Assembly: GCF_018860825.1 (NCBI RefSeq)
Contig: NZ_JAHKPZ010000038.1
Location: 124,001 to 188,000 of the forward strand
From: Lacinutrix sp. C3R15
GTDB taxonomy: Bacteria > Bacteroidota > Bacteroidia > Flavobacteriales > Flavobacteriaceae
DNA length: 64,000 nt
Direction: 5' to 3'
Positions 1-64,000 of this stretch are shown piece by piece. Both the position numbers and the translations under genes were made by a program. Positions within the stretch are counted from its first letter, which is position 1. Every line of letters begins with the position of its first letter. Below the pieces are notes generated by a model. That model worked only from the letters and a program-made list of their open reading frames with translations. It was not told the DNA's origin and ran no database searches.

Positions 1-62
1 TTAGGGTTAAAAACACGTTCGCAAGAAGCATAGAAATTATTACAATCTACTAGTGCAAACAT
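1..62 (-). CDS. umuC: Y-family DNA polymerase V subunit UmuC, N-terminal fragment
   Basis: The reverse strand from ATG at 62-60 reads MFALVDCNNFYASCERVFNP and then runs off the window edge. This is the hallmark N-terminus of UmuC-type translesion polymerases: VDCNNFYASCE holds the first metal-binding Asp and the steric-gate region. UmuC copies past damaged bases with processed UmuD during the SOS response. Only about 20 codons are present, so integrity and a umuD neighbour cannot be judged. A -7 box lies directly upstream. No SOS box was recognised in the short upstream stretch. Confidence 0.88.
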   Translation of the reverse strand, partial: MFALVDCNNFYASCERVFNP

Positions 63-68
63 AGTTTA

Positions 69-76
69 CAAAGATA
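69..76 (-). promoter_or_regulatory. -7 promoter element of umuC
   Basis: On the minus strand this reads TATCTTTG, a perfect match to the Bacteroidota TAnnTTTG element, 6 nt upstream of the umuC start codon. The leader would be very short. No convincing -33 TTTG is present at 17-23 nt. Confidence 0.5.
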
Positions 77-152
77 CTAGAAAAACAATTTCAATTTCTG
101 TAAAGCAAATAATCTTATGAACTAAAATTTAAAAAATCACTCTTTAAATAAT

Positions 153-160
153 TATATTTG
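153..160 (+). promoter_or_regulatory. -7 promoter element upstream of the 178-aa membrane protein
   Basis: TATATTTG matches TAnnTTTG, 5 nt before the ATG at 166, so transcription would start about at the start codon (near-leaderless). No -33 TTTG is seen. Confidence 0.4.
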
Positions 161-165
161 AAACA

Positions 166-702
166 ATGAAAGAAAACATTATTTGCGTTTCAGAATCTCC
201 TAAACCCTTATGGGAAACCATTATTGCCGCATTGGCTTTTACTGCTGCTTTTGGTATTATTGTAGCCTCTTTATTATATAACTTTTTCAACATAAGCAAT
301 TTTAAAGCGGTTGCCACCATGACAGAAGGTGTTATTTATTTAGTAGGAATAGGTGTAGGGTTTAGCAGACATAAAAAAATATATGTAGATTTAAAAAACT
401 CTAAGTTTAGAGCAACTACAGAAGTTGGCCTTGTTAAAATTGGCAAATGGGTAACCATTAAAAATTACGAATACGTTTCTATTTTCCTGCAATTACTAGC
501 AGATGGAAGCTATATTTTTGAAGTGAATTTATGGTATAATAAAAACAAACACTTCAAGCTTTACGAAAAAAACAGCTTCGAAGATGCACTTGCAGTTGCT
601 TATGATTTGTCTGAAGAACTAAACATACACCTGCTAGACGCTACCATTGCCAACGAATATAAATGGATTGACAAAGAAGCTTTAAAACAAAAGGTTATCT
701 AA
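166..702 (+). CDS. Conserved two-helix membrane protein of unknown function
   Basis: 178 aa, not assigned to a named family. Two hydrophobic segments are visible at about residues 17-40 (ALAFTAAFGIIVASLLYNF) and 50-66 (TEGVIYLVGIGVGF). A hydrophilic C-terminal domain follows (about 70-178), containing KKIYVDLKNSKFRATTEVGLVKIGKW and an acidic helical tail. The layout suggests a small cytoplasmic domain anchored by a hairpin of helices. It is monocistronic or leads weakly into the DUF2007 gene 68 nt downstream. Start ATG follows a -7 box closely. Function unknown. Confidence 0.75.
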   Translation: MKENIICVSESPKPLWETIIAALAFTAAFGIIVASLLYNFFNISNFKAVATMTEGVIYLVGIGVGFSRHKKIYVDLKNSKFRATTEVGLVKIGKWVTIKNYEYVSIFLQLLADGSYIFEVNLWYNKNKHFKLYEKNSFEDALAVAYDLSEELNIHLLDATIANEYKWIDKEALKQKVI

Positions 703-747
703 ACAGAAAAGCGTAACTTTAATAAAGCAATTGTATGAATTAAAAAG

Positions 748-766
748 TTCCCCACTTTCGTGGGAA
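748..766 (+). repeat. Short GC hairpin with TTTC loop before the DUF2007 gene
   Basis: CCCAC (751-755), TTTC loop, GTGGG (760-764), ending 6 nt before the ATG at 771. The 3' arm contains GGGA, so the hairpin could mask the ribosome-binding region. A hairpin with the same TTTC loop occurs upstream of gpsA at 41160-41177. Confidence 0.5.
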
Positions 767-770
767 TAAA

Positions 771-1184
771 ATGAGCACTACTTTTAAAACCATAGCTAAA
801 TTTCAATATTCTACCGAAGCCCAAATAATAAAAGGGCGTTTAGAGTCTGAAGGTATTCCTGTGTTTTTAAGTGATAATTTCACCATAGACACAGACCCTT
901 TGGTAAGCAACGCTATTGGTGGTGTAAAACTTAAAGTGTATGTAAAAGATGCGCTTAAAGCACAGCATATTCTTACCACTATAGAAAAATATTCTTTAGA
1001 TGATGCTGGCAATGCCATTACATGCATAAAATGTAACAGCAAACATGTGCAGCTGTTTTCTACAATTACAGATTTTAAATCCTTTTTTTCTTTTTTAGTA
1101 GGCTTTCTTTCTGGCACACTTCCCTTTTATACAAAAGACAAATACAGATGTAAAGATTGTAATACAGAGTTTGATATTAAATAA
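771..1184 (+). CDS. DUF2007-family protein with C-terminal zinc ribbon
   Basis: 137 aa. Residues 1-75 resemble the DUF2007 'putative signal transducing protein' fold: FKTIAKFQYSTEAQIIKGRLESEGIPV and a later VKDALKAQHIL, a ferredoxin-like layout often described as sitting in regulatory or membrane-quality proteins. The C-terminus has two CxxC pairs, CIKC (about residue 84) and CKDC (about 128), separated by a hydrophobic stretch (FFSFLVGFLSGTLPFYT). This makes a zinc-ribbon around a possible membrane-associated loop. The biochemical role is not known. A GC hairpin sits directly before the start codon. Confidence 0.75.
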   Translation: MSTTFKTIAKFQYSTEAQIIKGRLESEGIPVFLSDNFTIDTDPLVSNAIGGVKLKVYVKDALKAQHILTTIEKYSLDDAGNAITCIKCNSKHVQLFSTITDFKSFFSFLVGFLSGTLPFYTKDKYRCKDCNTEFDIK

Positions 1185-1265
1185 TTTTTGTAACAAAACA
1201 CCTACATAAACTACATATAAGTATAACTATATTATTAGATGCTTCTAAAATATAGAAAAACAAAA

Positions 1266-1293
1266 AGAAGAATAAACACATGGCTATTCTTCT
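1266..1293 (+). other. Inverted repeat downstream of the DUF2007 gene
   Basis: AGAAGAATA (1266-1274) pairs perfectly with TATTCTTCT (1285-1293) around a 10-nt loop. No T-tract follows, so it is either a weak terminator or a leader structure for the NfeD-like gene that starts at 1362. Nothing else is recognised in 1185-1361. Confidence 0.3.
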
Positions 1294-1361
1294 AACTAAA
1301 ATATTGTAAGGCAATTATAAAGGTCTTATATTTCAAACTTAATCTTTTATTTATACCAACT

Positions 1362-1976
1362 ATGGAATGGTTTTCTGCTTTAGATTCTTTTGCGCAATTT
1401 TTTTGGGTTATTGCAAGTATTGCTTCTTTAATTTTTTTATTTGTTATAATAACCACTTTTGCAGGTATTGATGGTGCAGATGATTTTGAGGATTTAGATA
1501 CAGGCATAGAATTTCAATTTATTACCTTTAAAAATCTTGTTGGTTTTTTCACCATTTTTGGCTGGATTGGTATTGCATGTAACAATGCTGGATTTTCAAA
1601 GCCCGTAACCGTAATTACAGCACTAGGTTGCGGATTACTTATGATGGCAATTATGGCTGTAATGTTTTATTCTATGCGAAAATTAACAGACAGCGGAACC
1701 TTAGAGTATAAAAATGCTATTAACGCTATTGGAGAAGTGTATTTAACCATTGGTGCAAACCGAACTAAAATGGGAAAAGTAAGCGTAAGAGTACAAGGTA
1801 CTTTACGAGAATTAGAAGCACTTACAGACTCTTTAACCGACTTAAAATCTGGTACACTTATACAAGTTGTAGATGTCACTAGCAATGGCATTTTAATAGT
1901 AAACGAAACAAAAAAACCTATAGAACCAATTAAACAAAAAACACATGAACTACCTTCTAACACAGGAAATCTTTAA
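1362..1976 (+). CDS. NfeD-like membrane protein paired with flotillin
   Basis: 204 aa. An N-terminal helix (about 8-32), two further helices (about 60-105, including TIFGWIGIACNNAGF and GCGLLMMAIMAVMFYSM), then a C-terminal beta-rich domain (about 115-190) with GEVYLTIGANRTKMGKVSVRVQG...GTLIQVVDVTSNGILIV. The latter fits the OB-fold of NfeD proteins. NfeD proteins typically pair with flotillin/stomatin partners. Here the flotillin gene overlaps by 32 bp, which implies translational coupling. Probable role: membrane-domain organisation or membrane stress. Assignment rests on architecture plus neighbour, not on a strong motif. Confidence 0.7.
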   Translation: MEWFSALDSFAQFFWVIASIASLIFLFVIITTFAGIDGADDFEDLDTGIEFQFITFKNLVGFFTIFGWIGIACNNAGFSKPVTVITALGCGLLMMAIMAVMFYSMRKLTDSGTLEYKNAINAIGEVYLTIGANRTKMGKVSVRVQGTLRELEALTDSLTDLKSGTLIQVVDVTSNGILIVNETKKPIEPIKQKTHELPSNTGNL

Positions 1977-3366
1977 TTTAGGATTTCCTATTGCAATTAT
2001 TTTTGCAGTTTTATTTATTTTCATCTTCTTTATTATTTTAATAAAGCGCTATAAACGTTGTCCTTCAGACAGAATTTTGGTGGTTTATGGTAAAGTTGGT
2101 GGTGGGCAATCTGCCAAATGTATTCATGGTGGTGCGGCTTTTATAATGCCAGTAATTCAAGATTATGAATTTCTAGAATTAACACCTATTTCTATAGAAG
2201 TAAACTTAGTCAATGCACTGTCTAAACAAAATATTCGTGTAAATGTGCCATCGCGTTTTACTATTGGTGTTTCTACAGAACCTGGAATCATGCAAAATGC
2301 TGCCGAAAGACTTTTAGGTTTAAATCAAGATAATATTCAAGAGTTAGCACAAGAAATTATTTTTGGGCAACTGCGTTTGGTTGTAGCTTCTATGGATATT
2401 GAAGAAATTAACAACGATAGAGATAAGTTTTTAACTAACATTTCGCAAAGTGTAGAATCGGAGCTTAAAAAAGTAGGTTTAAAACTAATCAACGTAAACA
2501 TTACAGATATTGTAGATGAGTCTGGATATATTGAAGCTTTAGGAAAAGAAGCTGCTGCGCATGCTATTAATGCTGCTAGAAAATCAGTAGCAGAAAAAAC
2601 TAGAGATGGTTCTATTGGTGAAGCAAATGCGGTACAAGATGAAAGAACACAAGTAGCTGCTGCAAATGCACAGGCTGTTGAAGGTGAAAATACAGCAAAA
2701 ATTGCGGTTGCTAATTCTGATTCTTTACGTCGTCAACGTGAAGCAGAAGCAGAACGTGTAGCAATTGCATCAGAAAAAGTACAAAGCGCAAAAGCCCTAG
2801 AAGAATCGTATGCTGCAGAAAAAGAAGCAGAAACAGCTAGAGCAGAAAGAGAACGTTCTTCGCAAATGGCAGATGTAATTGTACCTGCAGAAATTGATAA
2901 AAAGAAAGTAGAAATTGATGCAGAAGCAGAAGCAGAACGCATTAGAAGAAAAGCAAAAGGGGAAGCAGACGCCATATTATTTAAAGCACAAGCAGAAGCA
3001 CAAGGGCAATTTGAAATATTAACCAAACAAGCTGCTGGTATGGAACAAATAGTAAAAGCTGCTGGAGATAACTCTAAAGATGCTGTGCTTTTATTAATTG
3101 CAGATAAATTACCAGAATTAGTAAGAATGCAATCGGAAGCCATCAAAAACATTAAGATTGATAAAGTTACCGTTTGGGAAAATGGTGGTAGTAAAGACGG
3201 AAAATCTTCTACTGCTAATTTCTTATCAGGAATGTATAAATCGGTACCTCCATTGCAAGAAATGTTTAATATGGCTGGAATGGAATTACCAGAATACTTA
3301 AAAGGAAAAGATATAAAAACAGACGATACTTCTACAGAAATTATAGAAGATAGTCCTGAAAAATAA
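1945..3366 (+). CDS. Flotillin family membrane scaffold protein
   Basis: 473 aa. One N-terminal membrane helix (about 12-34) is followed by a PHB/SPFH domain (about 45-210; RILVVYGKVGGG, NIRVNVPSRFTIGV, VESELKKVGLKLINVNITDI). Then comes a long coiled-coil flotillin domain rich in AEAEAER-type heptads (about 215-380). The C-terminal tail is acidic. Flotillins oligomerise into membrane scaffolds that organise microdomains. The start overlaps the end of the NfeD-like gene, the usual nfeD-flotillin operon. An intrinsic terminator follows directly. Confidence 0.92.
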   Translation: MNYLLTQEIFNLGFPIAIIFAVLFIFIFFIILIKRYKRCPSDRILVVYGKVGGGQSAKCIHGGAAFIMPVIQDYEFLELTPISIEVNLVNALSKQNIRVNVPSRFTIGVSTEPGIMQNAAERLLGLNQDNIQELAQEIIFGQLRLVVASMDIEEINNDRDKFLTNISQSVESELKKVGLKLINVNITDIVDESGYIEALGKEAAAHAINAARKSVAEKTRDGSIGEANAVQDERTQVAAANAQAVEGENTAKIAVANSDSLRRQREAEAERVAIASEKVQSAKALEESYAAEKEAETARAERERSSQMADVIVPAEIDKKKVEIDAEAEAERIRRKAKGEADAILFKAQAEAQGQFEILTKQAAGMEQIVKAAGDNSKDAVLLLIADKLPELVRMQSEAIKNIKIDKVTVWENGGSKDGKSSTANFLSGMYKSVPPLQEMFNMAGMELPEYLKGKDIKTDDTSTEIIEDSPEK

Positions 3367-3383
3367 AAACACTTTCGTTTTAA

Positions 3384-3410
3384 AATCCGCTTTTTAGCGG
3401 ATTTTTTTTT
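3384..3410 (+). terminator. Intrinsic terminator after flotillin
   Basis: AATCCGCT / AGCGGATT stem with a TTTTT loop followed by a run of T to 3410. It ends the NfeD-flotillin operon. Confidence 0.85.
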
Positions 3411-3459
3411 GTCTTTACTTTTTCAATTAATCCTTATATTTACAGAAACCCTAACCTTT

Positions 3460-4425
3460 ATGAAAGCACTAATAAAATTTTTAAGCATTACTTTATTATT
3501 AGTAACAATTACTATTTCTGCACAACAAGACCCTGAAATTTTTGATAAGTTTACATCTAAATTCTATACTATTGATGGGTACAAAATCAACGTAGAAGTT
3601 TTGGGTAGCGGAGATCCTATTTTCTTTCTTCCTGGAGGTCCTGGAAATTCTCATGATTATATGCAAGGTAATTTTGGGCAATACTACAAAACCAATACTG
3701 TGGTGTTTTTTGATTGGCTAGGTCGTGGTAAAAGTGACAATGCAAAAAACGCTTCAGAATATTCGGTAGAAGCAGATGTAGCACTTATAGAAAAACTTCG
3801 TAAACTATTAAATTTTGATAAAATTTCACTGGTTGGGCATTCCTACGGAACCGTTCCTGCGCAAGCATACGCCATAAAATATAAAGACCAAGTAGATAAA
3901 ATGGTACTCATTAATGGGTTTCATTCTGGTGCCATGTGGCAAGCAAATTGCGACAGCTACAACCATTATGCAAAAACACATTTTCCTGAAAAATGGAAAC
4001 AAGTAGACTCGCTTCGTGCTTTAGGCTACGTTTCTAGCCAAGAACCTTTAAAAACGGTGTATGGCAACTTTCCTACCAAATACATTTATTACCACAATAC
4101 CAGCCTAAAACAAAACGTACCTAAATATACATACAGAGGTTGGGCTAATGATGTGTATACTACTATTATTGGTAAAGATGGTGATTTTGATGTTTCTGGT
4201 AGCATGATTAACCAAGATTACAGACAACAATTAAAAGATGTAAAAGCAAAAACATTAATTGTTGCAGGACGATATGATGGTGTTTCTACTCCAGAGTTTG
4301 CAGTACAATACAAAACCTTTATGCCACAAGCACAGTTTGAAATGTTTGAACAAAGTGGGCATAATCCCTATCTAGAAGAACCTGAAAAGTTTTATACAAT
4401 ATTTGAAACTTTTATGAATAAATAA
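3460..4425 (+). CDS. Secreted alpha/beta hydrolase, proline iminopeptidase-like
   Basis: About 322 aa from ATG 3460. This start gives a clean signal peptide (MKALIKFLSITLLLVTITISA, cleavage before QQD); the longer in-frame extension begins with TTG inside the upstream terminator. The S33/alpha-beta hydrolase core has the oxyanion HGGPG equivalent FLPGGPGNSHDY, nucleophile elbow GHSYGT, acid in VAGRYDG and the catalytic His in QSGHNPYLEEP. Such enzymes remove N-terminal proline or hydrolyse related amides or esters. Export to the periplasm is inferred from the signal peptide. Its 3' end lies 6 nt from the convergent MocR-like gene. Exact substrate unknown. Confidence 0.85.
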   Translation: MKALIKFLSITLLLVTITISAQQDPEIFDKFTSKFYTIDGYKINVEVLGSGDPIFFLPGGPGNSHDYMQGNFGQYYKTNTVVFFDWLGRGKSDNAKNASEYSVEADVALIEKLRKLLNFDKISLVGHSYGTVPAQAYAIKYKDQVDKMVLINGFHSGAMWQANCDSYNHYAKTHFPEKWKQVDSLRALGYVSSQEPLKTVYGNFPTKYIYYHNTSLKQNVPKYTYRGWANDVYTTIIGKDGDFDVSGSMINQDYRQQLKDVKAKTLIVAGRYDGVSTPEFAVQYKTFMPQAQFEMFEQSGHNPYLEEPEKFYTIFETFMNK

Positions 4426-4431
4426 GGTTGC

Positions 4432-5925
4432 TTACAGCAATACTTCTTCAAAAGATTGCTGTAATATTTTTACAACAGCTTCTATTTCTTCTTCGTTTAG
4501 GTGTCCAAAACCCAAACGTATGGCACAAGTACTTTTGTTTTGATATAGTATTGTTTTGGGTAAAAACAAGTTGTTCTTTTTTGCTTTTTCAGCAAGTTTA
4601 ACAAGAGAAATTCTAGGAGAAAAACACAACCAAACCGCTAATCCTCCTGCTGGAATGTGCCAAGTAGCATATGCTTTAAAGTACATTTGCAAACAAGCAC
4701 ATAAATAATCTCGTCTTTGCTTATATACTGTAATATTCTTTTTAATTAATCGGTGTATTTCTCCTTCAGCAATTAGCTCGGTAAGCATTTGTTTTTGTAT
4801 CAAATCGCCTTGCTTATCTAGTATTTGCAAATAATTTTTCGCTTCGTTAATAATATTTTCTGGAGCTACTATAAATCCTATTTGAAAACTAGGAAAAAAA
4901 GATTGGCCTAGTCTTCCTAAATAGATAACAACACCTGCTCCATCTGCACTTGCCATAGGTACCATTGCAGAACCTTCAAACTGAAAATCATAATCAAAAT
5001 CATCTTCTATAATAGCAAATTGATATGCTTTTGCCAGTTGTAATAATTGCAATCGTCTTTCGGCACTAAGCGTTACTGTTGTAGGGTATTGTCTATGCGC
5101 ACATACATAGACGCAGCGAATACTTCCTTTGGTGAAGTTTTTCTCAATAAAATCTACTTGTATTCCATGAGCATCAACAGGAATGGTTTTAATAGTTGCT
5201 CCTGCTTGCTGAAAAATCATATTCGATTTGTAATTACTTAAATCGCCAACAAGCACTACATCCTTTTTTTGAATAAGAAGCTGAGACACCATATACAAAC
5301 TCATTTCGGTACTTCGTGTACTTACTATATTATTAGGTGGTATTTGAAAACCTCTTGTAGCATTTAAATAATTACATAACTGTTTATTAAAAGAGGTATA
5401 TGATTGTTCTTGGTTTTGGTTCCATCTTGATATTAAAGAAGTACGCTTCATAGATGCACTATACCATTTTGAAAACTGGTATGTAGGATGTAATCTTAAA
5501 TCGGGTTGCCCATCATTAATAACATATGTACATACCGAAAATTCTTGGGTAGAAGCCAAATGAAAAGAAGATTGAAATGGAAATCCTGCTGTTTTTGGGT
5601 AGGTTTTTAGTTTTTCTAAACCTTGTGATGCTGCTTTAATAGCAACGGTTTTCTTATCTGGTTTTAATACAAACGTACCTTTATTAGCAACAATATCTAC
5701 CCAACCTTGTGATGCTAACTCATCATATACAGCTACTGCAGTATTTCTATTTATAGAAAGTAAGGCACTAAATTTTCTGGTTCCTGGTAACGCTGTACCT
5801 TCTGGTAAATAGCCACGCTGTATTGCATTAATAATTTGCTGGGTTATCTGTATATAAATAGAAGTGCTGGGCGACTTTTTAAATTGTATTAAGGTTTTTA
5901 ATATGTCTTCAACCGGACTATGCAT
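4432..5925 (-). CDS. MocR-type GntR regulator with degenerate aminotransferase domain
   Basis: 497 aa. An N-terminal GntR winged helix (about 15-85; YIQITQQIINAIQRGYLPEGTALPGTRKFSALLSINRNTAVAVYDEL) is fused to a fold-type I aminotransferase domain (about 130-495; EDDFDYDFQFEG, HRQYPTTVTLSAERR, AIRLGFGHL). MocR proteins use PLP bound to a lysine in a GSFSK-like motif as effector. Here that segment is YLGRLGQSFFPSFQIGF: glutamine sits where lysine is expected, and the following RLGY arginine is also glutamine. It may therefore not form a PLP Schiff base. It is divergent from the BtuB-like receptor 78 bp away, its likely target. Confidence 0.85.
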   Translation of the reverse strand: MHSPVEDILKTLIQFKKSPSTSIYIQITQQIINAIQRGYLPEGTALPGTRKFSALLSINRNTAVAVYDELASQGWVDIVANKGTFVLKPDKKTVAIKAASQGLEKLKTYPKTAGFPFQSSFHLASTQEFSVCTYVINDGQPDLRLHPTYQFSKWYSASMKRTSLISRWNQNQEQSYTSFNKQLCNYLNATRGFQIPPNNIVSTRSTEMSLYMVSQLLIQKKDVVLVGDLSNYKSNMIFQQAGATIKTIPVDAHGIQVDFIEKNFTKGSIRCVYVCAHRQYPTTVTLSAERRLQLLQLAKAYQFAIIEDDFDYDFQFEGSAMVPMASADGAGVVIYLGRLGQSFFPSFQIGFIVAPENIINEAKNYLQILDKQGDLIQKQMLTELIAEGEIHRLIKKNITVYKQRRDYLCACLQMYFKAYATWHIPAGGLAVWLCFSPRISLVKLAEKAKKNNLFLPKTILYQNKSTCAIRLGFGHLNEEEIEAVVKILQQSFEEVLL

Positions 5926-5943
5926 TGTTTTAAAACTGGACTA
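5911..5943. promoter_or_regulatory. Direct repeat AACYGGACTA at the MocR/receptor divergent region
   Basis: AACCGGACTA (5911-5920, inside the first codons of the regulator) and AACTGGACTA (5934-5943) are spaced 23 bp apart, about two helical turns. GabR/PdxR-like MocR proteins bind direct repeats, so this is a candidate operator. Confidence 0.4.
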
Positions 5944-6003
5944 CATTAATGATCCGGAAAGTTACGATTTTTGCAGCGTTAATAAACACTTTTACATTGT
6001 ATT

Positions 6004-7821
6004 ATGAAATTAAGTCCTTTATATATGTTTCTTGCGCTGTTTTCTATAACAACTCAAGCGCAAGATTTAGAAAAAGAACAACAATTAGATTCGGTTATTA
6101 TTACTTCTACCAGAATAGATTTACCGTTTTCTAAAAACTCTAGAACCATAACAGTAATTACCCAAGAAGACATTAAAAAAAGCGCAACAACTAATGTTGC
6201 CGATTTACTACAACAGGTTGCTGGTGTAGATATAAGAAGACGTGGTACTGCTGGTATGCAAGCAGATTTATACATTCGTGGTGGTGGTTTTGATCAAACC
6301 TTACTATTGGTAGATGGTATAAAAATGGAGGATCCGCAAACAGGACACCATACCATGAATATGGCATTACCGCTAGATGTTATTGAGCGTGTAGAAGTTA
6401 TTAAAGGTCCTGCTGCTCGTGTTTTTGGACAAAATGCTTTTACAGGTGCCATTAATATTGTAACCAAAAAAAATACAGAAAATAGCGTGGCAGTAAATGC
6501 GCAAGCTGGATCCTACGGCCAACTCCATGGTGCAGTTATGGTGAGTAGCCAATTAAAAAAATCTTCGCATATTTTTCAGGTTTCTAGAAATACTTCAGAG
6601 GGCTACAGATATAATACCGATTATGACAACCAGAATTATTTCATTAAAAGTAGCTTCAATACCAATAACACACCAATAGACCTTATTGCTTCGTTTCAAG
6701 AAAGAAAATTTGGTGCTAACGGTTTTTATGCTAGTCCTACAGCAACTAATCAATACGAAGAAACCCAAACTAGTCTTATTGGTATTTCTTCTAAAATTAA
6801 AAAAAACAAACTAACCTTAAAACCTAAATTGTACTGGAAACGCAACCAAGACATGTACGTTTTTGTAAGACAAGACCCTTCTATTTACAGAAATTTACAC
6901 CAAACCAATAAAGTTGGCGCTGCAATAGATGCTTCTTACAAATCTAAAATTGGGGTTACTGGTTTTGGTATAGATGTATCAAAAGTATATTTATCTAGTA
7001 ATAATTTAGGATCAAGAAATAGGTTTATGACTACCTTGTTTTTAGAACATCGTTTTAGCTTTGCAGATGACAAATTAGATATTACTCCCGGAATTGCGGC
7101 TACTTACTTTTCCGATTTTAAATTTCATGCCTTTCCAGGAATAGATGTTGGCTATAAAATAAACAACAACTTAAAAATCTACGGAAACATGGGGTATACC
7201 TACAGAATACCAACCTATACCGATTTATATTATACCAGTCCTACAGAATTAGGAAACGAAAACCTAGATCCTGAAGAAGCTATTGCGCAAGAGTTAGGCA
7301 TAAAGTTTACTACGGGAAATTTTAACCTAAACCTTGCGGCTTTTAACAGAGATTCTAGAAAACTAATAGACTTTGTTAAAGAAAACGAAACCGATCTATG
7401 GCAAGCAACAAACATTAGAGATTTAAATACAAAAGGTGTAGAATGTAATGCTTCTTATGGGTTTACACTTGGTTCTTTTAATCAAGCAATGCAAGTTGGT
7501 TACACTTTTATAGAAGATGATTTAAAAGCGGTTTCTAACAATTTTTCAAGGTATTCTATAAACTCGTTAAAACACCATGCAACGGCTAGCATACAAACAC
7601 AGTTTATAAAAAATCTGTCGCAAAATATCATTTATAAATATGCCGAAAGAACTTCTGGAGAAAGTTACGCAGTGGTAGATGCTAGTGTAAATTATACAAT
7701 AAAAGCAGTAGAGTTCTCACTACTTGCTAACAATATTTTTAATACCGAATATACAGAAACCAACTTGGTGCCAATGCCTAAAGGAAACCTGCTTTTAGGT
7801 GTAAAATATGTGTTTAAATAA
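6004..7821 (+). CDS. TonB-dependent outer membrane receptor, BtuB/vitamin B12-like
   Basis: 605 aa. Signal peptide to about residue 19 (ITTQA/QD). The plug domain (about 30-150) shows the classic pattern: ITVITQEDIKKS, DLLQQVAGVDIRRRG, DLYIRGGGFDQTLLLVDG, ERVEVIKGPAARVFGQNAFTGAINIVTK. A 22-strand barrel follows, ending KYVFK with an aromatic C-terminus. There is no N-terminal carboxypeptidase-like extension, and the short length (about 600) resembles BtuB. The ligand is therefore possibly a cobamide, but no cobalamin riboswitch fits in the 78-bp upstream gap. Energised by TonB-ExbBD. The divergent MocR-like gene is the likely regulator. Confidence 0.85.
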   Translation: MKLSPLYMFLALFSITTQAQDLEKEQQLDSVIITSTRIDLPFSKNSRTITVITQEDIKKSATTNVADLLQQVAGVDIRRRGTAGMQADLYIRGGGFDQTLLLVDGIKMEDPQTGHHTMNMALPLDVIERVEVIKGPAARVFGQNAFTGAINIVTKKNTENSVAVNAQAGSYGQLHGAVMVSSQLKKSSHIFQVSRNTSEGYRYNTDYDNQNYFIKSSFNTNNTPIDLIASFQERKFGANGFYASPTATNQYEETQTSLIGISSKIKKNKLTLKPKLYWKRNQDMYVFVRQDPSIYRNLHQTNKVGAAIDASYKSKIGVTGFGIDVSKVYLSSNNLGSRNRFMTTLFLEHRFSFADDKLDITPGIAATYFSDFKFHAFPGIDVGYKINNNLKIYGNMGYTYRIPTYTDLYYTSPTELGNENLDPEEAIAQELGIKFTTGNFNLNLAAFNRDSRKLIDFVKENETDLWQATNIRDLNTKGVECNASYGFTLGSFNQAMQVGYTFIEDDLKAVSNNFSRYSINSLKHHATASIQTQFIKNLSQNIIYKYAERTSGESYAVVDASVNYTIKAVEFSLLANNIFNTEYTETNLVPMPKGNLLLGVKYVFK

Positions 7822-7866
7822 AACAACCTCGTCTTCTTATTGCTAGACGCTAACAGAAATCACTTC

Positions 7867-7902
7867 GCCTTATAAAAAAAACAGCATTTTTTTTTATAAG
7901 GC
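7867..7902 (+). terminator. Intrinsic terminator after the BtuB-like receptor
   Basis: GCCTTATAAAAAAAA and TTTTTTTTATAAGGC pair around a CAGCA loop, then TTTT. The rest of the 262-bp gap holds only the promoter of the cupin gene. Confidence 0.65.
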
Positions 7903-8056
7903 TTTTAGTACTACAAAACATATACGCAATTATTGGTGTTTTCCGCTTTGCAAAAAGAGAAGAATCCATACTAATTTTCATTTTTAAAAACGAGAAGAAA
8001 GCGCGGTTAAGAAGCTTGATTTTACAAAAAAGAATATCAGATTACTTTGGTTTTAG

Positions 8057-8064
8057 TAACTTTG
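8057..8064 (+). promoter_or_regulatory. -7 promoter element of the cupin-like oxygenase gene
   Basis: TAACTTTG, perfect TAnnTTTG, 19 nt before the TTG start. No clear -33 TTTG at standard spacing. Confidence 0.5.
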
Positions 8065-8083
8065 GGTTTTTAAATCCATTATA

Positions 8084-8947
8084 TTGAAACTCAACCTTCA
8101 AGACATACCTCGTGTAAAAAATATTACTAGAGAAAATTTTATTAAACACTATTTTAAACCACAAAAACCTGTGGTTATAGAGCGTTGTATAGAAGATTGG
8201 CCTGCATATACCAAATGGAATTTAGACTATATCAAACAGGTTGCTGGTGATAAAACAGTACCACTGTATGATGATAGACCTGTAGATTACAAAGACGGCT
8301 TTAACCAAGCGCACGCCACCATGAAAATGAGTGACTATGTAGACTTACTTAAAACCAAACCTACCAAATACAGAATTTTTCTGTATAATATTTTAAAGGA
8401 AGTACCGCAACTGCAAAAAGATTTTACATTTCCAGATTTTGGCTTAAAACTCATGAAAGGCTTACCAATGCTTTTCTTTGGCGGAAAAGATTCGCATACA
8501 TTCATGCATTATGATATTGATTTAGCTAATATTTTTCACTTTCATTTTCAAGGCACCAAACAATGCATCTTGTTTAATCAAGAACAAAATAAATACTTAT
8601 ATAAAATACCTCACTCTTTAATTGTTAGAGAAGATATCAATTTTTCTAATCCAGACTTTAAAAAATGGCCTGCCTTACAACACGCTAAAGGCTATACTAC
8701 AGAACTTAAACATGGCGAAGTTTTATATATGCCTGAAGGCTATTGGCACTACATGAAGTATTTAACTCCTGGTTTTTCTATGAGTTTACGTGCTATTGCT
8801 AGAAACCCAAAAAACCTTAGCAAAGCAATTTATAATATTATAATCATGAGGCACTTTGATAACTTAATGCGAAAACTAAAAGGACAAAAATGGATAGACT
8901 ATAAAAACAAACAAGCAATTACTAAAACTAATAAAAATTTTAGCTAA
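8084..8947 (+). CDS. Cupin-like / JmjC-type Fe(II) 2-oxoglutarate-dependent oxygenase
   Basis: 287 aa. Starts with TTG at 8084 (no in-frame ATG nearby preserves PRVKNITRENFIKHYF). The N-terminal pattern 'KPVVIERCIEDWPAYTKW' is typical of the cupin_8/JmjC group. Metal ligands appear as HYD in FMHYDIDLANIFHFHF (about 147-149) and the distal His in YMPEGYWHYMKYL (about 224). A basic FKGTK-like stretch (FQGTKQCILF) follows the HxD, as in 2-oxoglutarate enzymes. Members hydroxylate proteins or tRNA bases; the substrate here is unknown. The next gene begins 32 nt downstream, probably co-transcribed. Confidence 0.83.
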   Translation: MKLNLQDIPRVKNITRENFIKHYFKPQKPVVIERCIEDWPAYTKWNLDYIKQVAGDKTVPLYDDRPVDYKDGFNQAHATMKMSDYVDLLKTKPTKYRIFLYNILKEVPQLQKDFTFPDFGLKLMKGLPMLFFGGKDSHTFMHYDIDLANIFHFHFQGTKQCILFNQEQNKYLYKIPHSLIVREDINFSNPDFKKWPALQHAKGYTTELKHGEVLYMPEGYWHYMKYLTPGFSMSLRAIARNPKNLSKAIYNIIIMRHFDNLMRKLKGQKWIDYKNKQAITKTNKNFS

Positions 8948-8979
8948 TTTTACCCCCTTTTAATACTAAAAATTTATAA

Positions 8980-9474
8980 ATGAAAAATATCTTATTACTT
9001 ATCACTTTACTAAGTGTTAGCTTTTTACACGCACAATCTTTTTCTGGTAATGGTGACCAAAAAGTACAAATTGGTGCAAATTTTCAAGACAATGCCACTA
9101 GTATTTTTGCTAGTTATGATTATGGATTAGGTGAAAACTTCTCTATAGGTGTTGCCTCTAGCTATGCTTTAGGTATTAATAATACCTATATTGATAAAGC
9201 TTTTGCAGATAGATTTGATATCGCAGCGCGTTTTAATGCCAATATAGGAAACGTAATAAACATTGATGATGCCTTTGATTTATATCCTGGGTTACACCTT
9301 GGTTTAAAGAATTTTGGTACACACTTAGGTGCTCGTTACTTCTTTACAGATGGTTTTGGTGTTTTTACAGAATTAAATGTACCTCTGGCTAAATATGATA
9401 CTGGTGATTTAGAACCTTCAGAAAAATTACACAACCAATTTACAGTAAACGCTGGTATAGTGTTTAACTTGTAA
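8980..9474 (+). CDS. Small outer-membrane beta-barrel protein (DUF6646-like)
   Basis: 164 aa. Signal peptide MKNILLLITLLSVSFLHA. Alternating hydrophobic strands with frequent Gly/aromatic residues (VQIGANFQDNATSIFASYDYGLGENFSIGVASSYALGI) run to a terminal FNL, as expected of an 8-stranded outer-membrane barrel. From memory it resembles the flavobacterial family DUF6646; this name is not certain. It probably shares a transcript with the upstream cupin gene and is closed by a strong terminator. Function unknown. Confidence 0.75.
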   Translation: MKNILLLITLLSVSFLHAQSFSGNGDQKVQIGANFQDNATSIFASYDYGLGENFSIGVASSYALGINNTYIDKAFADRFDIAARFNANIGNVINIDDAFDLYPGLHLGLKNFGTHLGARYFFTDGFGVFTELNVPLAKYDTGDLEPSEKLHNQFTVNAGIVFNL

Positions 9475-9496
9475 GAAAACATCTACTACAAAACAA

Positions 9497-9524
9497 AAAG
9501 AGCATAAACTTATGCTCTTTTTTT
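9497..9524 (+). terminator. Intrinsic terminator
   Basis: AAAGAGCATA / TATGCTCTTT 10-bp stem, AACT loop, then a T-run. Ends the cupin/barrel transcript. Confidence 0.85.
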
Positions 9525-9565
9525 ATGCTTACATTTTAAAAATCAAGATTTCAAATAAAAAAAAC

Positions 9566-9597
9566 ATGCATTTCATCGAAAAAAAGATGCATTTCAT
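9566..9597 (+). repeat. Direct repeat ATGCATTTCAT, 21-bp period, upstream of the T9SS cargo
   Basis: ATGCATTTCAT occurs at 9566-9576 and 9587-9597, each followed by nGAAA. The 21-bp period places both on one face of the helix, 61 bp before the ATG. A candidate activator or repressor site. Confidence 0.4.
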
Positions 9598-9657
9598 GGA
9601 AACTAAAATTATTTATTCGAAATTTGATGTAAATATAACACCCCAAAACCTACTAAC

Positions 9658-11841
9658 ATGAAAACATTCCTACACTGTTATTTTGTTGCAGTCCTATTTA
9701 CTATTTCTACCTATGCAAATTACAATAAGTCTGGCAACAATATAACTACAGCCTTTGCTCCTCCAGAAGAAGAACTAACTAATTTTACTTACGAAATCTA
9801 TAACGGACCATCTACCACTAAAACATTTAGTATAGATGATGGTTTACTCTTAACAAGGCCGTATACAGTAATAGCTCCATCAGGATATGAAGTATCTACT
9901 TCTGCTAGTACTAATTTTGCAGATCAAATTGTAATTTCAGGCGCACTTATCTCCTTAGGCCCAGTTACTGTTTATGTTCGCTTAAAAGCCAACCTTATTA
10001 TTGGCACATATAGTGGAAACATTACAGTTACTGCTCCAGAAACAACCGTAGCTATTTTTACATATCCTGCCATAAACTATACAGTATCGGTTACAGGAGA
10101 AGTTACCAGAAAAGAAACAATATGGAGCAATGGTGCATGGACTAATGGTACACCAACTTTAGAAACCACAGCTATATTAAATGACAACTACCATACAGAT
10201 ACATATGGAAACCTAGAAGCTTGGTCTTTAAACATTGCTGCCACCAAAACAGTAACTGTAGCTAATAACAGCTATTTAAGAGTAGAAAAAGACGTTACCG
10301 TTAACGGTACACTAGATGTAGAATCTAAAGGGTCTTTTGTACAAGTAGATGACTTAGGTACATTTACAGTAAATACTGGAGGCACCTCAAGAGTTAACAA
10401 AGAAACTTCTATTTTAAATAAATGGTATGATTATACCTATTGGAGCTCTCCTGTAAATGGCGCTACTGCAAATACAGCACTTGCTAGTGCTCACCCAAGT
10501 ATGCGCTACTGGTTTAATGCGCAAAACTATCTAGATGAACTTACAGAAATGAATAATACAGGAACCTATGTTTCTGGTCATGATGATATTGATGACAATG
10601 GTGATGATTGGGCTGCCCTTGCTGGATCTTCGGTGTTACAACCTGGTGTAGGCTATGCTGCAACACATTCTAACGCTGGTTTTGTAGCTGGCAACTCCTA
10701 TACCTATACCTTTACAGGACCTTTTAATACAGGAACCATAACCACTCCTATTTATTATAATGGCGATAATGGCGATTTAGACTGGAATTTTATTGGAAAC
10801 CCTTACCCTTCTGCTATTAATGTAGAAGAGTTTTTTGCCCAAAACGATGGTATTGTTGGTAAAGCAGTGTATTTATGGTCACATGCAACACCTCCTAGTC
10901 AAAATGCAAGTGGTAATCAAACGCTAAACTTTAGTGCAGATGATTATGTAATTATTAACGGAAGTGGTGGTGTTGCTGGTGCTTCGCGTGAAATACCAAG
11001 TAATTATATTCCTTCAGGACAAGGATTTTTTATTCAAGGGCTAACAAATGCTAATGCTACCTTTACTAACGTGATGCGCGTTGCAGATGCAACCAGTAAT
11101 GAGCAGTTTTTTAGAGATGCTAACGCAGCACAGGCAAATAAAATTTGGTTGAACCTTACTAATGAAGAAGGAGTTTTTAACCAAGCACTAATTGCGTATG
11201 TAGATGGCGCTACAGATAGTGATGATGGTGATTATTACGATGCCGTTAAAAACCTTTCTGCTGGTTGTGCTGCCGTTATTTACTCAACAATTGCAGAACA
11301 AAACAATAAAAAATATGCCATTCAAAGTAAAAATCCGCAAAACTTAAACCCCAACCAATCTATTGCTTTAGGCTTTAAAACCACTATTAGCAACAACACC
11401 CAATACACTATTGGTATTGCAAGAAAAGAAGGAGCTTTTTTTAACAACAACACCATTTTTTTAAAAGACAACCTTTTAAATACCACGCATGATTTATCTG
11501 CATCTAATTATACTTTTAATGCTACTTCCGGTGAATTTAATTCGCGTTTTGAAATACTTTTTACTTCAGAAACGCTAAGTACAAATACCAATGTATTACA
11601 AGACCAACTTAGTATTATACAGCTTAACAACGCAGAGATTATATGTAAAGTTGACCAAGGAAACACCATTAATAGTGTAGAAGTGTACAATACTTTAGGG
11701 CAACTAACAAATACCACAACAACAAAAGCAGCTGCTACAGTTACTATAAACAGTAGTGCGTTAGCAGTAGGTACTTATCTGGTAAAAGTATTGGTAAATA
11801 ACAAAACCCTAATTACTAAAAAACTGGTAAAGCGCAGCTAA
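9658..11841 (+). CDS. T9SS type A cargo protein, smaller member of the YWSSPV-module trio
   Basis: 727 aa. Signal peptide at about 1-20. An Ig-like beta domain (about 40-155; STNFADQIVISG, VTVYVRLKANLIIGTYSG) is followed by a module shared with the two giant proteins downstream. The module starts at TIWSNGAWTNGTP (about 158) and includes the right-handed-repeat-like segment LRVEKDVTVNGTLDVESKGSFVQ, then WYDYTYWSSPV, HDDIDDNGDDW and GNPYPSAI. The last about 75 residues form a T9SS type A sorting domain (VEVYNTLGQL, GTYLVKV, KKLVKRS), so it should be exported across the outer membrane and cell-attached or released. Role unknown; adhesion or matrix is plausible. Transcription ends in a bidirectional terminator facing recX. 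Confidence 0.87.
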   Translation: MKTFLHCYFVAVLFTISTYANYNKSGNNITTAFAPPEEELTNFTYEIYNGPSTTKTFSIDDGLLLTRPYTVIAPSGYEVSTSASTNFADQIVISGALISLGPVTVYVRLKANLIIGTYSGNITVTAPETTVAIFTYPAINYTVSVTGEVTRKETIWSNGAWTNGTPTLETTAILNDNYHTDTYGNLEAWSLNIAATKTVTVANNSYLRVEKDVTVNGTLDVESKGSFVQVDDLGTFTVNTGGTSRVNKETSILNKWYDYTYWSSPVNGATANTALASAHPSMRYWFNAQNYLDELTEMNNTGTYVSGHDDIDDNGDDWAALAGSSVLQPGVGYAATHSNAGFVAGNSYTYTFTGPFNTGTITTPIYYNGDNGDLDWNFIGNPYPSAINVEEFFAQNDGIVGKAVYLWSHATPPSQNASGNQTLNFSADDYVIINGSGGVAGASREIPSNYIPSGQGFFIQGLTNANATFTNVMRVADATSNEQFFRDANAAQANKIWLNLTNEEGVFNQALIAYVDGATDSDDGDYYDAVKNLSAGCAAVIYSTIAEQNNKKYAIQSKNPQNLNPNQSIALGFKTTISNNTQYTIGIARKEGAFFNNNTIFLKDNLLNTTHDLSASNYTFNATSGEFNSRFEILFTSETLSTNTNVLQDQLSIIQLNNAEIICKVDQGNTINSVEVYNTLGQLTNTTTTKAAATVTINSSALAVGTYLVKVLVNNKTLITKKLVKRS

Positions 11842-11864
11842 AAAAAAACAGCTTTTACTAAACA

Positions 11865-11901
11865 AATAAGCCTTAAAATAGTTGTTATTTTAAGGCTTAT
11901 T
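11865..11901. terminator. Bidirectional terminator between T9SS cargo and recX
   Basis: AATAAGCCTTAAAATA pairs with TATTTTAAGGCTTATT around a short loop. The recX stop codon lies inside the 3' arm. It serves both convergent genes. Confidence 0.75.
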
Positions 11902-12370
11902 GTATTAAACGGTTTACAGCATCATATACCAAAGGACTTTCCCAACCACGATAGAGCAGGTAATCGGCAAGTTTCTTTTTTTTCTTATAAATATTGCTTT
12001 CCCTAATGCTTGCCACCTTTTTTTCGGCCAAGGCATTAAAGGTTTCTAAATAATCTTCTTCCGCAATTTCTTTTAAAGCAATATCTATTATAGTCCTGCT
12101 AATTTCTTTTTGTTGTAATGCTTGCTTAAGCTTGTTTTTTCCCCATTTTTTTATTCTAAACTTACCAAGCACAAAGGCTTTTGCAAAACGTGCTTCGTTT
12201 AAAAAATTGTTTTGTATTAAATGCACCACTATTACATCAATTGCATCCGGAATCATACGCATATTTTTTAACTTTTCTACTACTTCTTTATGGCAACGTT
12301 CTTGGTACGCACAGTAGTATTCTAGTTTCTTTTGCGCTTCTTCTAAACTATATGTTTTTAGAGTATGCAT
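11897..12370 (-). CDS. recX: Regulatory protein RecX
   Basis: About 158 aa from ATG 12370 (MHTLKTYSLEEAQ). ATG 12376 is an alternative, and a longer TTG start at 12391 is unlikely. The three-helix RecX repeats are visible: EEAQKKLEYYCAYQERCHKEVVEKLKNMRM, VIVVHLIQNNFLNEARFAKAFVLGKFRIKKWGKNKLKQALQQKEI, and LADYLLYRGWESPLVYDAVNRL. RecX modulates RecA filament formation; in flavobacteria the gene is usually not next to recA. It stands alone here, convergent with the T9SS cargo gene. Confidence 0.92.
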   Translation of the reverse strand: MHTLKTYSLEEAQKKLEYYCAYQERCHKEVVEKLKNMRMIPDAIDVIVVHLIQNNFLNEARFAKAFVLGKFRIKKWGKNKLKQALQQKEISRTIIDIALKEIAEEDYLETFNALAEKKVASIRESNIYKKKKKLADYLLYRGWESPLVYDAVNRLIQ

Positions 12371-12813
12371 AGACATGTACAAACAAATCAAGTTACGGTA
12401 AATTAATTATTAATTAACCTAACAAACCAACCCATAACTTAGTGATTAAATATATTTGGCTCTGTTATTTTTAATAAAAACAAAAATAATTATTTAAAAG
12501 GAATAAAACGTTACCCTGGCTATATTAACACATGTATTGGCTATTAATATTACGAACAAACAACCGGTCTTTTAAAAAACCCAACTAACACACTAACAAA
12601 CAACACCTTAAACAAATAAAACATTCTGTTTTTGTATGCTATGTACCGTAAACAAAGGCTTACCACGCAGGTATAAAAAAAAACATAAAACGCTAAAAAT
12701 TAACCTTTAGGTAACAAAAAAACAGTATAAAACACAAAATAATTACACTTTTTAACTTAAATTGCGCGCTTGTTTGGCAATATATTATCAAGCAAAATTA
12801 AAATATTTTCCCT
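12371..12813. other. 443-bp AT-rich intergenic region upstream of the first giant T9SS gene
   Basis: Very AT-rich, with A-tracts and several TTAATTAAT runs. No ORF, tRNA or stable hairpin was recognised. It should hold the promoters of recX (leftward) and the 1861-aa cargo (rightward), but no perfect TAnnTTTG with a proper -33 was found on either strand. The long leader suggests extended regulation of the cargo gene. Confidence 0.5.
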
Positions 12814-15800
12814 ATGACTAAAAACTACGCCCTAAGTTTACTAGCATTCCTATGCGCAATTGTATCTGGTTTTGCGCAGACAACAATAGCTATTCAGGAT
12901 TTCGAAACTTCGCCTGCCACCCCAACAATGACATACACAGGTGGATCAATAGCAACAGGAACAGGCCCCTATCCTTCTGGAGACAATAATTTTGTAAGTG
13001 GTTCGCAGGCAATTGAAGAAAGTAATGGCACTTCAACTATAACTTTTTCAAATGTTGATGCTTCCGCATATACAAATGTTTATTTTACATGTAGATTAGC
13101 CTCTTTTTCTGGAACTACAGGAAATGGAGCTGATGGTGCAGATGGGGTTTACGTATATATTAGTAATGATGGAGGAACTACTTGGTTAAGTCAGTTAGAA
13201 GTACAAGGAAATAGTAATGCGAGATGGTCCTTTGATACAGGCACAGGAACTGCCTCTACTACATATGATAACAACAACAGCCCTACTGTATTCACCCCTG
13301 GTGGTGGTGGTTATAGAACTACTGATGGTTATAGCACAATAGTTATTGACGGTTTACCTAACGTGAATAACCTGAGAGTAAGACTAGTAATGAATAACAA
13401 TTCTAGTAGTGAATATTGGATTGTAGATGATGCCGAAATTATTGGTACAATTGCTGGCCCAAACATCACCGCAACACCAACAACAATTACAGATTTAGAT
13501 TATGCTTTTGGTGCAGGACCATCTGCTTCACAAAGTTTTGATGTTACTGGTACATTACTTACTGCAGGCATTGACATTACAGCACCTACAAATTTTGAAA
13601 TTGCTACTACCGAAACAGGTCCTTATAGTAACACAGTGAATATTTCTGCTTTAAATGCTAATAGTAGCAATACCATTTATGTAAGACTTAAGACTGGCTT
13701 AGCATCTACTACGTATTCAGGGACAATTACCATGACTAATGCAACTTCAGGTATAGCAAGCACACCAACAGTTGAGGTTAGTGGAGAAGTATTACCTCCT
13801 CCACCTACTAATGACGATTGTAGTGGAGCTATAGATTTAACGCCAAGTTCTGGCACATGCACCTACACTACCTACTCCAATGAAAATGCTACAGATAGTA
13901 GTAGTGAAACTGCTCCAGGATGTGCCAATTATCAAGGTGGTGATGTTTGGTTTTCTGTAGTAGTTCCTGCAACAGGAGAAATCACTATAGACACCAATGA
14001 CATAGGTTTTTCAGACAGCGGAATGGCTCTATATTCTGGGTCTTGCGGAAGCCTTACTCTAATAGAATGTAATGATGATGGCAGTATAAATGGAGCTATG
14101 TCTTCTATTACAAGAAACGACTTAACACCAGGAACTACTGTATATATTAGAGTTTGGGAATATGCAGGTAATGATTCTGGAGATTTTGGCATTTGTGTAA
14201 CCACACCAACACCTTGTGTTGCTCCAACAACACAACCAACTAGTTTAAGCTTAAGTAATATAACTAGTTCTTCCATAGATGGTTCTTTTACAGCAACCAC
14301 AGCAGACGACTACCTTGTGGTAGTTAGTACCTCAGCGACATTAGGTGCAAACCCTGTAGATGGTACTTCATATACTACAGGAGATTCTATTGGTAGTGGT
14401 ACTGTAGTACAAAGCAGTAACGCAACTACATTTACAGCAACTGGTTTATCGCAAACAACTCAATATTACTTTTTTGTTTTTGCATTAAACGATTCTAGTT
14501 GTGCTGGTGGTCCAACATATAATACAACCATGCCTTTAACAGGAAGTGAAAGTACTGTTTCTGGGCCTTGTTTAGAAGAAGACTTTGAAAGTGGGCTTCC
14601 TGGAAGTTACCAAACAAATTCATGGACTTTAGCTTCAGGAACTTGGTCTGGAGCAAATGTTTATGGAGGAAATAATCCGCATACTGGATCTAAAAGTTGC
14701 CAAATGAAATCCACATCTGGAGCAAACATTATATCTCCTGATCTAGGTAGTGTACAAACCGTAAATTTTTGGGCAAGAGGTAGTACTAATTCCTCTATAA
14801 TTCAAGTAAATTACTCGACAGATGGAGGTACTTCATGGACAGCTGCTCCAGAATCTCCATATTCATTAACAACATCACACAATCAATTTACAGCAACAAT
14901 AAACACAACTTCTAACACAATTATACAGTTTTACAGAACTGAGGGCACTATATATCTTGATGACGTAGAAATTTACTGTGGTACACCTTGCACAACACCT
15001 GCAGACCCAACAGGTACTATTTCTGGTGCAACACCTATTTGTGCTGCTAGTACGTCTTTAAGTTTTTCTGGCACAGCACCTACTGATGTTGCTTATTATT
15101 GGCAAACTACTTCTTTAGGAGAAGACCTAAGCAATGATGCTTCAAGTAATTTAACCGTAACCACTTCTGGTGATTATTACGTAAGAGCTTACAATACGGT
15201 AGGTGGCTGTTGGTCAGACGGAGAAGTTGGTCCTTACACAGTTTCGGTAACAACAGCTACTCCAACTATAAACTCACACCCTAGCGATACTTCTGCAGGA
15301 ATTGGCGGAAATGCTTCTTTTGTAGTATCTAGTCCTAATGCAAGTAGCTACCAATGGCAAGTCTCTACTAACGGTGGAACAACGTGGACCAACACAGGTA
15401 CAGATAGCAACTCCCTTACGCTTACCAACGTACAATTAACAGAAGATGGAAATCTTTATCAAGTTATTGTTACCAATGCTTGTGGAAACACGACTTCTAA
15501 TACAGCAACCCTAACAGTAACTACTTCTACTATTTTTAATCCTGGTGAACTTATTTTTGTAGGTTATGATGGTCAAATTAACGGAAACGGTTCAGAAGAT
15601 GAGTTTTTAATTGCTACACTTGTAGATATTACTACTGGCACAGAATTTTCATTAGTAAATTCACGTTTTGAAGCTGGAGCTGCTGCTAATGCAAGAACCA
15701 ATAAATGGGGAGGAGGAAGTAATGACGCAAGTCAAGCTCCTTTTGAAACCAAAATAACTTATACTGGTAGCACCGTAATACCTGCTGGTTCTGTACTTCA

Positions 15801-18399
15801 ATTTGAGGTTACCAACACGGATGCCTTTATCATTTATGCTACAGTAACCGAAGGTACAACTACAACCACAAGAACTAGTGACTTTAATTTTAATGTTGTA
15901 AACCCTGGTTTACACGCTAACATTTCTACTTCTGGATCCGATCAACTATACCTAATGCAAGGAGATTTTGTATCTGATGGTTCTATTGATGCCAATGAAG
16001 CAAACTATATATTTAATGGTACCTTATTGCATGGTATTACCATTGACACACCATGGGTATCGCTTTCTAGTGCTTGTTCTGGTGGCTCTACAGATGCTAA
16101 CCGTGTTTCTAGATTACCTGCAGAACTACGTTGCTTTAATGTAGAAAGTGAATATGATATTAGAGGATATTATGAAAATGACAAAGAACATGGGGTAGCT
16201 ACTATTAGAACAATTGTAAATAATGTGTCTGATTATTCAGGAAACTGGAACATAGGCTCGTATAGTTTCGATCCAACTACTACAACCGCTTCTGATGGAG
16301 GTAGAACATTTAGCATTAGCCCAAGTAATCCTGCAGGACAATGGGTTGGTGATGTAGATACCAACTGGTTTAACTGTGCTAATTGGGAATCACTTGCAGT
16401 ACCTAAACCTACAACAGATGTTATAGTAGATAATAGTGCTATAAATAATGCAGTTATAGACCATACTGCTTCTTACGCAGATGAGGTTAATGAAATAGCC
16501 TATGCCAACAACCTAACCATTGCAGGAAATGCTGTAGAAATTTCAGGAAGTATTAATAATGTTCTAGAAGTACATGGCGATCTTTTAATTGATACTCCTG
16601 GAGGTGTTCTAGACATGAATGATAATGACAACACCAATGCAGATGGTTATATTAAATTATATGGTGATTGGACAACAAACATAGGAACAACTGGTTTTGA
16701 TGAAGGGAATGGTACAGTAGAGTTTGCTGGAACAACACCACAAATAATTACAAATACACAAACACCTATTCCTCCTAATATTCCAGAAGAATTTTACAAT
16801 GTAATACTTAGTAACAACTTTAATACAAACGTATCTAATGATTTATATATGCATGGTAGTCTTACCATTAACTCAGGAAATACATTAACAGTTACAGATA
16901 ACAGATATGTTTATGTAAATTTAGATGTTACCAATAACGGTATCTTTAATATTGAAAACAATGGATCTTTAGTTCAAGGAGATGATTCAGGTACAAACAC
17001 TGGTAACATAAGCATGCAACGTACTGCTTCTATTCGTAAAATGGATTACGTATACTGGTCTTCTCCTGTTGCTGGTTTTAACACCAATAACATATCTCCT
17101 GCATCACCAACCAGCAGAATTTACAGTTGGAACCCAACAATAACAAATAGCAATGGTAGCCAAGGTAACTGGATTTCTGCTGCTAATACAACCATGACTC
17201 CTGGTGTTGGGTATATTGTTAGAGGCCCTAATTCTTTCAGCACAACTGCTGCTGATTACACAGCTACTTTTAACAATGGTGTACCTTTAAACGGAATTAT
17301 AACTTCTTCTGTTTCTAGAGGAAGTAATCCTGCAGGTTATGACACCAATGATGACGATTGGAACTTATTAGGAAACCCATATCCTTCTGCTATAAACGCA
17401 ATAGATTTTCTTACATTAAACACAAACCTTGAGGGATATATTAATATTTGGACGCATGGTACTCTACCTAATGCTTCTATTACAGATCCTTATTATTATG
17501 ATTTTGCTGCAAATTATGATGAAAACGACTACCTAACTTATAACAGTGCAGGTTCTTCTGCTGGACCTAGTACTTTTAATGGTGATATAGCTGCTGCACA
17601 AAGCTTTATGGTAAATATGGTAGATGGGGCTGCTGCTTCAGAAACAGTTACTTTTAACAACTCTTTACGTGACATTAGCTTAAATAATTCTGAATTTTAC
17701 AGAACTGCAAATACAGAAAAACACAGAATCTGGTTAGACCTAGTTCCAGAAGATCAACCTGCAAGAAGAATTTTAGTTGGTTATGTAGAAAACGCAACTA
17801 TGCAAGTAGACAGAATGTATGATGCACAATCTGAACTAGATAGCAATAAAAACTTCTATTCGGTTATAAGTAATGAAGCTTATAAAATACAAGGTCGTGC
17901 ATTACCATTTGTAGATACAGATGTTATTCCTTTAGGTATAAACGCAACAAGCGCTTCTAATTATACCATTGCTCTTTTTGCTGTAGATGGTTTATTTGAA
18001 AACAGTGAACAAAACATTTACCTTAAAGACAACACTTTAGGACACATACACCATTTAAATAATGCACCATATACCTTTGCACTAGATGCAGGAACACATA
18101 ACAACAGATTTGAAATTGTATTTAATAACAACTCTTTATCTATAGAAGAAAACCAATACAACAACAGCTTAACTATAGTAGAACAACAAGATGGTAGCGT
18201 AGAATTTAGCACAGCTAAAGACTTACAAATTAAAAACGTAAAAATCTATGATGTATTAGGTAGGTTACTTTACAACCTAAACGGAAACAACAGTACAGAA
18301 AACTATATGCTAAATAATTTAAGCCAAGCCACTTATGTAGCCAAAGTAACATTATCTAATAATACGGTAATTACTAAAAAAGCGGTGAAAAGAAAATAA
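12814..18399 (+). CDS. Giant multidomain T9SS type A cargo protein (1861 aa)
   Basis: Signal peptide 1-22 (MTKNYALSLLAFLCAIVSGFAQ). Domains read in order: jelly-roll/choice-of-anchor-like (about 23-212), Ig-like (217-325), a pre-peptidase C-terminal-like domain (332-467; NDDCSGAIDL, GGDVWFSV), FN3-like (468-580), a second jelly-roll (585-724; CLEEDFESGLPGSY...LDDVEIYCG), Ig/PKD-like (725-815), Ig (816-904; YQWQVSTNGGTTW) and an unassigned domain (908-1150). The shared C-terminal module runs from about 1173 (WVGDVDTNWFNCANW, YWSSPV at 1412, GNPYPSAI). A T9SS type A sorting domain ends it (KIYDVLGRLL, KKAVKRK). No catalytic motif seen; probable surface adhesin or matrix protein. Confidence 0.87.
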   Translation: MTKNYALSLLAFLCAIVSGFAQTTIAIQDFETSPATPTMTYTGGSIATGTGPYPSGDNNFVSGSQAIEESNGTSTITFSNVDASAYTNVYFTCRLASFSGTTGNGADGADGVYVYISNDGGTTWLSQLEVQGNSNARWSFDTGTGTASTTYDNNNSPTVFTPGGGGYRTTDGYSTIVIDGLPNVNNLRVRLVMNNNSSSEYWIVDDAEIIGTIAGPNITATPTTITDLDYAFGAGPSASQSFDVTGTLLTAGIDITAPTNFEIATTETGPYSNTVNISALNANSSNTIYVRLKTGLASTTYSGTITMTNATSGIASTPTVEVSGEVLPPPPTNDDCSGAIDLTPSSGTCTYTTYSNENATDSSSETAPGCANYQGGDVWFSVVVPATGEITIDTNDIGFSDSGMALYSGSCGSLTLIECNDDGSINGAMSSITRNDLTPGTTVYIRVWEYAGNDSGDFGICVTTPTPCVAPTTQPTSLSLSNITSSSIDGSFTATTADDYLVVVSTSATLGANPVDGTSYTTGDSIGSGTVVQSSNATTFTATGLSQTTQYYFFVFALNDSSCAGGPTYNTTMPLTGSESTVSGPCLEEDFESGLPGSYQTNSWTLASGTWSGANVYGGNNPHTGSKSCQMKSTSGANIISPDLGSVQTVNFWARGSTNSSIIQVNYSTDGGTSWTAAPESPYSLTTSHNQFTATINTTSNTIIQFYRTEGTIYLDDVEIYCGTPCTTPADPTGTISGATPICAASTSLSFSGTAPTDVAYYWQTTSLGEDLSNDASSNLTVTTSGDYYVRAYNTVGGCWSDGEVGPYTVSVTTATPTINSHPSDTSAGIGGNASFVVSSPNASSYQWQVSTNGGTTWTNTGTDSNSLTLTNVQLTEDGNLYQVIVTNACGNTTSNTATLTVTTSTIFNPGELIFVGYDGQINGNGSEDEFLIATLVDITTGTEFSLVNSRFEAGAAANARTNKWGGGSNDASQAPFETKITYTGSTVIPAGSVLQFEVTNTDAFIIYATVTEGTTTTTRTSDFNFNVVNPGLHANISTSGSDQLYLMQGDFVSDGSIDANEANYIFNGTLLHGITIDTPWVSLSSACSGGSTDANRVSRLPAELRCFNVESEYDIRGYYENDKEHGVATIRTIVNNVSDYSGNWNIGSYSFDPTTTTASDGGRTFSISPSNPAGQWVGDVDTNWFNCANWESLAVPKPTTDVIVDNSAINNAVIDHTASYADEVNEIAYANNLTIAGNAVEISGSINNVLEVHGDLLIDTPGGVLDMNDNDNTNADGYIKLYGDWTTNIGTTGFDEGNGTVEFAGTTPQIITNTQTPIPPNIPEEFYNVILSNNFNTNVSNDLYMHGSLTINSGNTLTVTDNRYVYVNLDVTNNGIFNIENNGSLVQGDDSGTNTGNISMQRTASIRKMDYVYWSSPVAGFNTNNISPASPTSRIYSWNPTITNSNGSQGNWISAANTTMTPGVGYIVRGPNSFSTTAADYTATFNNGVPLNGIITSSVSRGSNPAGYDTNDDDWNLLGNPYPSAINAIDFLTLNTNLEGYINIWTHGTLPNASITDPYYYDFAANYDENDYLTYNSAGSSAGPSTFNGDIAAAQSFMVNMVDGAAASETVTFNNSLRDISLNNSEFYRTANTEKHRIWLDLVPEDQPARRILVGYVENATMQVDRMYDAQSELDSNKNFYSVISNEAYKIQGRALPFVDTDVIPLGINATSASNYTIALFAVDGLFENSEQNIYLKDNTLGHIHHLNNAPYTFALDAGTHNNRFEIVFNNNSLSIEENQYNNSLTIVEQQDGSVEFSTAKDLQIKNVKIYDVLGRLLYNLNGNNSTENYMLNNLSQATYVAKVTLSNNTVITKKAVKRK

Positions 18400-18423
18400 C
18401 AATACAAAGTATTTCTTTTTATA

Positions 18424-18465
18424 ACAAAAGGTTTAACCAATGTGGTTAAGCCTTTTGTTTTTTTT
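18424..18465 (+). terminator. Intrinsic terminator after the 1861-aa cargo gene
   Basis: ACAAAAGG..TTTAACCA / TGGTTAAG..CCTTTTGT long stem with ATG loop, followed by a T-run. The remainder of the gap is covered in the next entry. Confidence 0.8.
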
Positions 18466-18708
18466 ATACACGTAAACTTTTTTAAATATTATTAACTCCA
18501 TTATAAATTATAAGGTGATAACACACCTAATAACACTCCGTTTTACCATTCATCGAATCAATATGTTATTAAAAGGTTATTTTATCTAAAGATTTAGAAA
18601 TGAGACAGTTTCTTAGTATATTTACATTTTAAACTTCTTAATTAATAAGCATAACAGCAGAGATAGGTTATCTTATTGTTGAAAAGTTACGTTTAAATAA
18701 GTATCTCT
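18466..18708 (+). other. AT-rich upstream region of the 1891-aa cargo gene
   Basis: Together with the terminator this completes a 309-bp gap. AT-rich, no ORF or RNA recognised. It must carry the promoter of the following gene, but no perfect TAnnTTTG was found. A short imperfect inverted repeat, GATAGGTTATC, lies near 18661-18671. Confidence 0.4.
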
Positions 18709-21700
18709 ATGAAAAAAAATTACTCCCTTTTATTGATAGCTTTTTTATACGCTTTAGTTTCTGGTTATGGGCAGATGAGCGATTTGATAATTTCGGAATA
18801 TAGTGAAGGTTCTAGTAACAATAAATATGTTGAAATTTACAATGGAACAGGAAGTCCAATAGATCTATCTGATTATGAATTATGGAAGATTAGTAATGGT
18901 GGTAATTGGCACGAATCCTTAATAACCTTATCTGAAACATTAGCAGATGGAGATGTTTACATTATTGCTAATAGTTATTCAAATGGAGTGATTCTTGCCG
19001 AAGCCGATTTAACAGATGGAATTGCAACTTGGAATGGAAATGATGCTGTAGGTCTTGCAAAATTAGGATCTTTAATAGATGTAGTTGGTACAAATGGGGC
19101 AGACCCTGGTTCTGGTTGGGATGTTGCAGGAGTTAATAACGCTACTGCAAATCATACATTAATTCGTAAAAGTACTATTTGTGACCCAACAACTAATTGG
19201 ACAGCTTCATCTGGAACGAATACTACCGACAGCGAATGGATTGTTTATAATCAAGACGAATGGACTTATATTGGTGCTCACACAGAAACTTGTTCACCAA
19301 CCTCAGACCTAGAAATCACAGGCACACCAACAGACCATGGTTCTTTATGCGTTGGCTCTCCAGGTAGCACTGTACAATACACTATAACAAATAATGGTAC
19401 TTTAGCAGCTCTTAATGTTACAGCCACATCTAGCGACACACAATTTACTGTTAGTGGTTTATCTACCACAACCATAGCGCCATCAGGTACTGCTACCTTT
19501 GATGTAGTTTTTACACCAACAGCAACTGGTGCTCAAGCCACGACCATAACCGTAAGTAGCGCGACAATTACAGACGATGCTACAATAAGCCTAACAGGAA
19601 CAGGAATAACTACACCAACAATAATCACACAACCAGCAAACGCCACTCAAGTAATACCAGATACAGCTACTTTTACAGTTGCAGCAACAAACGCCACTTC
19701 CTACCAATGGGAAGTTAACACAGGTAGTGGATGGAATATCGTAACAGGAGGTTCTGGAGACACTACGGCATCTTATACCACTAGCGCTACTACAGAAGCT
19801 ATGGATGGTAACCAATACAGATGCATTCTAACTAATGCTTGTGGCTCTACAACATCTGCTACTAGTACTTTAACACTAAGTAATAGCTCACCTAATAATG
19901 CGCAAAATTTAAGTGGCTGTTTTGAAGACACAGCAGTTACTTTAAACTGGAACAATCCATCCACTCCACCAACAGGAGGTTATATTATTTTTGCTATTGA
20001 AGGAACCACACAACCTACAGCTCCATCAAATGATGCAAATACCTATACAGCCAATTCTAATTTTAATACTGCTCCTTTTGAAACACCTGCTAGCTTAGGA
20101 AAAGTAGTGTATAAAGGCAACGGAACCACTGCTACTATTACAGGCTTAACAGAAGATACTACCTACTCCTTTAGAATTTTTGGCTATAATGGAGAAACCC
20201 TTACAGGATGGGCAAATGGTACTTCTGTTGGCAGTAATTTAGAACAAATTGCACAAGGAGATGTTAGAAACCTAACAGCAACACCGTTAACCAATCAAGT
20301 AACCCTGAACTGGCTAAACCCAACACCAACTTCGTGTTGGGATGAAATACTTATTGTTGCCAATCAAGGTGCTGTTACTTTTACACCAACAGGTGATGGT
20401 TCTGCGTATACCGCAAATGCCGTTTATTCTGGAGCAAATCAAGTAGTATATAAAGGCACAGGTAACTCTAGAGCCATTACAGGCTTAACTAATGACCTTA
20501 GCTACTGCTTTAAAGCATTTATTCGTAGAGGAACCACCTGGACACAAGGTGTTGAGGTTTGTGCAACACCAACTTTAACTTATTGTGATTCTTATGGAGA
20601 TGGAAGCGACACTTTTCTTACTCTAATTAAAAATGTAGAATTTAATACCATTAATAATGCTTCAGACAATACTGATAATGATTATACAGATTACACCTCT
20701 ATATCTACAAATGTCAATTTAGGAGAAAGCTACAACCTTACTGTAAACGTAAATACAGATGGTACTTATACCACCACCACAAGAGCTTGGATAGATTGGA
20801 ACAACGATGGTGATTTTGATGATTATGGTGAAGATTATGAATTAGGAAATGCTTATAATGTAGTGAATGGTGCTACAGACGCTTCTCCTTTAAGTATTGA
20901 TGTACCAACCAATGCAGTAATAGGAAATACAAGAATGCGTGTTTCTACTAAATTTGACACATCAGCCTCTACACCTTGTGAACAAAATTTTGATGGAGAG
21001 GTTGAAGATTACACCATTGTCATACAACAACCAACTGGTGCAGAAATAACGGTTGAAGGAAATAATATTAATATTCCTAACGGATTTAACGCTCCTTATG
21101 GTTTAAACAACACCTTATTTGGTACAATTAATCTTGGTAGTTCTAGTGCTTCAAAAACATTTACTATTAAAAATGTAGGATTATCAAACTTAAATTTAAC
21201 AGGAACACCTAGAGTAGATATTGCTGGTTTGAATCCTGGAGATTTTTTAGTGAATGTACAACCAAGTACTGCAACATTAGCTTCTAATGCAGAAGTAGAT
21301 TTTGAAATTACATTCACTCCTCTTGCTGATGGTGTAAGAACTGCAACAGTAAGTATTGCTAATAACGATGTTACTGGAACTGAAAATCCGTTTACTTTTG
21401 ATATTCAAGGAACAGGTCAATGTCCTGCTTCAGTAACTAGTACCATTTGGCCTACAGAAGGACCTGTTGGAACAGAAATAACAGTAACCTCTAGTAATGA
21501 TTTATCTGGAGCAACTGCACAGTTAAATGGCGTTGATATAACTGTACTTTCTTCTAGCACATCCGAACTTATTTTACAATTACCAAATGACGTTACAGAT
21601 GGTAATTTAGTGGTTACTTTAACAACAGGTTGCTCTTCTTTCAATTCCTTTGATGTTATTGATACTAGTATTTCGGGTTGTGAATCTGGAACCTCATCTA

Positions 21701-24384
21701 CAACACCTACCGATATCTTTATTAGTGAAGTTACTGATGCTACCTCTGGTAGTTCTTCTTACGTAGAAATATTTAATGGTACTGGTACAGCTGTAGATTT
21801 AAGCGATTATGATTTAAAATTATATAATAACGGAAGCACCTCTTCTTCTGGTACAGTAAACCTTACTGGCACATTAGCAAATAACAGTGTACATGTAGTA
21901 AGTATTGGTACAACTACTTGTACAGAAAACAACTTAAACGTAAGTCCAAACCAAAGCGAACCTAGTTTAGGAGGAATTAATTTTGACAACAACAAGGCAG
22001 ATGCTATTGTTTTAGAAAAAACCGCTGGTACCAATCAAGGAGAAAAGGATGTATTTGGTGTAAAAAGCTCTGGTAGTTGGGCAAACAGCTTATCCTTTGG
22101 TGACGAGGGTGTTAATTTTAGAAGAAAAAATGATGCGCCTATTTTACCAACCATGACTTTTGATTTAGCACATTGGAATATTATTGATTGGACAACTTGT
22201 TCAGATTCTGATTATGTAAATATTGGTTTGTATGATTTTTCATTAGGTATACCACCAATTATTACACAACACCCTCTTCCTCAGAATGCAACTTGCGATC
22301 TTACTGCAAGCTTAACAGTAGAAGCATCAGAAGGTGTAACCACAGGCTTACCTCTTGCATACCAATGGTATTATTTGGCTCCAATGCAAACCACTTGGAC
22401 TGCTGTTACAAACGACGCAACATACTCTGGTGCCACAAGCGCAATTTTAAGTATAGACAACACATTAAACGCTATTGATTACCAATTTTATTGCCAAGTA
22501 AGAGAGGATGGAGCTACTTGTTATACCGCAAGTGAAGCTGTAAAACTTAAAACACAAAAAGCAGAATGGGATGGCACCATGTGGTTAGATGGTATTACTC
22601 CAGACATGAACACCATAACAATAATTAATGGCGATTACAATACCCTTTCGGAAACTAGTTTTACTGCTTGCCAGCTACTTGTAAATGCAGGAAACCAATT
22701 GGTTATTGCTAATGGAGATTTTGTAGAAGTCATAAACAATGTAGAGGTGTATGGTGATGGTTCTAATACAGACGGAATACTTGTAGAAGACAAAGGAAGC
22801 TTTGTACAACGTGGTGATGGTGTAAATGCAGGAACATACACCTTACATACAGATGCTATAACACAAGTAAACAAACGTACTGCTCCTTTAAACAACTGGT
22901 ATGAATACACCTATTGGAGCTCTCCTGTAGTAGGTGAAACTATTGGTAATGGTTTATTAGAAGCGCATCCTACAAGACGTTTTTGGTATAATGCGCAAAA
23001 TTATTTAGACCAAACTGCCGAAACCAATAACAACAACGGAACCGTTACAGGTCAAGATGATATTGATGATAATGGTAACGATTGGCAATTCACCAGCAAT
23101 AGCGATGTTATGTTACCAGGTATTGGTTACGCTGCAATGCACAACCAAACAGGTTTTGGTATGCCTGGAGCAAACTACGAATATACTTTTGAAGGCGCAT
23201 TACATACAGGTGACTATACAGTACCTCTGTACAGAAACGATCTTGAGTTAAACGATAATAACTGGAACTTTATTGGTAATCCGTATGCTTCAGCAATTGA
23301 TGCAGATGCTTTTCTTGCTGCTAACACCATTATAGACACTAATGTATCTGAAACAACAACAGGTGTTACCGATGGTGCTATCTTTTTATGGTCTCAAAAC
23401 TCAGCATATACAGATACCAATAACGGAAATGAAGTTTTAAATTTTGCACAAAGTGATTATGCCGTAATTAATGGAATAGGGCAAACTGCTGGTGGTGATG
23501 GTGTAACACCAGATAGATTTATTCCTTCTGGACAAGGTTTTTTCATCTCGCTATCTAATGCAGCAACTACAACAACCGCTTCTGGTACTATAGAAACTGC
23601 CAATGTTATTTTTAACAATAGCATGCGTGTAACAGGAAACAATAATCAGTTTTTTAGAACTACAAACAGTGACCTAACAGAAAAAATTTGGCTAAATTTA
23701 ACTACAGATAATGGCGCATTTAACCAAATACTAATTGGTTATATTAATGGTGCTACAAATGCCTATGATGGCATGTATTATGACGCACCAAAAAACTTTG
23801 CTACAGATGCGCATACTATTCTTTACTCTATTATTGAAGATACAAATGCTAAAGACAAATTAGCAATTCAAGCTAGAGCTCCTGAAAGTTTAAACCTAGA
23901 AGAAGTGATACCTTTTGGTCTTAAAACAAGTATTGCAGAAGCAACCATTTACACCATTAGTATTGCACAAGTACAAGGAGGGTTTTTAACCAATAACACC
24001 ATTTACTTACGTGATAAATTAATGCAAGTGGTTCATGATTTAAGTGCTTCAAACTATAGTTTTACATCAGAAACTGGTGAGTTTAATGATAGGTTTGAAA
24101 TTGTATTTAACGATACTTCTTTATCTATTAATGAAAACCAATTAAATAACGCGCTTACCATAATAGAACAACCTGATGGTATGGTAATGTTTAGCACTTC
24201 TGATGATGTACAAATTAAAAATGTAAAAATCTATGATGTTTTAGGAAGATTGTTATACAACTTAAACGGAAACAGCAGCACAGAAACCTATAATTTAGAT
24301 AGATTAAGCCAGGCTGCTTATCTTGCCAAAGTAACATTATCTAACGATGTGGTTATTACAAAAAAAGCAATTAAAAGAAACTAA
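18709..24384 (+). CDS. Giant multidomain T9SS type A cargo with lamin-tail domains (1891 aa)
   Basis: Signal peptide 1-21 (MKKNYSLLLIAFLYALVSGYG), close to that of the upstream paralogue. Domains: lamin-tail-like (24-195; LIISEYSEGSSNNKYVEIYN), choice-of-anchor D (200-300), Ig (301-391), two FN3 (397-510, 517-620), GEVED (623-773; ending FDGEVEDYTIVI), choice-of-anchor D (776-903), IPT/TIG (904-974), second lamin-tail (999-1177; IFISEVTDATSGSSSYVEIFN) and Ig (1181-1282). The shared module starts at about 1286 (WDGTMWLDG; YWSSPV at about 1400; GNPYASAI). It ends with a T9SS type A domain nearly identical to that of the 1861-aa protein. No enzyme motif; surface adhesin or matrix role inferred. 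Confidence 0.87.
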   Translation: MKKNYSLLLIAFLYALVSGYGQMSDLIISEYSEGSSNNKYVEIYNGTGSPIDLSDYELWKISNGGNWHESLITLSETLADGDVYIIANSYSNGVILAEADLTDGIATWNGNDAVGLAKLGSLIDVVGTNGADPGSGWDVAGVNNATANHTLIRKSTICDPTTNWTASSGTNTTDSEWIVYNQDEWTYIGAHTETCSPTSDLEITGTPTDHGSLCVGSPGSTVQYTITNNGTLAALNVTATSSDTQFTVSGLSTTTIAPSGTATFDVVFTPTATGAQATTITVSSATITDDATISLTGTGITTPTIITQPANATQVIPDTATFTVAATNATSYQWEVNTGSGWNIVTGGSGDTTASYTTSATTEAMDGNQYRCILTNACGSTTSATSTLTLSNSSPNNAQNLSGCFEDTAVTLNWNNPSTPPTGGYIIFAIEGTTQPTAPSNDANTYTANSNFNTAPFETPASLGKVVYKGNGTTATITGLTEDTTYSFRIFGYNGETLTGWANGTSVGSNLEQIAQGDVRNLTATPLTNQVTLNWLNPTPTSCWDEILIVANQGAVTFTPTGDGSAYTANAVYSGANQVVYKGTGNSRAITGLTNDLSYCFKAFIRRGTTWTQGVEVCATPTLTYCDSYGDGSDTFLTLIKNVEFNTINNASDNTDNDYTDYTSISTNVNLGESYNLTVNVNTDGTYTTTTRAWIDWNNDGDFDDYGEDYELGNAYNVVNGATDASPLSIDVPTNAVIGNTRMRVSTKFDTSASTPCEQNFDGEVEDYTIVIQQPTGAEITVEGNNINIPNGFNAPYGLNNTLFGTINLGSSSASKTFTIKNVGLSNLNLTGTPRVDIAGLNPGDFLVNVQPSTATLASNAEVDFEITFTPLADGVRTATVSIANNDVTGTENPFTFDIQGTGQCPASVTSTIWPTEGPVGTEITVTSSNDLSGATAQLNGVDITVLSSSTSELILQLPNDVTDGNLVVTLTTGCSSFNSFDVIDTSISGCESGTSSTTPTDIFISEVTDATSGSSSYVEIFNGTGTAVDLSDYDLKLYNNGSTSSSGTVNLTGTLANNSVHVVSIGTTTCTENNLNVSPNQSEPSLGGINFDNNKADAIVLEKTAGTNQGEKDVFGVKSSGSWANSLSFGDEGVNFRRKNDAPILPTMTFDLAHWNIIDWTTCSDSDYVNIGLYDFSLGIPPIITQHPLPQNATCDLTASLTVEASEGVTTGLPLAYQWYYLAPMQTTWTAVTNDATYSGATSAILSIDNTLNAIDYQFYCQVREDGATCYTASEAVKLKTQKAEWDGTMWLDGITPDMNTITIINGDYNTLSETSFTACQLLVNAGNQLVIANGDFVEVINNVEVYGDGSNTDGILVEDKGSFVQRGDGVNAGTYTLHTDAITQVNKRTAPLNNWYEYTYWSSPVVGETIGNGLLEAHPTRRFWYNAQNYLDQTAETNNNNGTVTGQDDIDDNGNDWQFTSNSDVMLPGIGYAAMHNQTGFGMPGANYEYTFEGALHTGDYTVPLYRNDLELNDNNWNFIGNPYASAIDADAFLAANTIIDTNVSETTTGVTDGAIFLWSQNSAYTDTNNGNEVLNFAQSDYAVINGIGQTAGGDGVTPDRFIPSGQGFFISLSNAATTTTASGTIETANVIFNNSMRVTGNNNQFFRTTNSDLTEKIWLNLTTDNGAFNQILIGYINGATNAYDGMYYDAPKNFATDAHTILYSIIEDTNAKDKLAIQARAPESLNLEEVIPFGLKTSIAEATIYTISIAQVQGGFLTNNTIYLRDKLMQVVHDLSASNYSFTSETGEFNDRFEIVFNDTSLSINENQLNNALTIIEQPDGMVMFSTSDDVQIKNVKIYDVLGRLLYNLNGNSSTETYNLDRLSQAAYLAKVTLSNDVVITKKAIKRN

Positions 24385-24420
24385 GTAGAGTCTCGATTTT
24401 TCTACTTTGTATGAAACAAC

Positions 24421-24456
24421 AAAAAGCCTTTCTTTTTTTTGAGAAAGGCTTTTTTT
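24421..24456 (+). terminator. Intrinsic terminator after the 1891-aa cargo gene
   Basis: AAAAAGCCTTTCT / AGAAAGGCTTTTT stem with an 8-nt loop and T-run. Confidence 0.8.
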
Positions 24457-24622
24457 GCGTTAAGGATGGAAATGGCATCCTTTTTATGGTATCTAAACCT
24501 GGTTTAATTAGTACTGTAGTTTCTATTTGTTTTCTGTTTATTTAGCACACTAAACATTAAAACATAAAAAGATATAATGTACAGCCTGGTACTACGTAGC
24601 TTAAGCGAAGTAGTAAACGCCC
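24457..24622. repeat. Intergenic element with GCGTTA...AACGCCC ends (copy 1)
   Basis: Starts GCGTTA (24457-24462) and ends AAACGCCC (24615-24622). Inside are two hairpins, AAGGATG/CATCCTT (24462-24482) and TACTAC/GTAGTA (24590-24615). The GC-richer ends contrast with the surrounding AT-rich sequence. A second element with matching ends lies at 51631-51706, so this is a candidate non-coding mobile or REP-like repeat. Confidence 0.5.
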
Positions 24623-24639
24623 AAATAAAAAATTACAAA

Positions 24640-27048
24640 CTATAGGCTATAACTTAAGGCTATAATAAAGTTTCTTCCTGGAGCAGCAATACCAGAAGAA
24701 TAGGTTTTATAACGTTGGTCTGTAATATTTTCTAAACTTGCTGTTAGTGTAGTATTTTTACAGATTTCCATTTGTGCACTAAAATTTAAAGTATACCAGG
24801 ATGGCGAATACGGGTTTCCGTCACTATCTAGAGCGTAGATGTAATCTTTTTCAGCTTCTGAAGGCGCTAAATCTAAAAACGAAAGTTCGTTATTGTATTC
24901 TGCAAAAGCATCTAGTTTTAATTTATTTGATTTCCAAATAAAGTGTGTATTTCCAAAATTTGGTGCTATATGCCTTACTGGAACCTCAACATCATTATCT
25001 TCTTCTGTACCACCAATTACATTGTATTGTGAGCGAAGTTGTGTTTTTTCAGAAAAGTTAATTTCCATGCCAACTTCAAAACCATAAATCCATGCTTTAG
25101 AAGCATTTTGCATGGCTTGTACTTGACTTAACTCTCCGTTATACATAATTTCACTTTCGCCATTTAAGGTGTAATCACGTCTTACCAAAGCATCATCTAA
25201 ATAGGTGTAATAGGTTGCTAAATCTAAAACAACCACATGATCAAAGTTTAATTTTAAACCTAGTTCACCACTATACGCATACTCTGGTTTTAAGTTTTCA
25301 TTTGGTACAACCACAGATCCTGGTTCGCTGTCAAACACTTTACCAACGTCATCAATATTTGGAGCTCTAAATGCTGTAGAGGCATTTAATTTCCACTGCA
25401 TGGTTTTATTAGGAGCCCAACTTATACCTGCTGTACCTGTAAATGCGCCAAAATCACTTTTTGTAGTATTAAAAGGAAGGTTTAAAAACACATTATTTGC
25501 TGTAAAATCTGCTTGGTAAGCAACATGGTTATATCGAATACCAGATTGCAATACAAATTTAGGGTTTGGCTTATATTTTAAACTAGCATAAGCTGCAGCA
25601 GATTGCCAGCTGGAATTGTCTGGATATCTAGTTACAATTGCTTCGGTAGTATTGGTGGTTATATCTCTAGCAAATGCTTTTGAATGTACTTTATTATATA
25701 CATACTCTAAACCATAAAATAATTCGGTTTTAGTACTTAACAGTTTTTCAAAATCTAGATTAGCAGAGTATGCATCTACATGTTCTTCTGTATTATCTTG
25801 AATTGTAGATTGATAATCTCTATCTATTCTGCTTTCTTGAAAATTTTGGTATGCAGTTACAAATTTTATTTTATCATACAAGCTAGCTCCACTACTTAAC
25901 TTGGTTACCCCAAAGTTAGTCATAAACCATTTTTGCGGACCATAATCCCATTGTGCAGAACGTAATTCATCACCATTATAACGTATTAATCTATCATATC
26001 TTGGGTAATCTGAAGTAGCCGAATAATATACACCTGCATCAAAACTTAAATCATCTGAAGCTTCATAACGTACTTTTTGTAGCAGGTTTATTTGATCATA
26101 ACCTGTAAATTTTTGAATTCTTGGATTGCTATTTTGCACAATAACATCTTCGCCATTATTGGTTTCAATATATTCTGTTCTTAAGTAATCGTCAGGACCA
26201 TGCGCTCCCATTCTTAGGTCATCAAAAGAAGTATAACTAGCATTGGTAAAAAACGCCCATTTTTTAAGTCCTATATTAAAATCTAAATGTCCTGTTTTTT
26301 CATTAGATGCTGTAGCATATCTTACTGCTGCATTGGCAGTAAATGCAAGAGAATCTGTGTAAGATAATTTTGGTGTTTTTGTATAAAAACTCATCACACC
26401 ACCAATGGCATCACTACCATAAATTATAGAACCTGCACCAAGGGTTACCTCTGTGTCTTGAATGCTAAAAGGATCTATAGATATTACATTTTGCAGGTTA
26501 CCTCCTCTAAAAATAGCATTGTTCATACGTACACCATCTACCGTAATTAAAAGCCTGTTGGTAGAAAAACCTCTAATCATTGGGCTACCTCCTCCTAATT
26601 GACTTTTTTGTATATATACTTGTCCAGATTGCTCTAATAAATCTGCACTAGTTTGCGGATTAGAAAATTGAATATCTTTAGCGCTTATATTGGTTATTTT
26701 TTGCGGAATATCTCTTTTACTCTGTTTAAATTTTGAAGCAGATACCACAACCTCTTCTAAGTCTTGCGAGTTGGCTGTTAAAGCTACAACAGCATTTTTT
26801 ATTTTAGCTTTTTCAATAGAAAACACATGATAAGAAAGGTGTTGAAAGTATAAAACATCTGAAGCATTAAAAGCATCTAAATTTGCTTGGCCATCAAAAT
26901 CTGTAATGGTACTTTTTAATTTACTATGGTTATAAATAGCAACGCTTGGTAAGGGTTCTCCGGTTTCTTTATTTATAACGGTTATTTGTTGTGCCTGCGT
27001 AAAAATACTTGTAAAAAATAAAAAAAAAAGAATAGTAATATACTTCAT
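24640..27048 (-). CDS. TonB-dependent receptor with carboxypeptidase-like N-domain, heme/siderophore type
   Basis: 802 aa. Signal peptide MKYITILFFLFFTSIFTQAQ, then a CarboxypepD_reg-like domain (about 22-95; VINKETGEPLPSVAIYN). The plug (about 110-230) contains SADLLEQSGQVYIQKSQLGGGSPMIRGFSTNRLLITVDGVRMN. A 22-strand barrel follows. STAFRAPNIDD and NENLKPEY resemble the FRAP and NPNL boxes of heme receptors, although cirA-like siderophore receptors share related motifs. The start codon follows the recO stop by 1 nt, so it is the third gene of porZ-recO-TBDR. Confidence 0.85.
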   Translation of the reverse strand: MKYITILFFLFFTSIFTQAQQITVINKETGEPLPSVAIYNHSKLKSTITDFDGQANLDAFNASDVLYFQHLSYHVFSIEKAKIKNAVVALTANSQDLEEVVVSASKFKQSKRDIPQKITNISAKDIQFSNPQTSADLLEQSGQVYIQKSQLGGGSPMIRGFSTNRLLITVDGVRMNNAIFRGGNLQNVISIDPFSIQDTEVTLGAGSIIYGSDAIGGVMSFYTKTPKLSYTDSLAFTANAAVRYATASNEKTGHLDFNIGLKKWAFFTNASYTSFDDLRMGAHGPDDYLRTEYIETNNGEDVIVQNSNPRIQKFTGYDQINLLQKVRYEASDDLSFDAGVYYSATSDYPRYDRLIRYNGDELRSAQWDYGPQKWFMTNFGVTKLSSGASLYDKIKFVTAYQNFQESRIDRDYQSTIQDNTEEHVDAYSANLDFEKLLSTKTELFYGLEYVYNKVHSKAFARDITTNTTEAIVTRYPDNSSWQSAAAYASLKYKPNPKFVLQSGIRYNHVAYQADFTANNVFLNLPFNTTKSDFGAFTGTAGISWAPNKTMQWKLNASTAFRAPNIDDVGKVFDSEPGSVVVPNENLKPEYAYSGELGLKLNFDHVVVLDLATYYTYLDDALVRRDYTLNGESEIMYNGELSQVQAMQNASKAWIYGFEVGMEINFSEKTQLRSQYNVIGGTEEDNDVEVPVRHIAPNFGNTHFIWKSNKLKLDAFAEYNNELSFLDLAPSEAEKDYIYALDSDGNPYSPSWYTLNFSAQMEICKNTTLTASLENITDQRYKTYSSGIAAPGRNFIIALSYSL

Positions 27049-27049
27049 A

Positions 27050-27772
27050 TTATGTATTAAAAACTTGATTAAAAATCTCTAGGGATTTTGGTTTTTTAAA
27101 ACTTCCCAAATGTAAATCAAAATAATACAACAACATAGTTAAAAAAGCCTGTCTTTGCGTTGCATTTATTTTGATAGCAGATAGGTTATCAAAAACTGTG
27201 CCTAGTAACTGTTTTAACAGTGTTAAATTTTCACCTGTAATACTATAAAAATCTGTTGGTTTGTTTTCAAACCTTCCTCCTTTTAAATTAAAAGAAGAAA
27301 AATCACTTTTATTTTCCTCTGGATAAAAACCAAGGTGTTTGGTTAGTTTTAATAAAAATAATAAATGAAAGTTTGTACAACTATCTTGCATATCTAACCA
27401 CTGCAGCGTAGTTTCTAGATACACATAAAGAGCTTCGTTTTCTTCTTCTTCCTGAAGTGATGTAGATAGTACTTCAGACAAGAACATAACAATAGTACTT
27501 TTAAAGATATCATTATGCAAGGTTGCGTAAATTACGTGAGGCTTTACTTCTTTTATATATTGAAGGGACCTGTTTTCTTGATAGGTTATTTCTAGCTCTA
27601 ATTGAGAAAGTAATTGAAAATATGCTTTTTTTACTTTTCCTTTTTTAGCCTTTAAAATCCCTTTTTGTAAAAAGCTAACAACACCATATTCTTTAGTATA
27701 ACATTTAATAATTAAATCATGCTCGCCATACTTTATTTTAGATAAAACAATAGCATTGGTTTTTACAATCAT
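27050..27772 (-). CDS. recO: DNA repair protein RecO
   Basis: 240 aa, typical RecO length. An N-terminal OB-fold (about 1-80; VKTNAIVLSKIKYGEHDLIIKCYTKEYGVVSFLQKGI) precedes a helical C-terminal domain (SCTNFHLLFLLKLTKHLGFYPE). RecO anneals ssDNA and with RecR loads RecA on SSB-coated DNA. The zinc-binding cysteines of some RecO proteins are not evident. Its ATG overlaps the porZ stop (TAATG), and its stop lies 1 nt from the receptor start, so the three genes are likely translationally coupled. Confidence 0.93.
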   Translation of the reverse strand: MIVKTNAIVLSKIKYGEHDLIIKCYTKEYGVVSFLQKGILKAKKGKVKKAYFQLLSQLELEITYQENRSLQYIKEVKPHVIYATLHNDIFKSTIVMFLSEVLSTSLQEEEENEALYVYLETTLQWLDMQDSCTNFHLLFLLKLTKHLGFYPEENKSDFSSFNLKGGRFENKPTDFYSITGENLTLLKQLLGTVFDNLSAIKINATQRQAFLTMLLYYFDLHLGSFKKPKSLEIFNQVFNT

Positions 27773-30126
27773 TATCTCACAACCATTATTTTTAAGACTT
27801 TAGTTTCTAAAGTATCTAAATCTGAAAGCATTATTAAGTAAACACCAGAAGCGACCACATTATTAGCAAGGTTTTTACCATTCCAAAAAGCGGTTCCACC
27901 ATCAATTTCTAAATTATATCCTTTGTATCTTGAATTGGTTCCTGTTTCTGCTTCTGCAACTAGGTTACCTTCAATATCTGTAATTTTAATATTTACATTA
28001 TCTGAAATATCTTTAATTTTTACTTTGTCTTGTGTAATATTGAATGTTGGTCTTACAGGATTTGGGTACACATAAGCATCTTCTAAACTTTCTGTTGCAG
28101 AAGAACCTCCTGCTTTAAAAGAAACTAAACCTTTTTCTGTTGCTATATAAACCGTACCATTAGAGGAATCTATAGATAAATCTAAAACATTATTGGTTGG
28201 CAAAGCCGAGTTCTCTGTAGTAAAATGATATATCGTTTCTTGTCCATCTGATGAAAAATAAAACAAACCAGAATCTAGCGTACTCACCCATTTATTATTA
28301 GATCCATCAACTTCAATATCTGTAATAAATTGTTGAAATAAGAGTTCTTCTGCTACACCATCTTCTAAAATAATAATTTGGCTTGCTGTTATACTTGCTT
28401 CTGTAAAAAAGGAAGTAGTATTATATAGCACACGCAATCCTTTATCTGTACCAAACCAAATTTGATTTCTATTATCTAAAGCTAATGCAGTAATAATAGT
28501 AGAAGGCATGTTTTGTTCTTCTGTATATAAAGCTCTAAGTTTTACACTGGAGTTATTTTCATTATAGCCAATAAGTCCAAAATTATAGCCTCCAAACCAT
28601 TTTGTTCCATTACTATCTATAACCAAATCCCCATGACCCCATTCATCATTTAATCCGTCGTTAATTAAAGTTGAAAAATCATAACTCTGCCATTGTCCTG
28701 TAGATGGATCATAAGATTTTAAAGGTCTTTCAACTCTTCCGGTTGTAGTCCATAAAACACCATTACTATCAAAATTAGAACCACCTTGTCTTATACTTAC
28801 TACATTTGAATTTCCTGGTATAACTAAAGACTCTAAACCACTATTGGTTTGATCATGTAAAATTATAGAAATATCATCTTCTACTTCTAACAAGCCATCT
28901 TGAAAAGAACTAATAAACACATGGTTTTCTGCAAAAGGGTTTATTGAAATGGTATTTAAATCTCTCGCATTTAACACACTATCATAAGGTATGTTTTTCC
29001 ATTCTTCGTTTTTTAAATGACTATAACCATATTGTCTTAAGGGAGAAGGATTAAAATGCAAATCATAATCACCATAGGTAACCCAAAGATTATTAGCAGA
29101 AGCTTTTATAGAAAAAGTATAATTAAAAAGAGGGCCATTAGGTAATATTTCTACAAATGTAACAGGGTTTAAAATGGGTGTTTTTATTAAACCTAAGTCT
29201 GTGGTACCAATATACAAATACTCATCATCTATTGTAGCAGATGTAAATTCTGTATCTAAATCATCACTGGTAGATACTTGTGCTATTTGTGTGAAATTAC
29301 CATCATATACGAATACATCATTTTCTGTAGTTACAATTAAATAATTATTAACGCTTCTAAGATCTATTTGCTGGTCATCATGAACAACTAAATCTGTAAG
29401 TGAATTATCATCTTCTATTTGCAAAAAAGATCTACTAAATTTAGCTGCATATAAATTACCATTATTCTTTTCTATTACCAGAAAATTACCTGTAGCTACA
29501 GTCTCCCATTCCTCAAAATCTACTAAATTACTACTATTTAATGGTGCTCTTTTAGTACCATTTGCATCTAAACAAGCAGCATAAATGTAGTCGTTATAAA
29601 CTACTGTTTGTTTTATTCTAATTTGAGTTCCTTGGCTACCAATATAATACGTGTCTCCAAACTCTAAACGCTCTAAATCATAAACAGAAATACCGTATTC
29701 TGTAGAAATATATACGAGACCATCATACTCATTAAAATGATTAATATTTTTATCTGTAGGTGGTATGGTTGGTTTTTCAAATATATCTAATATGGTTAAC
29801 ACATCTTCTTCAGGGTCATCAAAAGCAATCTCTATTAAACCATTTTCATACCCTATAATTAAAAGCTCATATGCTTCACTATAGTGAATTTTAGAAATCG
29901 TTTCACCAGACAAACCATTAACCGTTGTTATCGTTTCAATTTCATTAGTTTCAATATCATAACTAAAAATTGCATTTTCTGAAGCTGCATAAATTTTTCC
30001 ATTTCCTTGAGATACATTTTTAATATCGGAATATGAAAAATACCCTTGCCATTGTGCAGAATAATCTTGTGATGATGCTACTATTGGCAATAGTAACAGT
30101 AGTATGCGTGTTATTTTTTTAATCAT
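27772..30126 (-). CDS. porZ: PorZ-like T9SS component with beta-propeller and C-terminal sorting domain
   Basis: About 784 aa from ATG 30126 (MIKKITRILLLLLPIVASSQ signal peptide; a longer TTG start is unlikely). The N-terminal PorZ propeller opens with WQGYFSYSDIKNVSQGNGKIYAASENAIFSYD and NGLSGETISKIHYSEAYELLIIGYENG. Further two-component-regulator-type propeller blades follow (ALDNRNQIWFGTDKGL, STLDSGLFYF). The CTD has YPNPVRPTFN, KITDIEGNLVAEAETGT, FWNGKNLANNVVASGVYLIM, close to PorZ. In Porphyromonas, PorZ forms the cell-surface attachment complex with PorU/V/Q and delivers A-LPS. Here it presumably serves T9SS cargo such as the three giants upstream. First gene of the operon. Confidence 0.78.
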   Translation of the reverse strand: MIKKITRILLLLLPIVASSQDYSAQWQGYFSYSDIKNVSQGNGKIYAASENAIFSYDIETNEIETITTVNGLSGETISKIHYSEAYELLIIGYENGLIEIAFDDPEEDVLTILDIFEKPTIPPTDKNINHFNEYDGLVYISTEYGISVYDLERLEFGDTYYIGSQGTQIRIKQTVVYNDYIYAACLDANGTKRAPLNSSNLVDFEEWETVATGNFLVIEKNNGNLYAAKFSRSFLQIEDDNSLTDLVVHDDQQIDLRSVNNYLIVTTENDVFVYDGNFTQIAQVSTSDDLDTEFTSATIDDEYLYIGTTDLGLIKTPILNPVTFVEILPNGPLFNYTFSIKASANNLWVTYGDYDLHFNPSPLRQYGYSHLKNEEWKNIPYDSVLNARDLNTISINPFAENHVFISSFQDGLLEVEDDISIILHDQTNSGLESLVIPGNSNVVSIRQGGSNFDSNGVLWTTTGRVERPLKSYDPSTGQWQSYDFSTLINDGLNDEWGHGDLVIDSNGTKWFGGYNFGLIGYNENNSSVKLRALYTEEQNMPSTIITALALDNRNQIWFGTDKGLRVLYNTTSFFTEASITASQIIILEDGVAEELLFQQFITDIEVDGSNNKWVSTLDSGLFYFSSDGQETIYHFTTENSALPTNNVLDLSIDSSNGTVYIATEKGLVSFKAGGSSATESLEDAYVYPNPVRPTFNITQDKVKIKDISDNVNIKITDIEGNLVAEAETGTNSRYKGYNLEIDGGTAFWNGKNLANNVVASGVYLIMLSDLDTLETKVLKIMVVR

Positions 30127-30144
30127 AATTAAAATATTCAACTT

Positions 30145-30152
30145 CAAATATA
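30145..30152 (-). promoter_or_regulatory. -7 promoter element of the porZ-recO operon
   Basis: Minus strand TATATTTG, perfect TAnnTTTG, 18 nt upstream of the porZ ATG. Confidence 0.55.
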
Positions 30153-30195
30153 TTTATTACTAACGAGTTTTAAGTTAAAATAATATATTAAAAAC

Positions 30196-30226
30196 AAAAA
30201 AGCTTCCTTATTTAGGAAGCTTTTTT
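30196..30226 (-). terminator. Intrinsic terminator of gdhA
   Basis: AAAAAAGCTTCC / GGAAGCTTTTTT stem, 7-nt loop, T-tract on the minus strand, 19 nt after the gdhA stop. Confidence 0.85.
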
Positions 30227-30244
30227 AAAAATATATTATATAAG

Positions 30245-31624
<1,380 letters not shown>

Positions 31625-31633
31625 TTATATGTG

Positions 31634-31641
31634 CAAATATA
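31634..31641 (-). promoter_or_regulatory. -7 promoter element of gdhA
   Basis: Minus strand TATATTTG, perfect TAnnTTTG, 45 nt upstream of the gdhA start. No good -33 match. Confidence 0.45.
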
Positions 31642-31790
31642 CATTATCTTTAAAAAATATGTGCTTTTTTTTTATTTTTAGCAATGTCATTCAAATAATA
31701 AATTATTAGATTTGATTGTTATTGCAAGTACAGCAAGAATAACACATCCTTTTGTCTGATTTATTTGCGGGTATAGCGATTATTTTTATA

Positions 31791-31819
31791 TTTGTTGTAA
31801 GTATTTTGCTCTAATTTTG
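31791..31819 (+). promoter_or_regulatory. Full promoter of the 265-aa outer-membrane protein
   Basis: -33 TTTG (31791-31794), 17-nt spacer, -7 TAATTTTG (31812-31819), 10 nt before the ATG. It fits the TTTG-N17-23-TAnnTTTG pattern of flavobacteria. Confidence 0.65.
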
Positions 31820-31829
31820 AAATCATACC

Positions 31830-32627
31830 ATGTTTAATTTGAAACAATTAACCTTCGTTTTGTTCTTTGTAATAGGAACACACACTACATTTTCTCAATT
31901 GGGATTTTCTCATGAAATAGGTGTTATTGCTGGTCCTGTAGCCTTTCAATCTGACTTTGGGGTTAGGAATGATTTTGAAACTGATGCAGGTAATACAGGT
32001 ATTGGTATTGGTATTATACATTATATAAACTTTGCCTATAGAGCAGACTGTAATTGCTATTCTACAGACACTTATTTTAATGATCATTTTAAATTACGAA
32101 GTGAACTTTCTTGGAATAAAACCAAACTAGATCATTTTGGAGAATGGGTAGATAACCCTAGCCCTAGTTATGACCAACTAAGAACCCATCATGGAGAAGC
32201 CAATAATTTTGATATTGGTATGCAATTAGAATACTTTCCTTTAAGCATTAGATCTTTTCAAGGATTTGCTTATAGATTTGCTCCTTTTGTTAGTTTTGGT
32301 GTACACTACACCTCATACAATCCTAAGGTATATACAGACGAACCTGGTGGAAACATTTTAGATCCTAATAATTTTTTCGGTCCTTGGGTACAAGGGCAAT
32401 CTTCGGTTACTGATGTAATTAGCGATGCCTCTGGTAGCACATGGTCTACTGTAGCTAGTGTTGGTGTACGTTATAAACTTACAGTGGTTTCTGATTTAAT
32501 GTTAGATTTAAGAACACAATATTTTTATAGCAACTGGGTAGATGGCTTAAACCATACTTTAGACTCTAACAAAGCTAATGATTGGTTATTATGGCTAAAC
32601 TTTGGTTACATTTATTATTTAGACTAG
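31830..32627 (+). CDS. Flavobacterial outer-membrane-type protein (THC0290_0291-like)
   Basis: 265 aa. Signal peptide to about residue 22 (THTTFSQ). Barrel-like strands rich in Gly and aromatics follow (LGFSHEIGVIAGPVAFQSDFGVRNDF, GIGIGIIHYINFAYRADCNCY, FKLRSELSWNKT, SVGVRYKLTVVSDLMLDLRTQYFYSNW), ending in LWLNFGYIYYLD. From memory it matches the family NCBI calls THC0290_0291, of unknown function; the name is tentative. An 'ADCNCY' pair of cysteines near residue 73 is distinctive. Monocistronic, with a full promoter and a bidirectional terminator. Confidence 0.75.
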   Translation: MFNLKQLTFVLFFVIGTHTTFSQLGFSHEIGVIAGPVAFQSDFGVRNDFETDAGNTGIGIGIIHYINFAYRADCNCYSTDTYFNDHFKLRSELSWNKTKLDHFGEWVDNPSPSYDQLRTHHGEANNFDIGMQLEYFPLSIRSFQGFAYRFAPFVSFGVHYTSYNPKVYTDEPGGNILDPNNFFGPWVQGQSSVTDVISDASGSTWSTVASVGVRYKLTVVSDLMLDLRTQYFYSNWVDGLNHTLDSNKANDWLLWLNFGYIYYLD

Positions 32628-32643
32628 AAATTAAAACATAAAA

Positions 32644-32677
32644 CAAAAAAACTCAAGCTTAGGCTTGAGTTTTTTTG
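32644..32677. terminator. Bidirectional terminator
   Basis: AAAAAAACTCAAGC / GCTTGAGTTTTTTT stem with a TTAG loop between two convergent genes. Confidence 0.85.
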
Positions 32678-32694
32678 TTTAGAATAACATATAA

Positions 32695-33834
32695 CTATTC
32701 TAATGCTTGTTTTAAATCTGCTATTAAATCTGCTTCATCTTCAATACCAACACTTAAGCGTATAAGCGAATCTACAACTCCTATTTTTTCTCTTTCCTCT
32801 TTTGGTATGCTTGCATGTGTCATACTTGCTGGATGACCAGCTAAAGACTCCACACCACCAAGAGATTCTCCTAAAGTAAATAGTTTTAATTTTTCTACTA
32901 TTTTAATAGTTTCATCATAATTATTTCCTTTAGTAGTAAAAGACAGCATACCTCCAAAATCTTTCATTTGTGCTTTTGCAATATCGTGATTTTGATGCGT
33001 ATTAAACCCTGGCCAATATACTTTTTCAATTTTGGAGTGTGCTGCCAAATAAGTAGCCACAGCTTTACCATTTTCACAATGACGTTGCATTCTTACATGC
33101 AATGTTTTTATTCCTCTTAAAACTAAAAAACTATCTTGAGGTCCGCTAATAGCACCACTTGCATTTTGTATAAAATATAGTTTATCTGCCAATTCTTTAT
33201 CTTTTACAACTAGTGCTCCCATAACCACATCACTATGACCGCCAAGATATTTGGTAGCAGAATGCATTACTATATCTGCTCCTAAATTTAGTGGTTGTTG
33301 TAAATATGGTGTAGCAAATGTGTTATCTACTGCAAATAAAACATGGTGTTTTTTAGCTATTACCGCAATTGCTTTAATATCTATAATTTGCAATAAAGGG
33401 TTGGTTGGTGTTTCTACCCAGATAAGCTTTGTATTAGGGTTTATATAGCTTTCAATATTGGCTGCATTTTTCATACCAATAAAATGGAATTTAATACCAA
33501 AGGGCTCAAAAATCTTGGTAAATAACCTATAAGTTCCTCCATACAAATCATTGGTGGCTATTACCTCATCTCCAGGCTTTAAAATTTTTACAACAGCATC
33601 TATTGCAGCAAGTCCTGAACCAAATGCTAAACCAAAATTTCCGTTTTCTAAAGCTGCAAAAGCATTTTCTAAAGCATTTCTTGTAGGATTATGTGTTCTA
33701 GAATATGCATATCCTTTATGTACTCCTGGAGACGTTTGGGCAAACGTTGTTGTTTGGTATATTGGTGGCATTACAGAGCCATAGGCTGGATCTGGTTTTT
33801 GACCTCCATGAATTACCTTTGTATTAAACTTCAT
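32695..33834 (-). CDS. Cystathionine gamma-synthase/lyase family PLP enzyme
   Basis: 379 aa. Cys/Met metabolism PLP family, fold type I: KVIHGGQKPDPAYGSVMPPIYQTTTF, YSRTHNPTRNALE, PLP lysine in MHSATKYLGGHSDVVMGALV, GGVESLAGHPASMTHASIP near the C-terminus. It catalyses gamma-replacement or gamma-elimination in methionine/cysteine trans-sulfuration; sequence alone does not separate synthase from lyase. Monocistronic with a good promoter. The start gives the conserved MKFNTKVIHGG. Confidence 0.9.
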   Translation of the reverse strand: MKFNTKVIHGGQKPDPAYGSVMPPIYQTTTFAQTSPGVHKGYAYSRTHNPTRNALENAFAALENGNFGLAFGSGLAAIDAVVKILKPGDEVIATNDLYGGTYRLFTKIFEPFGIKFHFIGMKNAANIESYINPNTKLIWVETPTNPLLQIIDIKAIAVIAKKHHVLFAVDNTFATPYLQQPLNLGADIVMHSATKYLGGHSDVVMGALVVKDKELADKLYFIQNASGAISGPQDSFLVLRGIKTLHVRMQRHCENGKAVATYLAAHSKIEKVYWPGFNTHQNHDIAKAQMKDFGGMLSFTTKGNNYDETIKIVEKLKLFTLGESLGGVESLAGHPASMTHASIPKEEREKIGVVDSLIRLSVGIEDEADLIADLKQALE

Positions 33835-33852
33835 TTCTTAATTTATTTATAA

Positions 33853-33883
33853 CAAAAATAAGTTTTAACTCGTTGTATTCAAA
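33853..33883 (-). promoter_or_regulatory. Full promoter of the trans-sulfuration gene
   Basis: Minus strand: TTTG (33883-33880), 19-nt spacer, TATTTTTG (33860-33853), 18 nt from the ATG. The best full Bacteroidota promoter seen in the window. Confidence 0.7.
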
Positions 33884-33931
33884 CCTAAAGTATATCTTTA
33901 ATCTATCTTTAACTTATAATTAATTAACACA

Positions 33932-34657
33932 TTGAAATCTCTTCGTTTACTTATTATTCTGTTTATTTTTTCTTCTTGCCAAAAAGAAAACACAACGCTT
34001 ACTTTTTCTGAAGTTACTATTTTAAAAGAAACCACTACTACTATTGAAATCAACATGCCTAAAGCACTTGGTAAAAATCCTGCAGCAAAAAAAATTAATA
34101 CTACACTTAATCATTTTGTTTGTAAAGCTTTGCATATAGATGCTGCTACACCTAAAAAAGAAACTCTAGAAGCAAGCATGCAAGATTTTAATGCTGCATA
34201 CAGCAATTTTAATACTTTAATAAGTGAAGAGTTAAAAGAAGAATTACCTAAATGGGAAGCATTAATTGATGGTGAAGTTATTTATACCACCACAAACTTT
34301 GTATGTATAGCAATGAACTCTAGCATAAATACAGGAGCCGCAAATAGTAGTTTAATTTTAGAGTTTTTTAATTTTGACACAAAAACAGGTGCTCTTTTAA
34401 CCACAAAAGATATAATTAACAATATAGAAGACTTCACGGATTTGGTAGAAAAATATTACAACAAAGAAGTAACTTCAACCTTTATAGAAGCAGACGCGCT
34501 TTTAAATAATAACAAATTTAAGCTTCCAAAAACTTTAGGCTTTAGTGAGGAAGGTATTATCATTTTATATGATAATTTTAGTGTTGGTGCTTTTGAAAAA
34601 GAAATTGTAGAATTCACTATTCCGTATGAAGTAGCAAACACTTATTTAAAACTGTAA
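33932..34657 (+). CDS. Lipoprotein with DUF4163/DUF3298 domain
   Basis: 241 aa, TTG start at 33932 giving MKSLRLLIILFIFSSC, a lipobox with Cys16. The body has the pattern of a DUF4163 domain (about 25-115) followed by DUF3298 (about 140-240; TLSLIL-type NFDTKTGALLTTKDIIN, LPKTLGFSEEGIIILYDNFSVGAFEKEIVEFTIPYEV). Such proteins are related to the PdaC/RsiV region, with lysozyme- or peptidoglycan-linked functions in some bacteria; function here unknown. It ends exactly where the convergent DinB-like gene ends. Confidence 0.8.
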   Translation: MKSLRLLIILFIFSSCQKENTTLTFSEVTILKETTTTIEINMPKALGKNPAAKKINTTLNHFVCKALHIDAATPKKETLEASMQDFNAAYSNFNTLISEELKEELPKWEALIDGEVIYTTTNFVCIAMNSSINTGAANSSLILEFFNFDTKTGALLTTKDIINNIEDFTDLVEKYYNKEVTSTFIEADALLNNNKFKLPKTLGFSEEGIIILYDNFSVGAFEKEIVEFTIPYEVANTYLKL

Positions 34658-35113
34658 TTACAAGGCTCTTTTAAGCGCTAAAATATAACCTAAATGAATA
34701 CCTTCATGAAAGTTATTAAAGGCAACAGCTTCTTCAACATTAGTTAAAGTGCTTTTGGTTGAAACAGTATATTCTGTATAGGTTTTAAATACCTTATTGG
34801 TATAGTCTTCTTGCGTTTTTGTAATTGTAGAAAACAATAAACCTTTAATTTCATCTACTTCTTTTTGTGTTACATCGCGTTCTGTTTTGGTACCTTTTCT
34901 ATACATTTCTATCATTTCATCTGTTAAAATAGAAGGTAATCCAGACAACTTATACACTAATAATTGTTGTGTTACAATGGTATGCGCAATATTCCAAATA
35001 ATAGTATTATTAAACCCTTTTGGCTTTTTATTAAGTTGCTCCAGACTAAGATTCTCTATCAGAGAATGAAGTACGTTTCTATTTTTTAAGTTTATATCAA
35101 AAGCCCAATTCAT
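34658..35113 (-). CDS. DinB-like putative metal-binding four-helix protein
   Basis: 151 aa. The DinB/YfiT four-helix bundle pattern with three candidate metal histidines: IIWNIAHTIVTQQ (about 45), and FHEGIHLGYILAL (about 136 and 140). Members act as thiol S-transferases or stress proteins; this one is not assigned. Its stop codon abuts the stop of the convergent lipoprotein gene with no spacer and no visible terminator. Confidence 0.82.
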   Translation of the reverse strand: MNWAFDINLKNRNVLHSLIENLSLEQLNKKPKGFNNTIIWNIAHTIVTQQLLVYKLSGLPSILTDEMIEMYRKGTKTERDVTQKEVDEIKGLLFSTITKTQEDYTNKVFKTYTEYTVSTKSTLTNVEEAVAFNNFHEGIHLGYILALKRAL

Positions 35114-35187
35114 GTTTCTATATTTTGGATAAAAATAATTATTTTTTAATAAGAATGAACGTACTTTGTAGCTTAAATCTTTTCGGT

Positions 35188-35541
35188 ATGAAAAAAGTAT
35201 ACTATTTAAAAACGTGTAGTACGTGTATTAGAATTTTAAAAGAATTAAACCTTTCTTCAGAATTTATTCTTCAAGACATTAAAAAGGAAGAAATTACAGT
35301 ACAACAGTTAGAGCAAATGAAAGGCTTGGCAGGAAGCTATGAAGCACTTTTTAGTAAAAGTTCTAAACTATATAAAGAAATGGACCTAAAAAACCAGAAT
35401 CTAACCGAAAAAGACTATAAACACTATATTTTAGAGCATTATACTTTTTTAAGTCGTCCAGTGTTTATAATAGATAATGCAATTTTTATAGGAAACTCAA
35501 AAGCAAACGTTGAAGCTGTTAAAAAAGTTTTAAATGCATAA
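35188..35541 (+). CDS. ArsC/Spx-family thioredoxin-fold protein
   Basis: 117 aa from ATG 35188 (MKKVYYLKTCSTCIRILKEL); the 21-codon longer form disrupts the conserved start. CSTC at about residues 10-13 is the ArsC/Spx redox motif. FLSRPVFIIDNAIFIGNS carries the RP signature of arsenate reductases. It could be a glutaredoxin-linked arsenate reductase or a Spx-like protein. No other ars gene is nearby, so an arsenic role is unproved. It overlaps the EamA gene by 8 bp, a two-gene operon. Confidence 0.85.
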   Translation: MKKVYYLKTCSTCIRILKELNLSSEFILQDIKKEEITVQQLEQMKGLAGSYEALFSKSSKLYKEMDLKNQNLTEKDYKHYILEHYTFLSRPVFIIDNAIFIGNSKANVEAVKKVLNA

Positions 35542-36427
35542 AAGAACTGTTGCCTTAATTGCTGTATTTTTAGTACAATTACTTTACGGCTTAAATTTTA
35601 CTTTTGCAAAATTCGTAATGAATGAAGGCTATATAAAACCTTTTGGTTTTGTGTTGCTTCGTATTTTTGGAGCAACCATATTATTTTGGATATTAGACGC
35701 TTTTATGCCAAAAGAAAAAATTGACATCAAAGACTTTAAAACCTTTGTTATAGCTGCTTTTTTTGGTGTAGCTACTAATATGCTACTCTTCTTTTCTGGA
35801 CTAGAACTTACTACACCTATTCACGCTGCGGTAATTATGATTACCACACCTATAATTATACTTATTTTTTCTGCATTTTTTTTAAAAGAACGCATTACAG
35901 GCTTAAAAATTACAGGAATATTATTAGGTTTTGCTGGCGCACTGGTACTTTCTATTTACGGTAAATCAGTACGTGTTGGTGATAATATATTTTTAGGGAA
36001 CTTAATGGTTTTTGCAAATGCAGTTTCGTATAGTGTATACATTATTATTATAAAAAAACTTACCGAAAAATACCATCCTTTTACTTTTATAAAATGGTTG
36101 TTTTTGTTTGGTTTCTTTATAGTGCTTCCTTTTGGTTATCAAGAAGTACAAGAAATACAACTAGCTACCTTTTCACCTTATGTTTATTTTTCTGTAGGTT
36201 TTGTAATTATTGGTGCTACTTTTGGCACCTACTTATTAAACCCTTTAGCTTTAAGAACCTTAAAAGCAAGCACCATTGGTACTTTTATTTATTTACAACC
36301 AGTAATAGCTGGAGTGTTTGCTATTTTAATGGGAGTAGACTCTTTAAACGCTGTAAAAATAGTGGCTATGGTTCTTATTTTTTCTGGAGTATACTTAGTA
36401 AGTAAAACCCCTAAACTACAAGACTAG
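35534..36427 (+). CDS. EamA/DMT family transporter
   Basis: 297 aa, ten hydrophobic helices in two EamA repeats (about 8-135 and 150-292). Repeat features include LLYGLNFTFAKFVMNEG, GLELTTPIHAAVIMITTPIIILIFSAFFLKERIT and YLQPVIAGVFAILMG. Inner-membrane drug/metabolite transporter, substrate not predictable. It starts 8 bp inside the ArsC-like gene. Its last 12 bp overlap the convergent thioesterase gene. Confidence 0.92.
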   Translation: MHKRTVALIAVFLVQLLYGLNFTFAKFVMNEGYIKPFGFVLLRIFGATILFWILDAFMPKEKIDIKDFKTFVIAAFFGVATNMLLFFSGLELTTPIHAAVIMITTPIIILIFSAFFLKERITGLKITGILLGFAGALVLSIYGKSVRVGDNIFLGNLMVFANAVSYSVYIIIIKKLTEKYHPFTFIKWLFLFGFFIVLPFGYQEVQEIQLATFSPYVYFSVGFVIIGATFGTYLLNPLALRTLKASTIGTFIYLQPVIAGVFAILMGVDSLNAVKIVAMVLIFSGVYLVSKTPKLQD

Positions 36428-36895
36428 ATTTTTAGGCATCTTGCCTTTTTCTCTTGTATCTTCTTTAGTAAGAACTTTATAGTCTTCAGATTTAGGAAAA
36501 GCATCAGCAATAACCAATAACTCCTCTGGTAAAGCAGTCATTTTTCTTTCTTTTAAATCAATCCACGCACCCATCATTTCACAATGTGCAATATTTTCGC
36601 CTTTTTTATTGTAAAAATTATGATCAAATTTAAAAAGTGTTCCGTCTTCACTTAAACCAGAAACACTAAGACTAACCGTTATTACTTGCCCTAAAAAAGC
36701 TTCTTTAAAATAATACATATGCTCATAAAAAACAACAGGCCCTAAATTATATTTGGCTAGCTCTCGCATAGAAAACCCTTGCTCTATAAGAAAAGCCATT
36801 CTAGTATGACTCATAAAATTAGTATAAGCAGAATTTGCTAAATGTCTATTAGCGTCTACATCGCTCCAACGTATTTCAAATTGTTTAGTGTACAT
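36416..36895 (-). CDS. Acyl-CoA thioesterase, 4HBT hotdog fold
   Basis: 159 aa. FEIRWSDVDANRHLANSAYTNFMSHTRMAFL is the 4HBT signature, with the catalytic Asp in WSDVDANRH. FYKKGENIAHCEMMGAWIDLKERKM is the second half of the hotdog. It hydrolyses acyl-CoA or acyl-ACP thioesters, probably in fatty-acid turnover. Its C-terminal 12 bp overlap the convergent EamA gene, with no terminator between them. Confidence 0.9.
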   Translation of the reverse strand: MYTKQFEIRWSDVDANRHLANSAYTNFMSHTRMAFLIEQGFSMRELAKYNLGPVVFYEHMYYFKEAFLGQVITVSLSVSGLSEDGTLFKFDHNFYNKKGENIAHCEMMGAWIDLKERKMTALPEELLVIADAFPKSEDYKVLTKEDTREKGKMPKNLVL

Positions 36896-36914
36896 CTTTT
36901 TTTTAATTTATATG

Positions 36915-36922
36915 CAAATTTA
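36915..36922 (-). promoter_or_regulatory. -7 promoter element of the thioesterase gene
   Basis: Minus strand TAAATTTG, perfect TAnnTTTG, 19 nt before the ATG. Confidence 0.5.
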
Positions 36923-36980
36923 CATATTTATATTATGCACGCATACTATAAATTGTATTTTCTAAACCTATACTTTTAGC

Positions 36981-36988
36981 TATCTTTG
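36981..36988 (+). promoter_or_regulatory. -7 promoter element of the yicC-gmk-nadD operon
   Basis: TATCTTTG, perfect TAnnTTTG, 20 nt before the yicC ATG. A TTG 25 nt upstream is a poor -33. Confidence 0.55.
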
Positions 36989-37008
36989 TAAAACTTAAAT
37001 AAAATCTT

Positions 37009-37866
37009 ATGATTCATTCTATGACAGGTTATGGTAAATCTGTTTTACAATTACCAACAAAAAAAATTACTTTAGAAATTAAATCGCTTAACAGTAAAAA
37101 CCTGGATTTAAATGCTAGAATGCCTTCTATTTACAGAGAAAAAGAATTAAGCCTACGCAAACTTATTGGTAAACAATTAGAACGTGGTAAAATTGATTTC
37201 TCTATTTATGTTGAAGTTACAGGAGAAGAAACCACTACACAGCTTAACAAACCTGTAGTAAAACAATATATTAACCAACTAAAAGAAGTTGTTAATGGTG
37301 ACGAAACAGAATTATTAAAAATGGCGGTTCGTTTCCCTGATGCTTTAAATACTGAAAAAGCAGAAATTGATGAAGAGGAATGGAATACTATTTTAGCCGA
37401 AATAAAAGTTGCTTTAAGCAGAATTGAAACCTATAGACTAGACGAAGGAAAAGTACTAGAAGCCGACTTTAAAAATAGAATTACAACTATTGCAGACCTA
37501 TTAGAACAAGTCATTAAAATGGATCCCGAACGTATTGAAGGGGTTCGTGAACGCTTACGTAAAGGTGTAGAAGACTTAAAAGAAAAAGTAGACCAAAACC
37601 GCTTTGAACAAGAACTAGTTTACTATATTGAAAAATTTGATATCACAGAAGAAAAAGTGCGTTTACAAAACCACTTAGAATATTTTATTTCTGCGTTAAA
37701 CTCTAAAGACTCAAACGGAAAAAAACTTGGGTTTATTAGTCAGGAAATAGGAAGAGAAATAAACACTATAGGTTCTAAAAGTAATTATGCACCAATGCAA
37801 AAACTGGTAGTACAAATGAAAGACGAACTAGAAAAAATAAAAGAACAACTTCTTAATGTACTTTAA
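37009..37866 (+). CDS. yicC: YicC/YloC family endoribonuclease
   Basis: 285 aa, usual length. MIHSMTGYGKS is the family's N-terminal signature. The C-terminal DUF1732 part is clear: KFDITEEKVRLQNHLEYF, GKKLGFISQEIGREINTIGSKSNYAPMQKLVVQMKDELEKIKEQLLNVL. YicC-type proteins are stress-linked RNA endonucleases. First gene of yicC-gmk-nadD; the yicC-gmk linkage is widespread. Confidence 0.93.
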   Translation: MIHSMTGYGKSVLQLPTKKITLEIKSLNSKNLDLNARMPSIYREKELSLRKLIGKQLERGKIDFSIYVEVTGEETTTQLNKPVVKQYINQLKEVVNGDETELLKMAVRFPDALNTEKAEIDEEEWNTILAEIKVALSRIETYRLDEGKVLEADFKNRITTIADLLEQVIKMDPERIEGVRERLRKGVEDLKEKVDQNRFEQELVYYIEKFDITEEKVRLQNHLEYFISALNSKDSNGKKLGFISQEIGREINTIGSKSNYAPMQKLVVQMKDELEKIKEQLLNVL

Positions 37867-37908
37867 CAAGGTTAGAAACATAAAAAGAAGAAGAACTAAT
37901 AATAAATA

Positions 37909-37931
37909 CCACGCTGAGCTTGTTGAAGCGC
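37909..37931. repeat. REP-like fragment between yicC and gmk
   Basis: CGCTGAGCTTGTTGAAGCG with CGC(T)/AGCG ends and an inner GCTT-GTTG-AAGC hairpin. It resembles the 'CTGAGCTTGTCGAAG' repeats scattered in many Bacteroidota genomes, from memory. It sits 16 nt before the TTG start of gmk. Confidence 0.4.
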
Positions 37932-37946
37932 TTTAAAAAATAGAAT

Positions 37947-38546
37947 TTGACTAAAAACAACAAAGAAAAAGGGAAACTAATAGTATTTTCTGCTCCTTCA
38001 GGATCTGGAAAAACAACCATTGTTAGACACCTACTTAAACAAGAAAAATTAAATCTAGCATTTTCTATTTCTGCTACTTCAAGAGAAAAAAGAGGAACAG
38101 AAGTACATGCCGAAGACTACTATTTTTTATCTGCAAGCCAATTTAAACAACACATTAAAGACGACGATTTTCTAGAATGGGAAGAAGTCTATAGAGATAA
38201 TTTTTATGGCACTTTAAAAACCGAAGTAGAACGTCTTTGGGCTTTAGGTAAAAATGTAATTTTTGATATTGATGTTTCTGGAGGTTTACGTATTAAACGA
38301 AAATTTCCGGAACAAACCTTGGCAGTATTTGTAAAACCACCAAGTATTGACGAGTTAAAAATTAGATTAAAAAAGCGCAAGACAGAAAGCGATGATAAAA
38401 TTAATATGCGTGTTGCAAAAGCAAGTGCAGAACTTGCAACAGCACCTCTTTTTGATGTGATTATTGAAAATGACAATTTAGACAAAGCATTACTTGAAGC
38501 TGAAACTCTTGTTGGTAATTTTTTAAACCCTAAAAAAGAGCAATAA
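37947..38546 (+). CDS. gmk: Guanylate kinase
   Basis: 199 aa, TTG start at 37947 (no ATG occurs before the P-loop). P-loop FSAPSGSGKTTIVRHLL, GMP-binding SREKRGTEVHAEDYYFLS, FLEWEEVYRDNFYGT and the lid arginines in KIRLKKRKTESDDKINMRVAKA. Phosphorylates GMP to GDP. It lies 80 nt after yicC and 1 nt before nadD. Confidence 0.96.
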   Translation: MTKNNKEKGKLIVFSAPSGSGKTTIVRHLLKQEKLNLAFSISATSREKRGTEVHAEDYYFLSASQFKQHIKDDDFLEWEEVYRDNFYGTLKTEVERLWALGKNVIFDIDVSGGLRIKRKFPEQTLAVFVKPPSIDELKIRLKKRKTESDDKINMRVAKASAELATAPLFDVIIENDNLDKALLEAETLVGNFLNPKKEQ

Positions 38547-38547
38547 A

Positions 38548-39126
38548 ATGAAAGTAGGTTTATACTTTGGCTCATTTAATCCTATACACATTGGTCACTT
38601 AATAATTGCTAACCATTTAGCAGAGCATAGTGATTTAGATCAAATATGGTTTGTGGTAACACCACACAATCCTTTTAAAAAGAAAAACACCTTACTAGAT
38701 AACTACCAGCGTTTAGAAATGGTATATCAAGCAACCAAAGATTATATAAAACTAAAACCTAGTGATATAGAGTTTGGCTTACCACAACCCAATTACACCA
38801 TAAATACCTTAGCACATTTACAGGAAAAATACCCTAAAAATGCCTTTAGCTTAATTATGGGAGAAGACAATTTGAAGAGTTTTCACAAATGGAAAAACTA
38901 CGAGCTTATTTTAGAAAACCATGATATTTATGTATATCCTAGAATTTCTGAAGGAAAAGTAGAAACTCAGTTTGACAACCATAAACGTATTCATCATGTA
39001 GATGCACCAATAATACAACTTTCGTCTACATTTATACGTAAAAACATTAAAGCAAATAAAAATATAAAACCAATGCTACCAGAACATGTTTGGCAGTATA
39101 TAGATGAGATGAATTTTTATAAATAA
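38548..39126 (+). CDS. nadD: Nicotinate-nucleotide adenylyltransferase
   Basis: 192 aa. Nucleotidyltransferase motif GLYFGSFNPIHIGHLIIANHL (HxGH), LIMGEDNLKSFHKWKNYE and the C-terminal ISSTFIRK equivalent IQLSSTFIRKNI. It forms nicotinate adenine dinucleotide in NAD synthesis. The start is 1 nt after the gmk stop, so translation is likely coupled. Confidence 0.96.
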   Translation: MKVGLYFGSFNPIHIGHLIIANHLAEHSDLDQIWFVVTPHNPFKKKNTLLDNYQRLEMVYQATKDYIKLKPSDIEFGLPQPNYTINTLAHLQEKYPKNAFSLIMGEDNLKSFHKWKNYELILENHDIYVYPRISEGKVETQFDNHKRIHHVDAPIIQLSSTFIRKNIKANKNIKPMLPEHVWQYIDEMNFYK

Positions 39127-39210
39127 TATAAAGGTTGATATAGAGAACAACAATTAAATATAAAATGCATTCAAGTTCGTTGAGATCTATAAGATGAAAA
39201 AACCTCATAA

Positions 39211-39241
39211 AAAAAAGCCAACACAATGCGTTGGCTTTTTA
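39211..39241. terminator. Bidirectional terminator between nadD and the LysM gene
   Basis: AAAAAAGCCAAC / GTTGGCTTTTT stem, 7-nt loop, T-run on both strands. Confidence 0.85.
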
Positions 39242-39261
39242 TTTATATACTTTTATAGAAC

Positions 39262-39759
39262 TTAGTCTAAAGCAGGAATACGTAATACTTGACCAGGATA
39301 AATTTTATCAGGATGCTCAAGCATTGGTTTATTAGCTTCAAAAATCACAGGGTATTTCATTGCATTTCCGTAAAATTTCTTTGCAATTTTACCTAAAGTA
39401 TCACCACTAACCACTGTATGAAACTGTGCTTCTGGCTCTACATGCTCAACAGTCATTTGGTCATCTACTGTAGCAATACCATTAGAGTTACCAACTACTA
39501 ATATTACTTTTTCTTTTGTTGCTTGGTCATAAGCCATACCAGAAATGGTTGCTGCATCATCATCTATAAATACACTTAAGTCTTCTACTTGTAGCCCTAA
39601 ATCTTTAACTGTTGTTTCTAATCTTCTTGCAACTAATGCTTCTTCTTTTAACTCTTCTGCATTTGCTGCTGCTGCTTTTTCTGCTGCTTCTTCTTCGGTT
39701 GTTTTCCCTATTCCAAAAACTTTTGCGCCTGCATTTTTAATAAATGAAAATAATCCCAT
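39262..39759 (-). CDS. BON and LysM domain protein, Kbp/YgaU-like
   Basis: 165 aa. An alanine/glutamate-rich helix (about 15-45), a BON domain (about 50-105; VEDLSVFIDDDAATISGMAYDQATKEKVIL) and a C-terminal LysM (about 112-163; HTVVSGDTLGKIAKKFYGNAMKYPVIFEANKPMLEHPDKIYPGQVLRIP). The architecture is that of E. coli Kbp (YgaU), a K+-binding protein that is cytoplasmic or periplasmic; no signal peptide is seen here. LysM often binds peptidoglycan. Confidence 0.9.
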   Translation of the reverse strand: MGLFSFIKNAGAKVFGIGKTTEEEAAEKAAAANAEELKEEALVARRLETTVKDLGLQVEDLSVFIDDDAATISGMAYDQATKEKVILVVGNSNGIATVDDQMTVEHVEPEAQFHTVVSGDTLGKIAKKFYGNAMKYPVIFEANKPMLEHPDKIYPGQVLRIPALD

Positions 39760-39860
39760 AATTGTTTTTTGTGTTTAATGTTGTTAATTAATTATTGTAA
39801 AGTTGAAAAAAAACTTCTTTAATTCCAATTAATGTTAACAACTAATATGCCAAAATCTTA

Positions 39861-39901
39861 CAAAAAAAGAAACCGTTTAAAAATTTCTCTTTAAACGGTT
39901 T
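39861..39901 (-). terminator. Intrinsic terminator of the 317-aa lipoprotein gene
   Basis: AAACCGTTTAA / TTAAACGGTTT stem; on the minus strand it is followed by TCTTTTTTTG. Confidence 0.7.
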
Positions 39902-39979
39902 CCAAATTAACTAACCAACCAATTTTTTAACAATAACAGCTTATTAATTAATAATAAACACCTTGTCATTGTATTCTAT

Positions 39980-40933
39980 TTATAATATATCTCGTGTGTT
40001 TTCACGTGTGTTTTCAGTTTTTTCTGTACGCTGTACACGTAGTTTTTCTGCACTTGATTTTGTTTTATCTGTTGTTGTTCCTGTTTTTAAATACTGTATA
40101 TAACCTCTTCCTTTAAACTCATATAAAGTACCTGATGCGTTATGAAATAACTCTATAGTATTATCACTAATAACGCTCAATTCAAAAAATTCATTGTCAA
40201 AGTAATCATAATCTAATGTTAATGTTTTTTGGTACATATTACCATTTACATCACCAATGGCATATATTCCAGAATAATCCCAAAATATATTGTTTGGGTT
40301 GGTACCTACTCCATCTTGTGAGCTTCTAAAAGTTATTCCATTTCCACCTGCTAAAAACTGCATAAAATTTTCATTATCAAATTCATTTAAAGCACCATAA
40401 TTACTAGTATATGTTTTTTCCCAAGCTTCATATTCTTGCATAAAATAATGAATGTTATCATAAAAAACATAGTCGTAATCAAAGGTAGCGCGTTGGTAAC
40501 CATGTAAAAAATACGAAGTATCATTATAAGGGTTATACAACTCAATGGTATTATAATCTATTTGGTAAACATCAAAAGTGTTAAAACCATCTACATCATG
40601 ATCTACATCTAAAATCATATCATAAGTATCATAATAACCAACAGAAATACCATAACCGTTTCCTTGACTACCAATACCTACTAAGTTATTATTAGCATAC
40701 AACACGCCGTTTCTAAAAGACACTGTAAATGCGGTTTGCAAAAAACGTGTTTCGCCATAACCTATGGTTTGATTGATGTCTACATACCATAATTCATAGC
40801 TTCCTAACAGCTGGTTTAATGAAACCGTTGTTGTTGGGTTGTTATAGTTATCTACATAAATATCTTCATGATAACATGAGGTAAATAAAAGTGCTATTAA
40901 AGCAAATCCCGAAAGTAGTTTTGTGGTTTTCAT
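39980..40933 (-). CDS. Secreted lipoprotein of unknown function
   Basis: 317 aa. Lipobox MKTTKLLSGFALIALLFTSC (Cys20). The mature part is rich in Tyr, Asp and Asn (YHEDIYVDNYNNPTTTVSLNQLLGSYELWYVDINQT) and looks like two similar beta domains, followed by a basic C-terminal tail (about 285-317; KTKSSAEKLRVQRTEKTENTRENTRDIL). Similar flavobacterial proteins are often mislabelled nicotinic acid mononucleotide adenyltransferase in databases; no nucleotidyltransferase motif is present. Function unknown. Confidence 0.75.
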   Translation of the reverse strand: MKTTKLLSGFALIALLFTSCYHEDIYVDNYNNPTTTVSLNQLLGSYELWYVDINQTIGYGETRFLQTAFTVSFRNGVLYANNNLVGIGSQGNGYGISVGYYDTYDMILDVDHDVDGFNTFDVYQIDYNTIELYNPYNDTSYFLHGYQRATFDYDYVFYDNIHYFMQEYEAWEKTYTSNYGALNEFDNENFMQFLAGGNGITFRSSQDGVGTNPNNIFWDYSGIYAIGDVNGNMYQKTLTLDYDYFDNEFFELSVISDNTIELFHNASGTLYEFKGRGYIQYLKTGTTTDKTKSSAEKLRVQRTEKTENTRENTRDIL

Positions 40934-41130
40934 ATTTTACAATTTAATTAAAACGCTTGAAAATGTAATTTTCAAAAACAGTTAAAAATCTAATTAATTA
41001 TAACATTTACTGTTTTTTACACCTTTCATTATCTTTTGTTTTATGGTTTATATTTAATGGCATTCAAAACGCATGCCAAAAAAATTAAGTATCTGTTTTT
41101 ACATCGCTTAGCTATCATTGATATTTTATG

Positions 41131-41138
41131 TATTTTTG
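41131..41138 (+). promoter_or_regulatory. -7 promoter element of gpsA
   Basis: TATTTTTG, perfect TAnnTTTG. The resulting leader of about 50 nt contains the 41160-41177 hairpin. Confidence 0.45.
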
Positions 41139-41159
41139 ATCTTTAAATCAATTAGTATT

Positions 41160-41177
41160 TTTTCGCTTTCGCGGAAA
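41160..41177 (+). repeat. Short hairpin with TTTC loop in the gpsA leader
   Basis: TTTTCGC (41160-41166), loop TTTC (41167-41170), GCGGAAA (41171-41177), with one G-T pair. It has the same loop as the hairpin at 748-766 and lies 19 nt before the gpsA ATG. Confidence 0.5.
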
Positions 41178-41196
41178 TGAAAAGAAATTATTCTCC

Positions 41197-42198
41197 ATGA
41201 GTACACCTTTAAAATTTGCTGTTTTTGGTAGTGGCAGTTGGGCTACTGCAATAGTAAAAATGTTATGCGAAAACCAACAAGAAGTTGGTTGGTATATGCG
41301 TAGTGTATATATAAAAGAACATTTACTAAAAGAACAGCATAACCCAAGTTACTTAAGCTCTGTAGAGTTTCATTTAGACCAGTTAAAAATAAGTAATGAT
41401 ATAAATGAAATGGCAGCATATGCCGACGTATTAATATTTGTAATACCGTCTGCATTTATGTATTCTGAACTAGAAAAACTCACCTATAACATTCAGGATA
41501 AAATTGTAGTTTCTGCCGTAAAAGGCATTATACCAGAAACAGGAAAACTGGTTGGTGAGCATTTTCATGATGTTTATAAAATTCCTTTTGAAAACATTGG
41601 TGTAATTGCTGGTCCTTGTCACGCAGAAGAGGTTGCACTTGAGCGTTTGTCTTACTTAACCATTTCTTGTGCAGACCCAGAAAAAGCACAAAATATAGCT
41701 AATGCATTATCTAGCGATTATATTAAAACTAAAATTAGCGATGATGTAATTGGTACAGAATACGCAGTTATGCTTAAAAATATATACGCAATAGCTGCAG
41801 GAATAGCACATGGTTTAGGCTATGGAGACAATTTTCAGAGTGTACTAATGAGTAATGCAATACGTGAAATGAAGCGTTTTATAAAAAAAATGCACAAAAT
41901 GAAACGTAATATTAACAACTCTGCATACTTAGGAGATTTGTTAGTAACGGGTTACTCTGTTTTTTCAAGAAACAGAATGTTTGGTAACATGATTGGTAAA
42001 GGCTACACCGTAAAGTCTGCGCAAATGGAAATGAGCATGGTTGCAGAAGGGTATTATGCTACAAAATCTGCTCATTTACTTAACGAAAAAAACAAAAAGA
42101 AAACCCGTTTACCTATAATAGAAGCTGTTTACGAGATTCTTTATGAAAATAAAGATGCAAAAAAAGTGTTTAAAAAATTGACAGATAATTTAGATTAA
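41197..42198 (+). CDS. gpsA: NAD(P)H-dependent glycerol-3-phosphate dehydrogenase
   Basis: 333 aa. Rossmann motif FAVFGSGSWATAIVKML, VSAVKGIIPETG, GVIAGPCHAEEVALERLSY, catalytic Lys in YAVMLKNIYAIAAGIAHGLGYGDN, and YLGDLLVTGYSVFSRN. It reduces dihydroxyacetone phosphate to glycerol-3-phosphate for phospholipids. Monocistronic, with a bidirectional terminator after it. Confidence 0.95.
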   Translation: MSTPLKFAVFGSGSWATAIVKMLCENQQEVGWYMRSVYIKEHLLKEQHNPSYLSSVEFHLDQLKISNDINEMAAYADVLIFVIPSAFMYSELEKLTYNIQDKIVVSAVKGIIPETGKLVGEHFHDVYKIPFENIGVIAGPCHAEEVALERLSYLTISCADPEKAQNIANALSSDYIKTKISDDVIGTEYAVMLKNIYAIAAGIAHGLGYGDNFQSVLMSNAIREMKRFIKKMHKMKRNINNSAYLGDLLVTGYSVFSRNRMFGNMIGKGYTVKSAQMEMSMVAEGYYATKSAHLLNEKNKKKTRLPIIEAVYEILYENKDAKKVFKKLTDNLD

Positions 42199-42239
42199 AA
42201 AAAAAGCCTTCTCCTAAAATTTTGGAGAAGGCTTTTTTT
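42199..42239. terminator. Bidirectional terminator between gpsA and the 197-aa surface protein
   Basis: AAAAAAAGCCTTCTCC / GGAGAAGGCTTTTTTT stem. Confidence 0.85.
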
Positions 42240-42303
42240 AAATCTATAAATTCAAGTTTATATTTTGTACTCACAAACCTGTTTTTATCTATAGAAAAAC
42301 AGC

Positions 42304-42897
42304 TTATTGTTTATGATCCATAACAATCCATTTACTTCTTTCACCATCATATACCAGATGTATCATTTCGTATTTTTCTGGTTTTAAAGAACTATTACTT
42401 TCAATTTGATTTGACTCCGCTGAATCATCATCATCATCTTTTAGTTCTAATTTACCGTCTTGTGGGTATAACCAGATATGTTGTCCGTCTTCTCCGGCTT
42501 TAATTCCGGTAAATTTAACATCATCATTACCTGCATATATTCTTATAATTGTTTTGTCTTCATTTTCCTCTCCTGCACCAATACGTAAATCTACATCATC
42601 AAATTCATCATCTCCTCTTCCTAGATCAATTGCACCAAACGAGAATTTAGGATTACTAGAAGCACTAAGCGTATTATTGTTTAACATTAAATTTGTACCA
42701 ATATAAATTTCACGAAAAACACCGTTTTCATCTAAGCCACCTAACTTAATAGTAGCCACTCCAGATTGGTTGGTTACTCTAAATTGGGTTGTACCATTAA
42801 CATCTAATGTTTCTTGAGGATTAGTTGTGCCAATACCAACTTGCCCTATAGTTTTTGCACATACTAATAACATGCTTATAATAAGTAATTTTTTCAT
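42304..42897 (-). CDS. Secreted protein with GIGTTNP motif
   Basis: 197 aa. Signal peptide MKKLLIISMLLVCAKTIG, then QVGIGTTNPQETLDVNGT, the repeat motif that opens many Bacteroidota surface and tail-fibre-like proteins. An acidic middle (DLGRGDDEFDDVDLRIGAGEENED) and DDDDD stretch could bind calcium. The C-terminus is hydrophilic (EMIHLVYDGERSKWIVMDHKQ). No T9SS sorting domain. Role unknown. Confidence 0.75.
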   Translation of the reverse strand: MKKLLIISMLLVCAKTIGQVGIGTTNPQETLDVNGTTQFRVTNQSGVATIKLGGLDENGVFREIYIGTNLMLNNNTLSASSNPKFSFGAIDLGRGDDEFDDVDLRIGAGEENEDKTIIRIYAGNDDVKFTGIKAGEDGQHIWLYPQDGKLELKDDDDDSAESNQIESNSSLKPEKYEMIHLVYDGERSKWIVMDHKQ

Positions 42898-43045
42898 AAC
42901 AAAATGGGGATTAATTTTAATAGATACATTTAAGCATATACATTATATACTCAATTTTTTTTTTAATTTTTTAGGAAATAATAGAAGTAAATTTCACCTC
43001 TACGTTACTTTTTTTTTATGGATAACAATATAAATTTGTAGTTCT

Positions 43046-43441
43046 TTATTTTACTAAAACACCACGAGCTTCTATTAAAGGAATAGGCTGCAATGCTTTT
43101 AAATTAATACTATTTTTTCTAAAGGTATAGGTTTTATCAAACATTTTATTGCCTTCAAAAAATGAAACTTTAAATTGGTTGTTTATTGCAAATAGCTCTT
43201 CTTGCATGAGTTCAATTTTTGCATAGCTTTTTTTAGGAAGCTTATCTAGTTTTTTTCTAAAAATTGAAGTCATTTTATCCTCAGAAAACCCACTAGTTAC
43301 TATAAGTACCATTTCTAGATCTACCTCTTTATCATTTATAATATAAGCATTCCAGTCTTGGCTTTTATACGTGTCGTTATATTCATTAACAACTGCAATG
43401 TAAACATCTTCTACTTTAGGGATTTCTATATCTTTTTTCAT
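43046..43441 (-). CDS. Conserved hypothetical cytoplasmic protein
   Basis: 131 aa, no signal peptide or membrane segment. An N-terminal acidic segment (MKKDIEIPKVEDVYIAVVNEYN) precedes alternating strands and helices (WNAYIINDKEVDLEMVLIVTSGF, FKVSFFEGNKMFDKTYTFRKNSI). No family recognised. Its start is 17 nt after the TetR gene stop, so it may be the last gene of the efflux operon. Confidence 0.75.
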   Translation of the reverse strand: MKKDIEIPKVEDVYIAVVNEYNDTYKSQDWNAYIINDKEVDLEMVLIVTSGFSEDKMTSIFRKKLDKLPKKSYAKIELMQEELFAINNQFKVSFFEGNKMFDKTYTFRKNSINLKALQPIPLIEARGVLVK

Positions 43442-43458
43442 TTTGCAAAAATACGAAA

Positions 43459-44052
43459 CTATTCAAAATATGAATTAGAATAAGTACTACTACTTATTCC
43501 TTTTAAATTATAAATTACCAAATGAGTAAACAATACTTCTTTAGAGTACAATTGAAATAAATTATTTTCTTTAAAAATTAGATTATCAATTCTAAAAAAA
43601 TAAATTTTTACTATTAATTCTAAATTAATTTCCTGTTTTATATCTCCAGCTTCTTGTGCTTTTTGGAGTAGATTAAATACGAGGATAGTAGATAATTCTT
43701 CTGTAAAATCATCTAAAACCTGACCTGCTTTCGGATAATATTTTTGTAATCCAAAAAGAAAAGAGGGTGTAAAGTGTTTTAAATACGTAAACCCTCTTTT
43801 ATAAATTAACACTATACACAAAATAGGATCATTAGTATTGCTGCTAATAATCCTATTTATATCTTCTTTATACGCATTTAATAAACTCTCTAAACTAGAA
43901 GCTACAAGATCTTCTTTATTGTCAAAAAACGTATAAATTGTTTTTTTAGATATACCAAGCGTACTGGCTATTTCGTCTAAAGTTACCTGCTTACTTCCGC
44001 ATTGTGTGAACTTTGCAATCGAACATTTTAACAAGTCTGCTTTAGTAATCAT
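43459..44052 (-). CDS. TetR/AcrR family transcriptional regulator
   Basis: 197 aa. N-terminal HTH (about 20-55) with LDEIASTLGISKKTIYTFFDNKEDLVASSLESLL. The C-terminal ligand domain has YKRGFTYLKHFTPSFLFGLQKYYPKAGQVLDDF. It is the second regulator of this efflux operon, 16 nt after the OMF gene. No TetR-type palindrome was recognised near the operon promoter apart from the GTTCGG repeat. Confidence 0.92.
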   Translation of the reverse strand: MITKADLLKCSIAKFTQCGSKQVTLDEIASTLGISKKTIYTFFDNKEDLVASSLESLLNAYKEDINRIISSNTNDPILCIVLIYKRGFTYLKHFTPSFLFGLQKYYPKAGQVLDDFTEELSTILVFNLLQKAQEAGDIKQEINLELIVKIYFFRIDNLIFKENNLFQLYSKEVLFTHLVIYNLKGISSSTYSNSYFE

Positions 44053-44068
44053 GGTATTTTAGCTTATT

Positions 44069-45502
44069 CTATTTCCAACCACCACCAAGAGCTTCGTATA
44101 AATCTACGATAGAAATTAATTGTTGTAATTGGCTGTCTATAATATTAAGCTCTGCACTTAAAGCACTTTGTCTTGCCGTTAATAAATCTAGGTAGTTAGC
44201 ATAACCATTTTTAAGTAATTCTTCAGAGTTTGCTTCTGCAGTACGCAAGGCTTCAACTTCGTTTTTTCTAAATTGAAATTTCTTAGTTTCTGCCTGTAAA
44301 GAAAACAATGCATTAGACACTTCAGTTCCTGCAACCAATAAGGTTTTCTTAAAATTTAACAAAGAACTTTCTTGATTTGCAAGTGCAACTTCTTTTTGAG
44401 TTTTAAGCTTTCTTTGGTTTAAAAGGGGTTGTGTTAAGCCACCAACAACGGTTGCAAACAAAGAATTAACATTTAATAATTTATCTAATTCTAAACTTTG
44501 TAATCCTGTTGAGGCTGTTAATGTTAACGATGGATATAGGCTACTTTTAGCCACATTAGTAAGTTCAAAATCTTGAATTAACGCATATTCTGCAGCCATA
44601 ACATCTGGTCTGTTACTTAATAATGTTGCTGGTACACCAAGTTTAATATCTTGTTCTATTTTTTGAAGATCTAAACTACTTCTTTCAAAACGTTGTGGTT
44701 GTTTACCTAATAATATACTTAGTGTATTTTCTGTTTTAAAAATAGCCGTTTCAATATCTACTTGAAGCGCTTTAGCACTATTGTACTGTGCTATATTTTG
44801 GTCTACAGCAACTTGTGTAACCTGCCCAGCATCTTTTAATGCTTTAATAGTAGCCACACCACTTTCTCTGGTTGCTATAGTTTGTTTAGTAACTTCTAAT
44901 TGCGCATCTAAAGCCAATAAGTTGTAATAGGTATTTGCAATACTAGAAATCAATTGCGTTTTTACCGCTTGATGTCCTGCTACACTTTGTAAATAAGCCG
45001 CTTGTGTTGCTCTTTTATTAGATCTTATTTTGCCCCAAATATCTGCTTCCCAAGAAAGATTTGCTGTAATATCATAGGTATCTGTTCCTTCACTAAATAT
45101 AGAACCAAACTGACTGTTTTCAGAAAACTCTTGACGTGTATAATTTGGACCCACGCTTAAAGTTGGCAAATAACCTGCTTTACCTTGTTTTGCATAGGCT
45201 TGCGCAGCAATTATTTGTTGCAGAGCAATACGCACATCCATATTATTTTGCAGGCCTTCTTCAATATATTGCTGAAGGTACTGGTCTGTAAACAAATTTT
45301 TCCAGGATACGTCTGCAATAGAAAGACTATCTGTTGGTAAATTTTCTGTTCTGTAAAGCGCTTCGGTTTCTGTTGTTACATCTGGTCTTACATAGTCTTC
45401 TGCAACAAAACAACTTTGTAATGTAAATGCAACAAGCAGTAAAAGTGCTCCTTTACTAAAATTTTTATGTCTTATAATAGTTTTCATCTCTTTATTCTTC
45501 AA
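44069..45502 (-). CDS. RND efflux outer-membrane lipoprotein, TolC/OprM family
   Basis: 477 aa. Lipobox in KGALLLLVAFTLQSCFVAEDYVRPDV. Two OEP repeats form the TolC barrel and long periplasmic helices (LSWEADIWGKIRSNKRATQAAYLQSVAG, LLSNRPDVMAAEYALIQDFELTNVAKSSLYPSLTLTASTGL). Outer-membrane exit duct of the RND pump. The start overlaps the permease by 11 bp; ATG 45487 is an alternative start giving a cleaner signal sequence. Confidence 0.93.
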   Translation of the reverse strand: MKNKEMKTIIRHKNFSKGALLLLVAFTLQSCFVAEDYVRPDVTTETEALYRTENLPTDSLSIADVSWKNLFTDQYLQQYIEEGLQNNMDVRIALQQIIAAQAYAKQGKAGYLPTLSVGPNYTRQEFSENSQFGSIFSEGTDTYDITANLSWEADIWGKIRSNKRATQAAYLQSVAGHQAVKTQLISSIANTYYNLLALDAQLEVTKQTIATRESGVATIKALKDAGQVTQVAVDQNIAQYNSAKALQVDIETAIFKTENTLSILLGKQPQRFERSSLDLQKIEQDIKLGVPATLLSNRPDVMAAEYALIQDFELTNVAKSSLYPSLTLTASTGLQSLELDKLLNVNSLFATVVGGLTQPLLNQRKLKTQKEVALANQESSLLNFKKTLLVAGTEVSNALFSLQAETKKFQFRKNEVEALRTAEANSEELLKNGYANYLDLLTARQSALSAELNIIDSQLQQLISIVDLYEALGGGWK

Positions 45503-48500
45503 TAGTTTGTACTGCTGGTTTACTAGAAACTTTTTCTTGTAACCACTGAAATAATATAAATAATATAGGAATGACGAATACTCCTAAAAGTGTACCTATT
45601 AACATTCCTCCTGCTGCTCCTGTACCAATAGAATTGTTACCTTCAGAACCTACACCTTTAGCTAACACTAATGGCATTAATCCTAAAATAAAGGCAAATG
45701 AGGTCATTAAAATAGGACGTAAACGCGCTTTTGCTCCATGAATAGCGGCATCTACAATACTTTCGCCATTTTTTCTTCGCTGTAAAGCAAACTCTACAAT
45801 AAGTATGGCATTTTTTGCAAGCAGACCAATAAGCATGATTAAAGCAATCTGGAAATAAATATTGTTTTCCAATCCAAAAAACTTGGTACTTATATAGGCT
45901 CCAAATACACCAAATGGTAAGGATAACACTACTGCAAATGGCAATAAATAACTTTCATATTGTGCACTTAGTAAGAAATACACAAACAGAATACTTAATA
46001 TAAATATAAAGGTAGTTTGGTTTCCTGCATTTACCTCTTCACGTGTTAAACCAGAATAAGCAACGGTATAATTACTTGGCAGTTTTGCTACTTCTTCTTC
46101 AATAACTCGAATAGCATCTCCTGTACTATATCCGTCATTTGTAGCTCCTGTTATACTTGTTGAGTTTAGTAAGTTAAAACGCGTTACCGATTGTGGACCA
46201 TACACACGTTTTAAGGTTACAAACTGTGTAATTGGTGTCATTTCACCTGTATCTGTTCTTACATACATACTATTTAAAGCGCTTTCATCTGCTCTGTCTT
46301 CTGGTAATGCTTGAATATATACTCTAAATTGTTTTCCAAATCTTGAAAAATCGGAAGCATAAATCCCTCCAATATATCCTTGTAATGTGGAAAAAATACT
46401 CGTTACCGAAACTCCTTTTTCTTTAGCCAAAGGCACATTAACTTCCATTTCGTATTGTGGATAATTTGTACTAAAAGAAGAGGTTGCGTATTTAATTTCA
46501 GGATGACTCATTAAAGCCATTGAGAATTCTTTATTCGCTTTGTCTAAATCGGCAAACTCACCACCATACTTGTCTAATAAATTAATTTCGAAACCTGAAG
46601 CATTACCAAAACCACGAATACTTGGTGGTGAAAAGAATATGATATTTGCCTCGGGAATAGTAGCTGCAATTCCAAATAATTTTCCTGTAATGGCTTGTGC
46701 GGAAAGTGAAGGGTCTTCACGGTCTGCCCAATCTTCTAATTTAATAATACCAAAACCATAATTACTACCAGAACCAGAAATTAAACTTCTACCTTTAATA
46801 AAGTTAACACCAACAATACCTTCTAGTCCATCAATTTTACCATATAAATCTTTAGCTACTGCATTGGTTCTATCTAAAGAAGCTCCAGGAGGTAATTCTA
46901 TATTGGCAAAAATAATTCCTCTATCTTCATTAGGCACAAAACCTGTTGGTGTTGTTGTTGATGCCCAATAAATACCAACTCCTGCGATAATTAATAATAT
47001 AACGGAAACAAATTTTCTTTTATATAAAAATTGAAGTGATTTACCATAACGCTCTACAGTAGCATTAAATCCACGATTGAATAAGGTGTAAAAACGTTTT
47101 AATGGACTTTTTCCTTTTAATTCTTCATCGTCTTTATGCTCTTTGAATAACAAAGCACATAAGGCAGGACTTAGTGTTAATGCATTTACTGCAGAAATAA
47201 GAATGGCAATAATTAATGTCACACCAAACTGCTCGTAAAAAACTCCGGTTGGACCTGTAACAAACGTTACTGGGATAAATACGGCTGCCATAACTAAAGT
47301 AATAGAAATGATGGCTCCAGAAATTTCATTCATAGCTGTTAATGTTGCTTTTTTCGGGTTGTGTTCGCCTTCATCCATTTTAGCATGTACGGCCTCAACA
47401 ACCACAATGGCATCATCTACCACAATACCAATGGCGAGTACTAACGCAAATAATGTTAAAAGATTGATAGAATACCCAAAAACATTCAAGAAAAAGAAAG
47501 TACCAATAATAGAAACAGGTACTGCTATTGCAGGAATTAAGGTAGAACGAAAATCTTGCAGGAATATAAATACCACTAAGAATACTAGTAAAAAGGCTTC
47601 TAGCAAGGTGCTTACTACTTTATCAATAGATGCGTTTAAGAATAAACTGGTATCGTAAGGCACAAAAATATCTAAGCCTTCTGGGAGATCTGTTTTTACG
47701 TCTTCTAAAGTTGTTTTAATATTTTCAATAATCTCTTGTGCGTTTGAACCTTTGGTTTGAAAAATTCCCATAAACACGGCAGGATTACCTAAACTCATCG
47801 CGTTTGATGCGTAAGATTGTGCATCTAATTCTATGGTTGCGATATCTTTTAAACGTAAAAACTCACCATTTCCTAAAGCTTTAATTACAATATCGCTGTA
47901 TTGCGCTTCATCTTTAAATCGTCCACTATAGGTTAGAGTATATGAAAATGATTCTCCATTATTTTGACCTAAAGAACCTGCAGCAGCTTCTAAGTTTTGT
48001 TCTGCTAAAGCTGCCGAAACATCTGACGGTATTAAGTTATAAGCTGCTAATTTTTCTGGATTTAACCAAATACGCATGGCGTAATCCTGTTGCGAGAATA
48101 CACTAACATCACCAACACCACTAATACGTTGCATGGCTGGAATAACATTAATTTTTAAGTAATTCTGAATAAAAGTAGCGTCGTAATTATCGCTTTCTGA
48201 ATACATAGCAATAAACATTAACGCACTAGTTTCTTGCTTTTGTGTTACAACTCCCGTTTGTGTTACTTCTGTTGGCAATAATGGAGCAGCTCTAGCTACA
48301 CGGTTTTGTACATTTACAGCTGCAATATCTGCATCCATTTCTTGATCAAAATATACCGTAATTTCAGCTGTTCCTGTGTTAGAAGCTGTAGAGGTAATGT
48401 AGGTCATTCCTTCTACACCATTAATTTGTTCTTCAATAGGAATGATAACACTTTCTAAAACAGTTTCGGCATTTGCTCCTGTATAATTTGCAGTCACCTT

Positions 48501-48629
48501 AATAGTTGGTGGTGCAATATCTGGATATTCCTCTATAGGTAAACTAGTGATACTGATAACACCTAGCATAACTATGATAATAGAAATTACTGTTGAAAGC
48601 ACTGGTCTTTCAATAAATGTTTTTAACAT
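45492..48629 (-). CDS. RND multidrug efflux inner-membrane permease, HAE1 family
   Basis: 1045 aa. MLKTFIERPVLSTVISIIIVMLGVISITSLPIEEYPDIAPPTIKV is the AcrB N-terminus. The proton-relay acids in TM4 are seen in GIVVDDAIVVVEAVHAKMDEG. The C-terminal half holds FNLLNSTSITG and IVEFALQRRKNGES. Proton-driven export of hydrophobic compounds or antibiotics through the MFP and OMF encoded alongside. Middle gene of the operon. Confidence 0.96.
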   Translation of the reverse strand: MLKTFIERPVLSTVISIIIVMLGVISITSLPIEEYPDIAPPTIKVTANYTGANAETVLESVIIPIEEQINGVEGMTYITSTASNTGTAEITVYFDQEMDADIAAVNVQNRVARAAPLLPTEVTQTGVVTQKQETSALMFIAMYSESDNYDATFIQNYLKINVIPAMQRISGVGDVSVFSQQDYAMRIWLNPEKLAAYNLIPSDVSAALAEQNLEAAAGSLGQNNGESFSYTLTYSGRFKDEAQYSDIVIKALGNGEFLRLKDIATIELDAQSYASNAMSLGNPAVFMGIFQTKGSNAQEIIENIKTTLEDVKTDLPEGLDIFVPYDTSLFLNASIDKVVSTLLEAFLLVFLVVFIFLQDFRSTLIPAIAVPVSIIGTFFFLNVFGYSINLLTLFALVLAIGIVVDDAIVVVEAVHAKMDEGEHNPKKATLTAMNEISGAIISITLVMAAVFIPVTFVTGPTGVFYEQFGVTLIIAILISAVNALTLSPALCALLFKEHKDDEELKGKSPLKRFYTLFNRGFNATVERYGKSLQFLYKRKFVSVILLIIAGVGIYWASTTTPTGFVPNEDRGIIFANIELPPGASLDRTNAVAKDLYGKIDGLEGIVGVNFIKGRSLISGSGSNYGFGIIKLEDWADREDPSLSAQAITGKLFGIAATIPEANIIFFSPPSIRGFGNASGFEINLLDKYGGEFADLDKANKEFSMALMSHPEIKYATSSFSTNYPQYEMEVNVPLAKEKGVSVTSIFSTLQGYIGGIYASDFSRFGKQFRVYIQALPEDRADESALNSMYVRTDTGEMTPITQFVTLKRVYGPQSVTRFNLLNSTSITGATNDGYSTGDAIRVIEEEVAKLPSNYTVAYSGLTREEVNAGNQTTFIFILSILFVYFLLSAQYESYLLPFAVVLSLPFGVFGAYISTKFFGLENNIYFQIALIMLIGLLAKNAILIVEFALQRRKNGESIVDAAIHGAKARLRPILMTSFAFILGLMPLVLAKGVGSEGNNSIGTGAAGGMLIGTLLGVFVIPILFILFQWLQEKVSSKPAVQTIEE

Positions 48630-48651
48630 GATTAAATATGTTTGAGGTTAA

Positions 48652-49785
48652 CTAGTTTTTAAATAAAGTTGCTATGGGTTTAATTGCCTCATCAAAAGAA
48701 GTTTCTTGAGGAGAAATTACCATTCCGTTTCTTAATTTACCAACACCAGATATTACTATTTTATCCTTTGCTGTTAAACCAGATTCTACAACATAAAGGT
48801 TGTCAACGGTTCCTTTTACTTTTATAATGGCAGTTGCAATTTTGTTATCTTCAACAAGTTTAAAAATCATGACATTACCTTGTTGCTCAAAAGTTGCCGA
48901 TTGTGGTACCACTATAGCATCTTTATATTCAATAGGAAATCTAATCTTACCGCTATTTCCATTGGTTAGAATTTCGTTTGGATTATCAAATGCTGCTCTA
49001 ATTTGAATGGTACCAGTGCTTTGATTTATTTGACCAGTACTAGTTTGAATACGTCCTTTTTCAGAATATTCTTTACCATTAGCTAAAATTAAAGTTAAGT
49101 CTGGTGCATTTTTAATACGTTCTGCTTTAGTTTTTCCTTCAGAGCGTTGTAAATGATCAATATATTGTGCTTCGTTAAAACTGAAAAAAGCATACACTTG
49201 GTCAATTTCACTTACTGTTGTTAAAGGTGTTGCATCGCTTGGGCTAATCAAGGCACCTTCTCTAAAATTAATAGCACCAACATAACCATCTATAGGACTT
49301 TTAATAGTAGCATAACCAATATTAGCAGAAACACCGCTTAAGTTTGCTTTTGCTTGTTCTAAATTAGCCTTTGCTGTTTCTAGTTGCACAGGACTAATAA
49401 TGTTTTTTTCTACTAGTGGTATTAATTTATCTACCTCCACTTGCGCCACATTAACACGAGCTTTTGCTGCTCCAGCATCTTGACTTAAAGATTGCGTTTC
49501 TAATTTAAATAACACTTGCCCTTTACGTACTTTTTGGCCTTCGTCTACATATACTTTTTCAATATAACCTGATGTTTTTGCTCTAACATCACTGTTTACT
49601 ACACCTTCAATAGTTGCAGGATAATCTGTATATCCTGTTACTGTTTTAGGTTGTACTTGAGCCACTGGATAAGGCGCAGGAGGAGCTTTTTGTGCTGCTG
49701 CTGTTTTGCTTTGCTTTTCACCACAACTCACAATAACTAAGAATAGACTTAGTACTAGTATAGCATTTAATTTATTATTTTTCAT
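48652..49785 (-). CDS. RND efflux periplasmic adaptor (MFP) lipoprotein
   Basis: 377 aa. Lipobox LFLVIVSCGEKQ. Barrel-sandwich lipoyl halves GYIEKVYVDEGQKVRKGQVLFKLETQ and ATIKSPIDGYVGAINFREGALISP flank an alpha-hairpin. The beta-barrel and MP domains follow (KIRFPIEYKDAIVVPQSATFEQQG). Links permease and outer-membrane duct. Confidence 0.94.
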   Translation of the reverse strand: MKNNKLNAILVLSLFLVIVSCGEKQSKTAAAQKAPPAPYPVAQVQPKTVTGYTDYPATIEGVVNSDVRAKTSGYIEKVYVDEGQKVRKGQVLFKLETQSLSQDAGAAKARVNVAQVEVDKLIPLVEKNIISPVQLETAKANLEQAKANLSGVSANIGYATIKSPIDGYVGAINFREGALISPSDATPLTTVSEIDQVYAFFSFNEAQYIDHLQRSEGKTKAERIKNAPDLTLILANGKEYSEKGRIQTSTGQINQSTGTIQIRAAFDNPNEILTNGNSGKIRFPIEYKDAIVVPQSATFEQQGNVMIFKLVEDNKIATAIIKVKGTVDNLYVVESGLTAKDKIVISGVGKLRNGMVISPQETSFDEAIKPIATLFKN

Positions 49786-49797
49786 TTGTACCTGACT

Positions 49798-50301
49798 TTA
49801 AATATGGAATTTTTTGTTTATTAATTTCTCTCTTAATTCTTTAACAGAAGCCGTTGCTTCTTCTACAAACTTGACATAATCGTCATGAAAAGTTAAATCG
49901 AACTTTTCGTCGTTGTTTTTAATTTTAATTTCGTTTTGGGTTTCTTTATATTTTTTTATCTCTAGATGAATGATTCGTTCATCATTCCAGTGGCTTACCA
50001 TTCTATCTACATGTTGAATAATGGTATTTTTATTAATTATAAAATACTTTTTACGATCTCCCGTTTTTGTAAAATATTCTATTTTATTTAAATCCTGTAA
50101 ATGGTTTAGGTGTGTAGAAATGGTGCTTTTACTTGCACATAGTACACTTACCATGTCTTCAAAAGTAACACCTCTTTTACCTGTTAGAATGATATAAGCC
50201 AAAATACGAGCTGCAACAGGAGCTAATTGCTCTCTGTTTTCTAAATGCACTCCTAGTTTTTCAACCAAAGCCATTTTTTCTTTGCAAATATTTCCTTTCA
50301 T
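49798..50301 (-). CDS. GbsR/MarR-like transcriptional regulator
   Basis: 167 aa. A winged helix (about 30-95: ARILAYIILTGKRGVTFEDMVSVLCASKSTISTHLNHLQDLNKIEYFTKTGDRKKYF) and a C-terminal coiled-coil (about 110-167), the layout of GbsR-type MarR proteins. It leads the efflux operon and probably represses it from a palindrome over its own promoter. The start at 50301 gives MKGNICKEKMALVEKLG; the inner ATG (MALVEKLG) is also possible. Confidence 0.88.
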   Translation of the reverse strand: MKGNICKEKMALVEKLGVHLENREQLAPVAARILAYIILTGKRGVTFEDMVSVLCASKSTISTHLNHLQDLNKIEYFTKTGDRKKYFIINKNTIIQHVDRMVSHWNDERIIHLEIKKYKETQNEIKIKNNDEKFDLTFHDDYVKFVEEATASVKELREKLINKKFHI

Positions 50302-50360
50302 TTTAATTGTTTTTTTACTGTTTTCTGTTACGAATTACCTGTTCTCAGAAAAACGAAACA

Positions 50361-50368
50361 CAAAACTA
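50361..50368 (-). promoter_or_regulatory. -7 promoter element of the efflux operon
   Basis: Minus strand TAGTTTTG, perfect TAnnTTTG; a TTTG lies 15 nt upstream inside the operator. Confidence 0.55.
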
Positions 50369-50375
50369 CATATTA

Positions 50376-50393
50376 GTTCGGAACAAACCGAAC
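50376..50393 (-). promoter_or_regulatory. Palindromic operator GTTCGG-N6-CCGAAC
   Basis: A perfect 6-6-6 inverted repeat, GTTCGG AACAAA CCGAAC, overlapping the -33 position of the regulator/efflux promoter. Probable autorepression site of the GbsR-like protein, possibly also the TetR protein. Confidence 0.6.
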
Positions 50394-50421
50394 CAAGCGA
50401 AGTTAATTTATTGTTAAATAA

Positions 50422-50449
50422 AAAAGCCAACTGTTAACAGTTGGCTTTT
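50422..50449 (-). terminator. Intrinsic terminator of pheS
   Basis: AAAAGCCAACTGTT / AACAGTTGGCTTTT, a perfect palindrome with T-run on the minus strand, after the pheS stop. Confidence 0.8.
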
Positions 50450-50469
50450 AATCTATTTTATAGTGCTTA

Positions 50470-51489
50470 TTATAGTGCAGATTTAAACTGCTCTAAAAAT
50501 CGCACATCATTTTCACTTAACAAGCGAATATCGCTAATTTGGTTAAGCAGCATGGCAATACGATCTATTCCCATTCCGAAAGCAAAACCTGAATATTCTT
50601 TAGAATCGATACCACAATTTTCTAAAACGTTAGGGTCTACCATACCACAACCCATAATTTCTAACCAACCTGTTCCTTTGGTGATTTTATAATCGGTTTC
50701 TGTTTCTAGTCCCCAATATACATCTACCTCAGCACTTGGTTCTGTAAATGGAAAGTAAGAAGGACGTAAACGAATTTTAGATTTACCGAACATTTCTGTT
50801 GTAAAGTATTGCAGTGTTTGCTTTAGGTCTGCAAAACTAACATCTTTGTCTATATACAAACCTTCTACCTGGTGAAAGAAACAATGTGAACGTGCAGAAA
50901 TTGCTTCGTTTCTGTATACACGACCTGGAGAAATGGTTCTAATTGGTGGTTTATTGTTTTCCATATAACGTACTTGCACAGAACTGGTGTGTGTACGTAG
51001 TAAAATATCTGGGTCTGTTTGTATAAAAAAAGTATCCTGCATGTCTCTTGCTGGATGGTATTCTGGCAAGTTTAATGCTGTAAAGTTGTGCCAATCATCT
51101 TCTATTTCTGGACCTTCACTAACGTTAAAACCTATACGAGAAAAGATATCAATAATTTCGTTTTTTACAATAGATATTGGGTGTCTTGCTCCTATTTCTA
51201 TAGGCTCACCTGGACGTGATAAATCTCCGTAAACTCCATTTTCTTCTTCTTTGCTTTCTAACTCTTCTCTTAAGGCATTTACCTTTTCTTCAGCAGTTTT
51301 TTTAAGCTTATTAATGGTTTGACCAAATTCTTTTTTCTGGTCGTTTGCTACATTTTTAAACTCTGCAAAAAAGTCGTTTAACAATCCTTTTTTTCCTAAG
51401 TATTTAATTCTGAATGCTTCAACCTCTTCTTTAGATTGTGCTTTAAATGCTTCTGCTTCTGCTATAAGTTCTTTTATCTTGTCTATCAT
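50470..51489 (-). CDS. pheS: Phenylalanyl-tRNA synthetase alpha subunit
   Basis: 339 aa, typical. The N-terminal coiled-coil (1-85) binds tRNA. The catalytic core has HPISIVKNEIIDIFSRIGFNVSEGPEIEDDWHNF, class II motif 2 GRVYRNEAISARSHCFFHQVEG, IRLRPSYFPFTEPSAEVDV and motif 3 FAFGMGIDRIAMLL. Charges tRNA-Phe with PheT, which is not in the window. Own promoter and terminator. Confidence 0.97.
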   Translation of the reverse strand: MIDKIKELIAEAEAFKAQSKEEVEAFRIKYLGKKGLLNDFFAEFKNVANDQKKEFGQTINKLKKTAEEKVNALREELESKEEENGVYGDLSRPGEPIEIGARHPISIVKNEIIDIFSRIGFNVSEGPEIEDDWHNFTALNLPEYHPARDMQDTFFIQTDPDILLRTHTSSVQVRYMENNKPPIRTISPGRVYRNEAISARSHCFFHQVEGLYIDKDVSFADLKQTLQYFTTEMFGKSKIRLRPSYFPFTEPSAEVDVYWGLETETDYKITKGTGWLEIMGCGMVDPNVLENCGIDSKEYSGFAFGMGIDRIAMLLNQISDIRLLSENDVRFLEQFKSAL

Positions 51490-51508
51490 GGTATGTATAA
51501 ATAGGTGG

Positions 51509-51516
51509 CAAATTTA
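51509..51516 (-). promoter_or_regulatory. -7 promoter element of pheS
   Basis: Minus strand TAAATTTG, perfect TAnnTTTG, 19 nt from the ATG; TTTG 25 nt further upstream. Confidence 0.5.
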
Positions 51517-51630
51517 AATAAAATATCGGCATTACGTATTGCAAACAACGAACTAATATTTAAAAAAAGAAGAAGATTACCATAGCAAATAAAATTTTTG
51601 CTTGGTAATACCATAAGTTGGTTGTGTTTT

Positions 51631-51706
51631 GCGTTAGCGATTGCAGCATTGTTGGAGCTCATCTTTGATAGCGACTGCGAAAAGCGCGACCCTTGTGGTA
51701 ACGCCC
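51631..51706. repeat. Intergenic element with GCGTTA...AACGCCC ends (copy 2)
   Basis: GCGTTA (51631-51636) to TAACGCCC (51699-51706), with matching terminal inverted repeats and inner GC-rich GCGATTGCAG / GCGACTGCGA halves. Clearly GC-richer than flanks. Ends match the element at 24457-24622. It lies directly after the stop of the 118-aa gene. Confidence 0.55.
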
Positions 51707-51709
51707 TTA

Positions 51710-52066
51710 TTAGTCTATAAATTCTGTTTCTACAAAGTAGTTTACAATGGCTTCTTTCATTAAAATGCTTTGTTCTCCTGCTTTTAAGTGTGGTAATGTT
51801 GCTTTGGCTTTATAATGTGGCCATCCATCTTCATCAACAAAGTCAAACTCATAATAACCATAAGGCGTAAGTACTTTGCAAATTGCAATGTGCATGAGGT
51901 CTAGTTTTTGATCTTTTTTAAAGGTTCTGTTTAACTGCCCTAGTTCTTGCACACCAATTAGGTAGATTATTGCATCTAAATCTAGTGTGTCTCCATCTGC
52001 AAATTGGTTGGATAGTTTTTGAACTACCAAATCCCAACGTTCTTTTAATTCTTGATCTCTTGACAT
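51710..52066 (-). CDS. Conserved hypothetical cytoplasmic protein
   Basis: 118 aa, hydrophilic, no signal peptide. A helical N-terminal half (MSRDQELKERWDLVVQKLSNQF, AIIYLIGVQELGQLNRTFKKDQKLDLMHIAICKVL) and a short C-terminal part (YGYYEFDFVDEDGWPHYKAKATLPHLKAGEQSILMKEAIVNYFVETEF). No family recognised; widespread in flavobacteria by impression. Monocistronic with its own promoter. Confidence 0.75.
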   Translation of the reverse strand: MSRDQELKERWDLVVQKLSNQFADGDTLDLDAIIYLIGVQELGQLNRTFKKDQKLDLMHIAICKVLTPYGYYEFDFVDEDGWPHYKAKATLPHLKAGEQSILMKEAIVNYFVETEFID

Positions 52067-52125
52067 ATTCCCTTGAAAGTATTCCCTATGTTTTGGGATG
52101 TATTTAGGTTATTTTAAATAAAAGC

Positions 52126-52133
52126 CAAAGTTA
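52126..52133 (-). promoter_or_regulatory. -7 promoter element of the 118-aa gene
   Basis: Minus strand TAACTTTG, perfect TAnnTTTG, 59 nt upstream of the ATG. Confidence 0.45.
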
Positions 52134-52197
52134 CTAAACCTGTGTGTTACTTCATTACATCTCTACTTAAAAAAAGGAGAGAAGTTTTGTTATTTAC

Positions 52198-52205
52198 TAT
52201 ATTTG
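52198..52205 (+). promoter_or_regulatory. -7 promoter element of the cvpA-like gene
   Basis: TATATTTG, perfect TAnnTTTG, 17 nt before ATG 52223. This supports that start over the longer form. Confidence 0.5.
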
Positions 52206-52222
52206 AAAAAATTGTAAGTTTT

Positions 52223-52750
52223 ATGAGCGTTTTAGATATAATTTTAGGTGCATTACTCCTTTTTGGGCTGGTTAGAGGTTTTATGAAAGGGCTTTTTGTT
52301 GAAGTTGCTTCACTTGTAGCCTTAGTTGCTGGTGTTTATGGCGCTATACATTTTAGCGGTTTTGCTGCAGAATTTTTAGATAGTAGAGTTGGTTGGGAAG
52401 AAAAATATGTGAATATTCTTGCTTTTGCCATCACCTTTGTAGTTATTATATTAGTAATATCACTAGCAGGAAAAGCATTAACTAAACTGGCTGATTTTGC
52501 TGCTTTAGGTATTATTAATAAGTTATTAGGTGGTGTTTTTGGTGCCTTAAAAATTGGTTTAATTTTAAGTGTAATTCTTGTTGTTTTTAGTAGAATGAAT
52601 AATGCTATACCTTTTGTTGGCGAAGAAGATTTAAAGGATTCTATTTTATACAATCCGGTAAAATCACTTTCACCAATGATTTTTCCGAGTATTATTAAAG
52701 CAGAAGAGCAGGAAGAAAATGTAACACCTGAAGCGGAAACGGAAGCTTAA
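52223..52750 (+). CDS. CvpA family membrane protein
   Basis: About 175 aa from ATG 52223 (MSVLDIILGALLLFGLVRGFMKGLFVEVASL). The longer start at 52142 adds a charged leader and precedes the promoter. Four hydrophobic helices, with the CvpA signature GxxRGxxKGxxxE and GALKIGLILSVILVVFSRMNNAI. CvpA proteins affect colicin V export, envelope stability and purine-linked phenotypes. The last bases overlap the stop of the convergent reductase gene. Confidence 0.88.
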   Translation: MSVLDIILGALLLFGLVRGFMKGLFVEVASLVALVAGVYGAIHFSGFAAEFLDSRVGWEEKYVNILAFAITFVVIILVISLAGKALTKLADFAALGIINKLLGGVFGALKIGLILSVILVVFSRMNNAIPFVGEEDLKDSILYNPVKSLSPMIFPSIIKAEEQEENVTPEAETEA

Positions 52751-54930
52751 TAACAATCTGTTTTTATCTGTGTTTTAAAAGCAGATAATGGTTGGTTTAT
52801 GTGTTGTGTGGTAATTGTATTTAAAATTGCTACTACCTCTTTTTGCATAGCTAACGAGCCACAAACCATAATAACACCTCTATTTTTTAAGGTTTCTGCT
52901 ATTTGCAAAGCATCACGTTTTAAAAGAGATTGCACATATATTTTTGGTTCTTCTTGCGAAAATGCCAAATGTAAAGTACTTAATTGGTTTTTAGTTTGTG
53001 CTTCTTTTATTGCAGCACTATACAAGCTAAACGAAGTATTTTGTCTTAAACCATAATACAAATGCGTTTCTATATTTTTAGTATTTTGGTCTAGCATACC
53101 TAAAAAAGGAGCAATTCCTGTTCCGTTGGCAATTAGAATAACTTTTGATGCTTTTTTAGGAAAGTGAAAGCCGGTATTTTTTACAATTCGTGCTTTAAAA
53201 CTATCGTCTTTATTTAAAGTATTTAAAAACCCAGAACCTAATCCGTTTTCATGAAGCTTGACACTTAGTTGCAATTTTTGGTTTACTTTACCTATAGAAT
53301 ACAAACGCTCTCTATAATCGTTTTTTGGGTAAATTGCCAATAAATCTCCCGATGTGAATGTATTGGTATTTGGCTTTAATGTGATTAAAAACGTATTGTC
53401 TGGATGGTCTTCTGCTTTTGTTTTATTTACAACAGTAAATGAATTGCTTAATCGTGGTTTTACTGCTAGTTTTTCTTTAGAAATAGATATAGGAAGCTTA
53501 TGGTTATTATTCCAAAGGGTTACCCATTCTTCAAATGCGGTTATAGATTTATCGTTGATGGTAAAAACAGATAATTCTTGGGTAAACTGATGCTGCATTT
53601 GTGCATCAACATCTATAGCAAATTTGCAAAAATCTAGATATGCTAATGAGCCAAAACCTACAACAGAATAGCTTATTTCCTGAGTTTGTTTTACAGTTTT
53701 TAATTGCTCAAAAAAGGTATTAGCATTGGTTGGTGCTTCGCCTTCACCATAGGTAGAAGTCATTATAATAAAATGTTCTGCTTTACTAAAAGTAGTATAA
53801 TTATTAAGTTCTGTAATGTAAACCGATTGGTCTGCTTTTAATAGTTGTTCTTGTAATTGTATTGCAAATGGTAATGTATTCCCGTTTTCTGAACCTACTA
53901 AAATAACATAAGTACAAGCGTCTTTTTTGTACTTGTTTTTAAGTTTAGCTTTTCTGCGCTTTAATGTCATTGCAAAACCAGAATAGATAAAAAACAAAAT
54001 ATTTGCGGTTGCTATTGCTAATACTAAAGACCATAAAACACTACCTTTTCCTGTATGAAGGTTGAGACTTAAACCAGAAAACATAGTAATTAAAGGAGTT
54101 TTTATTTCGCTTAAAATTTCACCATTAAATTGATTTACTACTATTTCTCTGTCTTGAAGAGAAATGGTAAAGTAGTCTTCTACATCTTCTGAAAAAGGAA
54201 ATTCTATACTTTTTACCTGTGAAAGCCTAGTATTTTTAAAAACTGGAATCTCAAGAATATTACGTTTTGGTGTTTTTGAAAGGTTTTCAAAATCTATATC
54301 ATGAGCAATGGTATTTTTTGGAAGCAGATCAAACTTTTCTAACGACAAATAAACTCCTGTAACAGTAAGGATAAGGATTGGAATTAACGATAGCCTGCCT
54401 AAAACCACATGCCAATATTGGTTAAAGTTCTCGTTTACTATTTTAGAAAAAAACCTTTTAAAAGAACCTTGTCTTTTTAGTATTAAAACCGTTCCTGAAA
54501 TAGTAATTAAGAATAATAAAAACGAGCATAAACCAACAAAGAAACGCCCTGTGCTTTTTAAAAATAAAGACCTATGAAAATTAGTAACCCATTTAAAAAA
54601 CTTAGACACTTCTATTTTATCCCCTATAAATAGACCTGTTTCAGGGTTTATATATCCATCTAAACTTTCGCCATCCTTAGTAATAACAGAAGCTAAAACA
54701 AAATGGTTTGCATCTACTTGCACATCTAAAACCTCTGGGTATTCTGCTTTTAAATTAGAAATGGTTTCTGCAAGGGTAATGCTTTCAAAATTTGAAACTT
54801 TGTAAGGTTGTAACTGCTCTGAAATTGGCTGAAATGCCAAAATAATTCCAGTTACAGAAGCTAATAAAATAAAAACAAAAGAAGATACAGCAAGTGTTAA
54901 GTGGCTGTATCTCCAGATGGAAATGGTCAT
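52747..54930 (-). CDS. PepSY-membrane / flavodoxin / FNR fusion reductase
   Basis: About 727 aa from ATG 54930 (MTISIWRYSHLTLAVSSFVFI); a longer TTG start adds 12 residues. The PepSY_TM part (1-340) has four helices with conserved His in IWRYSHL, NFHRSLFLKSTGRFFVG, QYWHVVLGRLSLI and SLNLHTGKGSVLWSL. A flavodoxin domain follows (about 355-490; VILVGSENGNTLPFAIQL, STYGEGEAPTNANTF), then an FNR domain (about 505-725; RLYSIGK, ANGTGIAPFLGML, VMVCGSLAMQKEV). Electrons should pass from NAD(P)H via FAD and FMN to membrane heme and the periplasm. It is the last gene of the DUF6607 operon. Ferric or heme reduction is inferred. Confidence 0.88.
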   Translation of the reverse strand: MTISIWRYSHLTLAVSSFVFILLASVTGIILAFQPISEQLQPYKVSNFESITLAETISNLKAEYPEVLDVQVDANHFVLASVITKDGESLDGYINPETGLFIGDKIEVSKFFKWVTNFHRSLFLKSTGRFFVGLCSFLLFLITISGTVLILKRQGSFKRFFSKIVNENFNQYWHVVLGRLSLIPILILTVTGVYLSLEKFDLLPKNTIAHDIDFENLSKTPKRNILEIPVFKNTRLSQVKSIEFPFSEDVEDYFTISLQDREIVVNQFNGEILSEIKTPLITMFSGLSLNLHTGKGSVLWSLVLAIATANILFFIYSGFAMTLKRRKAKLKNKYKKDACTYVILVGSENGNTLPFAIQLQEQLLKADQSVYITELNNYTTFSKAEHFIIMTSTYGEGEAPTNANTFFEQLKTVKQTQEISYSVVGFGSLAYLDFCKFAIDVDAQMQHQFTQELSVFTINDKSITAFEEWVTLWNNNHKLPISISKEKLAVKPRLSNSFTVVNKTKAEDHPDNTFLITLKPNTNTFTSGDLLAIYPKNDYRERLYSIGKVNQKLQLSVKLHENGLGSGFLNTLNKDDSFKARIVKNTGFHFPKKASKVILIANGTGIAPFLGMLDQNTKNIETHLYYGLRQNTSFSLYSAAIKEAQTKNQLSTLHLAFSQEEPKIYVQSLLKRDALQIAETLKNRGVIMVCGSLAMQKEVVAILNTITTQHINQPLSAFKTQIKTDCY

Positions 54931-55006
54931 GCTTTTTAAGTTTATAAAACTTCTTGACAAAGTCAATACAGAGAGTAGACTAAGCGTGCGAAGTAATACG
55001 TTGGTT

Positions 55007-55492
55007 TTAGTTAGGCATTAAACGAACGTAACGTATAAAACCTGTACCTTCATTTTTACTTTTTACACTTTCTGATGTTAGTTCAAACTCTACATCTTTG
55101 GTGTAATATTCTTGATCTTCTACTGCAGTTTCAAAACGAATGCTGTAACCAGCATCAATTTTAGAATCTTCAATATCTATAACATTTATACTTCTTGCTC
55201 CTCCAGCAATTGTTGCTCCTGTAATAGCGTCAATATTGGTTCTTTTTTTACCGTAGAATGTCCACCATTGTGAAATATCATGATACCACTCATCATCATC
55301 TCCCTGTACATATAAGGTTTTTTCATATTCGCCTTCTGGGTTTATAAGAGAAATAACTACATAGGCACCTTCGCCAGAGTAATTAATCATTTGAATCATA
55401 CATTTATAAGATGTAGATGCTGCTTTTGTTGTAAAGGATAATGTTGCAATTACAAGAACTCCTAATACTAAAAGTGTTTTTAATGTTTTCAT
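55007..55492 (-). CDS. Periplasmic DUF2271 protein with probable flavinylation motif
   Basis: 161 aa. Signal peptide MKTLKTLLVLGVLVIATLSFTTKAAS. The DUF2271 body shows MIQMINYSGEGAYVVISLINPEGEYEKTLYV, WYHDISQWW and the C-terminal FIRYVRLMP. Residues 88-94 read DAITGAT, which fits the ApbE target motif Dxx(S/T)GA(T/S) with Thr94 as the FMN acceptor. It sits just upstream of the PepSY reductase, its likely electron donor. From memory DUF2271 has been reported among domains linked to extracytosolic flavinylation; the modification here is inferred. Confidence 0.82.
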   Translation of the reverse strand: MKTLKTLLVLGVLVIATLSFTTKAASTSYKCMIQMINYSGEGAYVVISLINPEGEYEKTLYVQGDDDEWYHDISQWWTFYGKKRTNIDAITGATIAGGARSINVIDIEDSKIDAGYSIRFETAVEDQEYYTKDVEFELTSESVKSKNEGTGFIRYVRLMPN

Positions 55493-55502
55493 TAGTTACT
55501 GT

Positions 55503-56981
55503 TTATTTTAAAAAATCTAAATTGATTTTATGTGCTTTTAAAATTTCGTTTTCATTTGCTAAATCGTAAGCTGTTTCATCAAAATCTGTTGTTGCTTCTA
55601 AATTAGCTCCTATTGAAATTAAATACTTTAAAATTTCTGCATTTTTAGCTTGTAGAGCTGCTAAATGTAAAGCAGTGTTCCCTTCGTTATTTTTAGCATT
55701 TACATTTATGTTAAACTGCGATAAAAACTTTAAAATATTTTTGTCATTTTTAGCTACAGCCAAATGGTATAAGGTATTACCGTTTTCTTGTGTTTGGGTG
55801 ATATCTAATCCGTTTTCTTTTAAAAGATCTACCTTTTGCTTAAAAGCATCTGCTTTTTTACCAGAAAACGATTCTATTAAATAAGCTGTTAAATTGTTTT
55901 TATTAGCATCTAAAACAGTAATATCTGCATTGTTTTCTAATAAAAATTTAACGACTTCAGGACTGTTATTTGCTACAGCTAAAGCTAGAGCAGACTCTCC
56001 TTTTTTATTAACCTGATTTATATTTTTTAAGTGCTTAGATAATAGTTTAACTATTTCTATATTGTTACGGCTTGCTGCGTTTAAAAATGGTGTATTTGCG
56101 TTGTAGTCTTCTGTATTAACATCTAAGCCTTTTTCTATTAAATAATTAATTAGCGCTATATCTTTACTTCTTGAAGCTACAATATGTAATGGAGTTTCGC
56201 CTTTTATTACTGCGTTTTTAGGATTTAAACCAACATTTTCTAGGTATTTATAAAATTCTAATGTATTGGTTTTACCTCTGGTTCCTTGAGCCGCAAATAC
56301 AAAAGCATTATCTGTTCCTTGAACTCCTTTTTCTAGTAATTTATTTAATAAATCTACATTTCCTGTTTTGGCAACATAGTTAAAGATGCCATTACCATTG
56401 GCGTCTACACTTTTTACATCTAATCCTTTTGAAGTGAAATAATTTATTAGCGTAAAGTCTTTATCATAAGGTGCTGCTAATAATAATGCATTAGCGCCTT
56501 TTGGAGTAACATCTGTTTTTATATTTGCTCCGTTTGCAATACAAAGGTCATATACTTTTGTGTTTTGTTGCCCAGAACCAGCAGCAAAATTTAAAATAGT
56601 ATTTCCTTTATCATCTGTAATATCTGTTTTTGCGCCTTTGCTTAAAAGGTATTCCATGAAAGCAACATTTCCTTTATAAGCAGCCCAAAAAATATACGTT
56701 CTACCATCATGTGTTAGCTTATTAACGTCATTTCCTTCTTTAGATTGAATGTATTTAAGAGTTTCAAGAGATACATCTTGTAAAATTGCAGAAGCTACAG
56801 CATCAAAGTTATTGCTATTGGCTTCAGCAATGTTATTTCCTTCTTTAATTTTTGCTTCAACAGTTTCTATACTTGGATTTGATTTCCAGAAATCTCTGTT
56901 TAAAAATACGTTTTGTTGTGCAAAGCTAGCTATGCTAAAAGTTAAAACGAGTACTATTATGATTGTTTTTAAATTTTTCAT
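55503..56981 (-). CDS. Secreted ankyrin-repeat protein
   Basis: 492 aa. Signal peptide MKNLKTIIIVLVLTFSIASFAQ, so it is periplasmic or surface rather than cytosolic. About 11 ankyrin repeats (DGRTYIFWAAYKGNVAFMEYLLSKGAKTD, GETPLHIVASRSKDIALINYLIEKGLDVN, GNTALHLAALQAKNAEILKYLISIGANLE). The start is 1 nt from the DUF6607 stop and 10 nt precede the DUF2271 start. Periplasmic ankyrin proteins occur with catalase or iron systems; here a scaffold for the DUF2271/PepSY pair is guesswork. Confidence 0.87.
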   Translation of the reverse strand: MKNLKTIIIVLVLTFSIASFAQQNVFLNRDFWKSNPSIETVEAKIKEGNNIAEANSNNFDAVASAILQDVSLETLKYIQSKEGNDVNKLTHDGRTYIFWAAYKGNVAFMEYLLSKGAKTDITDDKGNTILNFAAGSGQQNTKVYDLCIANGANIKTDVTPKGANALLLAAPYDKDFTLINYFTSKGLDVKSVDANGNGIFNYVAKTGNVDLLNKLLEKGVQGTDNAFVFAAQGTRGKTNTLEFYKYLENVGLNPKNAVIKGETPLHIVASRSKDIALINYLIEKGLDVNTEDYNANTPFLNAASRNNIEIVKLLSKHLKNINQVNKKGESALALAVANNSPEVVKFLLENNADITVLDANKNNLTAYLIESFSGKKADAFKQKVDLLKENGLDITQTQENGNTLYHLAVAKNDKNILKFLSQFNINVNAKNNEGNTALHLAALQAKNAEILKYLISIGANLEATTDFDETAYDLANENEILKAHKINLDFLK

Positions 56982-56982
56982 T

Positions 56983-57888
56983 TTATTGTTTTACAAACGA
57001 TTCTATTAATGGATTAATTTCTTCTGCGGTTTGGTATTTTTCTTTATCAAACAAATACTTAAACAAAACTTTATTATCTACTTTTTCTTTTAACACCAAA
57101 TCTTTATTTCTTGCAAAAATAGCATTCCATTTTGCACGTACCAAAGCCCATTTGTCTTTTTCTTTTGCCCAATATTCTTGTGCTGCAATACACTTACTAT
57201 CTTCTACTTTTTTGTACACATTATTTCCTTTTTCTTCAGCTACAAGTTCATAAACACCTTCTTCACTAAGTATTTTTTCGTTGTCTTGATCGTGAATCCA
57301 TCCTGTTGCTATAATTTCATGTCTATTTGTTCTACCTGTAACATTATAATCACTACGTTTGGTATATTCTCTTCTTGGTAAAGGTGCATTTGTTGTATTT
57401 TCCCAATAGTGTTTTCCGTCAACATGTACCCAAGTTGCAGAACCTTCGTAACGAGGACTATCATCTACCTGAAATACCTTTTGAGACCACTGCCCTTTAA
57501 CTTGTCTCTTATCTAATTTTGTGTATTTCCATTCGTTATTTCTAAAATACTCATACAAATCAGTATTTTCATATTCCCAATCTTGTCTCCAATGTTTCAC
57601 TATATATGGTCGCTCTTTAGTACCAACAATTAATAAATGTTGCATAGAGATTTTATCATTACTGTCTTCTACCAATTGCACCCACTCTAATCCTTTATCA
57701 TGCTTTGTTTTAGAAGCAACGTATGTAGAGTCTTCAGAATACTGAAATGTTTCTGCAAAATTAAAGCTTACTTCATAACAACCACACATTGCTTTAATGG
57801 CTTTTTCATCCTGTTTTTTCTTGTTTTGCGCATTTACATTAAGAGTAAATGTTATTAAAAAGAGGAATACTACTGGTAAATGTTTCAT
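56983..57888 (-). CDS. DUF6607-family secreted protein
   Basis: 301 aa. Signal peptide MKHLPVVFLFLITFTLNVNA. Features: EKAIKAMCGCYEVSFNFAETF near the N-terminus, VKHWRQDWEYENTDLYEYFRNNEWKY, QVKGQWSQKVFQVDDSPRYEG, WENTTNAPLPRREYTKRSDYNVTGRTNRHEI. I recognise this as the DUF6607 pattern, commonly next to TonB receptors. Function unknown; export and location in the iron locus are the main clues. First gene of the leftward operon. Confidence 0.8.
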   Translation of the reverse strand: MKHLPVVFLFLITFTLNVNAQNKKKQDEKAIKAMCGCYEVSFNFAETFQYSEDSTYVASKTKHDKGLEWVQLVEDSNDKISMQHLLIVGTKERPYIVKHWRQDWEYENTDLYEYFRNNEWKYTKLDKRQVKGQWSQKVFQVDDSPRYEGSATWVHVDGKHYWENTTNAPLPRREYTKRSDYNVTGRTNRHEIIATGWIHDQDNEKILSEEGVYELVAEEKGNNVYKKVEDSKCIAAQEYWAKEKDKWALVRAKWNAIFARNKDLVLKEKVDNKVLFKYLFDKEKYQTAEEINPLIESFVKQ

Positions 57889-57938
57889 TATTAAAGTTTT
57901 ATTGTTTGAGATTTAAAAAAAATTAAAATATCTTATTC

Positions 57939-57961
57939 TTATTTAGAATGAATTAAAATAA
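57939..57961. promoter_or_regulatory. Fur-box-like imperfect palindrome
   Basis: Left half TTATTTAGAAT is a typical flavobacterial iron-box half; the right half matches its reverse complement at about 8 of 11 positions. It lies in the divergent promoter region of the DUF6607 and receptor operons. Confidence 0.4.
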
Positions 57962-57962
57962 G

Positions 57963-57989
57963 ATTTTATATTTGCCACAAATATAAAAT
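57963..57989. promoter_or_regulatory. 27-bp perfect palindrome carrying two facing -7 boxes
   Basis: Left arm ATTTTATATTTG (57963-57974), centre CCA, then its exact reverse complement (57978-57989). Each arm includes TATATTTG, so both strands carry a perfect TAnnTTTG element: one for the receptor (ATG 57993), one pointing to the DUF6607 gene (ATG 57888). It could be both promoter and operator. Confidence 0.6.
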
Positions 57990-57992
57990 AGA

Positions 57993-60137
57993 ATGAGTCT
58001 AAATAAAAATAATATTAAACTTTATTTTTTACTTTTTTTTAGTTATGCTATTAGTGCTCAAGAAAAAGAAAGAGACACGACCACGATTGAAAAACTAGAT
58101 GAAGTAATTGTAGTTGGAGAAAGCAATGTAATGTCTGTGAGTAAAAAGTTATTTACTGTTGGGACTATTAAAAGAAAAGACATTGAAAATGTTGCAGGAA
58201 ATAATTTAGCAGATGTTTTACAAAACAATTTAAACATAACAATCAACCCAGATGCCTCAGATGGGCGTTCTACCATAAGCTTATTTGGTTTAGATGGTCA
58301 ATATGTAAAAATTTTAGTAGATGGTATTCCAATTATAAGTGATAATGGCGTAGGAAACAACATTGATATTACACAATTAAATATTGATGACGTAGAACGT
58401 ATAGAAATTGTAGAAGGTTCTATGGGTGTATTATATGGTGATAATGCTGTTGCAGGAGTTGTTAATATAATTACCAAAAGAGGTTTAAAAGATAATGGTT
58501 GGCAACTGCAATTATCTCTGCAAGAAGAAACAGTAGGAAACGAATTTGAATTATTTGACAAAGGAAGACATATTCAAAATTTTAGAGCTACCAACCAAGT
58601 AAATGAAAAACTATCCTACTCTATTGGAGCTTCAAGAAATGATTTTGCTGGTTTTTATAATGGTTATAAAGGTGAGAATTATGTAAATATTGAAGATGGA
58701 GTAGTTGTAAATGATAGTTTAAGAGGTACCGAATGGAATCCTAAAGAACAAATAACCGTTTCTGGAAATATGGATGTAAACCTTGGAAAACACAATGTAT
58801 TTTACAAGCTTCAATATTTTAATGAAGACTTAAAAATATACAATAGAGCTGTTAATGGTAGATATGAAAACGGTACTCTTAATCCTACTGCAGTTGATGA
58901 AAACTACAAAACAGATAGATGGGTAAATAACGTAAATGTTTCTGGACCATTACATGGAGCTACCAACTATAATTTTTCGTTTTCTTATCAAAATCAAAAA
59001 AGAAACTATAAAGAATATGTATATAACATATTAGAAAAGCGAACACAATCTGTAAATACAGATACAGTAAGCCAATCTAGTGAAGTGTGGTATTCTAAAG
59101 CGTTTGTAAATAACATCGTTTCAAAATCTAATTTTTTCAACCTTCAACTAGGTTATGAATTTACCAATCAAAAAGGTTTTGATGCCATTGCTACAGGAAA
59201 TTATTCTAGTGACGTTGTAGAAAACACAATTACGAATTACGAATTATTTGGAATTACAGAATTTCAACTATTAAAAAAATTATCTGTACATCCTGGCGTT
59301 CGTTTTACACATAGCTCACAATTTAATAACCACCTTATTTGGTCCTTATCCTCTACTTATGATTTTTCAGAAAAGCTAAAACTGAAAGCAGTGGTTGGTT
59401 CTGCATATAGAGCACCTAATTTTGAAGAACTTTTTTACTCTTTTGTAGATACAAACCACAATGTACAAGGAAATCCAGATTTACAACCAGAAGATGGTGT
59501 TTCTGTTTTTGTAAACCTAAAAAACAATTATAGAATAGCTAAAGAAGGGTTTTTAAATCAAAAACTCACATTCTTTTTTATAGACCTTAAGGATGCTATA
59601 GCTAGTATAACTACAGAAGATAATGAGGGTACCATTTTGTATACACAAGATAATATTGACTATAGTAAAAGATTAGGTTTTAATTTAGAAAACAATTTTA
59701 TCTATAAAAATTGGAATATAGGTATAGGTGCTACGTATTTAGGAGTAACTAGTACAATTAATGAATCTATAGATAATGATTCAGACTATTTATGGAGCTT
59801 AAATCTACAAGCATCTTTAGCGTATTCTATAGAAAAATGGAATACTACCATTAACAGTCAATTAAAACATACAGGTAAAACACAAGGTGTATTTACTGAT
59901 ACAAATGGCGAATTATTTATTGGTGAAACCGATGCATTTACCTGGTTAAACGCCTCGATAAGAACAGATATTACACCAAGAATAAACGCAACATTAGGGG
60001 CTAGAAACCTATTAGATGTTGTAAACATAAATACTAATGCTTCTGCTGGAGCGCATACTGCAGCAACATCAAGTTCAAGACTAATTGGTAATGGCCGATC
60101 TTATTTTTTAAAACTATCCTATAATTTAAATTTTTAA
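57993..60137 (+). CDS. TonB-dependent receptor of the heme/iron locus
   Basis: 714 aa. Signal peptide to about residue 22 (SYAISAQ). The plug (about 35-155) shows DVLQNNLNITINPDASDGRSTISLFGLDGQYVKILVDGIP and ERIEIVEGSMGVLYGDNAVAGVVNIITK. The barrel has VVGSAYRAPNFEELFYSF (FRAP-like) and QGNPDLQPEDGV (NPNL-like), boxes found in heme receptors though not exclusive to them. The C-terminus is aromatic (LSYNLNF). It is co-transcribed with the HmuY-like lipoprotein 11 nt downstream and divergent from DUF6607. Confidence 0.88.
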   Translation: MSLNKNNIKLYFLLFFSYAISAQEKERDTTTIEKLDEVIVVGESNVMSVSKKLFTVGTIKRKDIENVAGNNLADVLQNNLNITINPDASDGRSTISLFGLDGQYVKILVDGIPIISDNGVGNNIDITQLNIDDVERIEIVEGSMGVLYGDNAVAGVVNIITKRGLKDNGWQLQLSLQEETVGNEFELFDKGRHIQNFRATNQVNEKLSYSIGASRNDFAGFYNGYKGENYVNIEDGVVVNDSLRGTEWNPKEQITVSGNMDVNLGKHNVFYKLQYFNEDLKIYNRAVNGRYENGTLNPTAVDENYKTDRWVNNVNVSGPLHGATNYNFSFSYQNQKRNYKEYVYNILEKRTQSVNTDTVSQSSEVWYSKAFVNNIVSKSNFFNLQLGYEFTNQKGFDAIATGNYSSDVVENTITNYELFGITEFQLLKKLSVHPGVRFTHSSQFNNHLIWSLSSTYDFSEKLKLKAVVGSAYRAPNFEELFYSFVDTNHNVQGNPDLQPEDGVSVFVNLKNNYRIAKEGFLNQKLTFFFIDLKDAIASITTEDNEGTILYTQDNIDYSKRLGFNLENNFIYKNWNIGIGATYLGVTSTINESIDNDSDYLWSLNLQASLAYSIEKWNTTINSQLKHTGKTQGVFTDTNGELFIGETDAFTWLNASIRTDITPRINATLGARNLLDVVNINTNASAGAHTAATSSSRLIGNGRSYFLKLSYNLNF

Positions 60138-60148
60138 AACTAATAATT

Positions 60149-61336
60149 ATGACAAACAAATTTTTAACACTAATATTAATAGCTACCACTGTACTTATTA
60201 CAAGTTGTAGTAGTGATGACAACGGAGGAAGCTCAGAAGAAATAACTACACCAGCTTCTACTGGAGGAATTATAGATCCTGATGTAGGTGGATTTAATCA
60301 ACCAAACCGTGTTTTTGTAGACTTAAGTACAGGTAATCAAGTAGCTGTAACTCGTAATGCATGGGAAATAGCTGTTTATAACGGTTCGGAAAACAGAGTT
60401 TTTATTAACAATACTTTATTAGTTTCTGCTGCAGAACTAGATGGTATTACTGATATTACAGCAGTAACAGAAACAACAGTATTAACCTCTCCACTAACCT
60501 TAAACGCACTAGATCAAACCTTTACTCCAACAACAGTTACTGTTAATACTGTTGCTGAATTAATAGAAGGTTTACCAGTAAATTACTACCAATATGGCGA
60601 TTTAGACGCTGGTATTTCTTTTACAGATAGTAAAGAAGGAGAGTTATCTGGTACTGCTTTTGAAGAAATTTCAACAACAGATAGTGAGAACAATGTATAT
60701 ATTGTAAACCTAGGAAACGAAATACCAACAACAAATAGCGGTACCATAAACACTACTGGAGACGCTAGAGGATACCTAAAAGTTAGGGTATTAACAGATG
60801 GTAACACATACACCATTCAGTATGCTGCATTAAGTAATACAACAGATTATTCAGAACTTACTGTAACTAAAGATAGTAACTACAACCTAACTTATGTAAG
60901 CTTAACAGATGAACAAGTTGCTACTTTAGAGCCAACTTCTTCTAATTGGGATATTGACTTTGGTGGTGTATTTTCTTATTACGGTTTACAAGGTACATTA
61001 GCAGCAGGTTTAACCTATTCAGATTATACGTTACACAATACACTTGGAGGTGTTGGTTTATATGAAGTTACTGTTGAAGATGATACAACACCTAGTTACA
61101 CTAACTTTACATATGCAGATGTTACCGAAGCAAGTTTTGTTTATAATGATCGTGCTATTATAGGAAGTGGTTGGAGAAGTGTTGACTACATAACTGGAGA
61201 AACCACTGTAACAGAAGACAGATACTATATTGTAAAAGATACTGACAATAATTACTACAAATTAAGATTCACTGCAGTAGAAAGCGAAAATGGAGAAAGA
61301 GGTTATCCTCAATTTCAATATGAATTATTACAATAA
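60149..61336 (+). CDS. HmuY-family heme-binding lipoprotein
   Basis: 395 aa. Lipobox MTNKFLTLILIATTVLITSC (Cys20) followed by an acidic Ser/Asp linker (SSDDNGGSSEE). Two HmuY-like halves: RNAWEIAVYNGSENRVFIN...GYLKVRVLTDGNTYTIQYA (about 65-230) and SNWDIDFGGVFSYYGLQGTL...DVTEASFVYND...RYYIVKDTDNNYYKLRFTAV (about 265-390). HmuY in Porphyromonas captures heme from host proteins and passes it to HmuR. Here it should serve the adjacent receptor from the outer-membrane surface. Confidence 0.86.
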   Translation: MTNKFLTLILIATTVLITSCSSDDNGGSSEEITTPASTGGIIDPDVGGFNQPNRVFVDLSTGNQVAVTRNAWEIAVYNGSENRVFINNTLLVSAAELDGITDITAVTETTVLTSPLTLNALDQTFTPTTVTVNTVAELIEGLPVNYYQYGDLDAGISFTDSKEGELSGTAFEEISTTDSENNVYIVNLGNEIPTTNSGTINTTGDARGYLKVRVLTDGNTYTIQYAALSNTTDYSELTVTKDSNYNLTYVSLTDEQVATLEPTSSNWDIDFGGVFSYYGLQGTLAAGLTYSDYTLHNTLGGVGLYEVTVEDDTTPSYTNFTYADVTEASFVYNDRAIIGSGWRSVDYITGETTVTEDRYYIVKDTDNNYYKLRFTAVESENGERGYPQFQYELLQ

Positions 61337-61376
61337 CCTTCGTTTAATATTTTATAATATTAGTCTATTATAAAAC

Positions 61377-61406
61377 AAAAGCCACTCCTTAAAGGGTGGC
61401 TTTTTT
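61377..61406. terminator. Bidirectional terminator between hmuY-like and carbonic anhydrase genes
   Basis: AAAAGCCACTC / GGGTGGCTTTT stem with a T-run on both strands. Confidence 0.75.
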
Positions 61407-61413
61407 ATTCTAA

Positions 61414-62040
61414 TTAATCTAAATGATATATTTCTCTAATATCATTAAGTATGCTTTCAAAGTCTATTTTTAAATCTACTAAATTACCAGTATGAATATC
61501 AAAAACCCAACCATGAACAATTAAACCTCTACCACGTACTGCTTTTTGAATAGCTGCGGTTTTAATAAGGTTAACACATTGTTCTTGTACATTTAGTTCT
61601 ACTAAACGTTCATACTTTTTTTCTTCGCATGTAATAGCATTAAGCTCTTTGTTATGAATACGATATACGTCTCTAATATTACGAAGCCAAGGGTTTAACA
61701 AACCTAAATCTGCAGATTGCATAGCTGCTTTTACACCACCACAACCATAATGACCACATACTACTACGTGGTGTACTTTTAGGTGTGATACCGCATAGTC
61801 TACTACAGACATGGCATTTAAATCTGTACCAATAACCATATTAGCAATATTTCTGTGTATAAAAGCATCACCAGGACCTAAACCCATTAATTCTTCAGCA
61901 GTTACGCGACTATCAGAACAACCAATAAACAGTAATTCTGGATTTTGTCCTTCACCTAATTTATCAAAGTAATCTTTATCCTCTTTTAGTTTGCGCTTGA
62001 TCCAGGCTTTATTGTTTTCAAATACAGTATCTAAATTCAT
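61414..62040 (-). CDS. Beta-class carbonic anhydrase
   Basis: 208 aa. Zinc ligands in LFIGCSDSRV (Cys, Asp-Arg dyad) and VVCGHYGCGGVKAAM (His and Cys). NPWLRNIRDVYRIH and GRGLIVHGWVFDIHTGNLVDL complete the pattern. Interconverts CO2 and bicarbonate in the cytosol. Lies 11 nt after the SulP gene, so it probably supplies or uses bicarbonate moved by it. Confidence 0.95.
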   Translation of the reverse strand: MNLDTVFENNKAWIKRKLKEDKDYFDKLGEGQNPELLFIGCSDSRVTAEELMGLGPGDAFIHRNIANMVIGTDLNAMSVVDYAVSHLKVHHVVVCGHYGCGGVKAAMQSADLGLLNPWLRNIRDVYRIHNKELNAITCEEKKYERLVELNVQEQCVNLIKTAAIQKAVRGRGLIVHGWVFDIHTGNLVDLKIDFESILNDIREIYHLD

Positions 62041-62051
62041 ATTTTATTTTA

Positions 62052-63914
62052 TTAGTACTCGTCTTTCACGTTTTCTTTAATCCACTTAACACAACCATTA
62101 AAGCTTTCAAATATATGTTCTTTAGGAATTAAATCTGGTATAATATCAATCCTTTCCATCATATATTGTGGTTGTTTTAGTAAACCAACAAAAAGCACTG
62201 TAATTTTATTTTTTTGTAATTCAAGAAGAAGATCTTCCATTGCATATAAACCTGTTTGATCCATATATTGCATTCTTCCTAAGCGCAAAATAACTGTTTT
62301 AGCGGTATTAGGAATTTGTAATGATAAAGCTTGAAAATCACTAGTAGAACCAAAAAACAAAGGGCCTTTTAGGTGTTTTATAAAGACTTCTTCTTTAAGG
62401 TTTTCTGGAAACCCAACCTCATCAGACCATACTTCTTCTTTTAATGATTTAACATCTGAACGTTCTGCTGTTAAATCTCCTATTTTTTTCATAAACATTA
62501 ATGAAGCAATAACAAGTCCGATACCAACAGCATAAATTAAATCCCAAAACGTAGAGAGTAATAATACAACAATCATAATTAACACCTCTGAACTTAGTTT
62601 AAATGGTCCTAATTTAATATCTCTAGGTAAACTTGGTATGGCTTTAAGGCCTTTATAATCCATAACTCCAATACCAACAGTAATTAAAATACCTGCTAAT
62701 ACAGCCGCTGGAATTTTAGATGCAACAGGAGCTAAGGCAAGCATAATAACGAGTAGCATGACACCTGCAATCATACCAGACAATTTTGTTTTACCTCCTG
62801 CATTAATGTTTACAACCGTTCTAATAGTTGCTCCTGCACCTGGTATACCACCAAAAATGGCTCCAATACTATTTCCAATACCTTGGCCTATTAGCTCTTT
62901 ATTAGGTTTATGTTTGGTTTTGGTCATATTATCTGCCACCACACTAGTTAATAAAGAATCTATTGCTCCTAAAAGAGATAATGTTAATGCAGTAAATATA
63001 TAAGGCGTAATACTACTTAAGCTAAAACCGGTAATTATTTCTAATTTTGGCATTGGAATTCCGCTAGGAATCTCTGAAATGGGTCTGTAGCCTAAATTAA
63101 ACCCGTAGGCTATACCAGACATTATTACCAGAGCAACTAAAGTACTAGGTATGGTGGTAGTGATTCTTTTAAAGCCATAAATAATAAATATGGTACCTAA
63201 AGCTAAAATAAGCTCTAGCCAATTAATATTTTGTAAGGCTCTTGGTAGTACTTTTAAGGCTCCTATGGTACCAGAAGCATCTTTTGCTGCCAGTGTTTGT
63301 GACTCTTTTAAAATTTGTTCTGGTGTAATTTGATGTGCTCGGTTTATGGTTTCTTTAAAATCTTCAAGCACTAAAATACCCTCACCAGCTTCTTCTTTTA
63401 AAATATTTTCAAGAATAACTTCTTCTGCTTGTGGCTTAAACTGTTCTACAAACTCCTGATCTTCTTTAGGATAGTAACCTATTGACGGCAAAATTTGTGT
63501 TAACAAAATAATAACACCAATAGCAGTCATAAAACCAGAAACCACTGGGTATGGTATATATCTAATATATTTACCAAGACCTAAAAAACCAAGACCTACT
63601 TGTATTAAACCCGCTAATAAGAAAACGGTTAAAATTGCAGGAAGTGCTTTTTCAACACTACCATCATTTGCAGCTACAATTCCAGCAATAACAACCATAC
63701 TAACGGCTGTCATTGGTGCTGTTGGGCCAGAAATTTGTGTTGCTGTACCTCCAAAAAGCGCAGCAAAAAAGCTAATAAAAATGGCTCCATACAGCCCTGC
63801 TTCTGGTCCTAAGCCTGAAGATACACCAAATGCTAAGGCCAATGGCAAGGCAACAATTCCTGCCGTAATACCACCAAAAGCATCCCCTTTGATATTTGAA
63901 AATAAATTTTTCAT
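62052..63914 (-). CDS. SulP family inorganic anion (bicarbonate/sulfate) transporter with STAS domain
   Basis: 620 aa. SulP core: GDAFGGITAGIVALPLALAFGVSSGLGPEAGLYGAIFISFFAALFGG, PMTAVSMVVIAG, GNSIGAIFGGIPGAGATIRTVVNINAGGKTKLSGMIAGV. A C-terminal STAS domain spans about 500-615 (VFIKHLKGPLFFGSTSDFQAL, LGRMQYMDQTGLYAMEDLL). An unusually long hydrophilic loop of about 85 residues (about 145-228) interrupts the membrane part. The carbonic anhydrase partner suggests bicarbonate. Confidence 0.93.
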   Translation of the reverse strand: MKNLFSNIKGDAFGGITAGIVALPLALAFGVSSGLGPEAGLYGAIFISFFAALFGGTATQISGPTAPMTAVSMVVIAGIVAANDGSVEKALPAILTVFLLAGLIQVGLGFLGLGKYIRYIPYPVVSGFMTAIGVIILLTQILPSIGYYPKEDQEFVEQFKPQAEEVILENILKEEAGEGILVLEDFKETINRAHQITPEQILKESQTLAAKDASGTIGALKVLPRALQNINWLELILALGTIFIIYGFKRITTTIPSTLVALVIMSGIAYGFNLGYRPISEIPSGIPMPKLEIITGFSLSSITPYIFTALTLSLLGAIDSLLTSVVADNMTKTKHKPNKELIGQGIGNSIGAIFGGIPGAGATIRTVVNINAGGKTKLSGMIAGVMLLVIMLALAPVASKIPAAVLAGILITVGIGVMDYKGLKAIPSLPRDIKLGPFKLSSEVLIMIVVLLLSTFWDLIYAVGIGLVIASLMFMKKIGDLTAERSDVKSLKEEVWSDEVGFPENLKEEVFIKHLKGPLFFGSTSDFQALSLQIPNTAKTVILRLGRMQYMDQTGLYAMEDLLLELQKNKITVLFVGLLKQPQYMMERIDIIPDLIPKEHIFESFNGCVKWIKENVKDEY

Positions 63915-64000
63915 AGTTGTTTAATTCTTTTATCAAAATAGCAAAAAATTAAATAAAAAAAATCAATTCAACATTATATTTATTAAAAATTTACAAATGC

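Follow-up and report, generated by a model that had tools for sequence, protein, structure and literature searches.

A RhuH-type haem locus of Lacinutrix sp. C3R15 with an adjoining candidate flavin-linked periplasmic reductase cassette

Introduction

In Riemerella anatipestifer, the haemophore RhuH is a secreted haem-binding protein that takes haem from haemoglobin, and haem extraction is also described for three homologues. Its gene is divergent from rhuR and rhuA, with a Fur box lying within the 122-bp promoter; no electron-transfer genes are mentioned in the parts of the paper available to us (PMC11967795). Iron-limited RNA-seq of this species gave log2 values of 4.7, 3.8 and 4.5 for rhuH, rhuR and rhuA, respectively. 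The genes of a separate run, named receptor, hypothetical, Ankyrin, predicted periplasmic protein and nitric oxide synthase (NOS), reached 3.3, 3.6, 2.4, 3.1 and 1.0, and the first promoter of this run is bound by Fur. From names and gene order only, B739_0176 and B739_0177 of the run can be read as DUF2271 and PepSY proteins. In the Hfp locus of Flavobacterium psychrophilum, a DoxX gene lies between receptor and haemophore (PMC9331221, parts consulted).

PepSY-like flavinylation-associated systems share PepSY_TM and DUF2271 proteins, sometimes with a TonB receptor and often with DUF4198 and apbE; some of their PepSY proteins carry a NAD-binding domain, and an iron link is proposed in the sections consulted (PMC8238504). 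DUF2271-PepSY-TonB clusters are already tied to iron in print. In the DUF2271 protein of Amantichitinum ursilacus, flavin was shown on the same threonine as that considered here. Bacteroides XusABC, which takes siderophores, combines a receptor, a surface lipoprotein of the DUF4374 type and a PepSY reductase (PMC13142918, in part), and FoxB is a PepSY-type siderophore reductase with four membrane histidines for two haems (PDB 7abw; PMC11334425, in part).

Materials and methods

The window, that is the whole stretch of DNA analysed, comprises 64,000 nt of Lacinutrix sp. C3R15 (GCF_018860825.1, NZ_JAHKPZ010000038.1, positions 124,001-188,000, forward strand). Open reading frames were called mechanically, non-overlapping frames being picked by length; the DUF2271 gene of locus L142, missed by this caller, was added by hand. 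A set of 80 loci was selected by similarity to the DUF6607 protein of the window and is biased in this respect. A survey of 149 genomes of the family was not selected by DUF6607 similarity; its counts per genome are complete, and its gene positions are those among the matches listed. The 49 DUF2271 and 54 FMN_bind rows aligned from the 80 loci and the survey contain near-duplicates, and some species occur in both sets. We picked 49 PepSY fusions by hand (frames of 722-756 aa, plus the shorter ones of genomes G014 and G084), excluding other PepSY_TM proteins.

Results

A sequence-only reading of this DNA had proposed six genes in two divergent operons at 52747-61336, with near-zero spacing, a lipobox, signal peptides and a DAITGAT motif. 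The positions and strands were confirmed, and the motif was located in the DUF2271 protein (Table 1). The Pfam domains of all six genes exceed the curated cut-offs. Intervals of 1 bp (DUF6607/ankyrin), 10 bp (ankyrin/DUF2271) and 11 bp (receptor/HmuY) separate the genes, and inspection by eye shows the lipobox (LITSC) and N termini that resemble signal peptides. The gap between the DUF2271 and PepSY genes measures 76 bp with the ATG at 54930 as start codon and 40 bp with the TTG at 54966, the start of the mechanical frame of the fusion (52747-54966).

Table 1. Features of the locus, numbered by position in the window
Feature	Position	Strand	Remarks
PepSY_TM/flavodoxin/FNR fusion	52747..54930	-	727 aa from ATG 54930; PF03929, PF00258 and PF00175
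DUF2271 protein, predicted periplasmic	55007..55492	-	PF10029, E 8e-41
DAITGAT flavinylation-type motif in DUF2271 protein	55211..55231	-	residues 88-94; from translation and alignments
Ankyrin-repeat protein, signal-peptide-like start	55503..56981	-	Ank families
DUF6607 protein, RhuH-family haemophore	56983..57888	-	PF20311; PDB 8xjc_A, E 1.1e-90
Fur-box-like inverted repeat, divergent promoter	57941..57959	+	3 mismatches to R. anatipestifer box
Second Fur-box-like match, overlapping receptor start codon	57986..58004	+	3 mismatches
TonB-dependent receptor, RhuR/HfpR position	57993..60137	+	plug and barrel, PF07715 and PF00593
HmuY-family lipoprotein, RhuA/HfpY position	60149..61336	+	PF14064, E 1.9e-16
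Terminator-like inverted repeat and T run, 3' of HmuY gene	61376..61406	+	by eye

The sequence-only reading left DUF6607 without a function, but the family has a published one. The protein matches RhuH (PDB 8XJC) over residues 15-298 with a phmmer E of 1.1e-90 and a profile E of 1.4e-120, which rules out a protein of unknown function and gives DUF6607 a role invisible in its Pfam label; the word DUF6607 itself was found in no paper in a search of open-licence PubMed Central. By hand count on the alignment, H99, R146, Y147, R173, R186 and Q201 correspond to His96, Arg143, Tyr144, Arg170, Arg183 and Gln198 of RhuH, and all 61 rows (the window and 60 of the 80 loci) keep this haem ligand and the five propionate contacts unchanged. 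Since DUF6607 is RhuH with invariant haem contacts, this gene, the divergent TonB receptor and the HmuY lipoprotein make up a rhuH/rhuR-rhuA haem locus, and the earlier suggestion of haem as the likely substrate is strengthened. Homology to tested proteins brings haem capture by the RhuH family close to being shown.

The lipoprotein is of the HmuY family by its domain (61.0 bits, cut-off 27), with a profile match to HmuY in the PDB (3h8t, E 5e-7); its haem binding is putative. A check for axial ligands found no invariant or near-invariant His or Met in 17 HmuY-like rows (the window and 16 chosen loci), and the ligands vary among known members. A receptor relative lies at most about 7.5 kb from DUF6607 in 50 of 54 genomes, and HmuY lies within 10 kb, among the matches listed, also in 50 of 54.

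The divergent promoter is 104 bp long, and the two Fur-box-like matches in or at it are the sole ones with up to three mismatches in the 64-kb window (0.33 expected); at least two matches occurred in 7 of 100 shuffles. A match of this quality is found in 40 of 43 homologous promoters, as a sequence match, not as binding. A Fur-type promoter at the window locus is therefore supported, and, again by homology to tested proteins, it appears nearly established that the rhuH/rhuRA promoter of a relative is under Fur and iron control. Read by eye, the sequence at 57967..57974 (+) fits the Bacteroidota -7 consensus TAnnTTTG and is a possible element of the receptor operon. With up to two mismatches, the whole genome contains four sites (one in the backward control), too few for defining a regulon. 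One precedes a TonB receptor/PepSY_TM pair by 66 bp, and another coincides with the beginning of a gene of AraC type whose divergent neighbour resembles hemA, both named by eye; the other two are without a clear iron link.

The proposed electron chain is supported from its parts: four PepSY histidines, diflavin-reductase motifs and an acceptor threonine. His 10, 119, 174 and 292 of the fusion are invariant in 15 of 15 and 31 of 31 rows, and flavodoxin and FNR motifs are present. The closest PDB matches of the fusion are NADPH-P450 reductases, and the only PDB match of its membrane-part profile is FoxB (7abw), weak by sequence (E 0.0055). We infer that the fusion is an NADPH-to-periplasm transmembrane reductase. 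The DUF2271 protein is predicted from its sequence to be a periplasmic flavinylated electron carrier. Its acceptor Thr, part of TGAT in the window, is invariant in 49 of 49 rows; the full [S/T]GA[S/T] motif occurs in 38 of these, and GET replaces GAT in 11, four of them also without the first [S/T]. Comparison of DUF2271 with the PDB gave no convincing match (CsoZ, E 0.021). In 31 of 54 genomes, the ankyrin gene lies close to DUF6607 and shares its strand; its product is a constant member of the cassette, any role being presumptive.

As the sequence-only reading had anticipated, the modifying enzyme is encoded elsewhere: the genome has three apbE copies, none on the contig of the window, and apbE is frequent, not obligatory, in clusters of this kind. 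There is a single ApbE in 16 of the 31 cassette genomes. Where its position is listed (11 of the 16), it lies 4-12 kb from an FMN_bind gene, and in the four loci fetched it adjoins nqrA-F each time.

The expected co-occurrence was borne out by the survey, in which the arrangement recurs far above chance (Fisher tests, relatedness aside): DUF6607 is present in 54 of the 149 genomes, DUF2271 in 50 and both in 38, versus 18.1 expected. Among the matches listed, 32 of the 54 RhuH genomes have DUF2271 no more than 10 kb from DUF6607, and 47 of 52 DUF2271 copies lie at most 2 kb from the PepSY fusion. Of these 52 copies, 32 stand beside RhuH, 10 beside a XusAB-like pair and 10 elsewhere; a receptor and an HmuY-type gene are near 30 of the 32, the exceptions being loci L158 and L161. 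The cassette accompanies rhuH in 31 of the 54 RhuH-bearing genomes. Its distribution requires only four changes when placed on the DUF6607 tree, and a single joining with rhuH may account for it; consequently, the genomes counted do not represent independent events. In 13 of the 54, neither the cassette nor an FMN_bind gene stands beside rhuH, and haem uptake thus needs neither in cis.

The whole cassette is present in 9 of the 10 cases in which a XusB-like head precedes DUF2271. On a tree of 46 cassettes, 31 stand with rhuH (30 rhu, one with both heads), and only two changes separate rhu and XusAB-like head types. FMN_bind, a different flavinylation-type carrier, is found directly behind rhuH in 9 of the 54 genomes; its GAT is kept in all 54 rows, and the full D..[ST]GA[ST] is absent in 16. 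Given the XusAB-like heads, the cassette is not confined to haem, and the reading of it as haem-only is weakened.

Heme oxygenase was found in 14 of the 149 genomes, CobN (HmuS-type) in 10 and HemS in three (two over the cut-off; the match in genome G042 is below it). The genome of C3R15 has no match to these three families, which are the haem-degrading families covered by the search. All three are absent over the cut-off in 24 of 31 cassette genomes versus 17 of 23 others; this lack of association speaks against the cassette as a substitute for known haem-degrading enzymes.

Discussion

The window shares with the Rhu locus of R. anatipestifer a DUF6607 protein with all named haem contacts, the divergent receptor and HmuY-type gene, and a Fur box between them. 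Whereas the Ankyrin/periplasmic/NOS-named run of that species is a separate locus (B739_0173-0177), the cassette here follows rhuH, and, unlike in Hfp, DoxX does not interrupt the arrangement. As in the flavinylation-associated systems, PepSY_TM and a flavinylation substrate stand together (PF03929 and PF10029) and the PepSY protein has a NAD-binding domain, but the window has an ankyrin gene, a haem head and no apbE at the locus. The logic of receptor, surface lipoprotein and PepSY reductase is common to XusABC; the DUF4374 lipoprotein is absent from the window, where an HmuY-family protein is encoded, and DUF4374-like ones occur only in other loci. The four membrane histidines recall FoxB in their number; unlike in FoxB, the membrane part here forms one protein with a diflavin NAD(P)H reductase, and a candidate periplasmic flavin carrier is encoded beside it. 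The whole chain had been thought undescribed. This appears true of the union, as no description of rhuH paired with the cassette was found in open-licence PubMed Central, supplements excluded, but not of its halves, since both the Hfp/Rhu haem loci and the DUF2271-PepSY-TonB clusters are published. The part consulted of the RhuB paper (PMC10986502) holds no locus information, and that of a paper on Elizabethkingia iron (PMC7221216) no match to the names of the cassette.

The best explanation overall, which we consider reasonably likely, is a Fur-controlled haem-uptake head joined to a general periplasmic reductase cassette. When iron is scarce, extracellular haem would be bound by RhuH and the lipoprotein, and the TonB receptor RhuR would carry it into the periplasm. 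Electrons from NADPH would travel through the fusion by way of its FAD and FMN to a pair of b-haems liganded by the four membrane histidines, and the fusion would then hand them to FMN on the DUF2271 threonine. This flavin would reduce the imported Fe(III), whether still in haem or already set free from haem or a different chelate, to be passed on as Fe(II). Flavinylation, the electron path, the NADPH donor, reduction of haem or haem-derived iron and a role of the ankyrin protein are what we infer here.

The cassette is probably a general reductase serving whichever outer-membrane head it joins, because it also stands behind XusAB-like siderophore heads; these copies favour a role in reducing Fe(III) chelates in the periplasm generally over one specific to haem. 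That the cassette specifically reduces ferric haem in the periplasm, be it to loosen it from RhuH or RhuA, to enable transport or to aid iron removal, seems doubtful. The 31 of 46 cassettes that stand with rhuH, the proximity of DUF2271 (at most 10 kb, among the matches listed) in 32 of 54 RhuH genomes and the missing heme oxygenase, CobN and HemS of C3R15 would fit, but the siderophore heads are only two head-type changes away, and the lack of the searched haem-degrading families is uncorrelated with the cassette. Alternatively, and to our minds also rather unlikely, the halves may share control only, the cassette being a Fur-controlled ferric reductase for any iron source that merely uses the rhuH promoter. 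This agrees with the 20 of 52 DUF2271 copies without rhuH near (10 XusAB-like, 10 others) and with PepSY/DUF2271 clusters that elsewhere accompany other iron-responsive receptors. However, 42 of the 52 copies stand beside RhuH or a XusAB-like pair, and an unrelated flavin carrier occupies the same position in another clade.

It is improbable that the DUF2271 protein of this lineage lacks flavin and serves only as a ligand-binding protein or as a link between fusion protein and receptor. The lack of apbE at the locus, the single ApbE of 16 of the 31 cassette genomes, near FMN_bind where listed and beside nqrA-F where fetched, and the GET variant point that way; against it stand the invariant acceptor threonine, the flavin on that residue in A. 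ursilacus and the ability of one ApbE to serve several substrates. Least credible is a repair or protection function, in which the cassette would supply reductant for the repair of oxidised thiols or Met or against peroxide stress near haem in the periplasm: the membrane parts of PepSY and MsrQ resemble each other in structure, and a flavobacterial PepSY gene was grouped with putative antioxidant functions in the part consulted of PMC9478572, but the block itself has no repair enzyme and the published relatives are iron- and Fur-controlled.

In a bolder reading, which we consider less likely than not, the exchangeable, Fur-controlled cassette could reduce the haem delivered by RhuH/RhuR itself, freeing or moving its iron in genomes without heme oxygenase, CobN/HmuS or HemS matches; the same cassette would serve siderophore heads, and FMN_bind would do the same job behind rhuH in another clade. 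The three searched families are rare among the 149 genomes. The repeated pairing of two known halves suggests a testable answer on how iron is obtained from haem after passage of the outer membrane in flavobacteria, as a tested haemophore family and a reductase cassette lie in one operon, and points to a reductase module common to haem and siderophore heads. At locus L145, a single run contains RhuH and the cassette together with a second receptor and a XusB-like lipoprotein, and a Fur-family gene follows it.

Organization of the locus and its RhuH-family haemophore

The six genes in two divergent operons proposed in the sequence-only reading, with their strands and close spacing, were all borne out by inspection of the sequence and by Pfam matches, every one above the curated cut-off. 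The minus strand codes for a fusion of PepSY_TM, Flavodoxin_1 and NAD_binding_1, a DUF2271 protein, an ankyrin-repeat protein and DUF6607; the plus strand codes for a receptor with TonB plug and barrel and for an HmuY protein. ATG 54930 is a more probable start for the fusion protein than TTG 54966, since its MTISIW opening is shared by relatives (e.g. in loci L127, L129 and L145). In many loci the genes occupy one chromosomal site, with SulP/carbonic anhydrase on one side and CvpA/pheS on the other. The ankyrin–DUF2271–fusion block may be absent from this site in L068, and also in L115 and L130 as judged by gene lengths; in L171 it seems to be present without rhuH.

A profile of 61 DUF6607 sequences (the window and 60 of the 80 loci fetched by similarity to DUF6607) matched 8xjc_A, named a haemophore in the PDB, with an E-value of 1.4e-120, and the window protein alone matched it with 1.1e-90; the remaining matches of the profile were MHC chains (0.26 or worse). 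The haemophore RhuH of Riemerella anatipestifer binds haem with a Kd of 3.4e-11 M, pulls it out of haemoglobin and is secreted in outer-membrane vesicles. Its haem ligand, tested by mutation, is His96, and a model places Arg143, Tyr144, Arg170, Arg183 and Gln198 in contact with the propionates (PMC11967795). The equivalent residues of the window protein, counted by hand along the alignment, are H99, R146, Y147, R173, R186 and Q201, and all are invariant in 61 of 61 rows.

The layout also resembles that of Riemerella, in which rhuH and rhuR-rhuA share a 122-bp two-way promoter containing a Fur box (PMC11967795); in the window 104 bp separate the start codons. With the Riemerella box (PMC5609570) as query and up to three mismatches allowed, two matches were found in the 64-kb window, one inside the promoter and the other over the receptor start codon, against 0.33 expected by chance; at least two occurred in 7 of 100 shuffles. 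The 43 homologous divergent promoters comprise 40 that match the box with at most three mismatches and three that match it with four. For those 40, no more than 2.5% of 200 shuffled versions of the stretch, and no more than 4.1% of some 100 pieces drawn at random from the locus, gave an equally good match. Elsewhere in the genome, a Fur-box-like site lies 66 bp upstream of a gene pair on contig C23 that codes for a TonB receptor and a second PepSY_TM protein (373 aa). Another, with two mismatches, is found on contig C42 (region L191) where an AraC-type gene begins, and a hemA-like gene diverges from that gene (gene names by eye).

Coordinates of the cassette-related features in the window and in the fetched regions (L numbers)
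Region	Coordinates	Feature
Window	52747..54930 (-)	PepSY_TM/flavodoxin/FNR fusion
Window	50470-52750, 61414-63914	Flanks of the common chromosomal site
L145	9586-19889	Single run with both uptake types
L145	18697-19053	DUF6686-type protein
L150	17063-17419	DUF6686-type protein
L010	15234-15587	DUF6686-type protein
L192 (contig C23)	7536-11154	Second PepSY_TM protein and TonB receptor
L193 (contig C39)	7036-10119	Thioredoxin-like, ApbE and DUF3570 genes
L033	11387-13712	FMN_bind protein and membrane-like c31

Candidate flavin carriers and a proposed membrane electron path

The DUF2271 protein of Amantichitinum ursilacus is flavinylated on the threonine of an [S/T]GA[S/T] motif (PMC8238504). This acceptor, Thr94 in the window protein, is invariant in 49 of 49 DUF2271 rows, with the full motif in 38 and GET replacing GAT in 11. 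Behind rhuH elsewhere stands an FMN_bind protein (PF04205 over cut-off in all three tested); all 54 of its rows have GAT, and 38 have the full D..[ST]GA[ST]. Thus, two unrelated proteins with flavin-attachment motifs are found in the same place. An FMN_bind protein together with a membrane-like protein, c31, was also seen beside or away from rhuH in L033, L036, L041, L117 and L164; c31, which has no Pfam match in L033, may act in the membrane as partner to the FMN_bind carrier. The outer-membrane-like gene next to this pair in L036 matches Porin_O_P, and a ferritin-like gene (by eye) follows in L033.

Four histidines are kept in the membrane part of the fusion protein in 31 of 31 sequences, and a solved PepSY protein uses four histidines for two haems (PMC11334425); the match of this part to the solved PepSY structure 7abw is weak (E 0.0055). 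The flavodoxin and FNR parts retain residues recognized as their signatures. NADPH would be the electron donor, as the closest solved relatives of the fusion are NADPH-P450 reductases.

The modifying enzyme had been predicted to lie elsewhere, and the genome indeed carries three apbE genes, on contigs C39, C1 and C4, and none on the contig of the window. The C1 copy comes after nqrA-F (names by eye), of which NqrC matches FMN_bind, and sulfatase-like genes (by eye) surround the C4 copy. On C39, apbE is flanked by a thioredoxin-like gene and a gene for DUF3570, another known type of flavinylation substrate (PMC8238504); these three genes in a row represent a second, separate flavinylation cluster. 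ApbE is present in all 149 genomes surveyed, as a single copy in 16 of the 31 with the block. This copy lies 4–12 kb from an FMN_bind gene in all 11 of the 16 with its place listed, and its neighbours are nqrA-F in the four fetched. The NQR-linked ApbE must act there if DUF2271 is flavinylated.

Association of the haem genes with the cassette

In a survey of 149 genomes of the family, nearly one per genus, DUF6607 is present in 54, DUF2271 (over cut-off) in 50, HmuY in 62 and the fusion, mostly of about 730 aa and picked by hand, in 49. The conserved co-occurrence anticipated from the window was found: DUF6607 and DUF2271 are together in 38 genomes versus 18.1 expected. DUF2271 lies within 10 kb of DUF6607 in 32 of the 54 genomes and HmuY in 50 (45 divergent, five on the same strand), and 47 of 52 DUF2271 copies have the fusion within 2 kb. 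The 80 loci yielded profiles for 12 families, with which up to 20 kb of sequence surrounding each of the 54 DUF6607 genes was annotated, the window serving for its own genome. The complete block is carried by 31 and DUF2271 alone by one; a short FMN_bind protein replaces the block in nine, and 13 have neither. Of the loci in the biased 80-locus set, 74 have a receptor, 41 the FMN_bind protein and 20 the ankyrin gene, while DUF2271 and the fusion are each present in 18.

A tree of the DUF6607 proteins from the 54 genomes, for which bootstrap was not settled, requires four changes for the block and three for the FMN_bind gene, against 16 for the type of neighbouring lipoprotein (long HmuY, short HmuY or none). 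This argues that the block keeps its place beside rhuH, with frequent swaps on the receptor side. The block could have joined rhuH once, so the genomes with it are not independent trials. A DoxX-like membrane gene is found near rhuH in 12 of the 23 loci without the complete block versus none of the 31 with it. Among the loci that have this gene are five block-less ones from inside the block's own clade (L128, L130, L137, L144 and L151); DoxX and the cassette may be mutually exclusive.

A second, XusAB-like head beside the same cassette

Twenty further regions contain the DUF2271 copies not beside DUF6607. In ten of them, DUF2271 comes after genes for a receptor (about 805 aa), a lipoprotein (about 455 aa) and the ankyrin protein, and in all but L184 the fusion follows directly. 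One of five such lipoproteins tested matches Pfam DUF4374, below cut-off; a profile of 11, some only 22–34% identical to the first, matches three DUF4374/XusB structures (E 1.6e-15, 7.6e-11 and 2.3e-9). XusABC of Bacteroides steals ferric siderophores and, like the cassette, includes a PepSY protein (PMC13142918). In L145, RhuH, ankyrin, DUF2271, a second TonB receptor, an XusB-like lipoprotein and the fusion form a single run that continues with DUF6686, a small protein and a Fur-family gene. A tree built from the cassette (ankyrin and fusion, 46 loci) has two changes between the haem and XusAB-like heads. Directly after the cassette, 10 of the 31 block loci code for a DUF6686-type protein.

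The gene order of the loci with this second head is also that of B739_0173-0177 of R. anatipestifer, the last four compared by name only: receptor, hypothetical protein, Ankyrin, predicted periplasmic protein and nitric oxide synthase, all raised under iron limitation (PMC5429918). The window fusion protein also matches nitric oxide synthase in the PDB. The B739_0173 promoter is bound by Fur (PMC7976709); rhuH-rhuR-rhuA are likewise raised, but lie apart from this run (PMC5429918).

Proposed role

The suggestion that the whole chain is undescribed appears to hold for the union of rhuH with the block, of which we found no description in open-licence PubMed Central, supplements excluded; nor was any paper found there with the word DUF6607. 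It does not hold for either half: DUF2271/PepSY/TonB clusters and their connexion with iron (PMC8238504, PMC12004947, PMC7190382) and RhuH/RhuRA (PMC11967795) are in print. The nearest printed statement of the pairing that we found concerns Hfp of Flavobacterium psychrophilum (PMC9331221). The locus thus poses a directly testable question.

We propose that haem would be captured and imported by the locus and that the joined transmembrane electron path would reduce the imported Fe(III) species. The association of one cassette with two heads favours a general Fe(III)-chelate reductase over an enzyme for haem alone. Two findings tell against so simple a scheme: 13 of 54 RhuH genomes have neither the cassette nor FMN_bind in cis, and the absence of known haem-degrading families does not track the cassette. 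The ankyrin protein roughly equals the other cassette members in constancy.
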